A model generated the notes under the pieces. That model had not been told where the DNA came from, made no database searches, and saw nothing but the letters and a program-made list of their open reading frames with translations. This document shows positions 1 through 64,000 of a DNA stretch of 64,000 bases, in pieces. How positions within the stretch are numbered: position 1 is the first letter of the stretch; the number at the start of each line of letters is the position of its first letter. Source of the DNA: Paratrimastix pyriformis. Lineage: Eukaryota > Preaxostyla > Paratrimastigidae. Location: assembly GCA_027972325.1 (NCBI GenBank), contig JAPMOS010000007.1, forward strand, positions 303,501 to 367,500, given 5' to 3'. Position numbers and translations under genes: made by a program.

Positions 1-2081
1 GCCCCAACCACGGCCCCGGCCTGCGTTTCTGCGATCCCGTGCAAACTGGGCACCCCCGCCGCCCCGGCTGTGGATGCTCCCCCCGCCTCCGCCTCCGCCT
101 CCGCCTCCGCCTCCACCACCGCCTGCCCGGCCGTGACCCATGTGGCGGCGGCCCCGGCCCCCCGAGCTGCCGCCTCCCGCCTGGCCGACCCTCCGGTCAA
201 GCAGGCCGCCTCGGCGCCCGCAGGCGCGGCGGCCCCGACGACATGCGCCACGAAGGTGACGGCCGCCGGAGCCCCCTGCCCGCCCGTCATCCCCGCCAAG
301 AGCGCCCCCGCCACGGGCCCTGCCACAGCCTCCACCGCCCGGCGGGCGACCCCCGTTGGTCAGCTCAAGGACCCGCCCCTTCCGGTCAAGCAGCCGACCC
401 CTGCTGCCGTTTGCAACCCGCTGGGCTCGCCCAACCTCTCGCAGGTGGTCCGGGCTGGCCTGAAGGCCCTCGCCACCCCGCCCCACCCCCAGAAGGCGGC
501 CCCCGCACTTGTTGCCCCGGTTATTTCCACCCCCCCGCTCACCTCCTCTTCCTCCTCCTCCACCACGACCACCACCACCACCACCGCCGGGGCTCATGTG
601 GTCCTTCCGGCCGCCCCGAGCACGCCGCCCACGCAGATCGCGATCCCCTCGGCACACCTGGGCAGCAAGGGCTCCACCACCCCCGGTCCGGCCGGCCACC
701 CCCCCGTCTCGGGGGCAGCAGCTCCGTGCACCTCGGCCATCAGCACCCCACCCCGGGCCGCCCTGCCCTCCCCCATGTCCGCCGCGGGCTCGGTCATCGA
801 CTCCCCCCAGTGCCCCGCCGCCCAGGAACGGCAGCCGGCCCCCGTCGCCAAGCCGCGGCGCCTCTTCGCCCGCTTCTCGGTCGCCGTCAACAGCGGCACC
901 GCCGCCCAGGCGGGGGAGGAGGGCACCACGAGCGCCCAGAGCCCCGCGCCCGCCGCCCCCGCCGCCATCACCGGGGCGGCCCTCCGGCAGCTGCAGCAGC
1001 AGCACGCATATCACCCCCCAAGCCCGCTGTCCCCCTCGGCCATCTGGCTGCCCGCCATGCGGCCGTCCCAGGTGCCCGGCCAGAGGCGCATCGTCTGGGC
1101 GGACGGCTCCCGGGACGACGACACGTTCGGCTTCACCCGGTTCACCCATCAGATGGGGGCCCTCCTCCGGGGTGATGTCCCCGGGCCGCGCCAACCGCCG
1201 CCCCCCTGCGCCACCCCCCGCAAGCCCACCCTGCGCACATCGCGGACCGGCCGCCCCGCCTCGGCCGGCGCGGCTCTGTCGACCCCCACCCGGGGTCGCC
1301 CCGCCGCCGTCCGGTCGGCCACCCCCGACGTGGGCAGCCCCCTGCCCCAGGAAGCCATGAAGGCCCAGCCGCCCACTCCCTTGCACCGGTCCGTTGGGCT
1401 CGCCCGCTTCTGCCTGGTGTCTGGGTGGCGGCCCTTGGACCTCCTCCACGGCTTCATCGCCACTCTCCACTCTCCATTCTTCTTTCTCGGGTACACAGCC
1501 GGAGCCACAGCGCGCCACCGCAGTCGTCCGTCGTTGACCCCGGCGATGTCGACCTCTTCTTGGATACCGCCCCCGCCGGGCCGCCCGTGCCGGCATGGAG
1601 CTCCCCTGCCCCCGCACCCGCACCCGCACCCGCGCTCGCCCCTGTTCCCGCCGCCACCGCCGACGGCGAGGCCGACGAGGCCAACAGCAGCGCCTGCGAC
1701 CCCGACGACTTCGAGGAGGACGAGAACGTGGTCTTCACCGAGGACGTCGCTCCGGCCCCCGCGGCAGCGGCGGCGGGCGGCGATGCACTCGACAACGAGT
1801 GGACCTCTTTGATGGCTGCGGTCCGTTCGTCGTGCGGCATCGCGTCACATGATCGCTGAACACACGTCTCTTCCTTGTAGGCTCGTGACGAGTTTGCCGA
1901 CCCGGCGGCGGCTGCCGGTTCCCCCTTGGCGTCGACCCCGCTTTCCGCTACAGCCATGTCCCTCCCACCACCACCACCGACCACATGCATCCTCGCCCCC
2001 GAGGAGGAGGAGGGCGAGCCGCTTGGGGCCGATTCGGGGCTTTTAACACCCCTTCGGATGACCCCGGTTCGTCAAAAGTGA
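1..2081 (+). CDS. Proline/alanine-rich protein, 5' end outside window
   Basis: I do not recognise this gene. Its frame is open from base 1, so the start lies upstream. Three exons are fixed by reading frame: 1-1418, 1499-1820 and 1881-2081, joined in phase across introns of 80 and 60 bp with donors GTCTGG and GTCCGT and acceptors CAG and TAG. The visible product is about 646 residues. It is mostly Ala/Pro/Ser/Thr low complexity with short Ser and Thr runs near 545-590. One less repetitive patch near 1085-1165 contains WADGSRDDD and FGFTRFTHQ. The last two exons are acidic (a DDFEEDEN patch near 1705, EEEEGE near 2008) and end in a basic tail just before the TGA at 2079. No catalytic domain is visible; it is probably a disordered scaffold or nuclear protein (inference). 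Codon use is strongly GC-biased, as in neighbouring genes. Confidence 0.6.
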
Positions 2082-2404
2082 TCGAGCTCCTGACGAAAAC
2101 ACGCTTCTTCATCTTCCATTGTGCGTCGTCCCTAGGTCTTTGTGTTTGGGTTTGAGTCCGTGGGGGCGGGGGGGGGGGGGGGGGGCTGTTGGTCGATATA
2201 ATCTCCGTGATCGCACGCAGTGAATGTTCGCTCGGTAGCTGAGCTTTGACGACGACTGGCGCCTGTCAATCGATCCACAAAACTCGTGTCGCAGAGATTG
2301 AAACATTTTTGGTCATGTGCGGTGACCGAGCGTGCCGGACGGGAGTGCGTCGATCGAGCGTCGGGCTGAGCATCCTCTTTTTTTTCGGTTGGATCCAGAC
2401 GCCC
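2082..2404. other. Intergenic spacer with poly-G tract
   Basis: This spacer lies between the stop of the upstream gene and the start of the F-box gene. It contains a run of about 20 G near 2167-2186. The 200 bp before the start codon at 2405 are more AT-rich and include an eight-T run near 2377-2384. I see no gene here. It presumably carries the promoter of the downstream gene. Confidence 0.5.
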
Positions 2405-4786
2405 ATGGACCCGTCGTTTCTCCCGCTCGATGTTCTGGCTCTCATTTCCTCCTACCTCCCAACTTTCGTGGAAGTGGATTTGTTCGCCCATGTCTGCCAT
2501 TCGTTCCATGCCGCCGTTGCTCGGACATACGATGTGATGAACCCACTTCTTCTCCGAGGTCCGCCGCTTTTCGGAACGTTTTGAGTGCCTCAATTTTTCC
2601 TAGCTCCGCTTATTTGGCCTGTAACGAAGAAGCCGGACGACCTCTTCCCGCATCATCTCGGACCGCGAATCACCTGGCTTCGCCTCAATAAGCTCCCATC
2701 CATCTCCCTCCTTTTCCGTATCCTGTGCGCTTCTCCCAACTTGGTCACTCTCGATCTTCGGAACATCGGCCAGCTTCCCGAGAAGGCATTCGAAGTCTTC
2801 TGGCTGGAGAAGCCTTGGGAGTACATGGATGAGGTCCCTCCCGTGCTCCAGGTCCTTGAAGACCAGCGGCTCCACCAGGGGTCGGAGCCTCTCTCCCGAG
2901 AAGCCCTGCTCGGGCTCCTCCATCCGGTCCAGAAGCGTCACGGCCAGCGGGCTGCCCCGCCCCTCTCCCAGGCCGGCATCTTCCACTGCTTCACCTCGGT
3001 CAAGGTGCTCGCCCTGCCGGTCCGGCAAGCCCTGTTGGTTCTTCCTCTCCTCTCACCTCGCTCCCTTCGACCGGGGCACATGCACACAGAGGGTGCTGCA
3101 CCAGAAGGACGCCTTTGCCTTCCTGCTGTCGCGGCTCCTCCCCGACGTGCGCGTCATTCTGGACAACCCCGGTCCGCACACCCGCCGCCCACGCCGCCCG
3201 GCGTCCCTCCTCCTCTCGCCCTCCCCCGTCCCGCCTGCGTTCATTTTCCCACCATGACGCACCAACACAACCAACAGACCAGCCGACTAACTTCGCCGGG
3301 ATGGCCGCCGCCTATTGCCGGGAGATCGGGCAGGGCATCTGGGAGAACATGCAGCAGACCATCTTCCCCAACCTCGAGTTCTTCGTTCCGCATCATCCCA
3401 CCCTGCCACCCCTCCCTCCCTCCTCCATCCTCCTCCCGCCTTCGCCCCTTCGCCTCAGCATTGCTCATCCTCGTCACCGTGCCGCTGCTGCGGGGTGCAG
3501 ATCGGGGCCAGCAAGTCTGACGAGAGGCGCAAGACACAGCTGCTGCCCCACTGGCGCGGCCCTGTCCTGGAGGCCCGCCACCAGGCCTTCGCCCAGCGGA
3601 CCCTGGCCCTCTTCGACCCCCAATGCGCCGCCCCGGTCGACGGCCCCTCGGCCTCGTCCACACCACAGCAGCCGCAGTCGCCCGCCTACTCCTCTCGGCC
3701 CGAGCCTGCGGCGCCGCCCCCTGCTCCCCTTCCGCCTCCTGCCCCGGCTTACCCGCGCAAGGCCCTGCCGGCCGGCATGTACCGGGGCGGCTACATGAAG
3801 CTGCTCCGCAAGGGCCACTTCGCCGAGGCCATGCGGCTGCTCGAGCTTGGCTTCCCCATGGCCCTCTGCCCCACCCTGAGCACCCCCTACCGGGAGGCCA
3901 GCAACTTCCAGGCCTGCCTGGACCTGGCCCTGGGCGGGTGCCTGCCCGACCCCCTGCAGGCGGGCGACGAGGAGCGCGACCTGGCCGACCAGCTGGCCGC
4001 CGCCGAGGCGGCCCCCCGAATCTCCACCATGCTCGTCCACCAGCGCCCCTTCAAGAGTCCGCCCCCGGGCAGGGCCCTGATTCCCCCGGCTCCCTCTGCG
4101 CCTCCCCTCTCCCGTTGGGTGGCTCCTCATTGCTGCTTGTGTCCCCCCTCCCCCTCGCCCCCTCGCCCCACCCATGGACAGGCCCTGACCCGGCCCGCTG
4201 CATGGAGTTCCTGTTCACCTCGGACCTGCCCCGTCGGATGGGGCTCGACTACGGGACCCTGGCCCCGTACATCCGCTTCCCGCTGGGCAAGCCGGACGGA
4301 GTGGTCCCCGTGCTGCTCCCGGGACAGCAGCCCGCCCCGATCCTCATCCACCTGAACGCCTGGTCTGTGTGCTCGCCATCGTTCAGTCATCCAGTCATCC
4401 AGTCATCCAGTCATCCAGTCATCCAGTCATCCAGTCATCCAGTCATCCAGTCATCTAGGCATCCAGGCACATCATCCAGGCATCATCATCCAGGCATCAT
4501 CATCCAAGCATCATCCAATCATCCAATCATCCAATCATCATCTTCGGCGGCACAGGGGGGCCAACCCGCTGGTGGCCCTGGCCCAGCTTGTCGCCAAGGA
4601 GAAGGAGCCCGCCCCGTCAGACTTGGGCGGCGGTGGCGGATTGGCCGAGGAGGAGGAGGAGGACGCACAGCCGGGCGGCCAGAACGAGCGCGCCAGGCTT
4701 GCTCGCCTGCTGGGCACCGTGGGCATCCTCCTCCGCGACGACCAAGAGCGCAAGGACATCCCCGACCGGGCCGTGGTCTGCCCCCT

Positions 4787-4818
<32 letters not shown>

Positions 4819-5301
4819 ATCGCCCACCCTTCACTCACTCACTCCTCCGCATCTGGCCTTCGATACCCAGCGGGCCCGGGCGGCCATCCCGGGGCCTTCT
4901 TCCTCAACGGCCACCCCGCGCTTCCTGCTGCTGCTCGCGGGCCATTCCTACGATAACAGCTTCTGCCCCGGCTCGCGGGCAACCGAGTCCCAGATCGACT
5001 GCATGCGGTCTGCACCCCCCCCCCCCCCCCCCCCCCCCCTCCTCCTCCCCTCCCCTGCTCCCCCCCCCCGGCTGGCATCGTGGGCCTGACCCCACCCCCC
5101 CTCCGACGTTGGTGGTCCCCCCCCCTCCTCCTCCCCTCCCCTGCTCCCCCCCCCCGGCTGGCATCGTGGGCCTGACCCCACCCCCCCTCCGACGTTGGTG
5201 GTTGACGTTTCCTTGGCTCGACAGGGCGGCCCTGGGGATGCCCCCCGTGGGCAAGACCCTCTTCACCGACCTGCAGAAGCTTGTCTTCCATGTCGCGAAC
5301 A

Positions 5302-5344
<43 letters not shown>

Positions 5345-8318
5345 CCCCGCCCGTCGCTCACCCGCCACTCGGATGGATGGGGGCGGTGCGTGGCGCCTGT
5401 GCTGCTCCTTAGGAGTACCTGCCCTCGCTGCCCAAGACCGAGCCCGCATGGCAGGCCCTCCTGGCGGGCTGGCTGTACGCCTATGGCCACACCAAGTCCG
5501 TTGACCCCTGCCGGCCTGGCCCCCCACCCCCCGTCCGCCAGGCAGCTGGAGCCTGTGCCCCCGCCTCTCTGCCTCTGCTGGGCGCCACCCATCGGGCGGG
5601 CGGGCGGGCGCTTTGGGGCGGGGGCGGCGCAGCATCGATCTGGTGTTGGATGCCCTGAGGCAGGGCGTGCCCATGGGCCCGGGCCTCCTCTACGCAGCCG
5701 GCCTCCATGATGGCACCCCCAGGGTCCGGCCTCCGCCCCGCCCCGCGCACCTCCTCTGCCCTCCCTCCCTCCCTCCCTCCCTCCCCGACCTTGTCGGGAC
5801 GGGCGTTCGATTCGATTCGCTCCTCTTCTGGCTCCCCCTCCCTCCCCCCAGCCGGCCTACCGGTGGGGCGGATCGGCCAGCTTCCTGCCGCCCAACACGG
5901 TCAAGGCCCTCATCGAGTACCAGGTCCCGCCCGCCACCTCGCTCGCCCGCACACACCCCACCACGCCCGGCTCGCCTGGCCTGGGGATGGGCAGCATCTC
6001 CCGAGCGCGCCTCATCCCCCCCCCCCCCCCCCCCCCCCTGGCATCCCAGTGCAAGCTGCCCGAGGGTGCGGCGCGGCTGGGGACATGCTGGCCCGGGCGG
6101 AGGTCTCCTGGGGCTGCTGTCGCTGGGCCAGGGCCACCCCGAGCTCCTCCTGACCAGGGCCCTCCTCGCCGCCGGAGCCCGGGGTTTCGCCGCCCTCGGG
6201 TCCGCGGCCCCACGCGCATCCTCCAGCCAGCCAGCCAGCCAGCCCCCCACACACACACACACACACGCACACGTCCGCCCTCTCGAGCCTATCAAACGCC
6301 CTCCACAGGGGATTCCTTCGCCCACGGGTGCAGTGACATTCGTGCTGTCTCTTCTACCTCTCTGGTTTTTGTTTTCCCGTTTCTTCGTTCCTTCTTTATT
6401 CGACACACACACACGCACACACGCACGCACACACGTCGCACCACCACTTCGGCCCGTAGCTGATTGGTTTCATTCAACTCCACCCTCCCACCCTCTCACC
6501 CCCCCCCCCCCCCTCCCCACGGCTCGGCAGGAACGGGCTGACGGTGCTGCACAAGGCCCACAACCCTGCCTTCTGCTCGCTGATCATCGACCAGGGCGCC
6601 GACGTCCGTCCCCTGCCGTCGCCCCCTCCCGTCGGACCCCCCGCCTCCCCGCACACTCCCTCTTCACGCCCTCGATACCGTCTCTCACACCTCGCCTCCC
6701 CAGCTGGACAGCGTGTGCACCTCGGGGGGCTGGCGGACGCCCGTCTTCACGGCCCTGCGGATGGGCCGGTGGGAGGTGGCCCTGGTGATGCTGCGGACGG
6801 GGGCGGCCCTGACCCCGGCCGACATGGTCGACCTGATGCGGCCCCAGGGGGTCCCCGCCTCGTACAGCAAGGGCCCCGCCCACATCAAGGAGGGCTACAT
6901 GCAGAAGGTCCGACCCCCGCCCTTCCCCACTTCCACTCGGCTGGCTTCTGCCCCGTTCCCCCCCCGTTCCCCCGTCACCTACCATCGTGTGGCGGTGTGG
7001 TGTGGTGTGGCTCCGCTGGGTGGGGCGGGCAGCTTGTGGAGCTGGTCAGCCGTGCGCCCGTCTGGCCGCGGCTCTGCCGGCTGCCCGTGGCGGGGGCCCT
7101 GACGCGGTACTTCTGCGAGCCCAACATGCGGGCCACCAAGGCCCTGCTGCCCCTGCTGGACCTCTTCCTGCGCGCCATGCCGGCCGCCGAGTTCGTGCTG
7201 CCCGTCCTGCACACGGCCGCCCCCGTCAACCTGCTCACCCCAGAGATCGCCCCCGAGAATTGGTCCGTCGGGCGGCCCGCCGCGCCCTCCAATCACCACC
7301 GCCATCCAATCACCGGCACCCCAACCACCCCATTCACACCTCCCGCTGCCACACCCGCCCGCCACCTTCAGCCCCTCAAAATGATGATGCCCTTTGTCTC
7401 TGCCCCCCCCCCCCCCCCCACCCACCCCCACACCACCCCCCGGGGGTCCAGGTCTGAGGATGCCCTGCCGGGTTGCACGCGGGGCGGCTCTGGGTGACCC
7501 GCTGGCTGAACGAGATCCTGGCTCGGCACCTGGACGCGGCCGACCTCGCCGAGGCTGTCGACGACCTCATCCAGGCCCGTCCCCGCCCCCGCCCGGCCCC
7601 CATTTTCTGTCCATCTGATGCCCCATGGGCCGAAGGGGATGAGAGGGCAGCCCAACCCCCCACCCTGCCCTCAGGGCCAGCCGCACCCATCTCGTCCACT
7701 GATGACCTCTCTTCGCCCCCGCTTCCCCCCGCCCCCCCCCCCCCCGTGCAGGTCCGCTTCCCGCGGGTGCTCGAGCAGTTCCGCGCCCGCAAGCGGCCCG
7801 ACCGGCCCTCGCTGCTCGACGCGCTGGACGTCTGCTTCGGGACGGGCCTGCCGGCCGGGCTGGCGGTGGACCTGTCGGTGGTCATCCTGGTGGTCCTCTG
7901 GCGGGCGACCATCATCCGGGCGGCCGTCCACGTCGACGACCGGACCGTCTTCTCGGTCCGCTACGAGGACGAGGCCCAGCGGGTGCGGGCCAAGGAGCTC
8001 ATGCGTCAGCAGCAGAAGTTCATGACCGGGGCCCTCCGCCGCCAGGTGTGCGATGTCCGTCCCCCGGCCCCCCGGCCCCTTCGCCGCCTCCCCCTCCCCC
8101 ATCCCCCTGCCATCCCCTGCGGCTGACCGGACTGTTTTTCTGGGGGGCTGGGTGGATAGGACGAGCCCGTGGGGCTGCCCAGCCTGCAGGTGCGCAACCT
8201 GTCGGTGCAGCGGACCGAGGGCACCTTCCGGGACGCCATCTGCACCATCGTCCGCCACCTGCAGCGGGCCCTGCAGCCCCACCAGCAGGCCGACGCCCCG
8301 GACTCCCTGGCTTGGTAA
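2405..8318 (+). CDS. F-box protein with ankyrin-like repeats
   Basis: Exon 1 (2405-2558) encodes an F-box: LPLDVLALISSYLP followed by VDLFAHVCHSFHAAV. F-box proteins recruit substrates to SCF ubiquitin ligases by binding Skp1. Exon 2 (2604-3037) joins in phase and has an LRR-like LVTLDLRNIGQLP. Exon 3 starts at 3090. Later exons, divided by introns with long C runs, encode helical repeats of ankyrin character: GGYMKLLRKGHFAEAMRLLE near 3790, and TVLHKAHNPAFCSLIIDQGA near 6540. The C-terminal exons (7753-8046 and about 8161-8318) are helical and end DSLAW with TAA at 8316. About 15 exons are implied. The 5' and 3' parts could be two genes, but I see no internal promoter or start. F-box identity is firm; the exact exon chain is approximate. 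Confidence 0.65.
4383..4456. repeat. 8-bp tandem repeat (CAGTCATC)n in an intron
   Basis: About nine near-perfect copies of CAGTCATC lie in the intron that starts with GTCTGTGTGC near 4343. Degenerate CATCATCC and CATCCAAT copies continue to about 4540. The host is the F-box/ankyrin gene. Confidence 0.85.
5036..5205. repeat. Tandem duplication of about 85 bp in an intron
   Basis: A block made of a pyrimidine-rich segment, then GGCTGGCATCGTGGGCC and CTCCGACGTTGGTGGT, occurs twice in direct orientation (about 5038-5119 and about 5122-5205). The copies are nearly identical, so the duplication is recent. Both lie upstream of the acceptor near 5222 and add no coding sequence. Confidence 0.75.
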
Positions 8319-8565
8319 GGGCCCTCTCTCCCCTTCCTCTCCTCTCCCCTCCCTCCCCTCTCCCTCCCCTCTCCCCTCCGGGTCCATACGACCACTCACA
8401 GCCCAAAAAGACAATGTCGGGTTGTTGTTGTTGTCTCAAAGGACCCAGTCCATCCTGGCAGAGAGCGAGAGAGGATCCCAGGAAAAGATCCCTGGTCGGG
8501 GCTGGCTGCCCCCTCGCCCCTTGAGTTTCCCCCCCTTTTTGTGCGGTGGTGGTGGTGGGGTACTA

Positions 8566-11251
8566 CTACTCGGTGGCCTGGCTGTAGCGGTCGCTGGCCG
8601 AGTGGATCTCCTCCTCGTGGCAGCGCCACCCGCACAGGTCGCACTGGGCCCGGGCGAAGGCCGCGTCGAGGGCCAGCGACTGGGCCCGCCCGCAGAAGTG
8701 GCCCGCCAGCAGCAGCCGGTGCAGGCTGGGGCAGCCCGCCCCGCAGGCCCCGTCCGTGTGCAGCCCCGGGTGGACCGCCTGGTGGGCCGCCTCCAGATGG
8801 CGCGCCAGCGGGGCCGCCCAGCACGCCGCCACCTGTCGACCCACCCACCCACCCACCCACCCACCAATATCATTGAGTCCGTCGCCCATCCAAGGGGGAG
8901 GGGCTCGGTCGGTCGGGGCCTGAGGACCTTGTTGTTGCACGTGTTCTGGCTGAGGTGCACCTCGACGAGCTGGTGGGAGGCCAGCCGGGAGGCCATCATG
9001 CAGGCCAGCAGGCCCTCCGTGTGCAGGGCGTCCTGCAGCAGCAGCCGGCTGAGCCGCGGGTAGCGGCGCGCCGTCTGGGCGGGGGGGCCCTCCAGCTCGG
9101 GGCGGGCCCGCTTGCGGCGGCCGCCATCCTGGCCCTCCTCGCTCCCTTCCTCCTCCTGGCCCTCCTCCTCGCCCTTGTGCTTCCCCTCGGCGGCATCCGT
9201 GGCGGGCCGCATGAAGGCGAACAGATGCTCCAGGCCTGGGTCGTCCCAGACAACAAGACGTGAGCGAAAGGCGAGGGGGGGAGGACCACCCCCCGGGGGG
9301 GCAGACCGGGGTCCTTCTCGTAGGCGTAGGGGTTGAAGAAGACATCCGAGTTGAGCAGGCCCGCCCAGGGGCCGCCGAACCTGCCCAGCCCCACGCCTGT
9401 ATCCCCGTCGTCGCCCGCCTCGTCGGGGTCCTTGCCATCGTCATCTTCGTCGCCGTCCGAGTCCTCGCCGTCGTCCCCGGCGGCCTCCTTGCCATCCTTG
9501 ACATCCTCTTTCTTATCCTCCTTGTTGTCCTCCTTGTCCCCGGCGGCCTCCTCGTCGGCCTCGTCGGGGTCGCGGCAGAACCCCTCAAACAGGTCGGCCG
9601 GCCGGGCCTCCTTGACCCACTCCCACTGGGTCAGTAGGTACTCCCCGTCCGCCTCCTGCCACGGGGCCATGGGCGACCGTGTGTGGTGAGGGGGAAGATG
9701 TTGGGTGTGGGGGTGGGATGGATGGGGGCAAGAGGCGTGGGGGGGAGGGGGGAGGAGGGTCGGCGGCTGGGCGGGGGGACGGACCGGGGGCAGGATGCGG
9801 TGGTCCAGGGAGCGGTTGGGGTTCGGCGCGACCTCCTCCATGGCCGGCGGGGGTGCCCCCCGGGCGGTCCTGTGGGCCCGGACGACGGCCATCAGGGCCC
9901 GCATGGCCTCCAGGCAGATGCCCCCGTCCATGTCCAGGAAGACCGGCAGCAGGGCAGCCGGCGCCGTGAATACCATGTCCACCTGAGTGGATGGACAGAG
10001 CGCCGTTCGGGTGGCGGGGAGCGGAGGAGCATGAGACAAGGCAGCGTGCGGGGCGTGAGGGTGGGTGGATGGGGATGGGTAGGGATGGGCTTGCGGACGT
10101 CGAGGGTGACGAGGGACGGGTAGCTGCCGGCGAAGATGGCCGCCTGCCAGTGGGCGTAGCGGCCCGTCAGGCGCAGGTAGCGCAGCCGGGGAAAGACAAG
10201 CTGCTCCTCCACGTGGGCCGTCCAGTGGGCCTGACTGCCACTCTCGATCTGTCCAACCACCACCAAAACATCCTGGTTTGCAGGGGCAGGGGCAGGGGCA
10301 GGGCAGGGGCAGGGGCAGGGGGCAGGGGCAGGGGCAGGGGCAGGGGCAGGGGCAGGGGCAGGGCAGGGGCAGGGGCAGGGGCAGGGCAGGGGCAGGGCAG
10401 GGGCAGGGGCAGGGGCAGGGGCAGGGGCAGGGGCAGGGGCAGGGGGCAGGGGCAGGGGGCAGGGGGCAGGGGGCAGGGGGCAGGGGCAGGGGCAGGGGCA
10501 GGGGCAGGGGCAGGGGCAGGGGCAGGGGGCAGGGGCAGGGGCAGGGGCAGGGGCAGGGGCAGGGGCAGGGGGCCTGCTGGACCTCGACGGTGGCCCAGGT
10601 GAGGTTGGGCAGCTTGGCCATGAGGTCTCCAACCTGCAGCTCGCAGCTGACGAAGTGGTCCGTGATCCGCTGTGGGTATGGACGGAGAGGCGATCCGAGT
10701 GCCCGCGAGAAGGATCGGAGCAGACCAAGCCGGTGATGTTGTGGGCCTGCAGGAGGGGGAGCGAGGTGGCTAGGGCCTGGGCGTAGATGGCGTCCCGATT
10801 GGGGGCGTAGGTCCGGGTGGGACCGTACAACGCGACCCGGGTGCTCTCATCCTTGGAAAACTCCGCCCGGCCGAGGTGATAGTCGGCCAAACCGAGGGTT
10901 GAAACCGTGAAAAGGTGCGATTGCCCTGCAGCAAGCTAGTGTCGAGAAGCCAGCGCCCACATTATTCAGCGGCGCAGTTGCGAAAAAACAGACAGTCAGA
11001 TATCGTTCTTTCGGTGGGGCATCCGGGTAGATACGATTCATAGCTTTCTGGATGCGAGGGGAGAGCCGTTGAAACTTCTCGTGCCACGCCAGGTCGCATA
11101 GATGCCGGAACGATCGGGCCACAAGAGGCAGCTCCAGCAAAAGGCTTTTGACGGAAGAGTTGGCGAAAATCACAGCCAGGATCTCCTGAGGCAGCGAAAG
11201 AAAGATTTCCGAGGAACCGCCGTCGATTTGTTTGACTGCTTTTGACATCAT
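8566..11251 (-). CDS. F-box protein, tandem paralog A
   Basis: Exon 1 encodes an F-box (FLSLPQEILAVIFANSSVKS, then LPLVARSFRHLCDLAWHEKF). Two adjacent ATGs stand at 11249-11251 and 11246-11248. Further exons follow: near 10860-10745 (LGRAEFSKDESTRVALYGP, QAHNITGL), near 10670-10570 (LPNLTWATVEVQ), near 10250-10085 (FPRLRYLRLTGRYAHW, PSLVTLDVRKP), near 9985-9790 (LLPVFLDMDGGICLEAM), a very acidic Asp/Glu/Lys exon near 9660-9315, and C-terminal exons ending QATE at the TAG 8566-8568. The C-terminus holds spaced Cys/His (CDLCGWRCHEEE), possibly metal-binding. Exon by exon it parallels the neighbour at 11717-13977, so the pair arose by tandem duplication. Likely an SCF substrate receptor with an LRR-like middle; the substrate is unknown. 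Internal exon borders are approximate. Confidence 0.7.
10281..10569. repeat. GGGGCA hexamer array, about 290 bp
   Basis: Imperfect tandem (GGGGCA)n with occasional GGGGGCA and GGGCA units fills most of one intron of paralog A. The G-rich strand is the + strand, which is the template strand of this gene. Runs of four or five G at 6-bp spacing could form G-quadruplexes. Confidence 0.9.
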
Positions 11252-11716
11252 CGTGAGCGCCCCGGGTTGACTCGGGTCTTGGCAAATTGGGCCTTTCTTT
11301 CTTTCTCGTCGTGTGAGTGGCCAGTCAGTCAGTCAGTCTCGTGTTAATGCGGCTAACTAAGGAACCATGAGAAAGAGATCGCCACAAAAGGTTTTATCCC
11401 CCCAGTCAGTCAGTCAGTCTCGTGTTAATGCAGCCTCGTAGGAGGCTAACTAGATAATCGCAATCGAGAAGAGTTCACAAAAGGTTTTACTCCCATTTCC
11501 CCCATTTCCCAACCCGATTTCACAAAATATCACCTCATCCCCACACCCCAATTCCCCCGCCCATGTGTGTGGCGCGAAGAGGAACAGGGTCGGTCAGTCA
11601 GTCTCGTGTTAATGCAGCCTCCTCGTGAGTCTATCTACATCGAAAAATCGTCTCCGAGTATTTCGCGGAAACAATTCTGGCCGCTCCTGTGCCCTGATCG
11701 GCAGCTCCCGGGAGTA
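11252..11716. other. Intergenic region with a repeated AGTC/TCGTGTTAATGC motif
   Basis: This spacer lies between the two F-box paralogs. A short (AGTC)n run followed by TCGTGTTAATGC occurs three times: near 11320-11349, 11405-11431 and 11590-11615. The first two copies are each followed by a related CAAAAGGTTTTA segment near 11386 and 11478. No coding sequence is seen. It contains the upstream region of paralog A. Confidence 0.65.
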
Positions 11717-13977
11717 CTACTCTCTGGCCTCGTTGTAGCGGTCGCCAGGACCGTGAATTCTCTTCTCCGCCCTGCTCCCGCTCAGGTCGCACTGGGCCCG
11801 GGCAAAGGCCGCCCCCAGGGACGCCCACCCGACCCGCCCGCACAAGTGGCCCTCCATGGTCAGCTGGTGCAGGGTGGGGCAGCCCTCACCGCATGCCTCG
11901 CTCGTGCGCAGTCCCGGATGAACAGCCTGATGGGCCGCCTCCAGCTGGCGCGCCAGCGGCTCCGCCCAGGCATCAGCCATCTGCAGACAGCCAGCATTAC
12001 CGACCAAGATGCATGGGCCGTCCGGCGTGGGGGGTGCGGGGTGGTGGTGCGGATCTGCGCGGACCTCCTTGTACAAGGTGTTTTGGTTGATGTGCACCTC
12101 GATGAGCTGGTGCGAGGCCAGCCGGGAGGCCAGCATGCAGGCCAGCAGGCCCTCCGTGTGCAAGGCGTCCTGCAGCAGCAGCCGGCTGAGCCGCGGGTAG
12201 CGACGCTCCGTCTGGGCGGGGGGTCCCTCCAGCTCGGGGCGGGCCCGCTTGTCATCGCCCTTTTCCGTTACGGCCCGGTCGGGCCCCCGGGTGGGGGACC
12301 GCATGAAGGCGAACAGATCTTCCAGAGCTACAGGGCACACACCCACGGTCAGTCCCCGGGTGCGCGCACTCCAAAATGAAGAAAGGGCAGACCGCAGAAG
12401 GCCCCCCGAGCGATCCATCAGCCGGCCCAATCCGAACGGACCACCCTCCCTGGGGCCACCCCAGGATGTATCGAAGACGTCCGAGCCGAGCAGGTCCGCC
12501 CAGGAGGGATCGGGGCGCTGCTTCACGCCCGTCTCCTTTTCGGCATTGCCGTCGTCCTCCTCGTCGTCCTCGCCGTCGTCCTCCTCGCCCTCCTCGCCCT
12601 CCTCGTCCTCCTCGGTGGACGGCTGCTCCCCGTCCGGGTCGTCGTCGAGCTCCTTGGGGTCGGGGTCGCGGTGGTAGATACCCTGGTACATCTGACGGTA
12701 GAGATTCATGCACTGGTCTTCGTCGGGCTTCAACACCGAAAGGAGATGGCGGCAGAGCCCCATTAACTCCTTGGGTCGCAGAACGCGCCGCCGCCGCCGG
12801 ACCCGGTGCGGGGCGGTCCTGTGGGCCCGGACGACTGTCAGCAGGGTCCGCATGGCCTCCAGGCAGACGCCCCCGTCCATGTCCAGGAAGACCGGCAGTA
12901 GGGCAGCCGCCGCCGTGAAAACCATGTCCACCTGAAGCCACCAGCGGAGATGGTGCGCACGTCGTCGCACGGGTTGAGGATGAGGGGGGAGGGGTATGGG
13001 AGGGGGGAAGGCGCGGCAGGGGTGCGGACGTCGAGGGTGACGAGGGATGGGTAGCTGCACACGAAGATGGACGTCGGCCATTGGATGTGGCGCCCCTTCA
13101 GGCGCAGGTAGCGCAGCCGGGGGAAGACAAGCGGCGACTCATCCTCATCGCCCTCCGTCCAGCTCGCCGTTGATCTGCGATCTGCAGGGGGAGCGCAGGG
13201 CAGGGGGCAGGGGAGGCAGGGGAGGGGCGCAGGGGAGCGCAGGGGGAGCGCAGGGGGAGCGCAGGGGGAGCGCAGGGGGAGCGCAGGGGGAGCGCAGGGG
13301 AGGAAGGACGGCATGGCGGTGGACCTGAACCGTGGCCCATATGAGGCTGGGCAGCTCGGCCATGAAGTCCCCAACCCTGGAAATTATCGCCCAGCGAGTT
13401 GCAAGAGAACTCCTGTCGGATGGAGGGAATCATGATCCCCGGGTGCCCCACGGCAAGGGTCGAGACAGACCACGCCTGTGATATTATGTGCCTGGAAAAG
13501 GGAGCTCGAGATGGCAGACAGGACGTAGATGTCTTCCCCGGACCCCTTGGGACCGAACAACGCGACCCGGGTGCTCACATCCTTGCCAAACTCCTCTTCG
13601 CCGAGCCGATATCTTGGCAAACGGAGAGTAGATTTTTCGAAAAAATCCGACCGGCCGGTAGAATCCTAGCACAGCCGGCTTCGGCTGCCGTCGTCGTGGA
13701 ATTGTGCTGCGGCAGACAGTCAGACAACGCTCTTTCGACGTGACGTCCGGGGTAGATGCAGTTCATTGCTTTGCGGATGCGAATAGGTAACTGTTCGAAC
13801 TTCTCGCGCCACGCCAGGTCGCATAGATGCCCGGAAAGATCGCGAAACAAGAGGCAGCTCCAACAAAAGGCATTTGACGGGAAAATGCGCAAAAACCTGA
13901 GCCAAGATCTCCTGGGGCAGCGAAAGGAAGATGACTGAGGAACGGCCGTCGGCTGAATGCTTTGCTTTTTTTGACAT
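11717..13977 (-). pseudogene. F-box protein, tandem paralog B, frameshifted
   Basis: The ATG at 13975-13977 opens an F-box (FLSLPQEILAQVFAHFPVK, then LPLVSRSF). It matches paralog A until a one-base insertion in a C run at 13830-13832 shifts the frame. The downstream match HLCDLAWREKFEQLP is in another frame, and the original frame stops near 13720. All later exons remain well conserved: LGEEEFGKDVSTRVALFGP near 13600, LPSLIWATVQVHRH near 13340, FPRLRYLRLKGRHIQW near 13110, and a long last exon from about 12930 to the TAG at 11717-11719 (LLPVFLDMDGGVCLEAM, acidic tract, YPRLSRLLLQDALHTEG). Preserved downstream coding suggests either a very young pseudogene or a base-calling error in a homopolymer. 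Role, if functional, as for paralog A. Confidence 0.6.
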
Positions 13978-14020
13978 GAAAACAATGAGAGATGCCCCGG
14001 CCGTTTTGACTTCGATCCGG
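13978..14020. promoter_or_regulatory. 43-bp gap between divergent start codons
   Basis: The ATG of paralog B (-) and the chosen ATG of the F-box/LRR gene (+) are 43 bp apart. An alternative + strand ATG at 13976 would make the first codons overlap. Any shared promoter must lie within transcribed sequence. No recognisable TATA box. Confidence 0.35.
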
Positions 14021-16316
14021 ATGAGCCAGAACCCGCCTGCGTTGCTCCTGTTGCCGCCCGAATTGCTTTGGTACATTATCAAAGGCGCGTCTCAAGACAC
14101 GATGATGCTCCGATATTGCGCCATGATCTCCCTGAACCGTGGGCTTCGCAATTTGCTTCAATCCACGGCCCGCCACTTCTGTTTTGGTCGAACTTCGGTG
14201 GGAGCGGTCGAAGGTGATACGGAGGAACAAGTGCCTCTTCCCACGAGTGCAGCACTCGCCGCCCTGATTGGTCCTTGCCATCATCTCGAAGGTCTCGCCT
14301 CTCTTTTCACCCTATCCGGGTCGTCACACTCCCCCATTTGCAGTCCTTGAATTTTCCACTGCGGGCGTGATGATCGAATGTGGACGTGAGGCTCCGGTCT
14401 TCGCCCCATGGGTTGAAACCGCCTTTGGGCAACAGCACCAGAGCCTGCAGACCCTCCGGATCCCCTCGGACCGGGGCCTGCCTCGCGCGGCTCTCTGTCT
14501 CATCCTGGCGCACTTGCCCCACTTGGAGGTGCTCGACCTCGGGTTGAACCCTCACCAGCCGGTCGCCTACGGGGGCGACGAGGTGCTCCAGATGGTGGCG
14601 CAGTGCTGCCCCCGGCTGCGCTCGCTGGGGCTCTTCTTGCCACCCGACCAGCGCCCCGATTATGGCCGCCTCCGGAGTTGCCCCGGCCTGCAGCGGCTCG
14701 AGTTGGGCCACGACAAGGCGGCCACCTTTGGCGGGCTGCTGAGCTCGCTGAGCCACCTCGAGACCCTGCGTGTCCCCCAGCCGAACTCCGCCACCTCGAT
14801 CGACTTCCGGCCCCTGGCCGCGCATGGGCTGACCAGGCTACACCTCCCGAACCACGTCAACGCGGCCAGCCTGGTGTCCATCATGACCTCCTGCACGACC
14901 GGCCGGTTGGTGGGCCTGGACCTGTCCATACCATCGGGGCTGCCCGCGGGGGCCCTCCTCGGGCTGCTGGGCGCCAGCGGGTCCACCCTGAGTCAGGTGC
15001 GCCTCTCGGGGCTGCCCGACGAGCTCGCCGTGCCCACCGTTGAGGCCCTGGGCCAGCTGAGCCACCTGGATGAGCTGGAGTTGGTCAACGGGCGCTGGGC
15101 GGCCATCCCCGAGCGGCTGCTTGCCCTGGCGGCCGACCGGCTGACCCGGCTGCTGCTCCACGCCCGCGCCCGGGACGACCTGCCCTTCGGGCCGCTGGTC
15201 CTGCGCAGCACCACCCTGCGCTGGGCCAGCCTGCAGATCATGGTGCGCGAGGAGTTCCGGGCCGAGTGCGGCCAGTTGGAATCGCTGGTCCTGCCCACCG
15301 TCAAAACAACGACCCCAGGGTCCCCCACCGGCCGTGCTCCCGCCCCCCGCGTGGTGCTGGACTGCCCGGCCTTGCGTCGGCTGGAAGGGTTGGCCCCCGG
15401 TGAGTCGACTCTGGTCCTACGACGTCCCTTGGACCGGCTGAGCTCGCTGGCCATGGCGGCCCCGGGTGGCCTGCCCGTGGCCCTGCTGGGCCGGGGCCTG
15501 ACGCGGCTCGAGGGGGCCCGCGTCACCCAGGTTGATACGCTGCAGGGCCTGCTCGGGGGCCTCCTCGCGCCCTCGCTGATCACGGCCCGCCTCCTGGCCG
15601 AGGGCCTGACCTTCCCACCCGAGGGGCCCCTCGCCCTCCGCGTCCAGGGCGCCCTGCGGACGCTCGACCTGACCCTGATCCGCCCCACCAGGCTCTGCCG
15701 CTGGCTGGCCCTGGATGGAGGCTCTGGGCTGGCCCGGCTGAGCCTGCAGTGCCCCCAGGTCGCCCAGTTGGAGCTGACCTGCCCGGCCCTGGCCGCCCTC
15801 AGCCTGACCAACGCCGGCCAGCTGTATCGGCTGCAGTGGGTCGGCCCGGCGGCGGCCCTGCGCTCGATAACCCTGCTGGGGTGCCCCCAGCTGCTGGGCG
15901 AATCGCTCCAGGAGCTACTGCGGGCGGCCGGGACGTCCCTGCGCAGCCTCATGGCCGACCCCTGGCCCCCGGGGCCCACCAAGGGCTGCTGGGCGGCCCT
16001 GGGGGAGCTGGCCCGGCTCGAGAGCATCTGTATCAGCCTCCGGGAGTGCCCCCAAGCGACCCTGGGCGGCCCCCGGCTGCGGGAGGCCTTCCTGCAGGAC
16101 GACGGGACCCTGCGGGTGCTCAACCTAGCCGCGGCGCCGGCCCTGGAGCGGCTGCACCTCTTCGGGGGCGGTGCCCAGCTGAAGGATGTCCGCCTGGCCC
16201 CCGCCGCCGGCGCAGGCGGGCAGTGCCCCAACCTGCTGGAGGTGGTGGGGCTCCCCGCGCCCCTGCTGGGGCCCCTCCGGGCCCGGTTCGCGGGCCTCTC
16301 GACCGGCCTCTGTTGA
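14021..16316 (+). CDS. F-box/leucine-rich-repeat protein
   Basis: Two exons, 14021-14291 and 14344-16316, give about 747 residues. The 52 bp intron has donor GTCTCG, and the splice gives HHLEVLEFSTAG in phase. The N-terminus resembles an F-box (LLLLPPELLWYIIKGAS, then YCAMISLNRGLRNLL). The remainder is leucine-rich: LPHLEVLDLGLNP, CPRLRSLGLFLP, LSHLETLRVPQP, LSHLDELELVNG, LRTLDLTLIRP and VAQLELTCPALAALSLTNAG. This pattern builds a solenoid used for substrate binding in SCF ligases. The start at 14021 was chosen because it sits just before the F-box; in-frame ATGs at 13976 and 13931 are possible but overlap the divergent gene. The F-box is diverged, so Skp1 binding is not certain. Confidence 0.8.
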
Positions 16317-16576
16317 GGCAGCCCAAGGCGGGCGTGCATGGCTGTAATATAGATTTGCCTGTATTTCTGGGTTCGAGGTCGCGGTGTCCGAACCCCCCCT
16401 TTTCCCCTCCCCCCTGTTGCTGTTGTTTCCCCCTTTTCGGTGTCCCGGCCGACGAATCTGGAAGGAGGGGTCGCTGTTATTCTCCGGAGGGAACGAGAGA
16501 GGGGGAGCAGAAGGGGGGTGGGGAATCGGGGGAGGTGGGGGGGGGGGGGGAGGGTGTGGGGGATGGGTGCGGCGGC

Positions 16577-19460
16577 TCAATCGTCCCAGTCGGCGCCGTC
16601 GGTGGCGGGGGCCCCGCGCTTGATGGTGGCCAGGCCCTTCATGCCCCTGAGCATCGGGTTGACGGGCTTCTCGTCGCCCCCGCTGCGGGTCGAGGGGGAC
16701 GGCGAGGGGGCCGGCGAGGCGCGCTCGTCATCGTCATCCTCGCCCTCGTCCTCGTCGCTCGGCGGCCGCCGGGGCGGGGGCGGCAGCTGCGAACAGGAAG
16801 GGGAGGGAAGGTCAGTCGGGGCAAGCCAGACAGGGGGAGCGGGCGGGCGTGGGGTGGGCCATGGTGGGGTACCGACCGATCCCTTCTTGGGTCTGGCCGG
16901 GGCGGCCCGGGGCTCGTCGTCCTGGTCGTCGTCGTGTTTGGGGAGGGCCGGCAGGTCGGCCGACTTGGGGGGCCGCGGGATGGGCGCCTCGCCCTCGGCC
17001 CGGTCGGCCGGCTTGGGCTCCCGCTTGGGGGCCGCCGCGGCCTTCTTGGGCCGGGCAGGCTCGTCCTCCCCGCCCCCGTCGTCCTCGTCCCGGCCCCCGA
17101 TGCCCTTCCGCCGAAGCTGCACCACCGCACGCACAGGCCAGGCGGCGGGAGGAGGCCAGGGGCAGGGTCGGATGGTCAGTCGGGTGGTTCCATCCCCATG
17201 CCCCCGTGGGACGCCCTGGCCATGACCCACGCGAGGTGCCCCAGAGGGGGGGCAGGTGGGGGGTGTCGGCGGGCCTTCATGCGGTTCTGCAGCTCGTCCA
17301 GCATGGTGACCGGCTTGGCCTTCTTGGGCTTGGGGCCGTCGCCCCCCGCCGCGTCGGCCTTCTTCTGCTCGGCACGCCATCCCATTCGGACGGACGCCAA
17401 CATCCCATTCCGAGGACGGACACCCCGACATCCCATCAGACGGAGGACGGACCCCAGACACAGGGCCCAGACACAGGCCCCGCCCGGCAATCAGAGCGAA
17501 GGAGAGTGAGGGGCCGGTCAGAGGGAGGGATGGAGAGGAAGAGAGACGGTGGCGGCGTGGGACGGACGGTGGAGCGGAGCTTGAAGCCGCCCGCCCGGAT
17601 GGAGCTCATCAGGGCATCGTGGCCCCCGTCGGCTGGGGGCGGCGCGTCCATCAGCTCGGCCACACCCTGCCCCAGCCCCCCGGGTGCGCCCAGTGGGACG
17701 ACGGACACAGACCACATCAGCCCCTTTCGTCAGGCAACAAGAACAACAGGAACCAAGAAGACCACCAGCCACCAGCCAGCCACCAGCCAGCCAGCCACCA
17801 GCCAGCCACCAGCCAGCCACCAGCCACCAGCCAGCCACCAGCCACCACCAGCCACCACCACCAGCAAAGAACAACGGCAACAGGCCGGGGAGGGGGGTGG
17901 CGGGTCGACCTTGGGCAAGGCCGAAGCGCCACCAGGGACGGGCGGCGGGACGGGGACCACGGGCGGTGGAGGGGGGATGCTGCCCACGGGTGGCGGGGGC
18001 GGGACGCTCCCCAGTGGGGGCGGCGGCGGGATGCTGCCCACGGGGGGCGGCGGCGGAACGCTCGATCCGGACGGCGGCGGGGGGAACGAACCTGCAAGGG
18101 GACGGCCACCCCCCAGGGACCAAGCGTGAGGCACCGCCATCAGAGAGGCCAGGCGGGCCGGTCCTCTCGAGGGGAGGGAGGGGGAGGGAGGAGGGAGGGG
18201 AGGGAGGGGGAGGGAGGGGAGGGAGGGGAGGGGAGGGGAGGGGGAGGGAGGGGGAGGGGAGGCGGACCGATGCTGGGGGCCGCGGGGGAGGCGGTGGTGG
18301 GCTGGACGGCCACCGCGGTGGGCGCCACGACGGGCAGCTGGGGCAGGGTGGCGATGATGGCCGAGGGGGCAATCGAGGTGATGTTCTGTCGGCAGTCCCC
18401 GGGGGTGAGGGAGAGGGGAGGAGGGGCAGGAGAGCATGAGCGAGCGAAAGCCAAAGTGGTCCCGACGTTCGGTGGGATGGGACAGTGGGTCAGGGAGCAT
18501 GCGTGAGTGGGTGTGTGTGTGTGTGTGCGGCCTGGGACCTGCTGGGTGGCCTGGGACATGCCGATGTCGGGGGCCACCTTGGGCAGGCCGGGCAGGATGG
18601 AGGGCGCGTCGAGGAGCAGCATCGGGGCCGGCTTGGGCTTGTAGGCGAAGTCGATCTTCCCGTACCGGTCGATCCGCTCCCCCTCGCGCACCGTCTTGGG
18701 CGCCATGAACAGATCCGGCCTGCCGCAACCCCCCGGGGGGTGAGCCGCACGTGGAAAGAGGGAGCAACAGACGTGGCCTGGACCTCAACTTCGCCGGCCG
18801 CCTCGCCGGCCAGGTTATCGAGACTGTGATAGGACTTGTAGGGGTTCTCCTTGGAGTTGAACAGCAGCAGGCCGCACACCGAGGTGACCGCGTCGGGCAG
18901 GCGGCCCAGGCCATCGGCGGCCGAGATGGCGCTTGCCTCCTGACCATCCATTTTCTATGGGGGAAAAAAGAGAGGCGTTGATGGAAAAAGACGGGCTTTC
19001 CTCTTGCACGCACCTGTTGCAGGGTCTGTGTGGATTGGAGGGCCGAATGGTAATGTTCGGTGGGGAAAGACAAGGGTGCGGTGAGAGGGTCCAGCGAGGG
19101 GGGGTCGGGCTGGCCAGTGTAACTCTGTGGATAGTCATAGTTGGGACGATCGACGGCAAGTGGCACCTGCTCGGCGAAGGGCGAAGTGTACTGATAAAAT
19201 GTACTTGCGGTGCCAGGGTACTTCGCAGAGGACACCACAGTGAAGGCCTTGTTGGATTGGGACATCACAGTGATCTTTTGCTGGGCCACACCCACTCGCC
19301 TATTAATGTCGGCGAGCTTCTGGCGCTCTGTTTGGACTCGATTCTCGATCGAGGAAAACACGGCGGTGAAGGAGTTCTGAAGGAACTGCAGCATATCCGC
19401 CACTTGGTTCATGCCCTCCAGGCGAGAGCGCGTGTGAATGAGCGATGGAGAGATGCTCAT
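16577..19460 (-). CDS. WASHC1: WASH complex subunit 1 (Arp2/3 activator)
   Basis: WASH activates Arp2/3-dependent actin assembly on endosomes within a pentameric complex. Exon 1 (19014-19460) has the helical WASH homology domain, including VFSSIENRVQTERQKLADI and the family hallmark VSSAKYPGT. The next exon (about 18788-18953) carries LLLFNSKENPYKSYHSLDNL, close to the family LLLFNTTENLYKKY segment. The exon near 18720-18540 has YGKIDFAYKP and ILPGLPKVAPDIG. A proline-rich stretch follows, then a WH2 motif LMSSIRAGGFKLR (near 17610-17570), a basic/acidic connector and a C-terminal acid tail ending ADWDD at the TCA 16577-16579 (TGA on the minus strand). Order WHD-PPP-WH2-C-A is complete. Several introns carry GT-rich or CCAGCCA repeats. 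The start is the first ATG of the conserved exon. Confidence 0.92.
17752..17865. repeat. CCACCAGCCAGCCA tandem repeats in a WASHC1 intron
   Basis: Irregular tandem copies of CCAGCCA and CCACCAGCCAG lie between the proline-rich exon and the WH2 exon of WASHC1. They read as an artificial Trp/Gly-rich frame on the minus strand. Confidence 0.8.
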
Positions 19461-19552
19461 TTTCGAACTGAAAAGGTGGGGAAAAAACGCAGCCGCTTTG
19501 CCCCCGTCGGATTTCACCTCGGCCGGATTCTGAACTCCGTCACCACACAAGA
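19461..19552. promoter_or_regulatory. Bidirectional promoter region, WASHC1/TTC27
   Basis: Only 92 bp separate the WASHC1 ATG (-) from the TTC27 ATG (+), so both promoters must share this interval. No TATA box is evident. Confidence 0.45.
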
Positions 19553-22500
19553 ATGGCCTATCGGACTGCCCTCGAACTTTCCTTGGTCGCCCTCAGTAAG
19601 AAGGCTTTCGATCATCTCACTGCCCAGCAGACAGACTCCGGTCGGTTTTCCTCCCACGGGCATTCTACAACCCAATGTTTGGCGTCCCTCTTTAGCTCTC
19701 AACGAACTGTTCACGAATGTTCTTGAGTGTCGCTACGGTCAAGTGTTGAACTCCCCCCAGCTTGCCTCATTTTGGGCGCACGCGCATACCCCCTCCGGTC
19801 CGCCTTTTTTCACTCTTCGTGGTCAACACAGCCCCTCGCCTCGTTAGAGGTCAAGGAGGCTGTCCCGCTCTTTATCGGGGGCACCCTTGGGAAGGACCCC
19901 GCGGTTCCCGGGGCAGAGAACTCATACGAGCAGCGCCTCGATGCCCAGTACCAGCTGTTAGCTGCCGGTCGGTGACCCCCCTTCGCTGCCCCGCCTTGTT
20001 TCACGTGGGATGTCTGGGTGTGTGTGACCATGGTCGCCCGCAGGCGTGATGTCCTTCCTCGCGTTCTGTCAGGCCGCTTGGACCGGCCCAGACCCAGCAG
20101 ACCTTCCTCCGCCAGACGAGGTCGAACATCCCCCCTCCTCCCCCTCCTCATCCTCCCCCTCCTCATCGGTGGCTGACATCCCCGCATTCTCATCCCCGAC
20201 AGTCCCAAAGTGGCGTCATCATGGACTACCTCATGGCCGACGGAGAGCCCGTCGAGTACCACCGCATCCCGCAGCTGCACTGGCTGGCCGTGGCCCGAGC
20301 CATCCTGGTGGAGTCCGCCCCACACCTGTCCGCCTGCAAGGTCTGCCTCCCCCCGGGCCATTTCTAGTCGATCCTTCCGGTTGTGTCTCTCTGTCCCCTC
20401 GGCCGTTTCTCACCCTCCCATCTCTCGGCCACCTCGGCCCGTCGGCCCGTCGGCGCAGTACTTGCCCTGGTGGACGCTGCGTGTGCTGGCCTTCCAGCAG
20501 CGGATTCTGGCCAACCCCACCCAGACCCTGCGCAAGGCCTGCGATGCCCAGGTGGCCCTGTTGATGGGGCTCCTGAAGGAGAACCAGGCCACCTTCGAGG
20601 AGGCCCTCATCCCGGACACCGACCGGTCCGCCTCGCCCGCCTGTCGCCAGAGAGAGAGAGAACATGCTGTGTATTTGCGAGGGCGCAGGCGACAAGTTCA
20701 AGAATGCGTTACACTCCGGGGGGGGCCGGGCCAAATGACCCGTATGGTGGCTCCTCCCGGCCGGGGGCCCGCCTGGTGGCGGGGCCGCCCAGTGATGGGT
20801 GTGGGTGCAGGGGCTGGTGGGGCGGGTCGTGGGCCCTGGGCGGCCGCTACGGCGTGGCCAGGGCGCGGGGCCCGCCGCGGCAGCAGCGCCGTTGCGCATG
20901 GTCATGAGCGCAAGGGCGTCCCGAACCAGGAGGGTCGAGACGGAGGAGAGGGCCCGCTGGAGGTCGGTTCGCGCGGCAGGGGGGTCGGCCGGTGTCAGCC
21001 GCGACAGGGCCTGGCATGTGGCCCGGGGCACAGTCCCCCGGGCCGACAGGATCACCGGCACCGCGCGGCAGGGCTGCCCGGTGGCCTCCGTGACGGCCTG
21101 GCAGAGGGCGACGTAGTGGGCCGCCTTGGCCGCCGCCCGCGCCGGCCACCTGACCAGTCCGAGTGTGGAAATGGGTGTGCGGCGTGGTGGGGGAACGACT
21201 TGCAAATGTCCACCGTCTCTGCTCCTCCATCGTGCGGTGTGGGGGCAGCGCACTGCTGGCCTCGGGGTACCTCGAGTGCACCCTGGTGTACATCTTCTTC
21301 AAGGAGCCCAAGAAGGCCAAGGTCAGACCACCGACGCCGTCCCGCTCCCCAGCAATTCAGACGACATCGCCTCGCGGATTCTCACCTTCTTCCGCGTCCC
21401 CTCCCATGCACCTGCCCCCTGTCCGCCCCGCAGGAGATGATGGAGCAGACGCTGAAGACGAACGCGATGCGTCTCGCCCTGACGGGCCAGCTGGGCACCC
21501 GCACGGCCTGGCAGACCGAGAAGAAGGCCCAGCTGGTGGCCCGGGTGTACACCTCCCTCCCCGAGCCCACGGCCACGGCCACGGCCACGGCGGCCCCGTC
21601 CAACGCGGCCCCATCGGCCGAGGCGGCGGCCTCGGGGGCGGGCGGGCCGGTGGTGCCCCGGGAGGCCACCGACACGGAGCCCGACGTGCTCTCGCGGCCG
21701 GCCCTCGAGAGCGAGGACCCCGACGAGGCCGCCCCCGCACCGGCAGGCAGGGACGGTCCGCCTCCCAGCCCACACAGCGCCCGGCCCCAGCCACCAGCCA
21801 CACCACTCTATTTGCTGCGTTGACCCCCGCCCCAGTCGGTGACCAATACCATTTCTCTCCGGCCCGGCGGCTGGGTTGGTGCTGTGCGCATGCGGCTGTT
21901 CGGACCTGCTCGCTGCAGCTGAGGTCGTCTACCGGCGCCGGCGGAGCCCCCTGGCGGCCCTCGAGCAGGCCATCGTCCTGGCCCAGGCGTCCGTCCCACC
22001 CCCCCACCACCCACCCCCCCACCACCCCATCGCACTCAGCTTGGTGAGCGTTGATATCGCTTGTGCTCCCCGAGGGATGGGTGCATGCTGTCTCCACTCA
22101 TCCGTCCGTGTTCTTCCTCCCCGCCCATGCCCCCGGGGGCTGCTGGGGCTGCACAGGGAGAACGTGCGAACCAAGGGCCCGCGCCACGACCTGATCAACG
22201 AGGAGTCCCTGGCCTACGTCGACTGCGTCCATGCGGCCCCCGTCTCGTGGACGGTCCACGCGATGTGCACCCCCCCTACGAGCGGGCCATCCTCCAGAGC
22301 GGGCCCCCCCCGCCCCCGCCCCGCCCCCGCCCCGCCCCGCCCCGCCCCGCCCCGCCCCGCCCCGCCCCGCCCCGCCCCGCCCCGCCCCGCCCCCGCCGCC
22401 CACTGGCCACCACGTTTCCAAGCCCTTCACACCCCTGCTGGGCCCCATCACAGGTTCTGGTGGACCAGTTCGCCGACCGGGCGCCACACCCACGGGAGCG

Positions 22501-24901
22501 CCTCCAGCACCTGTTCGCCGTCATGTACCCGCCCCGGTATGCCCTCCAGCGGGAGCTGGGCGAGTGTCTGACACACACACACACACACACAGCCCAGCCA
22601 TCTTCAACTTACACCTCCGTGGGCAGAACATCGGCTCGGCGGCGACGGCCCTTGCCCTCTTCGAGCGGCTCGAGATGTGGGACTGCATGATCGAGTGCCA
22701 CCGGGCCATGGCCCAGGTCGAGCAGGCCCTGGCCCTGACTCGCGAGCGGCTGGGCCTCAAACCCGACCCCAAGCTGCTCGTCGTCCTGGGCGGTCCGTGA
22801 GCCCGCCGGCCCCCGGGCCCTGACAAGGGATTTGACGGTGGGGTGGGGCAGATCTGACCAACACGGCCGAGCCCTTCCTGGAGGCCTGGGAGCTGAGCAA
22901 GTGCCACTACTCGCCCGCCATGCGGCGCCTGGGGGCCCGCCACCTCAAGAACGCCGAGGTCCGGCCCGCACCCGCACCCGCCCCTCCACGACCTGACCCG
23001 CCCACTCGCCTCTGTGTCCCGTCTGGCCCCTTGGCAGTGGGCCCAGGCCGTGGAGTGCTTCGGGAAGGCCCTGGCCCTGAACCCGCTCTTCCCGGAGGCC
23101 TGGTTCTCGGTCGGGGTGGCCCACCTGCACCTGTCCCAGTGGGACCTGGCCGGGGCTGCCTTCCGCCGCTGCCTGGCCATCGACCACGATGTCTGTCGGG
23201 CCTCCCAAAGCGGGCCTGGCGTGTGTGCGTGTGTGTGTGTGGGGGGGGGGGGGGGTGGCGGCACTGTCGGCCTGCTCTTCTTTGCTTGACCTCATCGATT
23301 GGCCCTGCCCGGCATCCCTCTGGCCACCAGAACGCGGGCGCGTGGGCCAACCTGGCCAACTGCTACCTCAAGCTCAAGGAGAAGTCCGCTTCCCCCCCCC
23401 CCCCCCCCCCCGATGCGCCCCGGCACTCCCCTTCGCCTCCCGTGTGACGCTCATTCTCTGCTGTCGCGGCCCGTAGGGACAAGGCCCACCTGGCCCTGCA
23501 CGAGGCCCTCAAGTGCGACTACGAGGACTGGAAGCTCTGGCAGAACTACCTCTACGTCTCCATGGTCGGCCTCCTCGCTCCATCCTCACCCCATCCTCAC
23601 CCCATCCTCACCCCATCCTCACCTCATCCTCACCTCATCCTCACCTCGTCCTCACCTCATCCTCACCTCATCCTCACCTCATCCTCGCCGCCGCCACCAC
23701 CAACAGCCTCGTCTCTGCTCCGTTCATCATCCATCACCATCATCATTGCCCCCCGTCCACCCCTTCATTTCCTCTGCGCAGGACGTGGGACAGCTCGGGC
23801 CCGCCATCGAAGCCTTCCGGCGCCTGGTCGACCTGCGCAGGGACGAGAAGGCAGTCGACGTCGAGGTCAGCCCACGTCCCCTCCCCGCCCGCGCCCACGC
23901 CAGGGTCCCGAACCCCTCCCCTGGCCCCCCGGCCCCGCCCGCCCCCGACTGACCTTCGCCTCTCCGTGGTGGTGTCCGTGGCCCAGTGCCTGGAGATGAT
24001 CGTCAACCTGTATGCCGATCAGCGGAAGCTCATCCCGCGCGAGGCGCCCCTCGCGGCCCCCGCGGCCACCGCCACCCCGTCGGACGAGCCCGCGCCCCCC
24101 CAGGAAGGCCCCTCACCCGCAGCGGCTGAGGCCTTGCTCGACGAGGGTGGTCCGGCTGCCGTTCCCCCTCTCGCCCTGGCCGCTTCACCCCCCCACCTAC
24201 ACCTACACCACCATCGCTCACCCCCATCCCCACCCCCATCCCCACCACCACACTGCACGCCCCGCCGCAGCGCCACAAGTTTCGCCGCACGGGTACGTGA
24301 TGACCCCCCGGGAGCTGCAGCGGCTGGAGCGGCAGCTGGGCGACCTGCTGGAGCACATCACCGAGGTGGTCAACTCGGCCGACATCAGCCGGCTCAAGGC
24401 CCGCTACCAGGTGGCCTACGGGGACCACGCCCGGGCCTACGAGAACATGATGGCCCGGGTGCGGTACGCCCAGACCCTGGCCCGGTGGATGAGCGAGGAG
24501 GGGCCCTTCACGGCCGCCGTCGACACGCTGCTCGACCTGGGCCGCTTCGTGCTGGGCGAGATGAGCCCCGAGGCACGGGCCGCCACCCGGGCCGTCCATG
24601 CGGTGCACCTCAACGTGCGCAGCTCCGTCAAGCGGACCGAGGTCGGCCACCCTCGCTCGTGCCCTGCCCTGCCTGCCCTGCTGCCCTGCCCTGCCCTGCC
24701 CTGCCCTGCCCGCTCCCCTCATTCGCCATGGCACCACCGCCCCACAATGCCCCCACGCCTGCCCCTGCCCACCATCTCCTCCGGCGCTCCGTTGTGGTGT
24801 TGGGGGGGTGGTGTTGGGCCGAGCAGAACACCTTCTTCCAGCACCCCAAGTTCGCCGAGCTGACCAAGCTGGCCGAGCATCTCAAGCGGGCCGACGTCTG
24901 A
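19553..24901 (+). CDS. TTC27: Tetratricopeptide repeat protein TTC27
   Basis: TTC27 (yeast Emw1) is a conserved essential TPR protein. The frame gives in-phase exons from the ATG at 19553: QQTDS joined to ALNELFTNVLECRYGQVL, then EVKEAVPLFIGGTLG, then SGVIMDYLMADGEPVEYHRI and YLPWWTLRVLAFQQRIL, matching the family LPWW-LR block. Family landmarks continue: KGPRHDLINEESLAYVD (near 22170), ALALFERLEMWDCMIECHRA (near 22650), FLEAWELSKCHYSPAMRRLG (near 22880), then TPRs WAQAVECFGKALALNPLFPE, AWANLANCYLKLKEKDKAHL and LHEALKCDYEDWKLWQNY. The last exons hold MTPRELQRLERQLGDLLEH and FFQHPKFAELTKLAEHLKRA, with TGA at 24899. About 18 exons. An intron of about 600 bp near 20633-21235 holds a possible antisense retroelement fragment. 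N-terminal exon borders are well fixed; middle ones are approximate. Confidence 0.88.
20880..21170 (-). mobile_element. Possible non-LTR retrotransposon RT C-terminal remnant
   Basis: Inside the longest TTC27 intron, on the opposite strand, an open stretch of about 95 codons reads AAAKAAHYVALCQAV, then RAVPVILSARGTVPRATCQA, then LQRALSSVSTLLVRDALAL. The layout resembles the short C-terminal region after the reverse-transcriptase domain of LINE-like elements: a basic stretch, a VxPVIxxxxGxVPxxT motif, then a helical segment with VRxAxAL. It reads as protein-like, unlike the low-complexity introns around it. No upstream RT palm motif, endonuclease or poly-A tail is present, so it would be a dead 3' fragment. 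Alternatives are an unrelated exon relic or chance coding potential. Confidence 0.45.
22308..22400. repeat. CGCCC pentamer array in a TTC27 intron
   Basis: Tandem CGCCC/CCCGC units, starting with CCCCCGCC variants, fill the intron before the exon VLVDQFADRAPHPRERLQ. Confidence 0.85.
23576..23690. repeat. CATCCTCAC-type repeat in a TTC27 intron
   Basis: About ten copies of CCTCACCYCAT lie between the exon ending LWQNYLYVSM and the exon beginning DVGQLGPAIEAFRRL. C-rich on the coding strand, like other introns here. Confidence 0.8.
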
Positions 24902-25198
24902 CCGGGGTCATGCGCCCACCCGGGGCGCGCCGACACCCTTCCTCTTCTCTTTGGGACGCATGCAACGAGGATGAAGTCGCTCCCTCCTCTTGGGGAGCTG
25001 CACGGGGGGGGGGGCGAGGGGGCCAGAAACTTGCAACCCAAACGAAGTCGAAGACACGACCGAAGCGCCACAAAAACGGAGAGAAAAACGAAACGACCTT
25101 TGTACCAATACAACAAGCAGGATGCGGGGGTAGGGAGGGGAGGGAGGGGAGGAGGATGGCAGAGGATGGCAGGGGGATGGGCGGCGGTGCCTGCCTGC
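24902..25198. other. Convergent intergenic spacer
   Basis: This spacer separates the stop codons of TTC27 (+) and the LRR/coiled-coil gene (-). The middle (about 25030-25125) is AT-richer and A-rich. I see no gene; it must hold both 3' UTRs. Confidence 0.5.
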
Positions 25199-28100
25199 TC
25201 AGCCGAGGAGCGGCACGGCGGGCAGGAAGGCCCGCCGGGGCTGCGGAGAGGCATTGGCGGGTCCCGGGGAGGCCACAGCAGCCTGCCGCCCTGCCCCCGA
25301 CTCAACACCTGCCCTGGGTGCCGAGGGTGCCGAGGGGGAGGAGGCCGGAGCCGGGGCCGCCGGGCCCTCGTCCAGGTCGAGGGCCGCCTCCCGGGTGCCT
25401 ACCCGGCCGCTGGCCCGTCGTGGGCCGGGACCCGCCGCGGGCGGTGGTGGCTGCGGTGGCGGGGGCGATGCGAGGTCGACGGCCCGTGCCGTGGCCACGG
25501 CCTCCTCGTTCTGCAGCCAGGCCCGCAGCTCGGTGTGCCAGCTGGCGAAGGCGCTCAGCGGGGGCGGCGAGTGGGTCGCCACCGCCTCCAGGCTGGCCGT
25601 GCTGGTGGTGGTGGTGAGGCCCGGGGCGGGCAGGGCCAGGGACGCGGGGACCGACTGGTTGCGCCGGTGGGCGGGCGAGGGCGAGGGGGGCGGCGCGGGC
25701 CGCGTGGGGGGCGGCGGGGTGGCGGCCTGGGGGCGCGGGGTCGTCCCCGAGGAGGCGGGCAGGGCGCGCGATGGCGGGGCGGGGGTCTCCGTTGGGTTTG
25801 TGGGAAGCGGGGCGCAAGTTGGGGTGGCCGCGGTGGAGGCGGGGGCATTGAGGGAGGCGGCAGCTGGGAGGCTCGGCGAGACGGCGGGCGGGGCGGGCGC
25901 CTGCCGGGTGGGAGGGGGTGGGGCGAGGCGGGGGCCGTCAGGGGCGGCAGGGCCGGCAGGATGGGGCCCCCGGCCAGCTGCCGGGGCGGCGGCGAGGCCG
26001 ACGAGGCGGGCGAGATGGGCTGGGGCGAGGGGGGCGACGGGTTGACCATCATCCCCGTCGAGGGGGTCCCCGCCACCAATGAGGTGCTGGGCGTGGCCTG
26101 GGAGGCGGCGGCGTCGGCCGGCTGGTCGCGGGCGGCGGTGGGGGTGGCCGGGGGCGAGAGCAGCTGCACGGCGGGGCTTTGGGGCACCCCCGCCAGGGCC
26201 AGGGGCGGCAGCGGGCCCACCCGACGAGCCGAGGCCGAGTGCCCCAGGGCGGGGGCGGGGCCCTCCGCGACCGGGGGTCGCCCGGGGCCCGTTGGCTGTC
26301 CGGCCTCCTGGGGTGCCGCCTGCTCGCCCTCCGGCCCGCGATGGGCTTCCCCGCCTCCCTCCTGGTCCGGCCGGGGCAGGGCCTCCTGGGACTGAGAGGA
26401 CAGCGGGCCGCCCTCCTGGCCCCCGTCCCAGTCGCCACGATGGGGCTGGTACTCCCCCTCCTCTTCCTCTTCCACATTCTCCGCGGCCTCCTCCTCCGCT
26501 CCCGCCGCCGCCAAATCGCCCGCGGCACCATCGTCGCCCCCGGCGGGCGGGGGCGGGGAGGGCGGGGCAGAGGGGCCCTCGCCCTCGTCCCCCAGGGCCA
26601 CCAGGGCGGCCGAGGGGGAGATGGTGGCCCCCCGATGGGGCTGCGGGCTCCCGAAGGCGGCGAGGCCCCCCGGGCGGCCAGCCCCCTGCGGGGTCAGGGG
26701 CAGCGAGGGCGTGCTGGCCGAGCGGGGCAGCGGCCCCACCAGCGGCGACGAGCCGGTCTGGCCGAGGCCCTGCGCAACCAGGGCAAAAGGGCGAGGATGA
26801 TGATGAGCACGCGGGGGGCACGGTGACGGCAAGGCGGCGGGGGCGGCCCGGACCTTACCCTCGGCCAGCTCGCGGTTGAGCCCAGCCAGCTCCTCGTTCT
26901 GCTGGGCCAAGGCGGTGACCTCGCCCACGAGCTCGTCCACCTGGGCCAACAGCTCGACCACCCGCCGCTCGAGCGAGTCCACCTTCCCCCGCAGGTCGGC
27001 GTTCTCCCGGCCGAGCCGCTCGCGGTGCTGCTGCAGGGCCTCCACCCGGCCGCTCAGGGCGGCCACCTCCTCGCGCAGGGAGCCCTGGGTGGCCAGCAGC
27101 TTCTCCTTGAGGGCCGTCAGGTCGCCCAGCTGGGTGGCCAGCGCCCGGGCCCGCTGCTCCAGGACGGCGTGCTGGGGGACCAGCTCCCCGTGGGCCCGCC
27201 GGAGCCCCGCCAGGTCGCCCAGGGAGGCCTCGTGCTCCCGGCGGAGGGCCTCGTGGTCCCGATCGAGGCGCCCGTGGCGCACCTGCAGCTCGGCCAGGGC
27301 CTGGCGGGCCTGGTCGACCTCGGCCTGGGCCCGGGCGGCCCCCTCCAGCTGCCGGGTGAGCTCCTCCAGCTGTCGCGAGCGGGCCGCCTGGCTCTGGCGG
27401 GCCCCTTCCAGCTGGCCCGTCAGGGCCGCCACCCGGCCACGCTCCTCCGCCAGGCCGGCCGCAAGCCGGTCCCGCTCGGCGGCCAGCCCGTCCCGCTCGG
27501 CCCCCAGGTGGTCCCGCTCGGCGGCCAGCCGGTCCCGCTGGGCGGCCAGGTCGGCCAGCTGGCCCGCCAGCCGCTCGGCCTGCTGCTGGTCGGCGACGTG
27601 GGCGGCCTCGAGGGCCCCCAGCCGGCCCGCCGCCTCCTGCAGCTGGGCCACGGCCTCGTCCCGGCCCGCGGCCAGGGCGTCCATCTCCTGGACAGACCCA
27701 TGATGACACGAGGGCCCACCAACCATCAGCGGTGAGCGGTTGGTGAGGGGCGAGGGGGGGATGTGTCTCCTTGCTGGTGCGGGGGGCGGGGTGGACAGGG
27801 GGGATGGGGACGGACGGCCTGGTGGGTCTTGATCATCAGGGCCACCGTGTCCTCGTGCTGGGCCCGGGCCTCCTCCAGGGCGGCCAGGCGCTCCTTCTGG
27901 CCGGCTCGCTGCTGCCGCTCGGCCGCCCGCTGCTGCCGCTGCCCAGTGCCGCAGGCCAACCACCACCACGACAGCACCCACGAGCCGGGTGGAGGGGGGT
28001 CCGTCAGTCAGGGAAGGAGGGAGTTGGGTGGTTGGCTGGGGGGGGGGGGGGGGGGGGGGGGGGGGACGGACGGCAGCGGCGTCGTCGCGTGCCTTGAGGT

Positions 28101-28887
28101 CAGCCCGCAGCAGGACGGCCTCGGCCCGGAGGAGTTCAACTCGGCCTGGCGCCCAGAGGTCAGGCCAGGCCCGGACAAGCAGCGAGGTGGAGGGCGTCAC
28201 GATGATGGGTGTGGTGTCGGGTCATGGAACGGAGAGTGCAGATTGGTGGCGGTGGTGGTGGTGGTGGTGGTGGTGGTGGGGGGAGGCGGACCGTGTGGGC
28301 CTGGGCCGTCTCGTTGGCGGCCTGCACCCGGGCCGCATCCGAGGCCCCTGGGAAGACGAGGGGGCAGAGGGGCAGGAACATGAGACGGGGGAGTGGGGGG
28401 AGAGGGACGGGGGCAAGGGGCCGGTGGGCGAGCAGGGGAGCCTCGGGGGAGCCAGGGCGGACGGGACTCCTCGAGGCTGATTCCCTGGGCGAGGAGGGCC
28501 CCGATGGCCTGGATGGAGGACCGCACCAGGTCCCCCATGGCTTGCACCAGGGCCCGGATGGCCGGCCGGTGGAAGGTGCTGTCCGCGGCCACGGTCGCCA
28601 GCAGCCCCGAACAGCGCCGGATCAGATCTGCAGAGGAAGCCACGCCACACCACACCACAGACGCGCCACACCACACCAACACACCAGACCAGACCACAGA
28701 CGCACCGCCAAGGGTGCCCCGGGTCAGCAAGAGGCAGGCAGCGGCAGCGAGGGAGGGGTCGGGGGGGGTGGTGGAGGGGCGGACCGGTCTGGGTGCCCGT
28801 GGCGGCGAAGGAAGTGAAGAATCCAGGAGGCCCGGGCTGAGGCTCCGGCCCCTGCTGTTGTTCTTGTTGTTCTTGTTGTTGTTGTTG

Positions 28888-28952
<65 letters not shown>

Positions 28953-31043
28953 TGCCATCTTGCGCGGCCTCCGCCCGCCCAGAAGTCGCCAGGGGCTGCT
29001 GCTGTCCCGCCTGGCTGTCGCGATCTGCCCCCTCGTCCGGTTCTTCTTGTTGCTGCTGCTGCTGCTGTTGCTGGGTCCCCGCCAGGTCGTGGTGATCTGC
29101 CTCGTCCGGCGGCAGCGGGGGTGAGGCGGGGCTCGGGGCCTCGGACTCGGGGGCGGCCGGCTGCGGGCTGACCGAGGCGGCCGTTGAGAGGGACAGCGGG
29201 GTGCCGCTGCGGCTGGTGGCGGCTGGTGGCGAGCAGGCGGGGAGCGGCTGTGGCTGTGGCTGTGGCTGTGGCTGTGGCTGTGGCTGCCGCGCGCCTCCCA
29301 CCGTCTGAGGGTCCCCCATCGGCCCGGTCGCGGGCGTCCTCTGGGGTCCGGCGGCGGCGGCTGGCCGGCGAATGGGGTTCATGAGGAGGCTGGGCAGTGG
29401 CAGTGGCAGTGGCAGCGGCTGTGACCCAGCGGGGCGGGACGGCGACGGGCTGCCGGCCGAGAGGGCGAAGGGGCTCAGGCCGGCCGCGGGGCGGGCCCCC
29501 TGGTCCCCCCGGCCGGGGGTGGCGGTCGTGTCGGGGAAGAGCTGCGGCAGGTAGGAGATGGGCGGCCCGGCCTCATCGAGGGCCGCAGGGGACCCGGTGT
29601 CGGGCGCGCCCGCACCATCCGCGGGGGTGGTCGGGGTGGTCTCGGCCGGGGCCTGGGAGGGCGAGGCGGCTCCCTCCGGGGGCGGAGACGCCGGCGATGC
29701 GACAGCCGGGGCGGGGGCGGCGGACGGCGGGGCGGCGGGCGATGGGGATGCATCCCCCGGCTCTTGTTGGTCATGGCGGGCTGCTTCCTGGCGGGGGACC
29801 GGCGGCGGCGGGGGCGGGGCGCCCCCCAGGGTGGGCGGGGAGATGGGCCGCGAGCAGGGCGTGCCGGGACCCTCGGGGGCCGTCGGGGCCGCCTCGGCCG
29901 AAAGGACCGGGGCCGCCTCGGGCTCAGGCACCTCCTCGGGCTGCTGCTGCTGCTGCTGGGGGTCCCCGAAAGCAGGGCCATGGGCTGCGGCCAGCCAGAA
30001 ATCAGGGCCCGGCGCGCCATCGTTCCCAGATTCGCCGTCCCCGCCCAGGCCCAGGTCGGCCTCGGGGCGTGGCGGGGGCGAGCCCAGGCGCGAGCTGGCG
30101 GGGGCGGGGGCAGCCGTGGCGGCGGCCATGAGGGCGGCGATGGCGCCCGGGTCGGAGGAGGGCAGCGCCGCCGAGAGGAGCCGCCCCAGCAGGTCGGGGC
30201 TCGACAGGATCTGCGCGCAGAGGCGCTCGGGGTCCGCCCCCGCCCCGGGGGCAGCGGCGGCTCGGCCCCCCGGGGAGCGCATCCGGAGCGGAGAGGGTGG
30301 CGAGATGTCGACATCATCGGGTGCCGGGGAGAGGCCGCCCTGGGGCGACCGGGTGTGGGCCAGGGGATGCGGACGCCCCTGGCTGGCGCCGGGCTGGCGC
30401 GGGCCACCAGACGTGGGCGAGGGCTGGTCCGGCTGCTGCTGCTGCTGCGGGACGGAGCGGGGCGTGGAGACGACCGTGCGGGAGCCGTCTGGCGTGGCCA
30501 GGGAACGCGAGGCCGGGGCGGGTCGGTCCTGGCGGGGCGAGCGGGGCAGCAGATCGGCCGTCCGGCCGGCGGTGTCGCCCTCGGCGGGGCGGTGGTGGTG
30601 GTGGTGGTGCCTGGGGTGATGGTGCCCCCCCTGGCGGGCATCCCCCTCGGCCGAGGAGGCGGACGAGGCGGCGGCGGCGGCGGCGGCGGCGGCCAAGGAG
30701 GCTGCCTGGTGCTGACGGGCGACGATGTTCTGCTTGAGGGTGGTGTAGACGGTGGCCAGCAGGGTCGACGAGATCCGGTTGAAGTCCAGGTTCAGGTGGG
30801 TCAGCCGCGGGTTCAGCAGCAGCGTCTGCGCCCCGGGACGAACGAGCGAGGGGAGGGGCATGGCAGGTGCAGGTGAGGGGGGGCCACTGGAGGAGGAGGA
30901 GGAGGGGTGGGGTGGGGGTGGGGGACAGGAGGGCTGTCGGACTTCCTGCAGGCTGTAAGCGGCGCGCGCCCCGAGCCTGTTCCGGCTCAGCTCGAGCACC
31001 TGCAGGGTGTTATTGGAGCGAAGCGCCTCCGAGATGGCCTGAT

Positions 31044-31081
<38 letters not shown>

Positions 31082-31840
31082 GGGGACGTGCCCAGGTGGG
31101 CGAGCCTGTGGTGTCGGGGGCAGGGAGGGCGGGAGGGGGGCCGATGGGAGGGGCGCAGCGCGGACCTGGGCGCCTTTATCTCCAATGTGGTTCGAGCTCA
31201 GGCTCAGCGTGACCAGCGGACAATCCGGAGTCCGCAGGTAGGTGGCCAGCTACAGGCAGGAGGTGAGCACGCCGAGGTGAGAGCCACCACAATACCGAGC
31301 AGACTTCGCATGCCGTCAGGTCGCTGATGCTGTTGTTGTTCAAATCCAAGATGACCAAGTGCGTGGGGTTGGCAGCAATGGCCTGCACGAGGGGAACGCC
31401 TGGCGAGAAGGAGGTCAGGGGTGAGGTCGGGGCGCAATGTCGGAGCGAGACCGTAATCGTCGGTCAGGCGAGAGTTGTCGAAGCTCAGAGATTCCAAAGA
31501 TTTTGGGGCGACTGCGAGGGTGATCAAGTCCGGAATCGCTCTCTGGGTGAGCTGTGTGGATGTCAAATTGAGTTTGACAATGGTTTCATTGTCTTGGAGC
31601 GAGCGAGCCAATGCAGTCAAATCTAACAACACAGGAACATATAAATTTAACGCCGTTCGGTTGGGCCTTCACGCACAGACCACGGGGGGTGAACTGCTCG
31701 CTGGCAATTGATAGCGAAATTTCGCGTTCATCTTGCGGTATTTGATTCTTAATGTGGTCAAGTGGTCGCAGGTTGAGCTGGCGGCAGGCCACCAGGTACC
31801 GCTGGAGCAGGGCGCTGTTTGATCCTCCCCCGGAACTCAT
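25199..31840 (-). CDS. LRR, polyQ and coiled-coil protein (LRRC45-like layout)
   Basis: The start ATG is at 31838-31840. Exon 1 contains YLVACRQLNLRPLDHIKNQI and joins in phase to LTALARSLQDNETIVKLNLT. RNase-inhibitor-type LRRs follow across small exons: HLVILDLNNNSISDL, LVTLSLSSNHIGDKGA, TLQVLELSRNRLGARAAYSL and LTHLNLDFNRISSTLL (31.6-30.75 kb). A huge exon (about 30.8-28.8 kb) encodes disordered Pro/Ala/Ser/Gln sequence with a polyQ tract. Next come helical exons (LVQAMGDLVRSSIQAIGALL) and a long heptad coiled coil (27.7-26.85 kb, e.g. LAAERDHLGAERDGLAAERD). A Pro/Ser-rich tail ends PAVPLLG with TGA at 25199. An N-terminal LRR plus long coiled coil resembles centrosomal LRRC45, but I rate that assignment low. 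Between about 25930 and 26000 the open frame changes with no obvious intron: either a cryptic intron or an indel. Confidence 0.65.
28860..28950 (-). repeat. Polyglutamine-encoding CAG/CAA tract
   Basis: Read on the minus strand, the coding exon has about 20 consecutive CAG codons followed by mixed CAA/CAG with Glu. Shorter Gln runs occur near 29053 and 29945. The uninterrupted CAG stretch should be length-variable between strains. Confidence 0.85.
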
Positions 31841-31905
31841 CTGGGGACAGCGCACTGAACACGGGTTCACCACCCAAATCGCGAACCGTTGGCTATTAGC
31901 CGCTA
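31841..31905. promoter_or_regulatory. 65-bp gap between divergent start codons
   Basis: It separates the LRR/coiled-coil gene (-) and the acidic protein gene (+). It is AT-richer than the gene bodies. No clear core promoter element is visible. Confidence 0.4.
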
Positions 31906-33863
31906 ATGTCCGAACCGGTTCCTGAAGAGGCTACCGACGCTGCACCTGCACCAGTCCCCGCAAAAATCGAACGTCCCCACATTGAATGTGGCACTTTTGT
32001 GAAGCACGTTCAAATTGACGATTGTAAAATTCGGCCGGAACTAGGCTTTATTCCGCTGGCGGGGCTTCCTACTCATTTGATCGGACAGATGTCTTCGATT
32101 CGGTTTGCTCTATTTCCACTTCTCCCCCCTTTTGTTCATCCTTTTTTCCCTAATGATAGGCATCTGGGACTTCCGGCCATGTTGGAGGCCAAACTCGCCC
32201 AATTGTCTGCCCTTTTTTCTGTTTTCTGAGTACCATTGGCGTTTCTTCAAGCGACCTGGAGTGTCGGGCCTTGAACACCGAATACTATGAAGAGCGCGAG
32301 GTCGCCGCACAGAAATGTCTGTCCCACCCCGGAGGGTTGCCCCCGGTCCATCTCTCTTTGTGCAGCCGAGGAAACCCATACCAAACTTCGCGAGCTCTTC
32401 GAGAAAGCCCTCGAGCTGGCCCGCCCACAGAAGCCCGAGGCCGAAGAGGGTGCCGAGGCCCCCGAGGGCGCCGAGGGCGGCGAGGCAGCGGATGCGGCCC
32501 CCATCGAGGAGGACCCCGAGCCGGAGTACGAGGAGCTGCCTCCGCCCCCCGAGCCAACCGAGCCGGCCGATGGCGAGGCCCCCGCCGAACCGGCCGCAGC
32601 TGTGGAGGCTCCGCCCCAGGAGCGCAAACGGAGGCCCAAGACCCTCACCGACGCCGAAACCAAGACGGTCCGACCACACCCACCCCACCCCACCCCATCC
32701 GCGCAACCCCGCTGCCCCTGTCCTGGCCATGCCCCCTGATCAGCCGCCCGCGCACGCGCCTGGTCTCCAGCTTCCCCGGCTCACTTTGGCCCACCCATCC
32801 CCCCCCCCCCCCCCCCCCCCCCCTGCTGTCTGCCATGACAGTGGACGGACCGGCTGGCGGCGACGGAGGCCCTTGTGGGCGAGCTCGACCAGAGCATCCT
32901 CCACGACCTGCGCACCCAGATGGAGCTCTGGGCCGACCGGCAGAAGATCTACGCGGACGTGCTGCGGGAGGCCCTGGCCGCGGCCCTGGTGGCCGACCCG
33001 GCCCTGCCTGACCCCGAGGGGGCGCCCTGCTGGGCCCCAGGACGTGGCCCGGCTCTTCAAGGCGGCCGCGGCGACGATGCCCTTCATGGGGAGCTGCTGG
33101 CCATGCGGCACATCCCCGAGTATGTCCCCCAGGACAGCACCCCGCCCCCCGCCCGAGGGCCTCGTCCTCCCTGCCCCGGTCTGTTGGTTGTAGGGAACGG
33201 GGGGAAGGCGTCCCACCACATCCGATTTGATCGAATGCCCCCGGTGCCCCCCCCCCCCCCCCCCCCCCCCACTCTCGGCAGAAGGTCACCTTCGACCAGC
33301 TCTGGGAGGCCTTCCAGAAGACCTACCTGGTGCACCTGATCCCCTACGACCCCTTCCACGTCCGTGTGCCCCCTGCTTCCACCCACCCAGCCACCCCCCT
33401 CCTCTCTCCCCGCCCTTCCGTTCTGTGTTCCCTGCTTCCACCCACCCACCCACCCAGACACCCCCTCCTCGATCCCCCCCGTCCTTCCGTTCCGTGCCCC
33501 CAAGCTGCCTGGTTCCACGGCCCCATCCCGCAGACGGACGGGCACACGGGCCAGCTGCTCGACCCTGTGCCCCCTGTGCTCAATCCCTCTTCACGGATCC
33601 GGTTCTGCTGTTGTGTGCAGACGGACGAGCGCACGGGCCAGCTGCTCGACCCTGTCCGGGTGCTGATCAAGGAGGGCCGCGAGAGCCTGGGCCTCTACCG
33701 GAACGCCGAGACGGTGCGCCTGCTGGAGGAGCTCTGCGGCCACCTGGCGGCCCGGTGCCACATCGGGGCCCTGAGGCCGCCGCCCCCGCCCCCCGAGGAG
33801 GAGGAGCCCCCCGCCGAGGAGGCCGACCAGCAGCCCCAGGGGGAGGGCGAGGAGACCCTCTAG
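31906..33863 (+). CDS. Acidic helical protein of unknown family
   Basis: I do not recognise the family. Exons fixed by frame are 31906-32102, 32231-32316, 32366-32667 and 32842-32988. Further exons lie near 33041-33124, 33281-33359 and 33618-33863. Donors include GTCTGT, GTCCGA and GTCCGT. The N-terminus (IECGTFVKHVQIDDCKIRP) is conserved-looking. A Glu/Pro/Ala-rich acidic linker follows, then helices: ALVGELDQSILHDLRTQMEL, DVARLFKAAAATMPFMGELL, VTFDQLWEAFQKTYLVHLIP and VLIKEGRESLGLYRNAETVR. The C-terminus is acidic and ends EGEETL. The YDPFHV segment after a helix recalls some cilia-associated proteins, but too weakly to name. A near-copy of the start of the last exon sits inside the preceding intron (33532-33568). 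Confidence 0.7.
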
Positions 33864-34072
33864 GACGGCGCGCCCCGCAAAATCACGCCCACTCCATCCT
33901 CCTCCTTCCATCTCTCTGGGCCCCGTACCCTCCGACACAGGGTGGGCGATGGGCATCTGTTTTCTCCCTCCTCCGACCCCCTCCATCCACCACTGTGCGT
34001 CTCTGTACAGCCCAAATATCACCCCCGCGAGACCCCTCTCCCCACCGTCCTCAGAGGCACTCGCACCAGCCC

Positions 34073-35909
34073 TCAGAGGCACTCGCACCAGCCGTAGAGC
34101 AGCAGGTAGGCCCGGGCCCCCTGGGGGACGGTCAGGGCCTCCCGCTGGCTGGCCACCAGGCGGACGTCCTCAAAGTCGAACTGGTACCACACCCGCTCGG
34201 CGGCCGCCTCGGGCCCCGGGGCCGGGCCCCCCAGGGTCGTTGGGGCGGCCGCCTCCGTGGGGTCCCCGCCCAGGGGGTGCGTGGGGGGCGCCCCCGGGTC
34301 GGGCGGCAGGCAGCCGGCGCAGCGGCGGCAGCGGGTGGGCCCCATGGCGCACCGGACGAAGAAGTGGCCCTCGGAGGGGCTGCCCGTGTGCAGGACCACC
34401 GCCCAGAGGCGGAAGCCCACCCGCCCGTCGGCCAGCAGGGGGAAGGCCAGCCACTCGGGGAGCAGGGTACCCTCGGCCGCCGAGGTGGCCACCGAGGCCA
34501 CCGAGGGCATCAGCCAGCCCTCCTCGCCCCCTCGGGGGCTCTGGTCCAGGATGACCCCCGCCAGCAAGGCCTCCGCATCGGCCGGGCTGGGGGCCGGGAC
34601 CAGGGCGGCCCCGAGGGGCGGCCTGCACAGGGACATGGCCTGCTGGAGCACCTCGAAGGCGTCCGCCTGGCCGCAGCCCCCCGCGTGCTGGGCCAGGAAC
34701 TGCAGCAGCCCCTGGCAGCCCACCACGGGGCTCGGGCCGTGGCCCTGGGACAGCGACCGCACCGCCTCCACGAGCTGGGCCGCCTCGGGGGAGGTCGGCG
34801 CGGCGGGGTCCGGCGAGGGCCCCGGGTCGGGATGCACGCAGGTGACGGTGCCCTCCCGGACCACGAAGTAGGGCGTCTGCTGCCGGCGCAGGACGGCAGC
34901 CCGGAGGTGGGGCACATACGTGATGGCCTGCCGGGTGGAGAAAGGGTCAGCTGGGTCAGGTGGGCGGGGGGGGGGGGGGGGGGGTTCGGGACTGGCCTGG
35001 ACGATGGACGAGCCGGCGCAGCACCCGTCCGCGTGGCCGAGCCCGGAGGGCCCCAGGGTCACCCGCATGGGCTCGTCGCACATGATCACGCAGTCGCACC
35101 GCAGCGGGCCCGACCCGATGGCCCGGGCCACGGGCAGGTACTGCTCCCGGGTGATGGCCGAGGCCTGCGAGGTGCCCGGGGAGGGGAGCAGCTGGTGGGT
35201 CAGGGTCCGGTTGGGCCCCTCCTCCCAGCGCAGGTCGGCTCCGTGCGGCCCGGTGTGCTTGAAGTTGCTGAGCCCGACGTACTTGAAGGTGGTGGGCAGC
35301 TGGTCGGCCGGCAGGGGAACGCAGGCCCACCAGAAGCCCGGGGATCGGGTGCCGGGGGGGTAGAGATGGTGCAGCGGGTACATGACCAAGGGACGATGGA
35401 CGTCCCAGCGCGAAAGAGCGGGGATCTCCCCCAAGACGGCAATAGCGTCCTCATCTCGAGTTGGCGCGTAAGTCATGAAGGCGACACGAACGCCACCCGC
35501 CGCTGGGAGAGGGAGACAGAAAAGGGTCGGATCTCCTGTGTGGGCGGGGAGAAGGTGACAGACGACAGGGGATGACGTAGGGCAACGCAATGTCGAGAAT
35601 TGTCGCCGGAGAGCCCTTCTTCTGCCAAGACATTTTGACCAGGATAGTGCTCTGTGTGCCGGATGGCATGTTGAGGATTGTCCGATTAGGCCCGTCTTCC
35701 CAAACGGGCTCCCCTTGGCCAACGACAACAAATTTAAACTCCACGTGTGGCATGAAGATGGGCAGCTTTCCCAGCCATGTTCCTGTGTTTCCAAGGGGGT
35801 AGAGAGGCACGGCGTCCTCCACCTTCCAGTTACCGAGTTCCGCAGTTGATCCCGAAACAACGAGTTGCTGCGATGGGTTGGAATGATACTCAATGAGGAC
35901 CCATATCAT
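34073..35909 (-). CDS. Tandem CBM20 modules fused to a ubiquitin-specific protease
   Basis: Exon 1 starts at ATG 35907-35909 and encodes a CBM20 starch/glycogen-binding module: LVVSGSTAELGNWKVEDAVP, VEFKFVVVGQGEPVWEDGPN. A second CBM20 follows (AVLGEIPALSRWDV, WWACVPLP, FKYVGLSNF, RWEEGPNRTL). The rest matches peptidase C19 (USP). The Cys box GLGHADGCCAGSSIVQ has its Cys codon at 35018-35020, AITYVPHLRAAVL follows after an intron, then GGCGQADAFEVLQQAM (the QQDAxEF box) and the His box SEGHFFVRC (His codon 34364-34366). The end is WYQFDFEDV and ARAYLLLYGWC. Cys, His and Asp are present, but the oxyanion-hole Asn of canonical NxGNTCY appears as His, so activity is likely but unproven. At about 580 residues the USP core is compact. 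One junction between the Cys box and AITYV is ambiguous. Confidence 0.82.
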
Positions 35910-35991
35910 CGGCCTTTGTGGTTTGCCGAGAAGACAGGAAACTTGACGACAGAGGCGTCAGGACCTTTGGGGATCTGCCGACTATTTTCGG
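35910..35991. promoter_or_regulatory. 82-bp bidirectional region, CBM20-USP and GT49/radical-SAM
   Basis: It separates two divergent start codons. Any promoters must overlap, which predicts correlated expression of the two fusion genes. No recognised element is visible. Confidence 0.45.
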
Positions 35992-38900
35992 ATGGCTGGC
36001 GTCGTTTGGGAACGGTGGGGCGTCCCATTGGGCGAGAATTATGTCCTAGAACAACTAGGTGGGTGGCCCAAGGATGGTTTTGCAACGTCCACTCAGCCCC
36101 AGATCGAGAAGCTGACACAGGAAGCCATCGCCCAGAATGCATTGACCAATTTCCCTGCCCTTGCCGACCTGTACGCAAATCATTTCCGTTATAACTCCCC
36201 TTGTGGATCTGTTCTTCGCCGTGCCTTTGCGTCGACTCTCCCCCTCCCCGAGGGGGGCACGGACTACACGACGCACGAGATTACCCTTGTGACGCACTGC
36301 TCATTCGACCGTCTGGGCGATCTTGATCTGCAAACCCAAGTTTGGCGGGGCCCGCTCTCTGTCTCCATCTCGGTCCCCGACCCTGGACAACTTTCGGTGG
36401 CTCACGATCAGATCGGGGCCCTCTTCCGGCGGTCCGAACAGGCTGGCCAATGCCGTCTGGTGATCACCCTTTTCTGCCCGGCACCACCGGATGTGTGCAC
36501 GAGGATGACGTCTCATGGGGCTCCGGCCCCGCCTCCACCGCCCCCGTCGCTGTACCCCAACAACCTGCTCCGGCAGGTGGCACTGGAGGAGGCCCGGACT
36601 GATCTGGTCTTCCTGTGTGATGTCGACCTGCTGTCCCTCGCCGGGGAGCTGCAGTCGCTGCCCCAGTTGCACCGGCCGCAGTCGGTGGCCCTGTACGACT
36701 CCCTCTGGCGGACCTGCTACGGGCACCGGTCGGTGGTGGTCGTCCCTGCCCTGGAGCTGAGCCCCACCGCCCGCCAGCAGGCCCTCTCGGCCGACCCCTA
36801 CGCGGCCTTCGAGTACATCGCCCCCATCCGCACCCGGTCCGCGCCATTGCCTTTCCTACCCACTACCACCACCACACCACCACCAGAGGCAACGTGTCCA
36901 CCGGCCTCACCCTGTCCGCCGTCGTGGCTGTGTGTGTGCGTGCGTGGCAGGGCCGCGGCGGTGACGGCCGTCCAGGACAACTACCTGATCGAGTTCTGGG
37001 CGGACCAGTACCCGACGGCCTACGGGCGCACCGACCTGGCCCGGTGGCTGCGCTGCTCGGCCGAGGCCGTCGACCCGTACGAGATCCAGTACGCCGACGA
37101 GGTTCCCACCTCCCCCACCTCCCTGCCCCCCTCCCGCCCCTGGGCTGTCGCCCATTCCGCCACCCTCGGGACCCTCCTGATGGGTCCGCTTTGCTGCTCT
37201 GGTTCGGGTGTGGCGGTGGGTGCCACGGGGCCAGTTCGAGCCGTACGTGATCGCCCCCCGACTGCTATTGCCCGGGTATGATACCCGCTTCGCCGGCTTC
37301 GGGAAGAACAAGGTCGGCGCGCGCGTCCCCCACCCCGCCCGCCTCACCTCCCCGACGACGCTTGGGGGCTGCAGCCCTCCCCATCAGCACGCCGCATTGC
37401 TTCTTCACGCCTCGCACCACCGTCTGACGAACCCCCCCCCCCCCCCGCGTACACACCCGCACACACACACACACAGTGCATCTACCTGCACCACCTGCAC
37501 GCGCTGGGCTTCCGGTTTATGGTGCACGGGCGCTTCTTCGTGGTGCACAACCCGCATCCGCCCTCGCCGGCCCGGGTGTGGATGTACAACCCCGACCGGA
37601 CCCGGCGGGGGGCCTCGGTCGCCGACCGTGCGCGCATCGACGGGCTCTACGCCCGGGCCAAGCAGGACATCGCCGCGCGGCTGCCCTGGTGCCTCGAGCC
37701 CACATCGGCACCCGTCGCGCCCCTCCGCGAGGGCCAGCCGGGTCCGGCCTCCCCCCTCCCCCCCCCCCCCCCCTCCCGCCACCGCCTTCTCGTGCTGCCA
37801 AGAATATATGCCATCCCTGCCCCCCGCTCACACGCCCTCACCAACCCCCTGCCCCACCCACAGGTCACTGGGTGGTGCCCCTGCGGTCCGCCGACCTGGC
37901 CCGTGCCCAGGCCCTGGAGAGCTACCGTGCCTGGGAGCACCTCTACCAGCTGCGGTACCGCTTCCCGGCCAAGCCCGTCCCCCAGCTGCTGCAGCTGCTC
38001 GAGGCGGCCAACCGCCCCGCGGGCCACCGCCCCCCGGCCGCCTCCGCCGCGGGTGGCCTGGCGGGCCTGTGGTCCTTCTGCCGGCCGCGGGCGCCCCCGG
38101 TGCGGCCCAAGCTGCCCCCGGGCGACGTCTTCGAGCTGCTCACCCCGGCCACCGTCGACCAGCTGCCCCGCCGCCTGCGGGCCCCCGACCGGGAGCGGGA
38201 CGTGACCCTGTTGACTCACTGCACGGTCGACCGGTTCTCGCGGGTCCTGCTGGCGGCCACCTACTGGGGCGGCCCCATCGGGGTGGCGGTGGCCCTGCGG
38301 GCCGACCACCCCGCCGGCTACAGCCTGGAGGCCCAGCGGGGACAGTGCGTGCGGCTCTTCCGGCTGCTGGCGGGCCGATGCCCCTGGGTGATGCTGGCCA
38401 TGGTCCGGGTCGGGCCCCAGCCGCCCGGCGGGCTCAGCCAGACCGCCCGCAGCATGAACGGGCCCATGCCCACTGCCCCGCTGCGGGCCGGCACGGGCAC
38501 GGGCACGGGCAGCAGCCTGGGCCCGTCGCTGTTCGACGACGAGCAAGGCTGCTACCCGTACAACCTGGTCCGCAACGCGGGGCTGCACTTCTGCGCGGCC
38601 ACCCGGCTGGTCTTCCTGACCGACGCCGACGTCATCCCGGCCCGGCACTGCTACACCACCCTGCGGGCCGACTCGGGCCTGGCCCAGGAGCTCAAGGCCA
38701 GCCCCTGCTTCGTGATCGTGCCCAGCTTCGAGCCCAGCGACGGCACCTCGGACACGCCCCTGCCCCTGGCCGAGACGCCCCCCGTGGTGGCCGGGCCGCC
38801 CGACCCGGACCCGCCCCGCTTCCGCAGCGTGGCCCCGTGCGTGGTCAGCCCCGGGGCCCGGCCCATCCACGCCCTGATGGCCGCCATGGGGGCCCAGACC

Positions 38901-41831
38901 CCGCCCAGCAGCCCGGCCGTCACCATGCCCCAACCCGACGTCTCTGCAGCGAGCCCTGCGAGCGGTGGTGTGGCGGGAGGAGCGGAGGCGGGAGCCGGAG
39001 CCGTCGGGGCGCCCAGTCTGGGGGCGCCCGCCCTGGAGGAGGAATGCCCGTACGATGCCTTCATCGGCACCCTCAAGACCAAGGTCGCCCTCCTCCCCCC
39101 CCCCCCCCCCCCCCCCCCCCCGCCACCCCTGCGCCCCTCATCTTCACTCCCCTTTCACCTTCCCCGCACAGACCGACGTGGTGCGGGCCGTGCGGCAGGG
39201 GGCTCTGGAGCTCTTCCACGGGCGGCGCTACCCGGCGGGCCACAGCCACGAGGACGCGGCCCTGTGGTGCTTCCTCCCGCCCGAGGTGGTGGCCCCCTAC
39301 CAGATGCACTACACCCGCGAGGGCCCCGAGCCCTACGTGGTGGTCGACCGCTCCTGGCTGCCCCCCTTCGACGAGCGGTCTGCCCAACCCCCCTCCCCAG
39401 CCCTCCTCCTCGCCCTTCATGATGATCTTTGGCACTTCATCATCGCCCGCATCCGGCCCCGCCCCCCGCCGCAGATACATCTATTACAAGGACCGGGTGG
39501 CCTGGTTCTACGAGTGCTACCGGCGCCACCGGGCCAGCTTCCTGGTGCACCCTGCCCTCTGGCTGATCGACGCCCCCCACGGGGCCACCTCCGACTGCCT
39601 CCGGGGCCGGGCCGAGCGGCTGGGCCGGAGCAACGCCCTCATGTGGACCCTCAACCAGGAGATCGCCCAGGCACAGGCCCAGGCCCAGGCACAGCAGACA
39701 CAGGCACAGGCGCAGGCCCCCGGGACGGGAATCTGCATCGACTTCTCGGAGCCGCCGCCCGAGGCCGAGTCCGAGCCCCCGCGCCAGCCCGAGGAGGAGG
39801 CGGGGGAGGATGTCCCGCCGGCCGGGGAGGCCGCCGTCCGGGCGCCCGCCGCGCTGGGGCTGGTGGGGCTGGCCCCCACGTCGACCCTGCCGGGTACCCT
39901 GGGGACCTTGTATCGGTCCGACCAGATCCGGTCGATCCACTTCGAGCTGACCACCCGGTGCTGCTCGGCCTGCCCCATGTGCCCGCGGACCCTCTACGGG
40001 GGGGCCGTCAACCCCAAGATGCCGCTGGTCGACCTGACCCTGGACGAGTTCCGCCGGTTCTTCCCGCCGCCCTTCGTGGCCCAGCTGCGCCACGTCTTCT
40101 TCTGCGGCAACTTCGGGGACCCTTCGTGCTCGGCCCACACCCTGGGCATCCTGCGCTACCTGCGCCAGGCACACCCGGGGCTGCAGATGGGCCTCTTCAC
40201 CAACGGCAGCGCCCGGGACGACCCCTGGTGGCGCGAGTGCGGCTCGCTGGTGGACTATGTGCGGTTCGCCATCGACGGGCTGGCCGACACCAACCACCTC
40301 TACCGGCGCCACACCCGCTGGGAGAATATCATGTCCCACGTGCGGGCCGTCCTGGCCGGGGGCAGGGCCAAGACCGAGTGGGACTACCTGGTCTTCAAGC
40401 ACAACCAGCACCAGGTCCGGGCCCCGATCATCATCCCCATGGGCAGGGGCCGATGGGGGGGGGACACGAAGCGACTGAGCGTTTCATTCCTGGTGATGAT
40501 GCGGGTGTGTGGGTTTGGTGTGGATGGGTTTGGTGCGGGTGGGCGCTGGCTGCTCGGGCAGGTGGAGGAGGCCCGCAAGTTGGCCCGGGACATGGGTTTC
40601 GCCGTGTTCAACGTCAAGCGCACCTCGCGCTTCTACCTGGGCGACCGCACCAAGTTCCCCGTCCACAACTTGCAGGTCCGGCACACCAGACCTCATGCAG
40701 GCCCTGCCCTGCCCTGCCCTGCCCTGGCGGTGGCGGTGGCGGTGGCGGTGGCGGTGGCGGTGGCGGTGGCGGTGGCGGTGGCGGTGGCGGTGGCGGTGGC
40801 GGTGGCGGTGGCGGTGGCGGTGGCGGTGGCGGTGGCGGTGGCGGTGCGGGTGGCGGTGTTTTGTGTGTGTGTGTGTGTGTGTGTGGTGAGCCGGGCCTGT
40901 CTTCGCCACCCGGAACCACCCACCGCCTGCCCACCACCCCCCAGGGGGACATCGAGTACTACCTGGAGCGGCCCACGGACGGCAAGATGAACAACCCCTG
41001 CTACGACATCGAGGACCAGCTCTGCTCCAAGTACGGCTCCATGGAGGAGGTCTGTCGTCGGTTCATGGCCCCACCCCCAGTCACCCACCGTCCAACCAAC
41101 CCCGGGGACATGCACCGATCCGGGCTGATCCATTCGTTTGGGTCGGGGCAGTACCACCGGCAATGCGACATCGAGTGCAAGGCCGCCAAAGGCACCGAGA
41201 TCTACGTCGATGCTGCCGTCCGTACCGCAGGCCCCTCCTCCATGCCTCCCCGCTCCTGCCGCTCCCCCAGATCAGCTGCTGACCAGACCCGGGGTTCTGT
41301 CCGCCCCATCTGCTCCTGCAGGGCCACGTGTTCCCCTGCTGCTGGACGGCCAAGCTGTGGCACTGGCGGCCCGACACGGAGAGCACCCAGGTGCTGGGCC
41401 TCCTCGACCGGCTGCTCCCCGAGGGCCCCGAGGCGCTCGACCTGCACCTGCACAGCCTCCCGCAGATCGTCGACCAGGGGCCCCTCTTCCGCGGGGTGGC
41501 CGCCTCCTTCCAGGAGCACGTGCTGGGCCCCCAGGGCCGTCTGAAGATCTGCGCGTCCCACTGTGGCCGCGAGCTGGATCCTTTTCGGCTGCAATTCTTG
41601 GGCGGTCGCGGCCGCAGGCCCCAGCAGCAGGCGCCCACGGCCGAGGAGATCCCAGAGAGCGCCGAGGCCTGCCCCGCCCAGGCATCACCCACTGTCACCA
41701 ACGTAACCGTGGCCGTGGCTGTGGTTCCTCCGACGACCGCTCAATCGCCCCCGACGACAGATGCAGTCGCTTCGGATGCGCCTGCCCTGGCAGGCCCCGC
41801 CGAGCCTGTCCTGGCGGCGCAGACGCAGTGA
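35992..41831 (+). CDS. Double GT49 glycosyltransferase fused to radical SAM/SPASM-like domain
   Basis: The first GT49 (LARGE/B4GAT1-type glucuronyl or hexosyl transferase) spans about 36.25-37.6 kb: ITLVTHCSFDRLGDLDLQTQ, YPNNLLRQVALEEARTDLVF, DxD as CDVDLL (36619-36627), and FEPYVIAPRLLLPGYDTRFA followed by CIYLHHLHALGFRFMVHG. A second GT49 spans about 38.2-39.6 kb: VTLLTHCTVDRF, YPYNLVRNAGLHFCAATRLV, DxD as TDADVI (38622-38630), EPYVVVDRSWLPPFDER. After a Gln/Ala and acidic linker comes a radical SAM domain with the [4Fe-4S] motif CCSACPMC (39959-39982), FFCGNFGDPS, FTNGSARDDPWW and VRFAIDGLADTNHLYRRHTR. Later Cys clusters (CYDIEDQLC, CDIEC, GHVFPCCW, 40.99-41.34 kb) resemble SPASM. No signal peptide or anchor is seen. 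Introns hold poly-C and GGTGGC arrays. TGA at 41829. It probably builds and modifies a glycan; the substrate is unknown. Confidence 0.85.
39086..39122. repeat. Poly-C tract in the GT49 gene
   Basis: A run of about 27 C follows the donor after GTLKTK. It is one of some two dozen long C runs (or G runs on the + strand of minus-strand genes) in introns across the window. Confidence 0.85.
40725..40856. repeat. GGTGGC hexamer array in an intron
   Basis: About 20 copies of GGTGGC precede a (GT)n run at about 40861-40884, inside the intron between FPVHNLQ and the exon beginning GDIEYYLERPTDGKMN. The same hexamer recurs near 47160-47205 in VPS15. Confidence 0.9.
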
Positions 41832-42024
41832 TGGCCAGGGGGAAGAGCGTGTTGGCCCGGAATTTTATTTGAAAATAACTGTTAATTGGCCATGCCTTTC
41901 CTAATTCTCCTTTTTTTTCTTGTGTTATTTGCATTCGGTCAGGGTGTGTCAATTTGACAATTTTCCGGCCTGCAACCTCCCCGGTCGTCATGGCACGCAG
42001 GCACAGGTTTGAATTTCTGAGGAG

Positions 42025-43702
42025 ATGGGGCAGGCTGCGGCCAAAGGCCGACGAGGAGCGCCGTTTTCCCCACTGAACAGCCCCAAATACCAAAAGAAGT
42101 TGACATTTCGCGACCCGCCGGCCGGGTCGGGACCATTGTTGAATGATTTTTCTTTCACGTTTGTGGCTGCCCCAGTCGCTCCGTTGGAGCGTACTCTCCC
42201 GATGGAAGTTGTTCGATTGATTTTGTCGCATCTCACTGAAATTACCGACCTCTATTCGGTCCTCTCCGTTTGCAAACTCTGGCAGGCGCAGGTCAAAGTC
42301 TGTGTCGGACTCTCAGCAGCTGTTCTTCTCACGCTTCGAAGGAGGGGACAGTATTTTTAGACGCTTTTGATTGGAGGGAGCGTCTTGGAGACAGCCAGTT
42401 ATTGGCGCTCCTCAAAAGGACGCCAACGATTCGCAGCATTCGCCTGTCCGGGTGTCAGCTTCTCTCCGACGCCTCTATTTCCGCGATGGCGACTGCATGT
42501 CCATACTTGGAGCAGATTATCTTGAACCGTTGCCTTCAATTCACAACTGCATCGCTGGACGCCTTGTCCCAGCTGCCATACTTGGAGGTGCTCTCCCTCG
42601 GGAGCTGCTCTCAGCTCGCCGATGGCGACCTGGCCGCAGCGCTCCGGGAGGGATCTTTTCCGGCACTCAAAACCATGATTCTAGCTTCGACCAAGGCTGG
42701 CCCGGCCACCGCGCAGGCACTCCTCCGCCAGTGGGCCCTGGGCACGCGTCCGTGCCTCTTGTTGCTCGATCTCTCTTCCTGTGCTGGAATGACTGGAACC
42801 CGGCTTCTCCTCCGCCCCGAGGGCGAGCGATCCTCCGCTCCTCCATCTATTGACTCGGCTCTCCACCCCCTCGAGATCCGGCTCTCGTGCACCGGGGTCC
42901 GCGCGGGCGCCCTGGCAGACCTCGCCCTCAGCCCGGCCATTGGCCATCTTCGGCACCTGGTCCTCGCCTTGTGCCCCTCGGTCGATGACGAGGCCCTGGC
43001 CGCCCTGGCACGGGGATTCCGGCTGGCAACCCTTGATCTTTCCCATTGCACGACCATCGGCGACCGCGGCCTGCGGGACCTGAGCGGTCCCGGGTCGACG
43101 CTGGCGTCCACTCTGATCGAGCTCAATCTGGCCTCGTGCCCCAATTTGACCGAAGCAGGTGTGGCGGCTCTCTGTGTGGGCTGTCCCGGGTTGGAGGCAC
43201 TCTCGCTGGCCTCCAATTCAGGTATTGGAGACGCCGTTTTGGCGGCCGTGGCTGCCGGGCTTCCCAGGATCCGAACTCTCGATCTGTCTCGAACTTCGGT
43301 GGCCCTAACCGCGGACGAGCCAGACTCGGCGACCCCATCAGCGCTCTTTCAGTTGGCCTCGGAACGCTTGTACGCCCTCAACCTGAGTCACTGCCCCGTG
43401 CCGGATGGCAGTCTGCTGGTACGGCAGCTGCTGCCTCCCGGGATGGTGTTGCAGATGCACGAAACTGAGGTCTGCTCACGCCATGTTTCCTCTCCCTCAT
43501 ATTCTCGTCCCGCGGCCCGCTGCTGTAGGTCACACGACCAGCCTGGAGTCTGTCCCTCGGCAGGCTCGATGTGCGCGGAGTGCCGCTCGGCGCTGCTGCG
43601 GGGGAACTATTCCGCCTGATGGCCCTGCACGGCCCCCGCCTGGCCACGATCCTCACCGACGCGATGTGCCATTGCGGGGGAGAGAACGCTCTTTTCGTTT
43701 GA
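42025..43702 (+). CDS. F-box/leucine-rich-repeat protein (FBXL-like)
   Basis: Three exons, 42025-42301, 42352-43469 and 43529-43702, are fixed by frame (donors GTGTCG and GTCTGC) and give about 522 residues. The F-box is ERTLPMEVVRLILSHLTEIT followed by LYSVLSVCKLWQAQV. Cysteine-containing LRRs of the FBXL/AMN1 type follow: IRSIRLSGCQLLSDASISAM, LEQIILNRCLQFTTASLDAL, LEVLSLGSCSQLADGDLAAA, LATLDLSHCTTIGDRGLRDL, LIELNLASCPNLTEAGVAAL and IRTLDLSRTSV. This curved solenoid binds SCF substrates in relatives such as FBXL2 and FBXL20. It is the best-preserved F-box gene of the window. The third exon, which reads through to TGA 43700, was chosen because the alternative frame stops sooner and lacks the GTCTGC donor. 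The stop is 60 bp from that of VPS15. Confidence 0.85.
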
Positions 43703-43762
43703 AAAAGAGAGAGGTGGGGTGGCTCGCAAGATCGACAAAGAAAGAGACAGAGCAGAGGCCGC

Positions 43763-46700
43763 TCATTTCCAGATATTGATCGCCCCGTCCCGGGAGGCCG
43801 AGACGAGGAGGGCCTTGGGATGCGTGATCCCCGCCAGGGCGGTGATACAATCCCCGTGCATCCGCCACCCGGGGGCCGTCCCACCGGCTGGGGCACGGGC
43901 CCCCCAGCCAAGCGACCCGTAGGCGGCCGACAGGTCCAATGGGTCGCTCTCGGGGGCGCCCGCCCCCAGCAGCACGGGGGCCACCCCGCCCCATTCGGGA
44001 GATCCGGCCGCACCCGTGGGCGTGGGCGGCCCCGAGGCGGGGCTCAGCCCGACCGGCTGGCCCAGGGCCGTGGCCAGGGGCGGGACGGCGGACGGGTTGC
44101 TGGCGTAGTCCGCGGGGCTGCCCCGCGCGAAGGGAATCTCTGCCACCACCCCCACCACCCCACCACCCACCACCACCACCACCACCACCACCACCACCAC
44201 CACCACCACCACCCCAAGGTGAGCCCAGAGCCGTGGTGAGCACCAAATGCGAAGGGCGGCACCATTCGTCGGCTCCCTTGCACCTCCTCCATGGCTTTGC
44301 CTCGAGGGGCACTGGCCCGGGGCAGGGCCGACGGACCCTCGTCGACGACGGTGACTCCGCTGTCGTTGTAGGTGGCTCGGCACTGGAACTGGGGCCCCCC
44401 GGCCACGGCCCCGCCGCTGCCCAGGGTCGGGTCGGCCAGCCGGTAGGAGTTGCGCGGGTCCTGGGTGTCCCAGAAGCGGATGACCCGGTCGGTGCCCCCC
44501 GAGAGTAGCATGGCTTCCCCGGGGACCCCCCACAGGGCCCGCACCGAGTGCTCCTGGGCCCCCCCGGCCCCGCCGGCACACTCGGTGTCCAGGGTGGCCG
44601 CCGAGCGCTCCAGCAGGGTCAGCGGGTCGGGGACGGCCCCGTACATCCGCTGCCCGCGCGGCCGAATGCCCGGCCGGCCCAGCGCCGCCGTGGCCCCGGC
44701 ACCGGCCCCCAGGACCCGGGCATGCAGATCGGCGCAAGCCTGGTGCATCCGGGCGAGCCGCTCCTGGTACTGGAGCCGGACGTGGGGCTCGACATAGGCG
44801 TTGTACACCCGAACCAGGGTGCTGGCCGTGAAGGTGGTCGAGCTGGCTGTGGGGAGGCCGCTGCTGGCCGAGGGGCCCCCGGCAGCCGGGGGGGAGGCCA
44901 CCACCGGGGCGGTCGACCCCGACGAGGCCGACAGGTCGAAGATGGTCAGGCTATTCGGGCAGATCGAAAAATATTCAGTCACGCGAGGGAGTGTGCGGGT
45001 ACGAGGGAAGGAGGAGGAGGAGGAGGAGGAGGAGGAGGAGGAGGAGGAGGAGGGTGGGGGGGGGGGGAGGGGGATGCCGACCTGTTGAGTCCGGTGGCCA
45101 CGCAGACGTAGGGCCGGTGCAGCTGGGGGGTGTACTGGTGCAGGGCGTGGATGTGGGTCGCTTCCGGCAGCCGCCACACCTTGACCGGAATCTGCCCACA
45201 GCAGTGGCAAGCATCAGTGGCAGGGGGGTGAAACACAAGAGCGCAACATCGGTCAGGTTCATTGTGCGTTCGACATGGGGTTGGGCGGAGGATGGGGATG
45301 GTGACAATGGGGGATGGGGGGATGGGCTGCGGGCCTGGAAGCGGAGGTCGTAGAGGGTCAGCACGCCCTGGTCGGTGCCCGTCACGGCCCACATCGAGGA
45401 CGGCTCCACGCACAGGGCCGTCAGGCGCCCGTGGGCAGGCTCGCAGCCCACTTGCCTGCGCCAGCGGCCGGGGTGGTGGTGGTATGCGTATGTGTCGGCA
45501 CAGAGTGGGTGTGTCGAGTAAAGAAGGAAAGTGGGTGTGGTAGTGGAGGGGATGGAGGAAGGGAGCTGTGTGGCTGTGTGGCTGTGTGGCTGTGTGGCTG
45601 CGGACCAAGCGGCCTCCATGCGCGGGTCGTAGACATGCAGCCCCGTGTGGGCCGCTGCCGCAATATAGAGCGCCTGGAGCCCCGCCCACACACAGTCCGC
45701 CATTCGGTCAGTCCAGGGGGAAGACGGAAGGGAGGGGATGGATGGATGGAGGGAGGGAGGGAGTGAGGGGAGCGGCGCGGCGGCGGGCACAGCGCAGGAG
45801 AGAGAGAGGGGGGGCAGGGGCAGGGGGCAGGGGGCAGGGGCAGGGGCAGGGGCAGGGGGCAGGGGCGGGGGCAGGGGCAGGGGCAGGGGGCAGGGGCAGG
45901 GGCAGGGGCAGGGGCAGGGCAGGGGCAGGGGCAGGGGCAGGGGCAGGGGCAGGGGCAGGGGGCAGGGGCAGGGGCGGGGGGCGGGGGCAGGGGGCAGGGG
46001 GCAGGGGGCAGGGGGCGGGACCTGGTGCTGGGAAGGCAGCCGGCACGACTCGATGGCCTGGATGGGGTTCGCCGGCCGCTTGGTGGGGGCGGGCGAGGGG
46101 CCGCCCTCGGCGCCCGTGCGGAGGAGCTTCAGCGGGTGGTCCTCGACACGGTACAGCTCCGGCTCCGGTACGAGCCCACTGGGGGCCGCCAGGGCAAGAC
46201 GGGAGACGAGGAAGGGCGGACCAGGGATGATGGGGACCGTGCCGGAGGCGGGGTGGTGGGCGGCCGGGCGATGGTCGTTGAGGTGAGAGCAGTGTGTGTC
46301 TGTGTGTCTGTGTGTCTGCGGGGGGGGGGGGGGGGTGAATAGGTGGCGGACCGGGGGCCAGGGACGCGAGCTCGCCCTGGGCCTCGATGTCCAGGACGTG
46401 GATGGTGCCCCTGCACGATGTGGCGGCGGGGGTGGATGGTGATGATGATAATGGTGATGATGATAATGGTGATGATGATGATGATGAGGCGGGACTCGGG
46501 AGAGGCGGAGGGCGGGAGGTGTCCAGTGTTTGGGGGGTGCGGACGCGTCGGAGCCGATGGCCATCACCGAGGGCGCATCCGCCGAGAAGGTCACCGCCGT
46601 CAGGCGGCCCGACTGGGAGTGGAGAACGGACAGACGCGACACGGGGCATCAGCACGGACGCCAAGTTGAGTCCCATCACCATCATCACCACCATCATCAT

Positions 46701-49700
46701 CATCACCACCACCACCACCAATCATCACCATCTCCATCACAACCACCACCATCACCACCATCACCACCAATCATCACCGCCACGCCCCGATGACGGTCCC
46801 GACCTGGGAGGAGTACGTCAGGACGGAGCGCATGGCGGCGCCCTCGTCGGTCATGATGCGCCGGGTGTCCCACAGCCGGACGGTCATGTCGTCCGAGCAG
46901 CTGGCGAACAGCGAGGCCGCCTGGGAGACCGCCAGGCAGTTGACGCCCTGGCTGTGCTCCTGCATGTGGCTCACTGTGCACACCCACACACCCGGGTGTG
47001 TGTGTGTGTCGTGTAAAGAAGGAACGAAGTAACGGGAAAATAAAACAAAAACCAGAGAAAAAACCAGAGTGTGTGTGTGTGTGTCGAGTAAAGAAGGAAC
47101 GTGTGTGTGTGTGGGGGGGTGGGTATATGAATGGATGTGGACCAGGGTGATGGGCATGGCGTGGCGGTGGCGGTGGCGGTGGCGGTGGCGGTGGCGGTGG
47201 CGGGGGCGGGGGGGGGGCGCGGACCGAGGACGCCCCGTGAGCGCCACCTGTGGAAGGGCAGCGGGTTGACCCAGCCGCCCAGGTGGGGCCGCAGGGAGGC
47301 CGTCAGGGGCGTCCGAGGCTGCCGAGGATGCTTGCCGACGAGCCACCGGGCGAGGGGTCGCCAGGCGCCCCAGACGGGCCGCTGGGGACGAGGACCCACC
47401 GCCGGCAGGATGGGGGCCAGCCCTGCGGTGGGCGGGGGGGGGGGGGGGGGGGGGGGGGGTCGGGTGGATGGTGGCATGGCGAGTGGGGCGGGAGGAGCAT
47501 GGGAGGTGGGGCAAGAGTCTTGGAGGAGCTGGGGGGGGGGGGGGGGGGGGGGGGGAGCGGACCGGTAGTGCCGCCGGAGCGGCGGCGCTGCTGTGAGCAG
47601 GGCAGCAGCCGCGACGACTCGTGGTGCCTGAACACCCCCCGAGAGGGAGGGAGGAGCGACACGAACATGAGCCCGAGGAACGTGGGTGGGTGGGTGGGGC
47701 GGGGCGGACCTGGCCGTGTGGGAGGCCAGGGCGGGCAGGGGGGGGAGGCTGCCACTGGACGGGTGTGCCGCTGCGGCCGGGGGCGAGCTCGCCTGGTCGC
47801 CCTGGTGGTGGTGGTGGTGGCGATCGTGGTGGTGGTGATGATGATGATGGTGCTGGTGCTGGTGCTGGTGATGCTGTGGCTGTGGTGACGTTCCTGCAGA
47901 GGGTGGGGGTGGGGTGGGGGTGGAAGGAGGCGGGCACCGGACGGGGCGGTGGCCTCGCGGCCGCTCTCGTGGGGTTGCGGTCTGGCGGGTCTTGGGGTCG
48001 CCCGTGATGGCCGAGTTGGGGCATGGGGATGTCCTGTGCCCCACACCCCACACCCCACACCCCACATCCCCCACATCATCCCACACCCCACCCCACACCC
48101 CACCCGCCCACCATCCCCGCCCCCCCGCAACCGAAAACCCGGCAATCCCAAAATCAGCACCGAACGCCCTGATGGTAAGGCCTGGCTGGAATGGGAGCAA
48201 CCGGGGAGGCGTTGGGGGGAAGGGGAGTGGCTTTGGGGAAGAGGTAGTGGCATTGGGGGTGCGGACGAGCTGGTAGTAGCGGTACGCCTGCTGCTCGAAG
48301 CTGGATGCGGTTGCGGGCATCCACGCGGGCTGGGCCATGGTCGGGGCCGGGGCCGGGCCCAGCCCCATCTGCACCTGGCCCGCCGATGGGGAGGCCCCAG
48401 GGGCCAGCGCACCGCCCGGGCTGCTGGTGGCCATGGGGCCCGCCAGGGAGCCGCCAGGGCCACCGCCGGGCATGGCCAGCAGGGGCGCCCCGCCCGAGGA
48501 GGAGGAGAGCAGCGCGGCGCTCGGGTTGCTCAGAATGTGCCGCCTGGGCCGGGGGTGGCGGGCCGGGGGTGGCGGGGCGAGTGGGGGTGGTGAATAGAGG
48601 TGGCTATCTCCAATCATAGCTGGTGGGCCAGGCACAGGGGCGGGTGGGTGGGGTGGGGGGAAGGCGCGGGGCGGAACTGCTGGGTGACGAGCTCGCGGAG
48701 GTACGGCTCCATGGCGGCGAGCTTGTCCCGGTCCCGCTCGGCGACGCTCAGGGTGGCCACGTGGTCGGCAAGCAGCAGATGCTTCAGAGCAGCCTCGAAG
48801 CCCGCCCGGGTAGCCTGGGGGGGGGGGGGGGGGGGGAAGAGGATGGGATGGGCGATCGCGGGACGGGGGGGGGATTGGGGGGGGAGGGCGGGGGCTGGGG
48901 GCCGCGGACGGACCGGGGCAGCAGGACGTGGAGCAGGTGCTCGGGTTGGTCGAGCATGTACGGCCTTGTGCTCGGGGCTGCAAGGGCATGGAGGGTGGTG
49001 GAGGGTGGATGGAGGGGGAGGTGAGGGCTGGTCGAACGTGTATACGCTTGTGCGCACGCGCAAAGGGGCATGGGGATGGAGGAAGGGAGGGAGGGAGGGA
49101 GGAGGTGATGCTGGTCGAGCCTTGTACTCGGGGCTGCGGGGGGATGGGGGGATGGGGATGGGGGGATGGGGCTGCGGAGGATGAGGGGATGGGGATGGGG
49201 GGATGGGGATGGGAGGCACAGGGCCACGCGGGACAACCGGAATGCAGGGGTGGCCTGGGCGGGGGCCCAATGGCAAGGCAGACGGGCAGGCACCCGTGCG
49301 GGCTGTGGGCTGTGGGGCTGTGGCTGCAGGGCTGTGGGGCTGTGGGGCTGTGGCTGCAGGGCCTGTGGGGCTGGGGGGCTGGGGGGGTGGTGGCGGGCCT
49401 GAGGAAGGGCAGCAGGATGGGCCGCAGGAAGCAGTACGCGTCGACGGGACCCAGCTGCCGGGCCGCCTGGGCCACAACCACAACACCCTCTGCGCCAGGC
49501 GCCCCCCCGGAGTGAGGGGAGGGGTGAGGGGTGAGGGGTGAGGGGAGGAAGATGAAGTGGTTGATAGGACGACACATACGACATGTTCTGACACATTATG
49601 ACACATTCTTTCGTTTGTTCATCCCCACTTCCGTCTCTGTTCCCCACCATCCGGCTTGCTGTTGACAGTGCCCCGCCGGTTGCCCCCATTTCCGGCCTCC

Positions 49701-52700
49701 CCTGAAATTCTTCAATCGCACGCAACATTACGACACATGACGACACATTCTGACACATTCTGACATGTCACGATACATTCTATCAGGTGATGGGTTGGTT
49801 TCCGTGTGGACGGGACGCAGCCTGACAGGCAGGGGCGTGGGGCGTGGGGGGCGGACCGTGCCTGCACCAGGCGTTGGGGTGGAGCAGGATGGGCGCCACG
49901 GCGCTGACCACCCGGACCACGTCCCGCCGCTGGAGACGCTCCATCAGCGCCCTGGTCGGTGCGTGCGTATGTGTGTGTGGGGGGGTATATCACCAGGAGA
50001 GCGGGCGATGGGAGTGAAGTAGGGGCTACTGTGGGGCCACAGGATGCCGGGGGCTGTGGGAAGGGGAATGGTTGGGGAAGGGAAGGAGGGGAAGGGAGTG
50101 AAGGCTGGGTGGGGCGGGGGCGGACAGGAGGGCGCGGAGGGCCCGCTCGATGACGAACTCCTCCGTGTCGCGGGACAGGTGGAAGAGCATCTCGATGAAG
50201 CTGCGCACCGACTGGCCCGCCGAGGCCGAGACGATCGCCAGAGGGGCCGCTGCCCGCGGGGGATGAGGGCGGTGGTGGGGCCGATGGGGAGGAAGGAAGA
50301 GAGGGGTGTGTGTGTGTGTGTGTGCGTGGGGGGGGGCGAGTTGTGTGCGCGGTGCGGGTGGGGCAAGTCATCATGTCCGTCTGTCAGCCCCTCTGTGCAT
50401 GTGGGCGCCTGTGGGCGCCCTGCGGGTGTCTGTGTTTCTGTGCTTGTGGGTGCCTGTGTGCGTGCCTGCGGGTGTCTGTGTGTGTGCCTGCGGACCTGCC
50501 CTGAGCTGCCAGTCGGGGCACTGGATGAGGCAGAGCAGCAGCCGATGGACCCGGTCGACCCCGAAGAGCTCCGTCAGGAAGGACAGCTCGTCCGGGTCCT
50601 GCACACGGAGGGATGGTGAGGTCAGGAAGGGAGCGCGGAGGCCGAGGGGGGCGAGGGGAGTGAGAGTGTGTGTGTGGTGAGCAAGGGGGCTGATCCATCG
50701 GGCAGGAAGGGTCTCCAATGACGCACAGCTTGAGCGAACTTGGGGCCGGTGGCGAACAAGAATCACAAAAATGATGATGACTCGCAAACAATCAAACACA
50801 GACACGCACAGGGGAGGCATGCAAGTGAGTCAAGGCGTTCACATCCGGGATCAAGGTCGGAGGGGGAGAGCGCGGCATGGTGGATGGGTGCGAGTGCGGC
50901 GGAGAGAGTGCCTTGGCGGGCGGGCGGGGTGTTGGCGGGTATCTGCGGGCCTGGATGAGGGCCCGCTTGACGAGGTCGCTCTCGTTGGAGTCGAAGAACT
51001 TCTTCATGATCTCGTACAGCTGGTCCGCCAGCTCGGCGAGCTCCCCGTCGAAGGTGAACTGCACCCCCGCAGCCGCCCACAGCCCGGCCCCCAGCACCAC
51101 CCACCCACATTGTCCCAAGTGGCCCGTGAATCGGCTGTCTCGGTCCCGCGCCGGGGGGAAGGCAGGCAGAGGGAGGGGGGGGGGGAAGGCAGGCATTGGG
51201 AGGGGGGATGTGCGGACCCCCTCGGTCTCGTGGGTCTCCTCCTGCTCGGTGGCCGCCTTCTGTGGAGTGGGGGCGAATGAGGACAGGATCGGACGACCGC
51301 GCGCTCGCGTCGCAACGCGGTGGCGATGCCGGCACGGGGGGGGGGGGGGGGGGGGGCGAGGGACCTCGGAGGCCATGTTGAGGAAGCGGTACGCCGAGCG
51401 GGCCAGGTGGGAGAAGTGCAGCGCCCAGGTGATCTTGACGCACTCCTCCTGCTCCCTTGTCGCAGTGCAGCACCACCTGGGGAAAGAAATTTCGTTTATT
51501 GATTGTCCTGAGTTGGACGTATCGCCTTCCGTGCCCCGCCGCACGCCCCCCGCCCCACGCCACACGCCACCACACGCCCCACGCCGCACCCAGGGAATGC
51601 ATGGGGCAGCCGCCCGCTCGGCGTGGGCGAGGGCGGACCTGGGGCAGGATGTAGTCGTGGTAGAGGTAGCGGTACGATCGGCTGAACTGCCGGATGGAGG
51701 CCAGCTGCACACGCGCCCCCCAGGCCGGCCGGCCGGGCCACCCAGTCCAACCCCAACCCCACAGCAGCAGCAACCCACAGCGCCGGCCCCAGGCGGATGG
51801 TCAAACCTGCCCTGCCTGCCCTCGCGATTGAGGCGAAGGGAGGGAGGGATCGGGGAGGGGCGGGGCGGGAGGCGGACGAGCTGGCAGAGGGTCTCGATGG
51901 CCTTCATCCGGATGGAGGGCGTCGGGTCGGCCAGCAGGTTGACCACCAGCGGGGTGATCCGGTTGATGCGATCCTGCAGTGGCACGGATCCCCCCACCAG
52001 GTCCCCGTGAAATCGCGTCGTGGGGCAGACAGAGGCGCGGGGAGAGGATGAACTCGGCAGAAGATGATGCGCCGAGGACGGAGCATGACGCGGGGGGGGG
52101 GGGGGGGGGGGGCGATCACTGGGGGCGTGCGGACGTGGTCCGGGATGAACTCAGCGAAGGCCTGGAGGACGTCGAGGCCGGCATACTGAGGCGACCTGCT
52201 CGACGCAGCGCAGGTTGGCGCACAGCAGCGAGATGAACATGACAAGGTTCTCGGCCGCGCTCGGGGCAGCGTCGCCGGGATGGTCACCTGCAGCGGGGGG
52301 TGGGAGGGGATGGGGGATGGGAGGTGTGGGAGGGGGTGGGGGAGGGGTGAGTGCGGGGTTGTGGGCTGCGAGGCGCGTGTGACGGGCGCGGGGCTGGCGG
52401 GGCGTCCGTGTGTGTGTGTGCGTGTGGGGGGGGGGGGGGGTGACCTTCTGCTCGATGAGGGCCGGGTGGCGGTGCTTGAGCGCGTGCCCGATGGGCTGGC
52501 CGCCCAGGGTGGCGGGGTCACCCGATGCCCAGGCCCACCGGCCCCCTCCAGCAGGGCCCGGGCCTGCGCGGAGATGGTGGTCGGGCTCAGGCCGCCGTCG
52601 GCCCGCCGCGCGGAGGCGGACGTCTGTCGGAGGGCCGCCGCGGGGGGCACGGGTGGCGCCACCAGCTGGGGCGGCCGGAAGTCGCACTGGGCGAGGGCCT

Positions 52701-55170
52701 CCGCGTAACCGTCCGAGGCGGGCGCTGGGGGCCGCCGCTGGCCGCACCGGGGGCAGGGCCAGCTCGCCCAGGAGGACCGGGGCGGGGCGGCTGCACGCAG
52801 GAGAGGGGTGGTGAGCAAATGTCCGCCGTGGTCGTTCGGTGCCCGGGAGGGGGGGGGGGGGGGTGCAGACCGGTGCCTGGTCCTCGCGAGGGGCGGCGGC
52901 ACGGGCGGGGCGGCCGGGTGGCTGGCGGGGTGTTGGGAGGGGAGGGCGTGCTGGCGGGGCTGCCCGGGGGCTGTCGGCCTCGTCGGGGCCCCGCCCCGCC
53001 CGGTGGTCGGCCTCGTAGCGGGCGGTGGTCTCGAGGTCGGCCAGGATGGCCGCGAAGTTGTGTGGGTGGGCAACCATCGCAACCTGCGCCACCGCAACGC
53101 ACCGCGCAAGGGGGGGGGGGGGGGGGGCAGGGGCGGCACACGTTAGACGGGCGGAGAGATGTGAGGATGTTGGCGCTGGGGGGCGAGGGAAGGGGGGGGG
53201 GGGGGGGGGGGGACGACGGGATGTTCTGGCGGAGATGGCCACATCCAACCGCATCTCCCGTCCGCGGGCCCCGCCCACCAGGAGGAGGCGCGACACGGAC
53301 GCGAGCGTCGGGGTCGCAGTAGAGGCCGTGGCCAGGAAGGTGCAGCACCCGCGCAAAGGCGTACGGGAAGAGAGTCCCCATCCTGCGCAAGCCCCCGCCG
53401 CCAACACCACCACACATGGCGAGGCGATTCAGGTTGGGTGGTGCCAATGGGGGGGGGGGGGGGGGGGGGGGATGTACCGAGGGGACCGACCCTGGTCGAT
53501 GGCCTGCTGGGCGGTGGGCCGCTGGGCGGGGTTGAGGGCGATCATGCCCGCCACCAGCTTGGCCACGTCGGGCGGGAGGGAGTGCAGCCGGGACACGGGT
53601 CGTCCTGCCCTGCCCCGACAAAAGCCCGAGGGGAGTTGCGGTGGGGTGGTGGTCACGAGGGGGCGGCGAGTGGGTGGAGTGGGGCGGTGGCGGGGGCTGG
53701 GTGGGTGGTGTGGACCCTGATGTAGGCGAAGAAGTCGTGCGCTGTGGGGTGATGGCGGTGATGGTGGTGGAGGTGGGGGGGGGGGGGGGGGCAGGGCGGC
53801 GGTGGTGCGGACCCTGCTGTAGGCGAGGAGGGCCGAGAAGTCGAAGAGCGGATGCTCCAGGAAGAGCTGCGCGATGACGCACCTGCGCCGCCGCCATTCA
53901 GCACACCCACCAACATCGGGGATCATGACACCGAACAGGAAGGAACAGAGGGGGCGTGGATATCTCGGCGGGGGGAGGCTGCGACGGACCCCATGGAGAA
54001 GATGTCCATGGCCGGGGTCAGCACTCCCCCCTCGTCCCACCCGCCCCCCGGAGCGACCGCCGCGCCCTGGAGTGCTGCCGGCGCGACCGCCGGTGAGGCC
54101 GGGGTGCCCGCGCCCGATGGAAGCTGCTCGGTCGGGGCCGCCTCGGCAGGGGGCGGGGTGCCCGTGGGCTGTGGCGGGCCGGCCGGGAGCGCGGGGCCGG
54201 CGGGGGAGGCACTCGGCGGGGGAGAGAAGACACCCGGGGTGCTGGCCGGGGTGGGAGGCGCCTGGCTGGCGGCGGCGGGGCCTGCCGGGGCCGGGAGGGG
54301 GGTCGTGTCGACGAACCGCTCGGGGGCGAGCAGGCAGCCCTTGTTCAGATGCGAGTCGCGCCGCGAGGAGGAGAAGAACGCCCGGAAGACACTCGAGGCC
54401 TCACGCTACAGTGAACGGCCACACGATGGTGAAAAAGAGTCGAATCAACCCCATGGGGCAGGAGCGGCTGGGTTGGCGGGGTGGTGTGTGGCGGCAGACG
54501 GACATCGGCAAAGGTTGCGGGCTTGTAGAAGGCGAAGTCGGTCAGGAGGGCCCAGTCCCAGCTTGTCAGCACGATGTTGGACAGCTTGATGTCCCCGTGG
54601 CACACACCCGCCGAGTGGCACTGGACCAGGGCCTGCAGGAGCTGGTAGGCAATCCAGCGCTTCTCGATCGGGCTCAAGTGCGGTGGGGTACTGGGGATGT
54701 CATCGTCGGGGAAACGGCTGGTGAAAAGTGCCTGTAACGACAGAAACAGACCTGAGGCGGTCGAGGAGGTTGGACTTGAAATATTGCCGAAAGAGATAGG
54801 CTGCATCGGGTGCCTCCCAGAAATCGGAGTAAATGACCAGATTTGGATGCGGCACGTTGCGGAAAATAGTCCGTACCTCTACAAGTACGGCAGAAAATGA
54901 GCGAAAGCGCGGCAAGGAACGCAGACGAGTCAGATGTTGCTCATAGTCCTTGAACATGATGGCGGAGTTTTTGCTTTCTGGTGGTTTGACATACTGTTTG
55001 ACCACGACGTCACCTTCTTGTTCGATGGTACACCGATAGCTGTTCAGAAAAAGGCATCCCCCAAGATTTTCTCGCTTCTCGATGATCTGAGACCGGTACA
55101 GGGGCAGGGGATGCTCTTTGGATTTGCCTTTCCTCTTGGCTACACTGACTGTCAGCGCTTGATTCCCCAT
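43763..55170 (-). CDS. PIK3R4: VPS15/PIK3R4, class III PI3-kinase regulatory subunit
   Basis: VPS15 is the pseudokinase-like scaffold of VPS34 complexes in endosomal sorting and autophagy. The product starts MGNQ, matching the family N-myristoylation site. Kinase: [71 protein letters not shown] (DFA as in family), [10 protein letters not shown], then [10 protein letters not shown] after a Pro/Ala insert (about 54330-54030). [20 protein letters not shown] follows. HEAT exons include [57 protein letters not shown] and [16 protein letters not shown]. The WD40 region spans 47.0-43.8 kb: [40 protein letters not shown], and C-terminal [15 protein letters not shown] with stop at 43763, nearly as in human VPS15. 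There are about 25 or more introns, many donors GTCCGC, several with simple repeats. Individual exon ends are approximate. Confidence 0.92.
44161..44217. repeat. CCA trinucleotide run in a VPS15 intron
   Basis: About 15 CCA/CAC units lie between the WD40 exon ending near 44230 and the penultimate coding segment. On the minus strand they read as Trp or Val homopolymers, an artefact. Confidence 0.8.
45812..46020. repeat. Second GGGGCA hexamer array, in VPS15
   Basis: Imperfect (GGGGCA)n with GGGGGCA variants, G-rich on the + strand, fills a VPS15 intron. It is the same unit and orientation as at 10281-10569, in an unrelated gene. Confidence 0.9.
47160..47212. repeat. GGTGGC array in VPS15
   Basis: Eight or so GGTGGC units are followed by a G run, next to a GT/CA-rich segment (46985-47115). 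All lie in the intron preceding the WD40 part of VPS15. Confidence 0.85.
49080..49380. repeat. GGGATGG and GGGCTGTGGCTGCAG repeats in VPS15
   Basis: Runs of GGATGGGG (about 49140-49215), then a GGGCTGTGGCTGCA unit (about 49315-49380), lie between HEAT-region exons of VPS15. They have no coding content on the gene strand. Confidence 0.75.
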
Positions 55171-55495
55171 CCACGCTCAGTTCACTGGGGAAGCAAGGGG
55201 AAAGCCGGCGAAATTATCGCGAGATAGTCTATATCGCGACTTGGGGTCTAAAGGCTTGACGACGCCGCAGGAAAACCTGTTTATGCGGTCTCCGATGGAG
55301 GAAACGACAGCAAAGGGGTGGGACGTCTTTATCCGAGAGTGGGACAATCGAATCTTGGGATGCTTCTTCGGAATCGACTCGAGATCGACGGCATGCCCTT
55401 TCCTGAGCTTTCGGACAGTGCGTTGGCACTTGTCAAGCCGTCCAGGCGCAACGAAGAAAGTGGTTCAGACGAAATCAGCACGAATCCAATCGCAC
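55171..55495. other. Spacer between the TBP-like gene and VPS15
   Basis: Both neighbours are on the minus strand, so this 325 bp holds the 3' UTR of the TBP-like gene and the VPS15 promoter. GC is lower than in gene bodies. Open frames occur on both strands, but none has a recognisable domain or in-frame partner exon. I see no gene. Confidence 0.5.
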
Positions 55496-56041
55496 TCAAC
55501 TGCCGGGTCGGCGGTGTTCGACGAGAGAGGGGTAAATCAGGTCGAAGGCCTTATAGAGTCGGTCAATCGACTGCACGATCATAAGTGTGAGGAGGATGCA
55601 ACCTCCGATGTGACGACAAACCTCGGCACCCATAATGGTCACACTCCCCGTAGCCTGGATGGTGATCGCGGCCTTGGGGTCCACCATATCGAACTTGACA
55701 CCCGTTCGGATCTCGGCTTCGCGCTAAGAAAAGCAAGTGGTCAGGAGGGAGAGTGAGGAATGGCGACGAGTGAGAGGAGCGTGGAGAGGAGAGGAGCGTG
55801 GCGGGGAGAGGAGCGGGGCGAGGAGAGGGGTGGGGTGGGGTGGAGCGAGGAGAGGGACGGGGCGGGAAGTGAGGGTGGGAGGAGCGGGTGGGATAGAGGA
55901 GAGGAGAGGAGAGGAGAGGAGCGGAGAGGAGCGGAGAGGAGCGGAGAGGAGCGGGGAGGAGCGGGGAGGAGCGGGGAGGAGCGGGGAGGAGCGGGGAGGA
56001 GCGGGGAGGAGCGGGAGGAGAGGGAGGAGGAGGGGGGGGAG

Positions 56042-56083
<42 letters not shown>

Positions 56084-56752
56084 CAGCAAAAGTGGCCAGG
56101 CGATCGACGGACGCTAAAACCCGGCTTTCGGCCGAGTTGGTCGATGAGCACCGGAAACCCGACCGAGCAGACTCCCACAACGTTGCAAATGCGAGAGTTT
56201 TGGACCCCAAGTGTGGGAAATCCTGCTAATTTGATCTTCTCCCCAACAATATCCAGCGCGCGGAGGGCGTCTTCCTCCGTTGTTGCCCCAGTTACGACGA
56301 TATGCCCGGAATTGTAGATGTTAGCGGTGACGGATGGTCTTCTTAATTTCAATGTGAGGTAGCAACGTTTCTACGAAATGGAGAGGCGGCGCTCGAATCG
56401 GTGGCTTGTGAGTTCATGGAACAGACCTGTGGTATAAATTCGACATTCCAGGAAGCGTTGGCAAGTTGTCGCAAATCGAGGTGACACCCAACATCCGCTG
56501 CAGAAACGACATTCCTGAAGCAGAAGAGCCGTTTGTGGCAAACGAAACCAATGGGGCAGACGTTATTCGGGGGATGATTCCGCTCGGTTCTGGGTCGGTT
56601 GGTCCTATTTCTGTTTCTGTTCGGGCACGCTTCTCGCCCGCACCCCCACACTCGAAGTTCTCGCCTTCCCCACAGCCTTCCATTTCTTTCACAGGCGGGG
56701 TGAAAGCCGCTATCTCGGGAAGGGCTGTCCCCGAAAACGTTCTGGGAAACAT
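55496..56752 (-). CDS. TBP-like factor lacking the DNA-kinking phenylalanines
   Basis: Five exons fixed by frame: 56562-56752, 56427-56514, 56113-56370, 55622-55723 and 55496-55570, 237 residues. Donors are GTCTGC, GTCTGT, GTCCGT and GTTTGT. The core aligns end to end with the TBP saddle: SGIIPRITNVVSAADVGCHL (TBP SGIVPQLQNIVSTVNLGC), LKLRRPSVTANIYNSG, IVVTGATTEEDAL, ICNVVGVCSVGFPVLI, and repeat 2 with AAITIQATGSVTIMGAE and LYKAFDLIYPSLVEH. The four phenylalanines that intercalate at TATA in TBP (human F193, F210, F284, F301) are replaced by Tyr, a non-Phe segment, Arg and Gln. This favours a TBPL1/TRF2-type or otherwise diverged factor over canonical TBP. The 5' exon is short, acidic and low-complexity; its ATG is the first in frame after the upstream Aurora stop. 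Confidence 0.85.
55880..56085. repeat. GGAGC/GGGGAGGA repeats and (GA)n in the TBP-like intron
   Basis: A roughly 10-bp unit GGAGCGGGGA repeats about 12 times, then (GA)n of about 36 bp. All lie in the 389-bp third intron, by far the largest of this gene. Confidence 0.85.
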
Positions 56753-56889
56753 GACAGAAATGGGGAGAGGCGGTGGCCGGGGCGAGCGAGCCCATCCAAT
56801 GGGCGCGCCCCGAAACCCCAGCCGCCCGAGAAGGGAAAGAGAAAAACGCAAACGACACGACACGACACGACACGGAGACACTCTTCTTC

Positions 56890-58668
56890 TCACAGCCGCA
56901 TCCCGGCCAACTCGGCAGTCAAGGGCACCAGCTGCTGGACAACGCGTTGTGGTGGCTGTGGCCGTGGGGGGGTGTCGACCTCCGACCCACTGCTCGATCC
57001 GGCGGGGGATGTCGCTGCGGAGGATGTCGCAGTGGCCGGGGGCGACCGATCGTCAGCAGCGGCGGTGGCAGGGCCCGCGACGGTGGCCAGAGCGGCGAGG
57101 GGTGCCGGGGCGAGGGAGGCCAATGAGGATGCAATGAAGGCACGCGGGGGCGGAGCGGCCGTGGGCTGTTGGGCCAGCATCCGGGTGCCGTACTTGAGGA
57201 TCCACGGGTGCCGCAGAACCGCCTCCAGGGGCATCCGCTGGCCTGGGTGCAGCACCAGCAGCTGTGGACAGCGAACGGCCGGATGCAGATTCAGGGAACG
57301 TGTGGGGAGGGGGGGGGGGGGAGGGGGGGAGCGGAAGGGGAGGGAGGCCGGCAGACCTTGGAAATCAGGTCGCGGGCCTCGGGAGAGAAGTGATCGGGGA
57401 ACGACATGTTCACCTGCGGACCGCCATCCCAAAGACAGATTATGCTCAGTCAGTGGCCGAACGGCTGAAGGCTGTTGGTGGGATGGCGGCGGCGTGTGGT
57501 GGTGGGGAGGTCGACGACTGACCCGCTTGATGCGGGCGTAGGTCCGCTCGCGTGATTGGTCGAAGAAGGGCGGCTCGCCGTGGAGGAACTCGTAGATGAG
57601 CACGCCCAGAGCCCAGTTATCAACGGTGGCGTTGTGGGGCTGTTCGTTGAGCATCTCCGGGGGCAGGTAGTCCGGGGTACCTGAGGCCAGTCAGACGGGA
57701 TGTCAAAGAGAATCCCGCGAAGGGTGCCCATTGTGGGGGATGGGGTGGGGTGGGTGGTGGGGTGGGTGGTGGGGGGATCCTCCAGACCGCAGAGGGTCAG
57801 CCGTCGGGTGTGGTTGGGCGAGTGCACCGACCACCCGAAGTCGGAGATCTTCAGGGTGTTGTTGTACCCCAGCAGGATGTTCTCTGTGTCCACCGCCCCC
57901 GAGCATCATCCACACACGCGCGTCCCCGGGGTCAACCACGAGCTCGGGGTCGGCGCGAGGGTGGAGGTGGGCCGACGCCCAGGGGTGGGAACCAGCAGCA
58001 GCGACGATGGCGGGGACGGACCGGGCTTGATGTCGCGGTGGATGACGTTCTTGTTGTGCATATAGATCAGGGCCCGCGTCAGCTGGACCGTGTACTGGGT
58101 GGCGCCCATGGATGGCGTGCAGTACAGGAAAAGAGGGAGGCGGGAGAGATGGAGACGTTGTTCGGGCGGGATGTAGGGGGGTGGGGTCGGAGTGGTGGGG
58201 TCGGAGAGAGGCAGCAGACCTCGGCGGAGGCCGTCTCGGTGAAACGGCCCAGCTTTTGCAGCATCTTGTACATCTCCCCCCCAGGAGCGAACTCCAAAAT
58301 CAAGTAGATCCTCTTGGCGTCCCAGAACCATCCGCAGAACCGGAGGATATTGGGGTGTCTGCAGTGCGTGAGGGGGAGGGGGGGGGGGGGGGGGGGGGGT
58401 GGATGAGGGGTGAGGGCAAAGACCTGCGAACAGACCGGAGGTGCGCCTGAATCTCCACTTCACGTTTGAGTTGGGTTTGGCATCCTTCCTTTTCAAGTTG
58501 CTTTTTGAGGAGCACCTTCAAAGCAACAATGTAGTGGCTCGCTTTCTCGCGTGCGATATAAACATTGCCATATTTTCCTTTACCCAAAGGTCGGCCAATC
58601 TCGAAATCATTCAAGGTCCAACGCTGAACTGGGGCTGCTGGCGTAGAAATGAATGGGGTGGGTGACAT
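56890..58668 (-). CDS. Aurora-type mitotic serine/threonine kinase
   Basis: Seven exons fixed by frame: 58436-58668, 58220-58358, 58022-58094, 57788-57883, 57523-57680, 57357-57413 and 56890-57261, 375 residues. Donors are GTCTGT, GTCTGC, GTCCGT, GTCTGG, GTCAGT and GTCTGC. Aurora features: [30 protein letters not shown] (ATP Lys), [51 protein letters not shown] (DFG) and activation loop [16 protein letters not shown] with the conserved Thr. The last catalytic segment is [15 protein letters not shown]-terminal Ala/Ser/Pro tail of about 80 residues is not typical of the family. It acts in spindle and chromosome segregation; subtype A or B cannot be told. The ATG at 58666-58668 was chosen over a GTG further upstream. 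Confidence 0.95.
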
Positions 58669-59161
58669 GGGGCATGGGGAAGATGGGTTGGCCACCGGCT
58701 GGAGGATCGAATCGGAGGGAAAATAAAATAGCTGGATTCCCTAGATCCCACCCGAAACAAACCCGTGCGATTCTCTTCGCGGCCGCAACTTGTGGTGGAT
58801 CTTTCTTTTTCAAATTTTGCATCCCAATTTGAACGTCGGGATTGCTTGTAGTGGATGGGGCGAATTAGACACTCGCTGCCGGAGCGCTCCTTGCACTGCC
58901 TTCCCCCACAAATCAATGTCCTATCTTTTGCTGTTGAATCTGAAGGTTGTTCTGGTGGTTGGGGATGAGACCGAAGATGCATCTCGCTCAGATGCGATAG
59001 AATCAATCGTCGGCAAGAAACTCCGGGCCCATCGTCCGATTGCAGCTCTTTGCCCCGAAAACCCCACCAAAATGTTAAAATGTTGGCTGCACGCACGCAC
59101 AAACCGCAAAATGCAAAATACTACACGCACTACGAGGATTTGATTATTCATTATTGTACAA
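58669..59161. other. Spacer upstream of the Aurora kinase
   Basis: 493 bp between the Aurora start and the stop of the membrane-protein gene, both minus strand. GC content is clearly lower than in gene bodies. No conserved frame is seen. A short upstream Aurora exon cannot be excluded. Confidence 0.45.
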
Positions 59162-60853
59162 TTACTTTGCGTCCATGGACTGCAGCTTGATGGCGCCCGA
59201 TGCCGAGGTGAGGGTGACTTCGACATTGGGACAGGAGGCCGATGTCGATGCGCCCTTGATGATGCCCTCCTTGAGCTTGGCCTGCGATGTGGTGCTCTGG
59301 CAAAAAGCGGGTCAGACCCCGGCGGGACCGCAAGCGCCAGACCTGAAAGATAGCCCCTGCAACGACGGGCTCGGGGCCCGTTGTGGTCTCGAGGGAGTAC
59401 TTCCCGTTGCACAAGGTCGGCAGGGACACGACTTGCTTGCCGGTCCCGGTGGTCATCATCATGGCGACCTCGGCCGTGCTGTTACTGACGTAGGCCGAGA
59501 TGGGCCCGCCCTCGACCGTGGTCACGTCTAGCACCCGTGTGGCGCACATGCTCACGGACAGCTGCACCGATCGGTCAAGTGAGACAAAAACTGGGGGAGG
59601 GGAGGGGGGACAGACCAGGGTTGTAGCTGCCGTCCCGACGACCTTGAGCCGGTTGTCCACGACGACTGCGGTGAGGGTCACCGAGGAGCCGCCCTGGATG
59701 TTGAGGGTCCGCATGGAGGAGTCGCTGATGCTGATTGACCCCCGGCTCGTCCCCGGCATTTGGATCTGCCATCCCCAGCACCGATAAGGACAGCCAGAGG
59801 GCCAGAGGTCCCAATGGATGATATCAGAAGGGAAGAGAGAGGCCAACAGACGGTGACATCGGCCTCAGGCCCAGAGAAGGTGGAAAGGACCACGGTGCCA
59901 TACTCCGACCGGAGGCTGAGCAGGGCCTCGTCGAACCCCGATGGAGTATCCACACCAGCGAGTCTGGTCTCGTAGACGGTGATCGACCCCGAGAGGGTGG
60001 TGACCTCCAGGGTGGCCAGGGCGCACCCGTGGATCATCACAGCGCCTGTGCCGAACTCGCGGTTGTTGACGATCAGGTAGCCCACCGAGGACGTCACCCC
60101 GGTGATCGTGACGCTCCCCGGGGTGGTGACCTAGAGCGTGGAAGGTATTACCCGTGGCGGGCATGTGAAATCGGCGGACGTTGATGCGCAGGGGGATGGG
60201 CCACTTCCGCGGGACGCCCAACTCGAGGAGGATCTGGTTGCACTGGTGCACCTCGAACAGCGTCATGTATTGCACGTCCAGCTGAAGGTCGCCGTCTGCG
60301 GTGGGCACCAGGGTGGGCACCAGGGGGGTCATCTCGGCGATGGCAGCTTTGGAGGAGCCCGTGAAGGTGTAGTTCAAGGTGATCGCTTGAAGTGCGAAAA
60401 GAAAATTCGGGGATTGAATATGGAACGAGAAAAAAGCGGACCATCGAAATCGGTCTGGGTGATCTGGACCATGCTGACCCCGAGGAGGAGAGATACGGCC
60501 TCGATACTGTGATTTTCGAATTTAAAACTTGTTGGAGCGCCTTGAAAAAACGAGGTAAAATATATGAAAGGGATTCGGGACGAACCATACTTGAAAGAAG
60601 TTGAGCAGCTATCGATAGCATTGTCCAACATGAGCACATAAATCGAGAGGAAGATCGAAATAGCAATAATCAGGAAGACAATAAACAAGCAGGCAAAATT
60701 TTTGATGCATGTGCAACAACGTTGTCCCTTGGTTTGGGCCTTGATGTCGCGGAGAGTATCAACAATGCTGACATCGATCGATTGTTTTTTTGCTTTATAG
60801 GACGTTGCGCCACGTGGCCGTTTAAACAACTCGGAATTTTCGAGGAAATCCAT
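59162..60853 (-). CDS. Single-pass membrane protein with beta-rich extracytoplasmic part
   Basis: Six exons fixed by frame: 60442-60853, 60180-60385, 59852-60130, 59616-59765, 59343-59561 and 59162-59296, 466 residues. All five donors fit GTCYGS or GTCYGT (GTCCGC twice, GTCTGT twice, GTCTGG). A 50-residue basic N-terminus containing a CCTCIKN cluster precedes one hydrophobic helix (FACLFIVFLIIAISIFLSIY). With no signal peptide, a type II orientation is likely. The remainder is Val/Thr/Ser/Gly-rich with alternating hydrophobics and repeating ladders (ALATLEVTTLSGSITVYE, RGSISISDSSMRTLNIQG, KLKEGIIKGASTSAS), as in right-handed beta-helix or adhesin-like folds. Few cysteines. I do not recognise a named family. 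First-exon base composition is AT-rich, unlike later exons. Confidence 0.85.
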
Positions 60854-61100
60854 CCAAAATCAGGGGAGCTTGAGCCTGCTTGACAACAGGTGATAAATAA
60901 GCTATAGCCCTGAGTTATAGCGATTCATCCGGGAGAATGTTTTTTGCTCCCGAGACCATCAAGAAGAGGATCGCAGCCAAACATTGTGTTCGAAAGGTTT
61001 GGCCGTTATAATTTTGTTGCTTTTAGTTGATCGGTCGTGTTAGATCGAGATTCTTGCCCCAACATCAACCTGCAGAGAGTTTGAGGAGCTCCTTGTCGTG
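60854..61100. promoter_or_regulatory. Divergent promoter region, membrane protein and p40-like gene
   Basis: 247 bp between head-to-head start codons, AT-richer than surrounding genes. It contains GTTATAATTTTG near 61003-61014, which could act as a TATA-like element for the + strand gene (inference). Confidence 0.4.
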
Positions 61101-62521
61101 ATGAAGGAACGATTCTTCTATTACCAAGTGCTTGCCTCCCCTTCACTTCTTTTCTCAGAGCCCTTTATTTCATTCTATAAAGACTGTCTGCCACCTCAGC
61201 CTGTTTTGTTCCGATGTTCCTATCATGATGGCTCGGCTCATCCAGCGCACATGTATGCCATTCCGCGAAGGGGATCCCTCGAACGCGGGAACATGTTGAT
61301 GTGTGTTCCTCAAGGTCGTCCTCGGGGTCGCGCCTCCCCCGGTATTTACCCCGTGCTTCCTCGCAGGCGTGCACTTCGCCATGGACCGCGAGACCTATCA
61401 GACGCTGGGCATCACGGGCAAGCCCGCTCCGGCCCATTCAGGGTGGCGAGGGCAGCGATACGGTTTGTTTGTTTCTTTTCCCCCGGGGCGCAGAGCGCGA
61501 GCGCCCTCATATGGCCGGACCGGCACTGCTGATGCGCGCAGACGTCTGGGTGGACACGACCAAGCCGCTGCCTGCGTCTCAGGCCCATCGGCTGCTGTGG
61601 TGTCTCAACCCCGACCGGGTGTCTCCGGTGCCCCTTCTCCTCACCCGCGTTCAGAGTCTGCCCAACCCCAGGGACTCGCCTCCCCTGACCCGCCCTCCCC
61701 TCCCCCTCCCCCAGATGGCGCCAGCGTGGAAGTGCCCCCACAGATGCCGCCTCAGGCCAGTCCCGCCGGCTGTGCCCCCCCAGTCTGGGCGGAGCTAAGC
61801 AAATGCTTGCCCAGGCACACGTACACCCGGATTCCCTATGCGGCCCTGCCGCCCCTGGACCACCTGGTCCCGTGCACCTGCAGGACCGCCCCCATCTCGG
61901 GTCTGCCCGTCATGTCGGGTCGTCATGTCGGGCTTCATTACACGCGCTCCTTCCTCACCCACCGCCCGCTGACCCCGCCAGCCAAGCGGCTGCATCCCCA
62001 GGAAGAGGCCATCCTTGGGGACGCCTTGGAGTGGGCCGGCCTGGTGGCCTGCGCCCCCATGATGTTCCCGTCCGTTCTCCCCCGGCCCCCCCCACACACC
62101 CCCCCACACCCTCTTCACACACCCCTTTCGTCTTGCCAGCGTGCTCCAGCGTGGCGGGCCGGCCGCGCCTCTCCAGTACGGCGGGGACGAGGCCGCTCAG
62201 GACCCGGCCGCAGCCCCGGCGCCCCAGGTGGCCGCCGACCTGTACCCCTTCAGCTCCCTCTTTGAAGCTCCCCCGTCCGGCCAGCAACCGCCGGCCCCCC
62301 CAGAGCCCTCCTCCTCCGCCGTCGCCGCCCCTCGGTGCCACTGCCCGGGCGTGGCGACGGACAAGAGCGAGGGCGGGGCGGCCGAGGCTCCGGCGGTGGT
62401 GCTGTTGCCCTTCGGGCAGATGCCCCGGGCCGGCCCCGAGGGGCTCAGCGCGCACAGGCTGGAGGGGATGCTGCCCCAGGAGGCCATCGCCCAGGTGATG
62501 CAGGCCCTGGAGTCCGTTACC

Positions 62522-62555
<34 letters not shown>

Positions 62556-63012
62556 GGCCTCCCTTCCTCGGTGTGGCCACTACTGGGGGGCGCTGGTAGT
62601 CCCGCCCCGTCGCCGCCCTGCCCCTCAACGGGACGCTTCCTTCTCCCCTCGGGGTTTCGGATGGGGGGCCTGGGAACAGGGGCCTGGTCACCTCGGGCCG
62701 GCTGCCCTTCGCCTGCATGACCGTGTGGAGCTTCCCCGAGGCCCCACTGGCCTACGGGACCCACGTGCGCATGCCGCCCCAGGGCGCCCCGGTCCGCTTG
62801 CCGCCCGCTCCCCTCACTGCTTTCCTGGCCTCGCTGCCCCGCCCTCGCTGCCCCGCCTCGCTGCCCCCCCACTGCTTCTTGTCATGTCCCCATCATCGCG
62901 ACCCATTGTCGGGCGGGGGTGGTGTGCGTGTGGTGGGACAGGCTCGGACCCCGTGACGGTGCTGCTCCTGCCGCGGAACCACTGGGTCATGTACACCGAG
63001 GAGGACCCCTGA
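61101..63012 (+). CDS. RPP40: RNase P/MRP subunit p40-like protein
   Basis: RPP40 is a protein subunit of RNase P/MRP (tRNA 5' processing, rRNA processing). Exons fixed by frame: 61101-61314, 61367-61462, 61494-61655, 61715-62069, 62140-62511 and 62680 onward. Donors include GTCTGC and GTCCGT twice. Similarity to human p40 lies at VPQGVHFAMDRETYQTLGIT (human LSLDKDTYEETGL block), RADVWVDTT with HRLLWCLNP (LDSKKYERISWSF block), GDALEWAGLVACA (ALELFDWLGAV block) and LPFACMTVWSFPEAPLAYGT (APWVTLSVQGFADSPVSW block). The end is VTVLLLPRNHWVMYTEEDP with TGA at 63010. An Ala/Pro-rich insert (about 62160-62400) is extra. The last junction is ambiguous: the GTCCGC donor near 62797 would break the frame, so a donor near 62884 may be used. 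Confidence 0.78.
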
Positions 63013-63223
63013 TGGGGCGAATGGGGACATGCATGCCCACCACAAAGAGAAGGCCCGCACGGCGAATATGTGCTCTTGAAAACTGGGAAAGACTGGGCGT
63101 GGGAGAGGGCGTGGGAGAGGCGTTGGAGAGGGCGTTGGAGAGGGCGGGGAGATGGTGATGGGGAGGGGGCGGAGGCAGAAAACGGGATTGGGCGGGGGGG
63201 GGGGGGGGGGGGGGGGGGGGGCC

Positions 63224-64000
63224 TCAGAGGAACGAGAGGTCGCTGTCGTTCTCCGGGGGCCCTGCTGCTGCTGCTGCTGGGGCCTCTTGTTGGTCCCCGC
63301 CCGCCCTCGCGTCCCCTGCGCCGCTGCCGGGCCGAGGCGACGGGGGCCGTGATGATGGCGCCCCGGACTGCTGCTGCTGGCTGGGAGCGGCGTGCAGGGG
63401 CAGGGGCAGGGGCGTCGCGGCGGCCTCGGGGTCGTCGCGGCTGGGGTTCCGCAGCCGGCCCAGGTCGCCCGGGGCTGGGTGGGGCCCGGGACGGGCACCG
63501 AGGGGCCGACGGGGCGGCGGCGCCGTGGGGCGAGAGGGGCGACGGCGGCGGCGGGGAGGTGGCCAAGGCGTGCGGGGACAGGGGCGGGGGGCCGTCCCCC
63601 AGCCGGGGCGAGGTCGGCGGGGAGAGGGACAGCCCGAGGGAGGAGGGGGCCGGCGTGGCCGGGGTGCTGGTGGGGGCCGGGCTGGCCGGGTGGCGGTGCC
63701 AGGTGGCCCGCGGCTTCCGGGGGGTGGCCGCCTCGCTGGTGGTGCTGCTGGCCGCCGGGGTCGGGGCGGGGGTCGGGGCGGGGGAAGCCGCCTCCGGGCT
63801 TTCGGCCAGGAATGAGGAGGCGGCGGGTGAGGGCGGCGCGGCCCGGGCCGGGGGAGGTGGGGGGGGCGGGGCCCGGGCAGGCGGCGGGGGCGGCGGGGGC
63901 CCGGGCGTCCGGGCGGCCAGGCTGAGGTTGCGCAGGAGCAGGTCAGTCAGGGCGCTGACCGAGGGGAACCCCTGCGGCGCCCGGTCCGAGGTGGCCCGGG
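63224..64000 (-). CDS. Low-complexity protein, C-terminal part, continues past window
   Basis: I do not recognise this gene. The minus-strand frame from about 63545 to the stop at 63224-63226 is open and ends with an acidic tail, AGPPENDSDLSFL. Before it lie a short Gln run and Pro/Arg/Ser/Ala sequence (PGDLGRLRNPSRDDPEAA). Near 63960 the strand encodes SALTDLLLRNLSLAARTP, the only segment with globular character. Between these, Pro/Ala/Thr-rich sequence prevents a confident choice of frame, and an intron is possible. A poly-G run (63194-63220 on the + strand) lies just downstream of the stop. Confidence 0.45.

What the first reader, a model, noticed from the sequence alone, without database searches (positions are those of the whole stretch)
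35992..41831. GT49-GT49-radical SAM/SPASM-like fusion protein
Two LARGE/B4GAT1-type domains, each with a DxD, are fused to a radical SAM domain with CxxxCxxC and later Cys clusters. Bifunctional LARGE joins a GT8 and a GT49, not two GT49s, and I know of no eukaryotic GT49 fused to radical SAM. The radical SAM block resembles bacterial and phage-type proteins often encoded near glycosyltransferases (recalled from family knowledge, not searched). It may polymerise a glycan and modify a sugar or peptide by radical chemistry.
Basis: partly seen in the sequence, partly recalled or inferred. Interest (0 to 1): 0.9.

Follow-up and report, generated by a model that had tools for sequence, protein, structure and literature searches.

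The report
Glycan-building enzyme fused to radical enzyme
A single-celled, apparently anaerobic eukaryote carries one large gene that joins two sugar-adding domains, related to an animal muscle-protein glycosylation enzyme, to a bacterial-type enzyme that does free-radical chemistry; I know of no such combination, and it may build and then chemically edit a sugar chain.

Summary
The finding holds. An 11-exon gene (35992-41831, +) encodes a predicted 1499-aa protein: GT49 (Pfam 106.9 bits), a second GT49 (67.3 bits; cut-off 27), then a radical SAM (rSAM) domain with one predicted auxiliary-cluster cysteine set. The fusion point lies inside one open exon (39475-40414) with no ATG between the second GT49's tail and the rSAM motif. 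The rSAM part is a whole bacterial-type protein of about 360 aa (up to 44% identity, Bdellovibrionota) and keeps 22 of 22 columns invariant across 57 prokaryotic and viral relatives. In bacteria it mostly stands alone, among other rSAM enzymes and GT2 glycosyltransferases; no GT49 was found near it. In the host genome both domains were found only here. No membrane segment is apparent, so it is unlike Golgi LARGE. Most likely it is a cytosolic enzyme that assembles a glycan and modifies it by radical chemistry. The architecture is well supported; the chemistry is inferred from tandem-GT logic, bacterial context and a fold closest to BlsE (acts on a glucuronoside), while the best NCBIfam match is a cofactor/enzyme maturase family. 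No transcript or assay was available, substrates are unknown, and eukaryotic databases could not be searched.

The parts
35992..41831 (+). whole gene, 11 exons: 35992-36836, 36951-37101, 37235-37312, 37477-37741, 37864-39083, 39172-39377, 39475-40414, 40562-40675, 40945-41049, 41152-41217, 41322-41831; 1499 aa
   Evidence: open spliced frame, ten GT-AG introns; 9 of 10 donors GTC; host U1-like 5' ends
36280..37554 (+). GT49a, aa 97-384; DVD at aa 210; both Mn-binding His positions kept (VHNPH, from aa 381)
   Evidence: residue roles from passages of PMC9746966
38199..39604 (+). GT49b, about aa 559-965, with a low-complexity insert; DAD at aa 700; first His replaced by Asp (IDAPH, from aa 953), GFG.NK segment changed
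39662..39907 (+). linker, aa 985-1066, low complexity (AQ repeats, then acidic and Pro-rich); between aa 901 and 1121 the only Met residues are 978 (GT49b tail), 1090 (inside the rSAM motif) and 1104
39908..41600 (+). radical SAM domain with one predicted auxiliary Fe-S site, aa 1067-1423; corresponds to a whole bacterial protein (L130 start MYSSNQI aligns with LYRSDQI)
39475..40414 (+). single exon (aa 922-1235) holding GT49b C-terminus, linker and rSAM core: the fusion point
40415..41321 (+). four introns inside the rSAM domain (40415-40561, 40676-40944, 41050-41151, 41218-41321)
35910..35991 (.). 82-base gap to the divergent CBM20 gene (ATG at 35909, minus strand); possible shared promoter and little room for a missed upstream anchor exon

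Best explanation
Shown by sequence: one spliced gene of an anaerobe-like protist encodes GT49-GT49-radical SAM in one chain. The rSAM part is a complete bacterial-type protein that keeps every residue invariant in 57 relatives and is split by four introns, and searches of this genome found both domain types only here. Inferred: the protein is cytosolic. GT49a (complete metal site) adds one sugar, probably a hexuronate or hexose from a UDP-sugar. GT49b (divergent) adds the alternate sugar or holds the acceptor. The rSAM domain, with its SAM-cleaving [4Fe-4S] cluster and probably one auxiliary [4Fe-4S] cluster, takes a hydrogen atom from the nascent glycan or its carrier and oxidises, epimerises or otherwise edits it in step with assembly. 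Captured bacterial glycan-modifying chemistry was thus covalently coupled to a eukaryotic glycosyltransferase pair.
For: Gene model. GT49 pair. rSAM homology and conservation: (22 of 22 invariant and 22 of 24 near-invariant columns kept). Found only here in the genome. Bacterial context: rSAM in 33 of 101, Glycos_transf_2 in 8 of 101, UDP-glucose/GDP-mannose dehydrogenase in 2 of 101 neighbour ORFs (names), against at most 1 of 58 for rSAM or Glycos_transf_2 in control regions. Fold: AlphaFold model of the closest bacterial relative, pLDDT 97.1; best PDB match BlsE, which decarboxylates a glucuronoside at C5 (PMC3715490 abstract); sugar enzymes BtrN, SpeY and DesII are at ranks 43, 46 and 48. 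No membrane segment by hydropathy. [FeFe]-hydrogenase-family and HydG-like matches point to an anaerobe.
Against: No transcript, protein or activity data. The best NCBIfam match of the rSAM domain is TIGR04317, a tungsten-oxidoreductase maturase family (39.5 bits, E 3.5e-10, cut-off 380), not a sugar enzyme. Fold matches are moderate (BlsE TM 0.53/0.58) and ranks 2-12 are peptide, cofactor or nucleotide enzymes (SkfB, MoaA, viperin, SuiB, PqqE and a sactipeptide maturase), so the substrate is not fixed; a sequence profile ranks NifB, GDGT-MAS and MoaA above BlsE. GT49b has Asp in place of a Mn-binding His and lacks GFG.NK, and may be inactive. Bacterial neighbours are mainly other rSAM enzymes. 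GC3 of GT49a (0.814) is lower than that of GT49b (0.954) and rSAM (0.955). The sugar specificity of these GT49s is unknown; GT49 in algae also has unclear activity (PMC3797821 passage).
Confidence: 0.5

Rival explanations
1. Same fused protein, but the rSAM domain modifies a polypeptide or an enzyme cofactor (a maturase-like role) and the GT49s glycosylate the same carrier.
For: The best NCBIfam match is a maturase family, TIGR04317, E 3.5e-10 but far below its cut-off; the fold list also holds the peptide enzymes SkfB, SuiB, anSME and PqqE; SPASM/Twitch enzymes often act on peptides (family knowledge).
Against: No leader-peptide-binding domain appeared in the Pfam and NCBIfam scans of the domain; the bacterial context shows glycosyltransferases and NDP-sugar enzymes; the top fold match acts on a glucuronoside.
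Confidence: 0.2
2. Same fused protein, but one or more domains (GT49b most likely) are non-catalytic scaffolds; effectively a single glycosyltransferase coupled to a radical enzyme.
For: GT49b: IDAPH instead of H..PH, GFG.NK changed to YYKDR, long low-complexity insert.
Against: The DAD motif and the second His are kept; Asp can bind metal (general knowledge).
Confidence: 0.2
3. Two or three neighbouring genes wrongly joined by the reader, or a contaminant or assembly chimera.
For: No RNA evidence; none of the ten inferred introns has an in-frame stop, so retention cannot be excluded by frame alone; GT49a differs in GC3 (0.814) from the other two domains.
Against: GT49b C-terminus and rSAM core share one exon with no ATG available to start a separate rSAM protein. 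rSAM exons are interrupted by GTC introns like the GT49 exons, and GC3 is 0.955 against 0.954 for GT49b. The contig is 1,027,638 bases.
Confidence: 0.05
4. A LARGE-type Golgi polymerase with an inert or accessory rSAM tail.
For: Both halves match the LARGE1 GlcA-transferase domain.
Against: No GT8 match in the halves, no hydrophobic anchor, little room for an upstream anchor exon (82-base gap), and all 22 rSAM invariant residues kept.
Confidence: 0.05

Closest known systems
LARGE1/LARGE2 (GT8-GT49, matriglycan xylosyl-/glucuronyltransferase)
   Same: GT49 domain with DxD and H..PH metal site (GT49a); two GT-A domains in tandem in one chain
   Different: Two GT49s and no GT8; no apparent membrane anchor or signal; carries a radical SAM domain
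K4CP, E. coli K4 chondroitin polymerase (two GT2 domains)
   Same: Tandem glycosyltransferase domains acting alternately; named in PMC9746966 (passage) as closest structural homologue of the LARGE1 GlcA-transferase
   Different: GT2, not GT49; no rSAM domain (recalled); bacterial
BlsE, cytosylglucuronate decarboxylase (PDB 7vob)
   Same: Best fold match to the bacterial relative; radical SAM; acts on a glucuronic acid moiety at C5 (PMC3715490 abstract)
   Different: 16% identity in the fold alignment; GGEP motif where this family has CG..GDP; not fused to glycosyltransferases
TIGR04317 tungsten-oxidoreductase rSAM maturase
   Same: Best NCBIfam match of the domain, E 3.5e-10 over residues 29-298 of the piece given
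   Different: 39.5 bits against a cut-off of 380; not a member by NCBI's rule
Uncharacterised Bdellovibrionota/myxobacterial/phage rSAM family (VFKHN[EQ]HQ signature; phrog_21308 is the PHROG hit)
   Same: About 36-44% identity over about 350 aa for the best bacterial members, 22 invariant columns shared
   Different: Mostly stand-alone proteins of about 360 aa in clusters with other rSAM enzymes; some with a TPR insert (cyanobacteria) or a long C-terminal tail (viral contigs)

Membership tests
CAZy GT49 (PF13896) | Match above Pfam gathering score over the domain | tested here: met
   GT49a 106.9 bits, GT49b 67.3 bits, cut-off 27
CAZy GT49 (PF13896) | DxD and metal-binding His residues (LARGE1 Asp563-X-Asp565 plus His; His708 extra) | tested here: inconclusive
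   GT49a: DVD, H and H kept. GT49b: DAD and second His kept, first His is Asp. Which His is 708 was worked out from the alignment offset, not read in the paper
LARGE | GT8 xylosyltransferase domain before GT49 | tested here: not met
   Only GT49 found in the two halves
LARGE | Type II membrane anchor (Golgi) | tested here: not met
   Highest 19-residue hydropathy 1.37, inside GT49a; windows starting in the first 60 aa at most 0.44. No dedicated TM predictor was run
Radical SAM superfamily (PF04055) | CxxxCxxC in a partial TIM barrel | tested here: met
   Motif at 1084-1091; full-length homology to proteins above the cut-off; fold of bacterial relative
Radical SAM superfamily (PF04055) | Pfam gathering score for the window domain itself | tested here: not met
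   21.7 bits, cut-off 29.5
SPASM (PF13186) | Pfam match and seven-cysteine, two-cluster pattern | tested here: not met
   No PF13186 match in the window domain at E 0.5; four invariant auxiliary cysteines, closer to Twitch. The seven-cysteine definition is recalled
NF033640 twitch domain-containing rSAM (N_Twi_rSAM) | NCBIfam cut-off 170 bits | tested here: not met
   21.7 bits; but 26 of 101 bacterial neighbour ORFs match this family at E 1e-10 or better
TIGR04317 tungsten-oxidoreductase rSAM maturase | NCBIfam cut-off 380 bits | tested here: not met
   39.5 bits, E 3.5e-10
BlsE-type sugar decarboxylase | Decarboxylation of a glucuronoside | not testable with these tools
   Only fold similarity and a weak profile match 3.3e-4

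The most novel reading that the evidence does not exclude
A cytosolic glycan co-polymerase with built-in radical editing: the tandem GT49s assemble a uronate-containing chain while the fused rSAM domain performs C5 (or neighbouring) radical chemistry on each uronate, such as epimerisation, dehydrogenation or decarboxylation, giving a eukaryotic polysaccharide or protein glycan of a kind not yet described.
Probability: 0.12. Interest if true: 0.88.

Novelty: new variant of a known kind. Interest (0 to 1): 0.66.

Why it matters
Radical SAM enzymes in eukaryotes are few and mostly make cofactors or modify tRNA (family knowledge). A GT49 pair covalently joined to a captured bacterial radical enzyme would be a direct lead to radical modification of a eukaryotic glycan. 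The fusion also suggests a substrate class for an uncharacterised rSAM family found in predatory bacteria and viral contigs. Searches found it only once in this genome, so it can be tested.

Tried and rejected
Rejected: (1) assembly chimera or contaminant (shared exon, GTC introns in both parts, GC3 of rSAM equal to GT49b; GT49a is lower). (2) Separate rSAM gene (no ATG available in the exon). (3) LARGE orthologue (no GT8 match, no anchor). Left open: bacterial against viral donor of the rSAM part. The quick tree (90 rows) puts the window in an open fork of 73 rows (41 bacterial, 31 viral, 1 window), with no starred set of up to half the rows that holds it; nearest rows by path are Bdellovibrionota.

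Led nowhere: GT49 in viral contigs (29 pattern matches, none confirmed; query built from only two sequences, so low sensitivity). GT49 in 39 rSAM-bearing bacterial genomes (40 of my 77 loci given: 1 match at E 0.009, none over cut-off) and in 191 genomes of the phylum of L130 (1 match at E 6.3e-4, none over cut-off). GenBank phages by tblastn gave four distant hits. Literature: I saw only listings (titles and starts of abstracts): 10 of 10, 3 of 3, 15 of 73, 15 of 71, 10 of 42, 6 of 31. None names a GT49-rSAM or eukaryotic GT-rSAM fusion; the rest of those hits, and papers outside the held library, were not seen. I could not search eukaryotic genomes or transcriptomes other than the host.

Limits of counts: A1 used 17 of 78 viral loci; A2 used 57 sequences picked by hand from the 78 viral and 77 bacterial loci; the neighbour survey scanned 101 of the 148 bacterial ORFs printed. 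That list held ORFs of 130 aa or more within 5 kb, was capped at 148 (L116 lost), and had ORFs similar to the window rSAM at 1e-20 removed; I left out 47 more by hand, all of L102 among them. The 148 viral neighbour ORFs listed were not scanned. The control scanned 58 of 59 ORFs from 8 of 10 requested regions, and one search prints only 25 of 103 families, so 'at most 1 of 58' is an upper bound. The tree used the first 90 of 115 rows left after thinning (127 before). Own-genome searches score only the best candidates and work exon by exon, so a diverged copy could be missed.

Full report
Observation. The window is part of a 56.06-Mb genome in 495 contigs. Its size resembles the Paratrimastix pyriformis assembly (56,627,582 bp, 633 scaffolds, 60.94% GC; passages of PMC10703272). 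[FeFe]-hydrogenase-family matches (22 exon-level, PF02906, which may include related non-hydrogenase proteins) and HydG-like matches (best 6.1e-67, none over the cut-off exon by exon; 7 of 14 control genomes also ring, 1 over cut-off) fit an anaerobe, but the species is a guess. Six-frame ORFs and the raw sequence gave a gene model that closes exactly at the stated coordinates: ATG 35992, stop ending 41831, ten GT-AG introns, 1499 aa, upstream in-frame stop at 35944.

Gene model strength. Seven of ten introns have lengths not divisible by three, and the joined frame continues homology to LARGE1 or to the rSAM relatives. Nine of ten donors are GTC and one GTT; 66 of 190 exonic GT in this gene are followed by C. 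I chose some donors partly because they were GTC and in frame, so this is not a clean test. Separately, the host genome holds eight U1-like matches (best 60.2 bits, E 3.7e-13, below the Rfam gathering score 69.5; at this loose threshold 3 of 14 prokaryotic control genomes also ring, none over the gathering score). The four copies read all begin ATACAGACCTTG, where the canonical U1 start, recalled, is ATACTTACCTG. Summed Watson-Crick pairs with the ten donors are 61 for the host U1 and 52 for the canonical one, equal for five donors and higher for five. No in-frame stops lie in the introns, so retention cannot be excluded by frame alone.

Fusion point. Exon 39475-40414 (aa 922-1235) carries the end of GT49b, the linker and the rSAM core. 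Between aa 901 and 1121 the only Met residues are M978 (GT49b tail), M1090 (inside the rSAM motif) and M1104. A separate rSAM protein would have no ATG there. The L130 start MYSSNQI aligns with LYRSDQI.

GT49 halves. Pfam: 106.9 and 67.3 bits, cut-off 27. PDB: LARGE1 at 2.9e-18 and 6.5e-11. The two halves are 34% identical in the MAFFT alignment and 31% in the main BLAST segments. LARGE1 uses Asp563-X-Asp565 and histidines including an extra His708 (passages of PMC9746966). By alignment, GT49a keeps all of these; GT49b keeps DAD and the position matching His708 but has Asp at the other His, and lacks the GFG.NK segment. The own-genome search for PF13896 finds only these two places, and a protein search with GT49a gives only this gene.

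rSAM domain. Relatives: 209 stretches in viral contigs and 112 in one-per-species prokaryote genomes, the best 80 kept each time (78 and 77 loci). Best full-length bacterial identity 44% (L130, Bdellovibrionales). Among the hits are Bdellovibrionota, Myxococcota, Gammaproteobacteria, Verrucomicrobiota, Elusimicrobiota and cyanobacteria. In the viral loci the ORF starts within 17 residues of the match in 78 of 78 and ends within 23 in 61 of 78, so the protist gene holds an entire prokaryotic-type protein. All 22 columns invariant in 57 relatives and 22 of 24 near-invariant ones are kept, which argues for a working enzyme. Family scans of the domain: phrog_21308 2.8e-18, TIGR04317 tungsten-oxidoreductase maturase 3.5e-10 but far below its cut-off, N_Twi_rSAM 9.3e-5. 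The own-genome protein search returns only this locus. GenBank phages gave four distant hits. The tree leaves the donor unresolved.

Context in bacteria. Of 101 neighbour ORFs in 18 loci (near copies of the domain removed beforehand), 33 match Radical_SAM, 8 Glycos_transf_2, 8 SPASM and 2 UDP-glucose/GDP-mannose dehydrogenase; 26 match the twitch rSAM family NF033640 and 5 the EpsD glycosyltransferase model. In eight regions taken elsewhere from eight of the same genomes, rSAM and Glycos_transf_2 reach at most 1 of 58. GT49 was not found in 2906 ORFs of 90 aa or more in the 155 loci at blastp 1e-3, nor above cut-off in 39 rSAM-bearing genomes or 191 genomes of that phylum. So the GT49 and rSAM parts probably have different histories and met in the eukaryote (inference).

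Fold. The closest relative, L130, was predicted at pLDDT 97.1 from 57 sequences. Best PDB match is BlsE (E 2.2e-12, TM 0.53/0.58), then SkfB, MoaA, viperin and SuiB; BtrN, SpeY and DesII are at ranks 43, 46 and 48. BlsE decarboxylates cytosylglucuronic acid at C5 (abstract of PMC3715490). A sequence profile finds NifB, GDGT-MAS and MoaA before BlsE (3.3e-4). These matches are compatible with a Twitch-like enzyme but do not fix the substrate.

Mechanism. Shown: the predicted chain, its motifs, no second copy found, no hydrophobic anchor. Inferred: cytosolic site, because rSAM clusters need Fe-S supply and reductant and there is no signal; tandem GT-A domains acting in turn, as in LARGE1 and K4CP; radical editing of the nascent glycan, from the bacterial company of GT2 and NDP-sugar enzymes and the BlsE fold. 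Peptide or cofactor modification and an inactive GT49b remain open.

Novelty. Each part belongs to a known superfamily; the architecture is new to me and appears in none of the paper listings I saw. Eukaryotic databases could not be searched, so it may be more widespread. Verdict: a real, unusual and testable fusion; architecture about 95% sure, glycan-editing function about 50%.

Noticed in passing
L181 1501-1512, same place in L182-L184; window donors of 35992-41831: Four of eight host U1-like copies (those read) begin ATACAGACCTTG instead of the canonical (recalled) ATACTTACCTG; this is complementary to CAAG|GTCTGTAT, and 9 of 10 introns of this gene start GTC. It may be a U1 change matched to a genome-wide GTC donor; other genes were not checked.
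   Followed up: partly
window 34076-35909, minus strand: Divergent neighbour with two CBM20 starch-binding matches (in two frames, taken as exons of one gene) starts 82 bases from the fusion gene's ATG; possible shared promoter and a faint hint that an alpha-glucan could be an acceptor.
   Followed up: partly
L145, L148-L156, L158-L162, L171: Cyanobacterial members (Microcoleus, Tychonema, Lyngbya and others) are mostly 527 aa; in L145, the one scanned, a TPR block is inserted after the rSAM core.
   Followed up: partly
L017, L018, L019, L032, L051, L053, L058; L030 4989-8876: Viral-contig members with a C-terminal tail of about 210 aa (weak short-chain-dehydrogenase match in the three scanned: L017, L032, L051), and one 1295-aa member (L030) whose last 900 aa have no Pfam match.
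   Followed up: partly
L130, L131, L132, L137, L095 and other loci: Clusters of several different radical SAM genes side by side, some with glycosyltransferases and NDP-sugar enzymes: an uncharacterised biosynthetic system, often in Bdellovibrionota.
   Followed up: partly
G000 contig C332 and others (L185, L186): 22 exon-level [FeFe]-hydrogenase-family matches and a HydG-like gene: the host looks anaerobic.
   Followed up: partly
window 42025-43616, plus strand: Downstream F-box-like and leucine-rich-repeat matches, probably one gene.
   Followed up: no
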